Shown here: in pieces, positions 1-10,849 of the stretch
Layout of the letters: every line of letters starts with the position of its first letter
Numbering within the stretch: the stretch's first letter is position 1
Assembly: GCA_950071955.1 (NCBI GenBank)
Contig: CATMOC010000078.1
Coordinates: 1-10,849 of the forward strand
Direction of reading: 5' to 3'
DNA length: 10,849 nt
DNA from: an uncultured Mesorhizobium sp.
Lineage (GTDB): Bacteria > Pseudomonadota > Alphaproteobacteria > Rhizobiales > Rhizobiaceae
Notes under the pieces: generated by a model
What the model was told of the DNA's origin: nothing
The model's database searches: none
Seen by the model: the letters and a program-made list of their open reading frames with translations, nothing else
Made by a program: the position numbers and the translations under genes

Positions 1-366
1 CCCGGGCGGCATTCGCGGGCGGGAACGGCCGAATTGCCGCTCCCGCCGCCACATGTGCTCTCCGGGTGTATCTCGTGAACGGCGCCGACCGGCGCCCAGC
101 GGTCGTCCGCCGCCCCGTCCGGAGCGAGCGGCGAAGCCGCGACAGCGCGAGGACAAAAAACCCGCGCTCGGGTTTTCTCACCCCCCGATTCCTGAATTTC
201 CTGCGGCGTCAGCATGGCGCGCGCGGCAAAGGGCAGCTTGCCCCTGGGCGTGGTCTGTCCGCCGCTCATCTCACCGCCCTCCCCGGCGACGCGCGGCGAT
301 GCTTGACCGCCTCGCGCCGCGCTGCTTCGCTGTTGATGTCAGGCAATCAGCGAAGGAGCGAAGACC
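1..366. other. Left-edge region without a supported gene
   Basis: I see no convincing gene here. Both long plus-strand frames that cross the stretch are proline- and arginine-rich, run through a strong terminator hairpin, and do not resemble a folded protein. One plus frame is open from base 1 to a stop at 76-78 and could be the 3' end of a gene entering from the left, but its residues are not recognisable. A GGCGCC-gacc-GGCGCC repeat sits at 81-96 and a clear terminator at 157-176. The last 15 bases before 367 carry the ribosome binding site of the next gene. Confidence 0.5.
157..176. terminator. Bidirectional intrinsic terminator hairpin
   Basis: AAAACCCG and CGGGTTTT form a perfect 8-bp stem around a 4-nt loop (CGCT). 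The plus strand ends in four Ts, and the minus strand ends in six Ts, since an A run at 155-160 precedes the stem. It would end transcription in either direction and isolates the gene at 367 from whatever lies to the left. Confidence 0.7.
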
Positions 367-639
367 ATGAAGATTTCCAGCGAGGGCAATCCCCATTCCG
401 ACGGAGCGCTTCTCGCGCTCCAGATGTATGTCGCAAAACTGATCGCGATGAATCCGCAGCACGGAGAGATACTGGCGAGCATGACGGACTTTGCCGATGG
501 GCTGCAACAAGAGGCCGTGAAGGCGGCGGGGAGCGGCGACAACGACCAGTATTTCCTTGTAAGCGACGTTGCAGCGGGCGCTCGGGATTGCGTGAATTCC
601 ATGATGGAAAACGTGCAGATTCTGCTTTCCAAGCGGTAG
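367..639 (+). CDS. Hypothetical 90-residue protein
   Basis: This is a 90-residue open frame starting at ATG 367, with a good ribosome binding site (AAGGAG, centred about 11 bases upstream). I do not recognise the family. The protein is mostly helical-looking, has several Met residues, no signal peptide and no membrane segment, and ends in LLSKR. It follows a strong terminator at 157-176, so it probably has its own promoter, which I could not place with confidence. It converges on the minus-strand gene ending at 654, with 14 bases between the stops. Codon use is less GC-biased at third positions than in the core genes to the right, which fits an acquired gene. The call as a real gene rests on the RBS, the position and the absence of a better frame. 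Confidence 0.65.
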   Translation: MKISSEGNPHSDGALLALQMYVAKLIAMNPQHGEILASMTDFADGLQQEAVKAAGSGDNDQYFLVSDVAAGARDCVNSMMENVQILLSKR

Positions 640-653
640 GATCACGCGCGATC

Positions 654-854
654 TCATCGGCTGCCCCGTCCTGGGGCGCGCACGAGCGGAACGAACGTCC
701 CGTCGGCGTCGACATGAGTTGCGATCTCAACCGTGGCGGCGCAGCGCCGCATCCGCCTCACGCTTCGATGGAGGGACCATGCGGCAATGACGTTCACGAT
801 GACGGTGAACGTTACCAACCCCAGCAGCACCAGCTGATAGGTCTCCCCGCTCAT
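654..854 (-). CDS. Small single-pass membrane protein (66 aa)
   Basis: The start is set by the ATG at 854, which overlaps the stop of the upstream gene (851-1120) in an ATGA arrangement, the usual sign of translational coupling. The protein opens with a short polar N-terminus (MSGETYQ) and then one hydrophobic segment at about residues 8-26. An Arg-rich patch (HRSVRRMRR) follows, and then a soluble tail. By the positive-inside rule the tail should lie in the cytoplasm. The family is not recognised. It is the second gene of the leftward early operon of the element, read from the repressor-controlled promoter at 1152-1181, so it may be silent in the integrated state. Small membrane proteins in this position in phages include exclusion and lysis-timing proteins, but nothing here decides that. 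Confidence 0.6.
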   Translation of the reverse strand: MSGETYQLVLLGLVTFTVIVNVIAAWSLHRSVRRMRRCAATVEIATHVDADGTFVPLVRAPGRGSR

Positions 855-1120
855 TCGGCCGCCTCGGGCAGCCTGGGGGCCGGACGCTCGACGTCTTCGG
901 GCCACTCGGCGCCGTCGGGCCAGTTTGCGGAAAACCACGCCATGGCGCGCTCGAACGTACCGGTCGCGATGTCGCGGCGGCCCTCGGCAAGATCCTCGAA
1001 ATGCCCGCCGCGCCCGAAGATCGCTTTCGCGAGCGCAGCGCGGCTCTCGCCCGACGCCGCGCTGTGACGCGCGGCCAGAAGGAGGAGTGCACCAATGAGT
1101 GAGCTTTTGACTTCGGCCAA
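851..1120 (-). CDS. Hypothetical 89-residue early protein, TTG start
   Basis: This is the first gene of the leftward operon, facing the repressor. The only in-frame start near the promoter is TTG at 1120, preceded by a weak GGACGAG. The predicted transcript start is near 1145, giving a leader of about 25 bases. The N-terminal part (residues 8-17, LIGALLLLAA) is hydrophobic but short; the rest is soluble, with a Trp-containing centre (AMAWFSANWPDG) and an acidic, Pro-rich tail. I do not recognise the family. Its position opposite the repressor, behind an operator, resembles the early-left genes of temperate phages. The TTG start makes the exact N-terminus uncertain. The next gene overlaps its stop by 4 nt. 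Confidence 0.55.
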   Translation of the reverse strand: MAEVKSSLIGALLLLAARHSAASGESRAALAKAIFGRGGHFEDLAEGRRDIATGTFERAMAWFSANWPDGAEWPEDVERPAPRLPEAAE

Positions 1121-1151
1121 TGTCTCGTCCGCCCGTGGGAACTGGGGCGGG

Positions 1152-1181
1152 AAAATAAGGGACAGTTTTCCCGTCTGTCAA
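1152..1181 (-). promoter_or_regulatory. Leftward early promoter with operator in its spacer
   Basis: Read on the minus strand, a consensus -35 TTGACA (1181-1176) and a -10 TATTTT (1157-1152) are separated by 18 bases. The spacer contains the palindrome at 1159-1172, so a bound repressor would block RNA polymerase. It drives the 851-1120 and 654-854 genes. Confidence 0.6.
1159..1172. promoter_or_regulatory. Putative repressor operator O3 (GGGA-N6-TCCC)
   Basis: The site GGGACAGTTTTCCC is an inverted repeat GGGA...TCCC with a 6-bp centre. It lies between the -35 and -10 of the leftward promoter. A 15-bp stretch covering most of it (AAGGGACAGTTTTCC, 1157-1171) recurs exactly at 3107-3121. Confidence 0.6.
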
Positions 1182-1195
1182 GGGAATTCAGTCCC
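1182..1195. promoter_or_regulatory. Putative repressor operator O2 (GGGA-N6-TCCC)
   Basis: The site GGGAATTCAGTCCC has the same half-sites and the same 6-bp spacing as its neighbours. It abuts the -35 of the leftward promoter and is centred 23 bp from O3, about two helical turns. Confidence 0.55.
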
Positions 1196-1197
1196 CC

Positions 1198-1226
1198 TTC
1201 AAGACGGTTTTCCGGGGGACGATAAT
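1198..1226 (+). promoter_or_regulatory. Repressor promoter, probably giving a leaderless mRNA
   Basis: The -10 is GATAAT (1221-1226, 5 of 6 to consensus) and the -35 is a weak TTCAAG (1198-1203), 17 bp apart. The expected transcript start, about 7 bases after the -10, falls on the ATG at 1233. No good ribosome binding site lies close to that ATG. A weak -35 is typical of autoregulated maintenance promoters. Confidence 0.5.
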
Positions 1227-1229
1227 CCC
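1216..1229. promoter_or_regulatory. Putative repressor operator O1 (GGGA-N6-TCCC)
   Basis: GGGACGATAATCCC has the family half-sites, and the symmetry extends one base each side (GGGGA...TCCCC, 1215-1230). It covers the -10 of the repressor promoter, so occupancy should shut off the repressor's own gene (negative autoregulation). It is centred 34 bp from O2. Confidence 0.6.
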
Positions 1230-1232
1230 CTG

Positions 1233-1925
1233 ATGGAAACAGACGATGCATTGCACCGGCGCATCCGCGGGCGCATGGACGAACTCGGCCTGACGGAAGA
1301 GAAGGCGAGCCTGCGCGCCGGGCTGGACAAGACCTACATGCGCAAGTTCTTCGAGCGGCCCGGTTCGGCGCCGCGCCACGACACGCTTGCAAAGATCGCC
1401 CGCGCGCTGGAAATGCCGGTTTCCGCCCTGCTCGACCTTCCGCCGGCCGAGGAACCGCCGCCGGCGTTCGACGCCCGGCCCGCGCCGGTCGACATGCCGC
1501 AACCCGCGCACCTGCCAAACGACGTGCCGGTGAAGGGCACCGCCGCCGGGTCGCATCTGCGCGGCGCCTTCCAGCTCGAGGTCGACACCATCGTCGACTG
1601 GGTGCGCCGCCCGCCGGCGCTGTCTGGCGCCCGCCACGCCTATGCGCTGTTCGTCGAGGGCTCGTCGATGGAGCCGCGCTATTTGCCCGGCGACCTGGTG
1701 TTCGTCCACCCCGACCGCCCGCCGCGCCCCGGCGACACCGTCGTGGTGCAGGCCCAGGCCGGCCCGCACGCCCCGCTCGAGGCCACCATCGGCTACCTGC
1801 GCCGCCGCACCGAACGCGCCGTCATCATCGCCAAGATCAACCCCGCCGCCGAGGTGGAGCTCAAGGCCGAGACCGTGAAGGCCATCCACAAGGTGCTGTC
1901 GACGAACGAGCTTTTCGGGGTGTGA
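1233..1925 (+). CDS. cI-like repressor: XRE helix-turn-helix + S24 (LexA-like) domain
   Basis: This is the predicted master repressor of the element, a cytoplasmic DNA-binding protein of 230 residues. Residues about 5-70 form an XRE-type helix-turn-helix. A Pro-rich linker (70-100) follows, and then an S24/LexA-like C-terminal domain with the GSSMEP motif (Ser145 the expected nucleophile) and the closing IHKVLSTNELFGV typical of alphaproteobacterial S24 regulators. A possible cleavage site, Ala105-Gly106 in GTAAGS, is present. The lysine expected in the motif read as VKRL in many relatives seems replaced here (IGYL, Gly187), so self-cleavage is doubtful. I chose ATG 1233 because the HTH begins right after it and because the control region ends there. 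The open frame upstream back to 1095 runs through the operators. The downstream nuclease-like gene overlaps its stop by 4 nt (GTGA), implying a two-gene operon. Confidence 0.85.
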   Translation: METDDALHRRIRGRMDELGLTEEKASLRAGLDKTYMRKFFERPGSAPRHDTLAKIARALEMPVSALLDLPPAEEPPPAFDARPAPVDMPQPAHLPNDVPVKGTAAGSHLRGAFQLEVDTIVDWVRRPPALSGARHAYALFVEGSSMEPRYLPGDLVFVHPDRPPRPGDTVVVQAQAGPHAPLEATIGYLRRRTERAVIIAKINPAAEVELKAETVKAIHKVLSTNELFGV

Positions 1926-2356
1926 GGGCCGTTGTTCTTTGCCTCGGCCTGTGCGCGGCGCTCGCGGCTCCGGCGGCGGAGGCCGGGCCGCGCGACGGGC
2001 CGACGGAACCGGCCTATCTCTACCGTGCCGAGGTCGTGCGCGTCATCGACGGCGACACGATCGTGGTCGACATCGACCTCGGCTTCTACACCTGGCTGCA
2101 CGAGCAGCGGATCCGGCTCTCCGGCATCGACGCGCCCCCGGCGCGCGGTGCGCAAAAGGCCGCCGGCATAGCCGCGACGGACTTTCTCAAGAGCCTGGTC
2201 GACGGCCGGGAGATCATCATCCGCACGTTCAAGGCCAGCGACCGCGGCGACGCCAAGGGCAAGTACGGCCGCTGGCTCGGCCGGATCTACGTCGACGGCC
2301 TTGACGTCAACCAGCGCATGATCGACGCCGGACACGCGGTGCCCTACGACGGGTGA
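1922..2356 (+). CDS. Secreted SNase-fold (thermonuclease-like) protein, catalytic Glu missing
   Basis: The protein has 144 residues. A signal peptide with a cleavage site near AEA-GP (residue 21) predicts export to the periplasm or medium. The staphylococcal-nuclease fold follows: VIDGDT (Asp43, Asp45), RIRLSGIDAP (Arg65 and Asp70, matching Arg35 and Asp40 of the S. aureus enzyme) and KYGR (Arg117, matching Arg87). The general-base glutamate (Glu43 of S. aureus, normally in DAPE or DTPE) is replaced by Pro73 (DAPPA). Calcium-dependent cleavage of DNA and RNA is the family activity, but this copy may be weak or inactive. The start is GTG 1922, overlapping the repressor stop, so it should be co-expressed with the repressor in the lysogen. 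The gene is convergent with the VasI-like gene, and the two stops abut as TGA-TCA. Confidence 0.8.
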   Translation: MRAVVLCLGLCAALAAPAAEAGPRDGPTEPAYLYRAEVVRVIDGDTIVVDIDLGFYTWLHEQRIRLSGIDAPPARGAQKAAGIAATDFLKSLVDGREIIIRTFKASDRGDAKGKYGRWLGRIYVDGLDVNQRMIDAGHAVPYDG

Positions 2357-3019
2357 TCACCAGCCGCAGGCTTCGCGCAGCGGACCGATTGCCTCCTCCA
2401 GCCCCGAGACGGGAAACTCCACCGTGATCGGGCTTTCGCTGTAGGGCGTGGCCCGAACCAGCATCGCATCCTTTCCGAACATCGACTTGATCAGGGGAAT
2501 GGCGCTGCCGCCATTCCACAAGCCAAGGGCGTTGTGGTCGGTCGATTCGGTCATGCGCTTTTCGAAGGCCTTTCCCTTGTCGAGCCGAATGGTGACCACG
2601 CCAAAGGATCCCGTGTCGGCCATGAAGGTGTCGGCGAAATCGAGGATCAGCGCTGTGGTGTTCTCGACACAGCGCAACCATAGCCGCGCCGTGTGAGGCC
2701 GCCCGAACCGATCGGCAAAAGGCTCGCGCGCGGCGACGCTGAGCTGCACCGTCCGGCTGTCGTCGACCGGCGATTTGGCAATGGTGCGTTCCCACGCCGC
2801 GACCTTCGGGGCGATCCGCGATTTCAGGACATCGTCGGCCTTTGCTCGAATCTCTCCCGCGAGACCGTCCATGCAGGCCAGGCGCTTCACGCTATCCGCC
2901 TCGGCCGAGCAGCGGCGCAACCTGGTCTCAAGATCTTCCGCGGCTCTCGCCGGTGCGTGCAAGGCAAGCGCGACCGACATGCAAAGCCACACTACCATGC
3001 CGCGAGGAATCCTCGGCAC
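2357..3019 (-). CDS. VasI/TagO-family secreted protein (T6SS-associated family)
   Basis: This is a 220-residue protein from GTG 3019. I chose that start because AGGGAGG (3025-3031) lies 5 bases upstream and because it gives a textbook signal peptide (basic MPRIPRG, hydrophobic core, ARA-AED cleavage near residue 26). ATG 2998 inside would lack the basic residues. After it come two Cys in a short helical segment (RRCSAEAD...LACMDGL), a coiled middle, and a beta-rich C-terminal domain ending in ATPYSESPITVEF and LREACGW. That ending is the hallmark of the VasI/TagO family (PF11319), named from type VI secretion clusters. No other T6SS gene is present here. With two repressor-like operators just upstream (3079-3122), it looks like an accessory cargo ('moron') gene of the element acting in the envelope. 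The role in this setting is unknown. Confidence 0.75.
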   Translation of the reverse strand: MPRIPRGMVVWLCMSVALALHAPARAAEDLETRLRRCSAEADSVKRLACMDGLAGEIRAKADDVLKSRIAPKVAAWERTIAKSPVDDSRTVQLSVAAREPFADRFGRPHTARLWLRCVENTTALILDFADTFMADTGSFGVVTIRLDKGKAFEKRMTESTDHNALGLWNGGSAIPLIKSMFGKDAMLVRATPYSESPITVEFPVSGLEEAIGPLREACGW

Positions 3020-3024
3020 CCGAA

Positions 3025-3031
3025 CCTCCCT
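3025..3031 (-). promoter_or_regulatory. Ribosome binding site deciding the GTG start at 3019
   Basis: On the minus strand AGGGAGG lies 5 bases before GTG 3019. The alternative ATG at 2998 has nothing comparable at the right distance, and the TTG at 3085 lies inside an operator. Confidence 0.7.
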
Positions 3032-3078
3032 ACTCCCACACTCGCCAGATGTTCGTCCGTCAAGCCGGCAAGAACAAC

Positions 3079-3092
3079 GGGACAATATTCCT
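3079..3092. promoter_or_regulatory. Putative repressor operator upstream of the VasI-like gene
   Basis: GGGACAATATTCCT matches the GGGA-N6-TCCC pattern at 7 of 8 half-site positions and shares the inner CA with the sites at 1159 and 3109. It lies about 60-70 bp upstream of the GTG start of the VasI-like gene, where that gene's promoter should be. Confidence 0.5.
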
Positions 3093-3101
3093 CATCACGG
3101 A

Positions 3102-3129
3102 TTGACAAGGGACAGTTTTCCTATCTATT
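3102..3129 (+). promoter_or_regulatory. Rightward promoter with operator in its spacer
   Basis: The -35 is a perfect TTGACA (3102-3107), and the best -10 is TCTATT (3124-3129, 4 of 6) at 16 bp. The spacer is occupied by the operator at 3109-3122, the same design as the leftward promoter at 1152-1181. No gene starts just downstream on this strand; the next plus-strand gene begins at 3852. The reverse strand also offers TTGTCA (3108-3103) with a TATTGT 15 bp away, which could serve the VasI-like gene. Confidence 0.45.
3109..3122. promoter_or_regulatory. Putative repressor operator inside the rightward promoter
   Basis: GGGACAGTTTTCCT is identical to O3 at 1159-1172 except for the last base, and it is centred 30 bp from the site at 3079-3092. 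A further half-site (TTGTCCC, the complement of GGGACAA) lies at 3128-3134. Confidence 0.6.
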
Positions 3130-3172
3130 GTCCCCTCCCATCGCAATCCAGAGAGGGGAGCCATTGGGTATG

Positions 3173-3853
3173 TCAACCATCTGCGCCTTTCGCGGTTCGC
3201 GCGCGACGTTCTTCCACCATCCTCGGCAGCGTGATCAGGTAGCGCAGGAATGCATCGGCGAAATCGCGCGCAGCGGCCACTTCGTCGCGCGTCACGCCGT
3301 CGTCGTGCGCTCCGTCGTTGCGCACCACCCGCACCTCGTCCGCCCAGTCCGCCATGGCCTGCGGGATGATCCGGTCCTTCGCAAGCGTCTTGATGCGGGA
3401 TGCCAGGGTCCCCGATACCTCCGGATGCGACTCTTTCAGGGCGAGTTCGATTGCGCGGCCGTAAAACACCGCCGCCGGTTCCTCGCAGCCTGCCCGATCG
3501 AAATTGACTTCCGCCTGCCGCAGCGCCCGCTCCACGCGCTCCGGGAGGTGCTCCAGCGCCGCGCGCGGCGCCTCAATGAACCTGAGTTCGACGACATAGC
3601 CCGCATGCTCGACGTCTGCATTCCGCTGCAGCGCTTCTGTGAGGCGCTGGTTCTGCTTCGGGATGTCGATGATGTTCATCGGGAGGATCTTGAACCCGTA
3701 GGGGAACACGCACTTCCCGCAATAGGCAGCTCCGACCGCGAACCACTTCCTGTAATCGTTCTCGAAGAACTCGGGCGGCGGCGGCGTGGCGGCAATGATG
3801 TTCATCATCGTGTCCACATTGCACACCCGGCACTTCGCTACGAGGAATGCCAT
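3173..3853 (-). CDS. Zinc-ribbon + DUF4145 protein (HEPN-like)
   Basis: The protein has 226 residues. ATG 3853 is chosen over an upstream in-frame start because GGAGG (3858-3862) lies 4 bases before it. The N-terminus carries two CxxC pairs (Cys8/Cys11 and Cys45/Cys48), a likely zinc ribbon. Residues about 120-215 match DUF4145, with AVFYGRAIELAL, then RVVRNDGAHD, then a closing helix pair. The segment Arg178-N-D-G-A-His183 fits the Rx4-6H motif of HEPN ribonucleases, to which DUF4145 has been linked; that link is from memory. DUF4145 occurs alone or attached to restriction and other defence proteins. A role as an RNA-acting defence or toxin protein is inference. Its start codon overlaps the start of the divergent operon at 3852, and the rightward promoter at 3102 reads antisense through it. 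Confidence 0.75.
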   Translation of the reverse strand: MAFLVAKCRVCNVDTMMNIIAATPPPPEFFENDYRKWFAVGAAYCGKCVFPYGFKILPMNIIDIPKQNQRLTEALQRNADVEHAGYVVELRFIEAPRAALEHLPERVERALRQAEVNFDRAGCEEPAAVFYGRAIELALKESHPEVSGTLASRIKTLAKDRIIPQAMADWADEVRVVRNDGAHDDGVTRDEVAAARDFADAFLRYLITLPRMVEERRARTAKGADG

Positions 3854-4079
3854 GCTGCCTCCGCCTGACTGGGACAAGGAGGCGAACCGCCTCCTCGCCG
3901 AGGCCATGGCTCTGCCACCCGGCCCGGCCCTCGCCGCACTCTACGACGCATGGTTGCGCACGGGCAACAACCCCGCGCTTCGCGACGCTTTGGTGCGCGC
4001 GATCATCGGCGAAGCGGTGGCGCTCCGCCAAGTCACTCAGATGAAGACTTCACCCTCTCACAAGGTGCCCCTGCCATGA
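3852..4079 (+). CDS. Hypothetical 75-residue protein, first gene of the integrase operon
   Basis: The start is ATG 3852, with GAGGA (3842-3846) 5 bases before it. The start codon shares the palindrome CATG (3851-3854) with the start of the divergent DUF4145 gene, so the two genes have no intergenic space. The protein is short, with acidic and then helical residues (DWDKEANRLLAEAMALPPG, WLRTGNNPALRDALVRAIIGEAV). It has no signal peptide or membrane span, and I do not recognise it. Its TGA overlaps the next ATG (ATGA at 4076-4079), which begins a chain of coupled genes ending in the integrase. Confidence 0.65.
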   Translation: MLPPPDWDKEANRLLAEAMALPPGPALAALYDAWLRTGNNPALRDALVRAIIGEAVALRQVTQMKTSPSHKVPLP

Positions 4080-4366
4080 TCGACTATCGCGTTTCCGATT
4101 TCGCTGCCGGCGTTGCCGGTCTGCCGCCGCGCGCGCCGTGCCTGAAGGCCGCCGACCCGGTCCGGCAGCTCGCCATTGCCATGATCGAGCTGGAGGCCGA
4201 GGGCGCGACCGTCGACGCCGCCGCGCTGCAGGTCAGCACCAGGCTGTCGCGCCGTGTCATCGACGAACTGGCCGAGGCCGCCGCCGAGCACGCCTATGCG
4301 CTGCAGCGCAGGAGCGCCCGCATTCGCGTCCCAGCCACAGCTCGTTCGGATCGGGCGGGAGCGTGA
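4076..4366 (+). CDS. Hypothetical 96-residue protein, helical centre
   Basis: The start is ATG 4076, overlapping the previous stop, with AAGGTG about 8 bases upstream. Residues about 28-78 look all-helical and include ATVDAAALQVSTRLSRRVID, which could be a helix-turn-helix (a helix, a short turn, then an Arg-rich second helix), but the match is weak. The C-terminal 20 residues are basic and disordered-looking. If it binds DNA, a role as excision factor or operon regulator would fit its place upstream of the integrase; this is speculation. The family is not recognised. The gene ends 7 bases before the next start. Confidence 0.6.
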   Translation: MIDYRVSDFAAGVAGLPPRAPCLKAADPVRQLAIAMIELEAEGATVDAAALQVSTRLSRRVIDELAEAAAEHAYALQRRSARIRVPATARSDRAGA

Positions 4367-4373
4367 GGCGGCC

Positions 4374-4487
4374 ATGGACGCCCTTCTCGATCGCGCCTGC
4401 GGCTATGCAGCCGCCCGGCCCCGGCTGATCTGCGCCATCCTTTGCGCCTTCTTTCTCCTCGGCGGCACCCTGGAGACGCTGGCATGA
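4374..4487 (+). CDS. 37-residue membrane miniprotein
   Basis: This is a very short frame from ATG 4374, 7 bases after the previous stop, with a modest GTGAGGC upstream. A basic/polar N-terminal part (DRACGYAAARPR) is followed by one hydrophobic segment at about residues 18-31 (LICAILCAFFLLGG). The stop overlaps the next ATG in the same ATGA pattern as its neighbours, which is the main reason to believe it. Function unknown. Confidence 0.5.
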   Translation: MDALLDRACGYAAARPRLICAILCAFFLLGGTLETLA

Positions 4488-4813
4488 ACCGCTTCGATCT
4501 GAACGCCGGCCGCGACCGCGACGGGCGCGCCGGATACGTCCGCTGCCCGCCCGATTATGCTCGCGACCCGGCGATGGAAGCAAAGGCGCCGGCCAATCCG
4601 TTCCGCATCCGCAACGGAATGGAAGGCGAGGCACGCCGGCGCCTGGCCGTACTCCTCCTCGCCGTCGCGCTGATCTGCGGCATCTGCGTCGGTGGCGCAG
4701 CACTCGCCGCCGCATGGCTCGGCAAGCCGGACGCCGTCGCCACCACCGCGATCGACCAGGATGGTATTTCGAGGTCCCTTTCGCGGGGCGAACCACGTGC
4801 GGTACAGCCATGA
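4484..4813 (+). CDS. Hypothetical 109-residue single-pass membrane protein
   Basis: The start is ATG 4484, overlapping the previous stop by 4 nt. A soluble, charged N-terminal half of about 50 residues (two Arg/Asp-rich stretches and one Cys) comes first. An Arg patch (RRR, 51-53) and one long hydrophobic segment (about 54-79, rich in Leu, Ala, Val and Gly) follow, with a 30-residue tail. The Arg patch before the span predicts the N-terminal half in the cytoplasm and the tail in the periplasm. The family is not recognised. It is coupled by ATGA to the DUF5131 gene. Confidence 0.6.
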   Translation: MNRFDLNAGRDRDGRAGYVRCPPDYARDPAMEAKAPANPFRIRNGMEGEARRRLAVLLLAVALICGICVGGAALAAAWLGKPDAVATTAIDQDGISRSLSRGEPRAVQP

Positions 4814-6003
4814 CCACCATCGAATGGACCCGGCGCCCGGGCACGAAGGGCGAAACCTGGAACCCGGTCGTCGGATGCGACATCGTCTCACCCGGCTGTA
4901 CGCATTGCTATGCCATGAAGAGGGCGGAGCGTATCCAGAGGATGAGCGACGGCCTCGGCCGCGAGACCCACTATGCCGGCACCACGAAGCCATCGAAAGC
5001 GGGTCCGGTCTGGACCGGCACGGTCAACGTCGCGCCCGACGACGTCCTGACGAAGCCGCTGCGCTGGAAATCGCCCCGCACGGTCTTCGTCAACTCCATG
5101 TCGGACCTGTTCCACGAGGCCGTGCCCGACGAGACGATCGACCGCATCTTCGCCGTCATGGCCCTCACCCCGCAGCACACCTATCAGGTGCTGACCAAGC
5201 GCTCGGCGCGGATGCAGGCATACATCACCCGACTGCATGACGAACCGGTCCGCGACACCGTCCGGCGGATTGTGGCTGCATGGCCGGGTCAGGCGCCGGT
5301 TCCGGACGAAATTGCGATCCCGCTCCCCAACGTCTGGCTCGGCGTATCGGCAGAGCGCCAGAAGGAAGCCGACGAACGCATCCCCGACCTTCTGACCACC
5401 CCCGCCGCCATCCGCTTCGTTTCGGCCGAGCCGCTGCTGGAGGCGATCGATTTCGCGCGCATCGGAACGCTCGACGCGATTCGAGCGGCATTCCCCTCGA
5501 TGGTGGAACGCATCGAACAAGACAGCCGGCCGTCGATCGTGTCGGGCATGCAGATTGACGTCGTCAGTGGCCGTAATCAGGCAACGATCTTCCATCAGAC
5601 GCCCGATCATACGGGCGGGTTCACCATTAGGTTCCCACGCCCCTTTCCCCGCCTCGATCAGATCATCGTCGGCGGCGAATCTGGCCCGGACGCCCGCCCT
5701 ATGCACCCCGCCTGGGCGCGCCAGATCCGCGACCAGTGCGCCGCCGCCGGCACGGCCTTCTTTTTCAAGCAGTGGGGAGCGTGGGAGCCTGTCTCGGAGA
5801 CCCGTCCGGACGCCAGGGACTGGGGTCGCGATTGGATGCTGCTCGATAATCGCGGCGTTCTGGACATACCGGATGACCGGGTACCGATGGAAGACCTCGG
5901 CGAGGTCGCTGTCGCAAACGTCGGCAGATCCCGCGCTGGCCGCTGCCTTGACGGCCGCGAGCACAACGAATGGCCGAGCGCGCTGCAGGTGCCGTTCCCA
6001 TGA
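4810..6003 (+). CDS. DUF5131 / phage Gp37-Gp68 family three-cysteine protein
   Basis: The protein has 397 residues from ATG 4810, which overlaps the previous stop. The N-terminus shows the family signature: IEWT, TWNP, then GCDIVSPGCTHCYAMK with Cys23, Cys30 and Cys33. The middle has SMSDLFHE and TKRSARM, then VWLGVSAERQ and RFVSAEPLLE. The end has IIVGGESGPDARPMHPAWAR and FFFKQWG. All are typical of PF07505 (Gp37/Gp68). The Cys cluster and barrel-like repeats recall radical SAM enzymes, but no reaction is established that I know of. A stretch at about 218-280 between SAEPLLE and IIVGGES looks longer than usual. The three-Cys-motif partner TcmP, which I recall travelling with this family, is absent here. 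It is common in phages and islands of rhizobia. Confidence 0.85.
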   Translation: MTTIEWTRRPGTKGETWNPVVGCDIVSPGCTHCYAMKRAERIQRMSDGLGRETHYAGTTKPSKAGPVWTGTVNVAPDDVLTKPLRWKSPRTVFVNSMSDLFHEAVPDETIDRIFAVMALTPQHTYQVLTKRSARMQAYITRLHDEPVRDTVRRIVAAWPGQAPVPDEIAIPLPNVWLGVSAERQKEADERIPDLLTTPAAIRFVSAEPLLEAIDFARIGTLDAIRAAFPSMVERIEQDSRPSIVSGMQIDVVSGRNQATIFHQTPDHTGGFTIRFPRPFPRLDQIIVGGESGPDARPMHPAWARQIRDQCAAAGTAFFFKQWGAWEPVSETRPDARDWGRDWMLLDNRGVLDIPDDRVPMEDLGEVAVANVGRSRAGRCLDGREHNEWPSALQVPFP

Positions 6004-6179
6004 TCATCTCCCTCGGCCTCCTCGCCTATCTCGCCGCCTTCGCCTTTATGCTCGCATATGGCCCGACTCGGCACGATCGCGCGCTCGGTGTCGTCTTCCG
6101 ACCCCTGATCCTGCTCGTGATGCTCGCCGTCCTCTGGGCTCTCACCACCGGCCTCCGGCCGGCGAGGAGGAGAGGATGA
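6000..6179 (+). CDS. Small two-helix membrane protein (59 aa)
   Basis: The start is ATG 6000, overlapping the stop of the DUF5131 gene (ATGA). Two hydrophobic segments, about residues 2-20 (ending LAYG) and 33-50 (PLILLVMLAVLWALTTG), flank a short polar loop with Arg, His and Asp. The tail is PARRRG. Both termini are probably cytoplasmic. Function unknown. The size and topology would fit a holin-like or envelope-active phage protein, but there is no lysis gene nearby to support that. Confidence 0.6.
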   Translation: MIISLGLLAYLAAFAFMLAYGPTRHDRALGVVFRPLILLVMLAVLWALTTGLRPARRRG

Positions 6180-6514
6180 AACCGCGTCTCACGCGCGATG
6201 TGCTCGAGTGTCGCTCCTTCCCGAAATGCCCGCACTGCGACGGAGACATGAACGACAGCACTATCACGCTGGAGGATCTTGCCTCTGCCTGGCCAGTGCC
6301 GGCGGCGATCGAGGTCGCACATGACGGTTACGCCCGCGGCCACCAGAGCCTCGTCGCGACCTGCGGCTGGTGCGCCGCCCCCTCGGCTGTCGCGATAGAC
6401 TGGGGCTACTTCAAGCTCGTCGCCATGCGCACCGAAAAGGATGAGCGCTATCTGGGTGAGCAGTCGGGAAGGCGGCAGAGCGGCTCCGTCGACAGCGGAG
6501 GCTGCGACCTGTGA
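6176..6514 (+). CDS. Hypothetical 112-residue zinc-ribbon-like protein
   Basis: The start is ATG 6176, with a strong AGGAGGAGAGG directly upstream and a 4-nt overlap with the previous gene. Two Cys pairs, CPHC (Cys18/Cys21) and CGWC (Cys63/Cys66), are spaced as in a zinc ribbon with a long insert. A conserved-looking aromatic stretch (DWGYFKLVAM) follows, then a polar, Ser/Gly/Arg-rich tail after about residue 90. The family is not recognised. Nucleic-acid or protein contact through the zinc site is the likely mode. It is coupled by GTGA to the next gene. Confidence 0.6.
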   Translation: MKPRLTRDVLECRSFPKCPHCDGDMNDSTITLEDLASAWPVPAAIEVAHDGYARGHQSLVATCGWCAAPSAVAIDWGYFKLVAMRTEKDERYLGEQSGRRQSGSVDSGGCDL

Positions 6515-6696
6515 CCGCCCGCCCCTCCCGCGCCCTCGTCTTGCCGGCCCGTCAGGTCACCGCGCTTTGCAAGGGCGCCGCAAAGGCGGGCTGCATCGCT
6601 GAGGTGCAGATCGGCGACCTGGTCGTGCGGCTCGTGCCTGCAGACAGTCGCGGTCCGCGGAAAGAGCTTGATGACGAAGAGGTGATTGAGCTTTGA
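6511..6696 (+). CDS. Hypothetical 61-residue protein preceding the integrase
   Basis: It begins with GTG 6511 (GTGA overlap with the previous stop) and ends in TGA 6694-6696, sharing one base with the integrase ATG. Residues 12-30 look helical (PARQVTALCKGAAKAGC) and 31-43 form a likely beta pair (EVQIGDLVVRLVP). The tail is acidic (ELDDEEVIEL). I do not recognise it with certainty. Its tight coupling to the integrase suggests a product needed with it, for example an excision or directionality protein, but this is inference and no helix-turn-helix is evident. Confidence 0.6.
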   Translation: MTARPSRALVLPARQVTALCKGAAKAGCIAEVQIGDLVVRLVPADSRGPRKELDDEEVIEL

Positions 6697-7769
6697 TGCG
6701 CGACATGCCCCGCAAGCTCCCGCCCTTCGTCACGAAAGAGCTCACGCGCCACAAGAAGTGGGTCTACTACTTCCGCCGCGGCAAGGGACCGCGCACGCGC
6801 CTTCCAGCGATCGACCACCAAGATTTCGACGAGGCCTACGAGGCGACGCTGGCAGGATCTCCGCGACGCACGAAGCGGGTTGCCAACACCAAAAGCCTTG
6901 AATGGCTGGTCACCCGGTATCGTGAGACGTCGACCTATCGTGGCCTCTCGGCGGCGACCAGGAAGCAGCGCGACAACATCCTGAAGCACGTGCTGGAGAA
7001 GTCCGGTGACAAGGAATTCCGCAAGATCAACCGGGCGGCGATCGTGCAGGGGCGCGAGAAGCGGGCGTCGACACCCGCCCAGGCCCGCAACTTCCTCGAC
7101 GCGATGCGCGGGCTGTTCCGCTGGGCGCTGGAGGCCGACCTCGTGTCGATCGATCCGACCGCAGGGGTGAAGAACCCGGCACGGCCGAAGACCGGCGGGT
7201 TCGAGGCTTGGAGCGAAGACGACGTGGTTGCCTATGAGCGGCGCTGGCAAGCCGGCACGAAGGAGCGTGTCTGGCTGCACGTCCTGCTCTACACGGGCCT
7301 GCGCCGCGGCGACGCCGTGCAGTTGGGGCGCCAGCATGTGCGCGACGGCGTCGCGACGATCAGGACGGAGAAGACGGGAACCGAGGTCTCCATCCCGATC
7401 CTGCCCGTTCTGGAAGGGACGCTGCGCGATGGGCCGACCGGCGATCTCGCCTTCATCGTCGGCGAACGTGGCCTCCCGCTGACGAAGGAGACCTTCGGCA
7501 ACATGTTCCGCAAGGCCTGCAACGCCGCCGGCCTGAAGGGCAAGTCGGCCCATGGCGTGCGCAAGATCGGCGCCACGCGCGCCGCCGAAGCCGGCGCAAC
7601 CGTCGCCGAACTGGAGGCGCTCTTCGGTTGGACTGGCGGAACGATGGCGTCGCACTACACGAGGAAAGCCGACCGGAAACGGCTGGCCAAATCCGCTTCG
7701 GAAAAGATCATGAACGCCCAACGCCCGCACCTTGACTACCCGGTGCGGGGAAACGGCCAGAAAAGCTAA
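6696..7769 (+). CDS. int: Phage-type tyrosine integrase
   Basis: This 357-residue site-specific recombinase inserts and excises the element at the neighbouring tRNA-Leu gene. Residues about 1-60 form an N-terminal, basic part (HKKWVYYFRRGKG), 65-160 the core-binding SAM-like domain, and 170-340 the catalytic domain. The active-site set is visible in order: Arg203 (TGLRRGD), Lys226 (EKTG), His286 and Arg289 (HGVRK), Trp312 (GWTGG, where others have His) and the nucleophile Tyr321 (HYTRK). The length and all catalytic residues are normal, so it should be active. The start is ATG 6696, within the TGATG overlap with the previous stop. A TTG one codon upstream is possible. It is the last gene of the operon, ending 25 bp from the 3' end of the tRNA, the usual layout for tRNA-integrated elements. 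Confidence 0.93.
   Translation: MRDMPRKLPPFVTKELTRHKKWVYYFRRGKGPRTRLPAIDHQDFDEAYEATLAGSPRRTKRVANTKSLEWLVTRYRETSTYRGLSAATRKQRDNILKHVLEKSGDKEFRKINRAAIVQGREKRASTPAQARNFLDAMRGLFRWALEADLVSIDPTAGVKNPARPKTGGFEAWSEDDVVAYERRWQAGTKERVWLHVLLYTGLRRGDAVQLGRQHVRDGVATIRTEKTGTEVSIPILPVLEGTLRDGPTGDLAFIVGERGLPLTKETFGNMFRKACNAAGLKGKSAHGVRKIGATRAAEAGATVAELEALFGWTGGTMASHYTRKADRKRLAKSASEKIMNAQRPHLDYPVRGNGQKS
7724..7749. repeat. 8-bp inverted repeat in the integrase 3' end
   Basis: CCCGCACC (7724-7731) and GGTGCGGG (7742-7749) pair perfectly around a 10-nt loop, inside the last codons of the integrase and 46 bp from the tRNA. There is no T run, so it is a poor intrinsic terminator. It could be an integrase arm site, a transcript-stabilising hairpin, or chance. 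Confidence 0.4.
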
Positions 7770-7794
7770 GGCGTTCAGATACTTGAAAATCGAA

Positions 7795-7835
7795 TGGTGC
7801 GGTCGAGAAGACTCGAACTTCCACGGGTTGCCCCA
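7795..7835. other. Probable attachment site (3' part of tRNA-Leu)
   Basis: Integrases of this type usually recombine within the T-arm/anticodon-side 3' half of a tRNA and restore the tRNA gene from the element's own copy. The bases from the CCA end into the T-arm are the likely core. The exact core length cannot be seen without the other junction. Confidence 0.45.
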
Positions 7836-7879
7836 CAGCGACCTCAACGCTGCGCGTCTACCAATTCCGCCACGACCGC
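7795..7879 (-). tRNA. tRNA-Leu (anticodon GAG)
   Basis: The minus-strand cloverleaf has acceptor arms GCGGTCG (7879-7873) and CGACCGC (7805-7799), discriminator A and an encoded CCA (7797-7795). It has the D-arm motif AATTGGTAGACGC, anticodon stem CAGCG/CGCTG around TTGAGGT (anticodon GAG, reading CUC/CUU), the long variable arm of class II leucine tRNAs, and the T-loop TTCGAGT. Total length is 85 nt including CCA. It serves as the integration target of the element, which left the tRNA intact but replaced its downstream flank. Confidence 0.95.
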
Positions 7880-7912
7880 ACGTGGTAGGAGCCGGAGCTT
7901 GCCGGCCCGGCG

Positions 7913-7941
7913 CACTTAGCAAATCGCCTATCGGGAAACAA
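7913..7941 (-). promoter_or_regulatory. Possible tRNA-Leu promoter
   Basis: On the minus strand TTGTTT (7941-7936) and TAAGTG (7918-7913) are 17 bp apart and followed by the GC-rich discriminator common for stable RNA genes. The leader would be about 27 nt. The -10 is poor, so this is tentative. Confidence 0.3.
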
Positions 7942-8053
7942 GAGCAGCCTTCGCAATAAACGGTATGATCTCGACCCGGATGGCAAGGTGTCCGCGAGCC
8001 GGCTGGACCTTGCCTCCCTTTGCCGCCATATGTTGTCCGGAAGGACGTTTCAC

Positions 8054-8800
8054 ATGCTTCAGCGCAACCATCTCGGCTTCGATTTCCGGCCCCTGCCCGG
8101 GAGCGCGCCGGTGGAGTGGCGGGTGGAGGACGGGCTGACCGAATACGCCGAGGCGCTGGCCTTCATGGAGGCTCGAGCCGCCGCGATCCGCGAAGGCAGC
8201 GCGGGCGAACTGGTCTGGCTGGTCGAGCATCCGCCGCTCTACACCGCCGGCACCAGCGCCAAGGCGAGCGGCCTCATCCAGCGCGACCGCTTCCCCGTCC
8301 ACGCGGCTGGGCGCGGCGGCGAGTATACCTATCATGGGCCCGGCCAGCGGGTGGCCTATGTGATGCTGGACCTGAAGCGGCGGCGCGAGGACGTGCGCCT
8401 CTTCGTCGCCGCGCTCGAGGAGTGGATCATCCGTACCCTTGCCCGCTTCAGCGTCAGGGGCGAACGCCGGGAGGACCGCGTCGGCGTCTGGGTGGTCCGG
8501 CCCGACAGGCCGCCGCTCGCTCCAGGCGTCGTGGCCGAGGACAAGATCGCCGCGATCGGCATCCGCCTGCGCAAATGGGTGAGTTTTCACGGCATCGCCA
8601 TCAACGTCGAACCGGACCTGTCACATTTTTCCGGCATCGTTCCCTGCGGCATCTCCGGTTACGGCGTCACCAGCCTCGTTGATCTCGGCCTGCCGGTCAC
8701 GATGGGCGACGTGGATGTCGCCCTGAAGCAGGGTTTCGAGGAGGTGTTCGGCGCGGCATTGTCCGCAAGGGTCACCAGCCAGAGGAGCGAACAACGATGA
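8054..8800 (+). CDS. lipB: Octanoyl-[acyl-carrier-protein]:protein N-octanoyltransferase LipB
   Basis: LipB transfers octanoate from acyl carrier protein to the lipoyl domains of 2-oxo-acid dehydrogenases and the glycine cleavage H protein, the first step of lipoate synthesis, in the cytoplasm. The protein has 248 residues from ATG 8054, chosen because GGAAGGA (8039-8045) lies 8 bases upstream; ATG 8030 is in frame but lacks such a site. Family marks are [17 protein letters not shown], the signature [13 protein letters not shown], Lys164 in [14 protein letters not shown] and the acyl-thioester Cys198 in [14 protein letters not shown]. Length and key residues are normal for rhizobial LipB. It is core chromosome, just outside the element. 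The stop overlaps the start of the next gene. Confidence 0.95.
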
Positions 8801-10563
8801 AGCAGGTTCTCGCAACGCTCGCCGCCGTGTCGGCGGCGGCCGTCCTGACGTTCTCGCAACCGGCCTTTTCGCAGCAGGCGGCAGACGCGCTGGCGCCCGA
8901 AGCTGCGACCGGGCAGCAGGCGAAGACGGCGGTCCGCGCCAGGGAATTCATGGTGGTCGCGGCCAATCCGCTGGCGGCGGAAGCGGGCCTTTCCGTGTTG
9001 CGCGACGGCGGCAGCGCGGCGGACGCGCTGGTAGTCGTCCAGACCGTGCTCGGGCTCGTCGAACCGCAATCGTCGGGCATCGGCGGCGGGGCGTTCCTCG
9101 TCTGGTACGATGCAGCGACGGGCAAGGTGACCACGATCGACGGACGCGAAACGGCGCCGATGGCCGCCACACCCGAACTCTTCATCGGCGGCGACGGCAA
9201 GCCGATGAAGTTTTTCGAGGCAGTCGTGGGCGGGCGCTCCGTCGGCGCGCCGGGCGTCGTGCGCCTTATGCAGAAGATCCATGAACGGCATGGGAAAAAG
9301 GACTGGGCCCAACTGTTCGACCCCGCGGCGCGCATGGCCGAGGCCGGGTTCACCGTCTCGCCGCGCCTGGCCGCGCTCATCGACGAGGACGCGCCGCTGC
9401 TTGCCGCGCAGCCGTCCATGCGCGCCTATTTCTTCGACGGTTCAGGAACGCCTCTCCAGCAGGGCGCGGCGCTTCTCAACCCCGCCTACGCCGAGACGCT
9501 GCGCACGATCGGCGCCGAAGGCGCGGATGCCTTCTACAAGGGACCGATCGCCGAGGCGATCATCTCGGCCGTGCAGGGCCATCCTAACAATCCCGGCAAG
9601 CTGTCGCTCAAGGACCTTGCGAACTACGAGGCCAGGGAGCGCGAGGCTGTCTGCGCGCCCTATCGTGGTCTCGACGTCTGCGGCATGGGACCGCCCTCCT
9701 CCGGTGCGCTCGCCATCGGCCAGATCCTCGGCATCCTGTCGGAATTCGACCTCGAAGGCCTCGGTCCCGAGGATCCGCAAAGCTGGCGGCTCATCGGCGA
9801 CGCGACCCGACTGGCCTTCGCCGATCGCGGTCGCTACGTGGCCGACCGCGATTTCGTCGACGTGCCGAAGGGACTGCTGAACCCGGACTACCTGAAATCG
9901 CGCGCGGCGCTGCTCAAGCGTCCGGATGCCCTTCCCTCCGAGGCGGCGAAAGCCGGGGATCCGCCATGGGACAAGGCCGAACTGCGCCTCGACGGCCGCA
10001 CCCTGGAAGTCCCATCCACTTCGCACTTCGTCATCGTCGATGCCGATGGCAACGTCGCGTCCATGACCAGCTCGATCGAAAACGGCTTCGGGGCGCGCCT
10101 GATGACGCGGGGCTTCCTGCTCAACAACCAGCTCACCGATTTCTCCTTCGCGCCACAGGAGAACGGGGAAGCGGTGGCCAACCGCGTGGAGCCCGGCAAA
10201 CGCCCGCGTTCCTCCATGTCGCCGACCATCGTGCTGCGCGACGGTAAGCCTCTATTTGGGCTGGGCTCGCCGGGTGGCAGCAACATCATTCCATACGTCG
10301 CCCAGTCGCTCGTCGGACTGATCGACTGGAAGATGGACATCAGCGAAGCGTTTGCGATGCCCCATTACTCCAACCGGTTCGGGCGCTACGACCTCGAAGC
10401 CGGCACCGCCGCGGCGGAACTTGCCGACGATCTTCAGGCGCTGGGATACGAGGTGCGGACCACCGACATGAATTCCGGCCTGCACGGAGTCGCCTTCCTG
10501 GCCGACGGGACGCTGGAGGGCGGTGCCGATCCGCGCCGAGAGGGCGTGGCCGTCGGAGATTGA
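8797..10563 (+). CDS. ggt: Periplasmic gamma-glutamyltransferase (glutathione hydrolase)
   Basis: The enzyme cleaves the gamma-glutamyl bond of glutathione and related peptides, by hydrolysis or transpeptidation, in the periplasm. The protein has 588 residues, with a signal peptide ([17 protein letters not shown]; cleavage near residue 25). The large-subunit motifs are [20 protein letters not shown] and DGRETAP. The self-processing site and nucleophile is Thr408 (PSTSHF), which starts the small subunit. SSMSPTIVL and [13 protein letters not shown], which line the glutamyl pocket, follow. Length and residues are normal for the family. The start is ATG 8797 with AGAGGAG (8782-8788) upstream and a 4-nt overlap with lipB, so the two are co-transcribed although functionally unrelated. 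Downstream lies a hairpin shared with a convergent gene. Confidence 0.93.
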
Positions 10564-10564
10564 A

Positions 10565-10585
10565 CGGCGCCGTCAGTAGGCGCCG
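10565..10585. terminator. Hairpin between convergent genes, possible terminator
   Basis: CGGCGCC (10565-10571) and GGCGCCG (10579-10585) form a perfect 7-bp stem with a 7-nt loop. The loop holds the stop codon of the minus-strand miniprotein. It begins 2 bases after the ggt stop. No T run follows on either strand, so it may act as a weak or Rho-assisted terminator. Confidence 0.45.
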
Positions 10586-10659
10586 ATCCACATGGCCATG
10601 GTGATGATGAAGAGGCTCACAGACACGAGCGAGGCGACGTCCTGGACGATGTCAGTCAT
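10573..10659 (-). CDS. SOS-controlled 28-residue membrane protein (SidA-like candidate)
   Basis: This is a short minus-strand gene: ATG at 10659, stop at 10575-10573, with GGGAGAA 6 bases before the start. The 28 residues are an acidic, polar N-terminus (MTDIVQDVAS) followed by one hydrophobic segment (about residues 11-28, LVSVSLFIITMAMWIGAY). This predicts a single inner-membrane span with almost nothing outside it. The promoter at 10690-10719 carries a perfect alphaproteobacterial LexA box between -35 and -10. In Caulobacter, SidA is a 29-residue inner-membrane protein induced by LexA loss that blocks division through FtsW/FtsN. Size, topology and control match, but homology is inferred, not shown. 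It lies between ggt and a lolD-like gene on the core chromosome, outside the element. Confidence 0.75.
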   Translation of the reverse strand: MTDIVQDVASLVSVSLFIITMAMWIGAY

Positions 10660-10689
10660 GTTCGTTCTCCCGGTTTCGCTTATGTCCCT

Positions 10690-10719
10690 ATAATGTTCTC
10701 TTTCTGTTCTGATTTGCAA
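10690..10719 (-). promoter_or_regulatory. Promoter of the SOS miniprotein
   Basis: On the minus strand the -35 is TTGCAA (10719-10714) and the -10 is CATTAT (10695-10690), 18 bp apart. The expected transcript start near 10683 gives a leader of about 24 nt that includes the ribosome binding site. Confidence 0.5.
10695..10709. promoter_or_regulatory. LexA (SOS) box GTTC-N7-GTTC
   Basis: GTTCTCTTTCTGTTC is an exact match to the direct-repeat LexA site of Alphaproteobacteria (GTTC-N7-GTTC). It fills the spacer of the miniprotein promoter, where LexA would block RNA polymerase. DNA damage should therefore switch the gene on. Confidence 0.8.
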
Positions 10720-10736
10720 GCCCAAGCGTCATCCTT

Positions 10737-10760
10737 CCGGACTCCTCCTGCCAAGTCCGG
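10737..10760. repeat. 7-bp inverted repeat after the lolD-like gene
   Basis: CCGGACT (10737-10743) and AGTCCGG (10754-10760) pair around a 10-nt loop, 30 bp downstream of the lolD-like stop. No T run follows on the minus strand, so termination is only possible. Confidence 0.4.
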
Positions 10761-10775
10761 TTAACGAGGCGTTAA
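10761..10775. promoter_or_regulatory. Candidate CtrA site TTAA-N7-TTAA
   Basis: TTAACGAGGCGTTAA matches the CtrA full-site pattern TTAA-N7-TTAA exactly. It lies about 42 bp upstream of the -35 of the SOS miniprotein promoter, which would allow cell-cycle control. A short AT-rich motif like this can occur by chance. Confidence 0.35.
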
Positions 10776-10789
10776 GCGCCCTGAGGGGG

Positions 10790-10849
10790 TCAGAAGTCGA
10801 CGACCTTGCCTTCCGCCAGCGTGACGCGGCGATCCATACGCGCGGCAAG
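10790..10849 (-). CDS. lolD: C-terminus of a LolD-like ABC transporter ATPase (partial)
   Basis: Only the last 19 codons and the TGA (10792-10790) are inside the window. The residues read LAARMDRRVTLAEGKVVDF, the usual end of LolD-type ATPases after the switch-histidine helix (the lipoprotein-releasing LolCDE complex at the inner membrane) and of close relatives such as MacB-type or FtsE-like ATPases. In rhizobia lolD commonly lies beside lolE and dnaE, which would fit, but those genes are outside the view. The assignment is made from this tail only. Confidence 0.6.
   Translation of the reverse strand, partial: LAARMDRRVTLAEGKVVDF

Follow-up and report, generated by a model that had tools for sequence, protein, structure and literature searches.

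The division inhibitor SidA of Caulobacter crescentus is described as a 29-residue, SOS-induced protein of the inner membrane that interacts with FtsW and FtsN (PMC4211646), and models presented in a 2026 study, which were not of high confidence, placed it on TM7 of FtsW (PMC13396833). The gene is listed as CCNA_02004 (PMC10769358), and Caulobacter dnaE appears as CC1926 in a table of PMC1839093. Further damage-induced proteins are described in the sources consulted, namely the 71-residue, SOS-independent DidA (PMC4211646), the Gram-positive SOS membrane inhibitors YneA, SosA, and ChiZ (PMC13396833), and DinQ, a toxic single-span SOS peptide of E. coli (PMC3567139). A literature search, with most subscription papers outside its reach, found no paper on SidA outside Caulobacter, rhizobia included. 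A search of 61 genomes for SulA (PF03846) at E <= 0.001 detected it in none, with the E. coli control positive. These relatives therefore lack a recognisable SulA, and in the sources consulted sidA is described for Caulobacter only.

Close to the end of the window (the whole 10,849-nt stretch of DNA that was analysed), the preliminary description had placed a 28-codon gene with a ribosome-binding site, one membrane span, and a perfect LexA box in the spacer of its promoter. The sequence agreed with each of these claims, the span being a predicted one and the promoter itself matching only 8 of 12 consensus positions. The features are as follows.

10573..10659, minus strand: candidate SOS membrane peptide gene, 28 codons plus stop (ORF, relatives, pN/pS, profile link to inferred SidA)
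10667..10671, minus strand: ribosome-binding site GGGAG (sequence; spacing to the ATG 7 nt)
10690..10695, minus strand: -10 element CATTAT (sequence; under the promoter-scan threshold)
10695..10709, minus strand: LexA box, GAAC-N7-GAAC on the coding strand (sequence and conservation)
10714..10719, minus strand: -35 element TTGCAA (sequence; TTG[AC]N conserved ahead of the box)
10790..10849, minus strand: 3' end of lolD (lipoprotein-release ABC ATPase), the upstream neighbour (read from sequence; stop at 10792-10790)

The ORF runs from the ATG at 10659-10657 to the TGA at 10575-10573 and encodes the 28-residue product MTDIVQDVASLVSVSLFIITMAMWIGAY, with a single predicted membrane span at residues 8-26 (best 19-residue hydropathy 2.08). 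Pfam and NCBIfam scans of this ORF returned zero matches. The 18-nt promoter spacer is filled by the LexA box, the last base of which overlaps the -10 element. By consensus the promoter is weak, and a promoter scan with a threshold of 9/12 found none. Within the window GTTC-N7-GTTC occurs only here; 0.32 instances are expected per window by chance, and at least one appeared in 58 of 200 shuffles. The box by itself was not significant, and the case therefore rests on conservation. Of 102 loci with a box, 89 carried TTG[AC]N no more than 12 nt ahead of the first one. Two repeats were noted: an inverted repeat (CCGGACT...AGTCCGG, 10737-10760) with no T run lies between lolD and the small gene, and a GGCGCC repeat at 10566-10584 spans the stop codon. 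The latter could form a hairpin, and this candidate separates the small gene from the convergent gamma-glutamyltranspeptidase gene.

Elsewhere in the window, positions 1095-7879 are likely an integrative element at a tRNA-Leu gene (7795-7879, minus strand), with the following genes as parts of it.

1095..1925: S24-type repressor
2357..3085: VasI-like protein
4714..6003: DUF5131 protein
6693..7769: integrase

Conservation of the frame and of the box was examined in several sets of genomes. The relatives' set consisted of 61 genomes (this genome and 60 relatives) searched at E <= 10, and 33 of them gave peptide matches. A perfect GAAC-N7-GAAC lay within 130 nt upstream of the match in 26 of the 30 relatives' loci returned; of these 30, one had a box with one mismatch (L010) and one was boxless (L014). 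The matches at L020 and L021 were rejected as chance matches inside long frames. With additional family members found via dnaE-upstream stretches and extra regions, the family (G000-G036, 37 genomes) had the gene in 35 of its genomes; the box was perfect in 33 of these and carried one mismatch in the other two (G029 and G016). It was not found, by dnaE-upstream reading and peptide search, in the two smallest genomes of the family, G009 (2.0 Mb) and G010 (1.1 Mb). Second copies (loci L390, L391, and L392) were seen in G020, as a 32-residue paralogue with no perfect box in the stretch read, and in G012, where one copy is boxed (L391) and the other (C37) has its nearest perfect box about 400 nt upstream.

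The search of named genomes yielded 96 confirmed loci, of which the best 80 entered the counts. The peptide was exactly 28 residues long in all 80, and a perfect box lay within 90 nt upstream in 79, the exception being L068 with imperfect boxes. An intact 28-codon frame was found in 105 of 112 loci examined, these 105 comprising 83 distinct DNAs and 53 distinct proteins, and the pooled pN/pS was 0.24 over the 1947 pairs passing divergence limits, indicating purifying selection. The preliminary description had proposed looking for the frame and the LexA box in related genomes, and both proved to be conserved there.

That description had also named lolD and dnaE as the neighbours to look for. 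On the same strand and starting within 3.3 kb, lolD was found upstream in 72 of the 80 named loci. Among the eight others, L085, L096, L102, and L110 have less than 300 nt of upstream sequence, L079 is rearranged, and L033, L040, and L084 carry the gene away from lolD. The constancy of this neighbour, unmatched by any other, would suit a damage-induced regulator of some other membrane target, such as the envelope or the export of lipoproteins, that stays near lolD for a functional reason. However, the gene has a LexA promoter of its own and the last three loci keep it without lolD beside it, and we consider such a regulator distinctly improbable.

The second neighbour behaved differently. Within the stretch covered, dnaE lay downstream in 2 of the 80 named loci, which are mostly Mesorhizobium, and in 14 of the 30 relatives' loci, with lolD and dnaE both present in 11 of the 30. 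In this genome dnaE is on a separate contig (C346), and no box-plus-ORF was found upstream of it there. The gene order in S. meliloti CP090106 is lolC, lolD, the unannotated 28-residue ORF, and dnaE, and in Shinella records the gene is flanked by lolD and dnaE. Thus the expected synteny held steadily for lolD, whereas for dnaE it held in part of the relatives and failed in most named loci and in this genome. The S. meliloti record itself (L147, CP090106.1, 3.7 Mb) is labelled pSymB; it includes dnaE, genes of the lolC/lolD type, and one for a proline tRNA ligase, and looks like a mislabelled chromosome.

Ribosome profiling in S. meliloti reported sORF25 in the dnaE1 5'-UTR and noted that some of the listed sORFs could be uORFs (PMC10117765). 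From its place upstream of dnaE1, the 28-residue copy of S. meliloti is probably sORF25. A leader peptide tuning dnaE expression, as suggested in print for sORF25, would be in keeping with this location (PMC10117765) and with the occurrence of such ORFs upstream of dnaE in many genomes. Nevertheless, the gene persists away from dnaE, which disfavours this reading: 78 of the 80 named loci have no dnaE following within the stretch covered, this genome has its boxed gene behind lolD with dnaE on another contig, and the LexA box sits in the ORF's own promoter. A dnaE-linked leader peptide was rejected as a candidate on the linkage counts given above, and a uORF function is in our view very improbable indeed.

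The stretch upstream of dnaE was then used for counting over wider samples, where a counted ORF was a membrane ORF of 24-45 residues with a perfect box. In the order sample (90 examined of 110 genomes with a dnaE match), box and ORF were found in 41 of 90 Hyphomicrobiales genomes, belonging to 22 of 41 families, and in 48 of 90 when one box mismatch was allowed. The class sample (69 examined of 121 with a match, being the best-matching and mostly larger genomes) gave 13 of 69, among them G130, which belongs to the same order. In the window's family, 11 of 20 genomes had box and ORF, these 20 having been partly picked because the peptide search missed them. A reversed-box control with ORF was found in 0/90, 0/69, and 0/20 genomes at perfect match, and in 16/90, 5/69, and 1/20 at one mismatch; calls at one mismatch are therefore weak. 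The ORF filter in the class sample admitted doubtful cases (G199, G176, and G181), and G130 fitted only at an odd offset. When the class peptides were compared with the profile, 9 of the 12 scored (G117 left out of 13) were matched or beaten by no more than 51 of 10,000 shuffles; the poor fits were G181 (221 per 10,000), G176 (890), and G199 as called (9075). In 13 genomes, 6 of the order sample and 7 of the class sample, dnaE was preceded by a perfect box and by no ORF that satisfied the filter.

Caulobacteraceae were located via an RNA family, and in 23 genomes chosen out of 99 the stretch upstream of dnaE was read. Just upstream of dnaE, a hydrophobic ORF of 28-31 residues was present in 22 of the 23; no such ORF was found in the stretch read in G448. 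A perfect box occurred within 700 nt in 13 of the 23, the other nine ORF-bearing genomes having imperfect boxes as judged by eye, and in 12 lolD was no further than 1.5 kb upstream of dnaE. As for RNA families, the Caulobacter family CC2171 (RF01867) matched 69 of 290 class genomes at E <= 0.001, 10 of them above the family cut-off, and the match in this genome (G000:C46:3649-3831) was below it.

Genome G506 had the best RNA-family score among the 99 Caulobacteraceae and contains the LexA box GTTCTTGTTATGTTC, which is the box reported for two Caulobacter genes (PMC12700426). Based on this score and this box, G506 was taken to be C. crescentus-like. Its slot upstream of dnaE holds a 29-residue membrane ORF with a perfect LexA box. 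The shift between CC and CCNA numbers presumably puts sidA (CCNA_02004) close to dnaE (CC1926). Given the membrane ORF, its box, the reported features of SidA, and these gene numbers, we strongly infer that the ORF is SidA, an identification resting on location, length, box, and gene numbers rather than on sequence comparison.

A first class-wide profile search gave no significant match outside the order. A matrix was then built from 51 Hyphomicrobiales peptides, with Caulobacteraceae excluded, and for the G506 peptide 0 of 10,000 shuffles scored as well, the register being the same. Shuffling the N-terminal part and the rest apart gave the same result (z 6.0 and 5.8 for the two kinds of shuffle). 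For 14 other Caulobacteraceae peptides, restricted shuffles as good numbered 0 to 248 of 10,000, with G445 the worst. The background comprised 2,633 peptides that begin at a start codon and have a hydrophobic stretch, taken from all loci of the analysis, and 83 of them reached the score of inferred SidA (itself counted). By reading of the list all 83 belong to the family, with many training rows or near copies among them; the best-scoring peptide that was clearly unrelated had -1.4, versus 15.6 for inferred SidA. Profile-profile comparison by hhalign gave E 1.4e-5 (columns 2-22 versus 1-21), and 2e-5 with the Rhizobiaceae alignment. The Rhizobiaceae-only matrix was weak against inferred SidA, with z 2.1; its score was reached by 621 of 20,000 shuffles and by 5 of 1782 hydrophobic decoy windows. 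Pairwise identity between the window peptide and inferred SidA was 7/28 in the same register. By these alignment measures the Hyphomicrobiales peptides and inferred SidA are related at the profile level, and it is at this level that the comparison with SidA advised at the outset turned out positive.

The size class, the single span, and the SOS control are shared with LexA-controlled peptides of the TisB/DinQ kind, which would slow growth by loss of the proton gradient instead of binding the divisome. TisB is small and acts as a membrane-depolarising peptide. The conserved slot, the purifying selection, and the profile relation to inferred SidA fit the orthologue of a divisome inhibitor instead, and we regard a depolarising peptide as unlikely. 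An Rfam search of the window returned the tRNA alone and no antisense antitoxin RNA family.

The preliminary description had proposed a SidA-type inhibitor by analogy, and the conserved frame and box, the lolD neighbour, and the profile relation all supported it. Because inferred SidA sits in the same dnaE slot with a LexA box of its own and the two peptide families appear related, the relation is probably more than analogy. With an ORF under coding selection, a conserved LexA box, a slot at lolD and/or dnaE, and the profile relation, all read from sequence, we consider it quite likely that the gene is the rhizobial sidA orthologue, silenced by LexA, released by damage, and blocking late division via the septal complex. 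LexA at the promoter spacer would keep the gene silent, and upon DNA damage RecA-triggered cleavage of LexA would release it. The 28-residue peptide would then enter the inner membrane as a single helix and block a late division step until repair is done, most probably through contact with the FtsW/FtsI/FtsN complex of septal synthesis, with FtsW/FtsN as the putative target. One FtsW/RodA-family protein was found in this genome.

It is also fairly likely that SidA is not a Caulobacter speciality, and that alphaproteobacteria share an old gene, anchored at lolD-dnaE and with a box that could be misread as dnaE control, which encodes a single-span division inhibitor of about 30 residues under LexA control. 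Such a gene is easily missed by annotation because of its small size. If the gene is a SidA orthologue, one small gene would answer how division stops after damage across much of the class, a natural variant series would be at hand for mapping the FtsW/FtsN contact, and the reading of the LexA site beside dnaE, the replicative polymerase gene, would be corrected.

Compared by description, DidA of Caulobacter is likewise a small, single-span, damage-induced division inhibitor, but it is longer and not under LexA control. YneA, SosA, and ChiZ, also compared by description, share the strategy of a membrane protein acting against a late division step. To our knowledge, they are larger than the 28-residue peptide and unrelated to it. 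As reported, sORF25 is translated from the dnaE1 5'-UTR, which is also the location of the S. meliloti relative; in print it was read as a possible uORF. SidA shares a length of about 29 residues, a single predicted span, and a LexA box in the promoter, as well as the slot upstream of dnaE, which for SidA derives from G506 and the published gene numbers and on our side belongs to the wider family and not to this genome. Counted from the start codon in the same register, position 7 is acidic and position 17 is F in both the window peptide and inferred SidA. In contrast, neither K nor R occurs in the window peptide, which carries two D near its N-terminus where inferred SidA has two R, and the FVWM motif of the Caulobacteraceae is absent from it.
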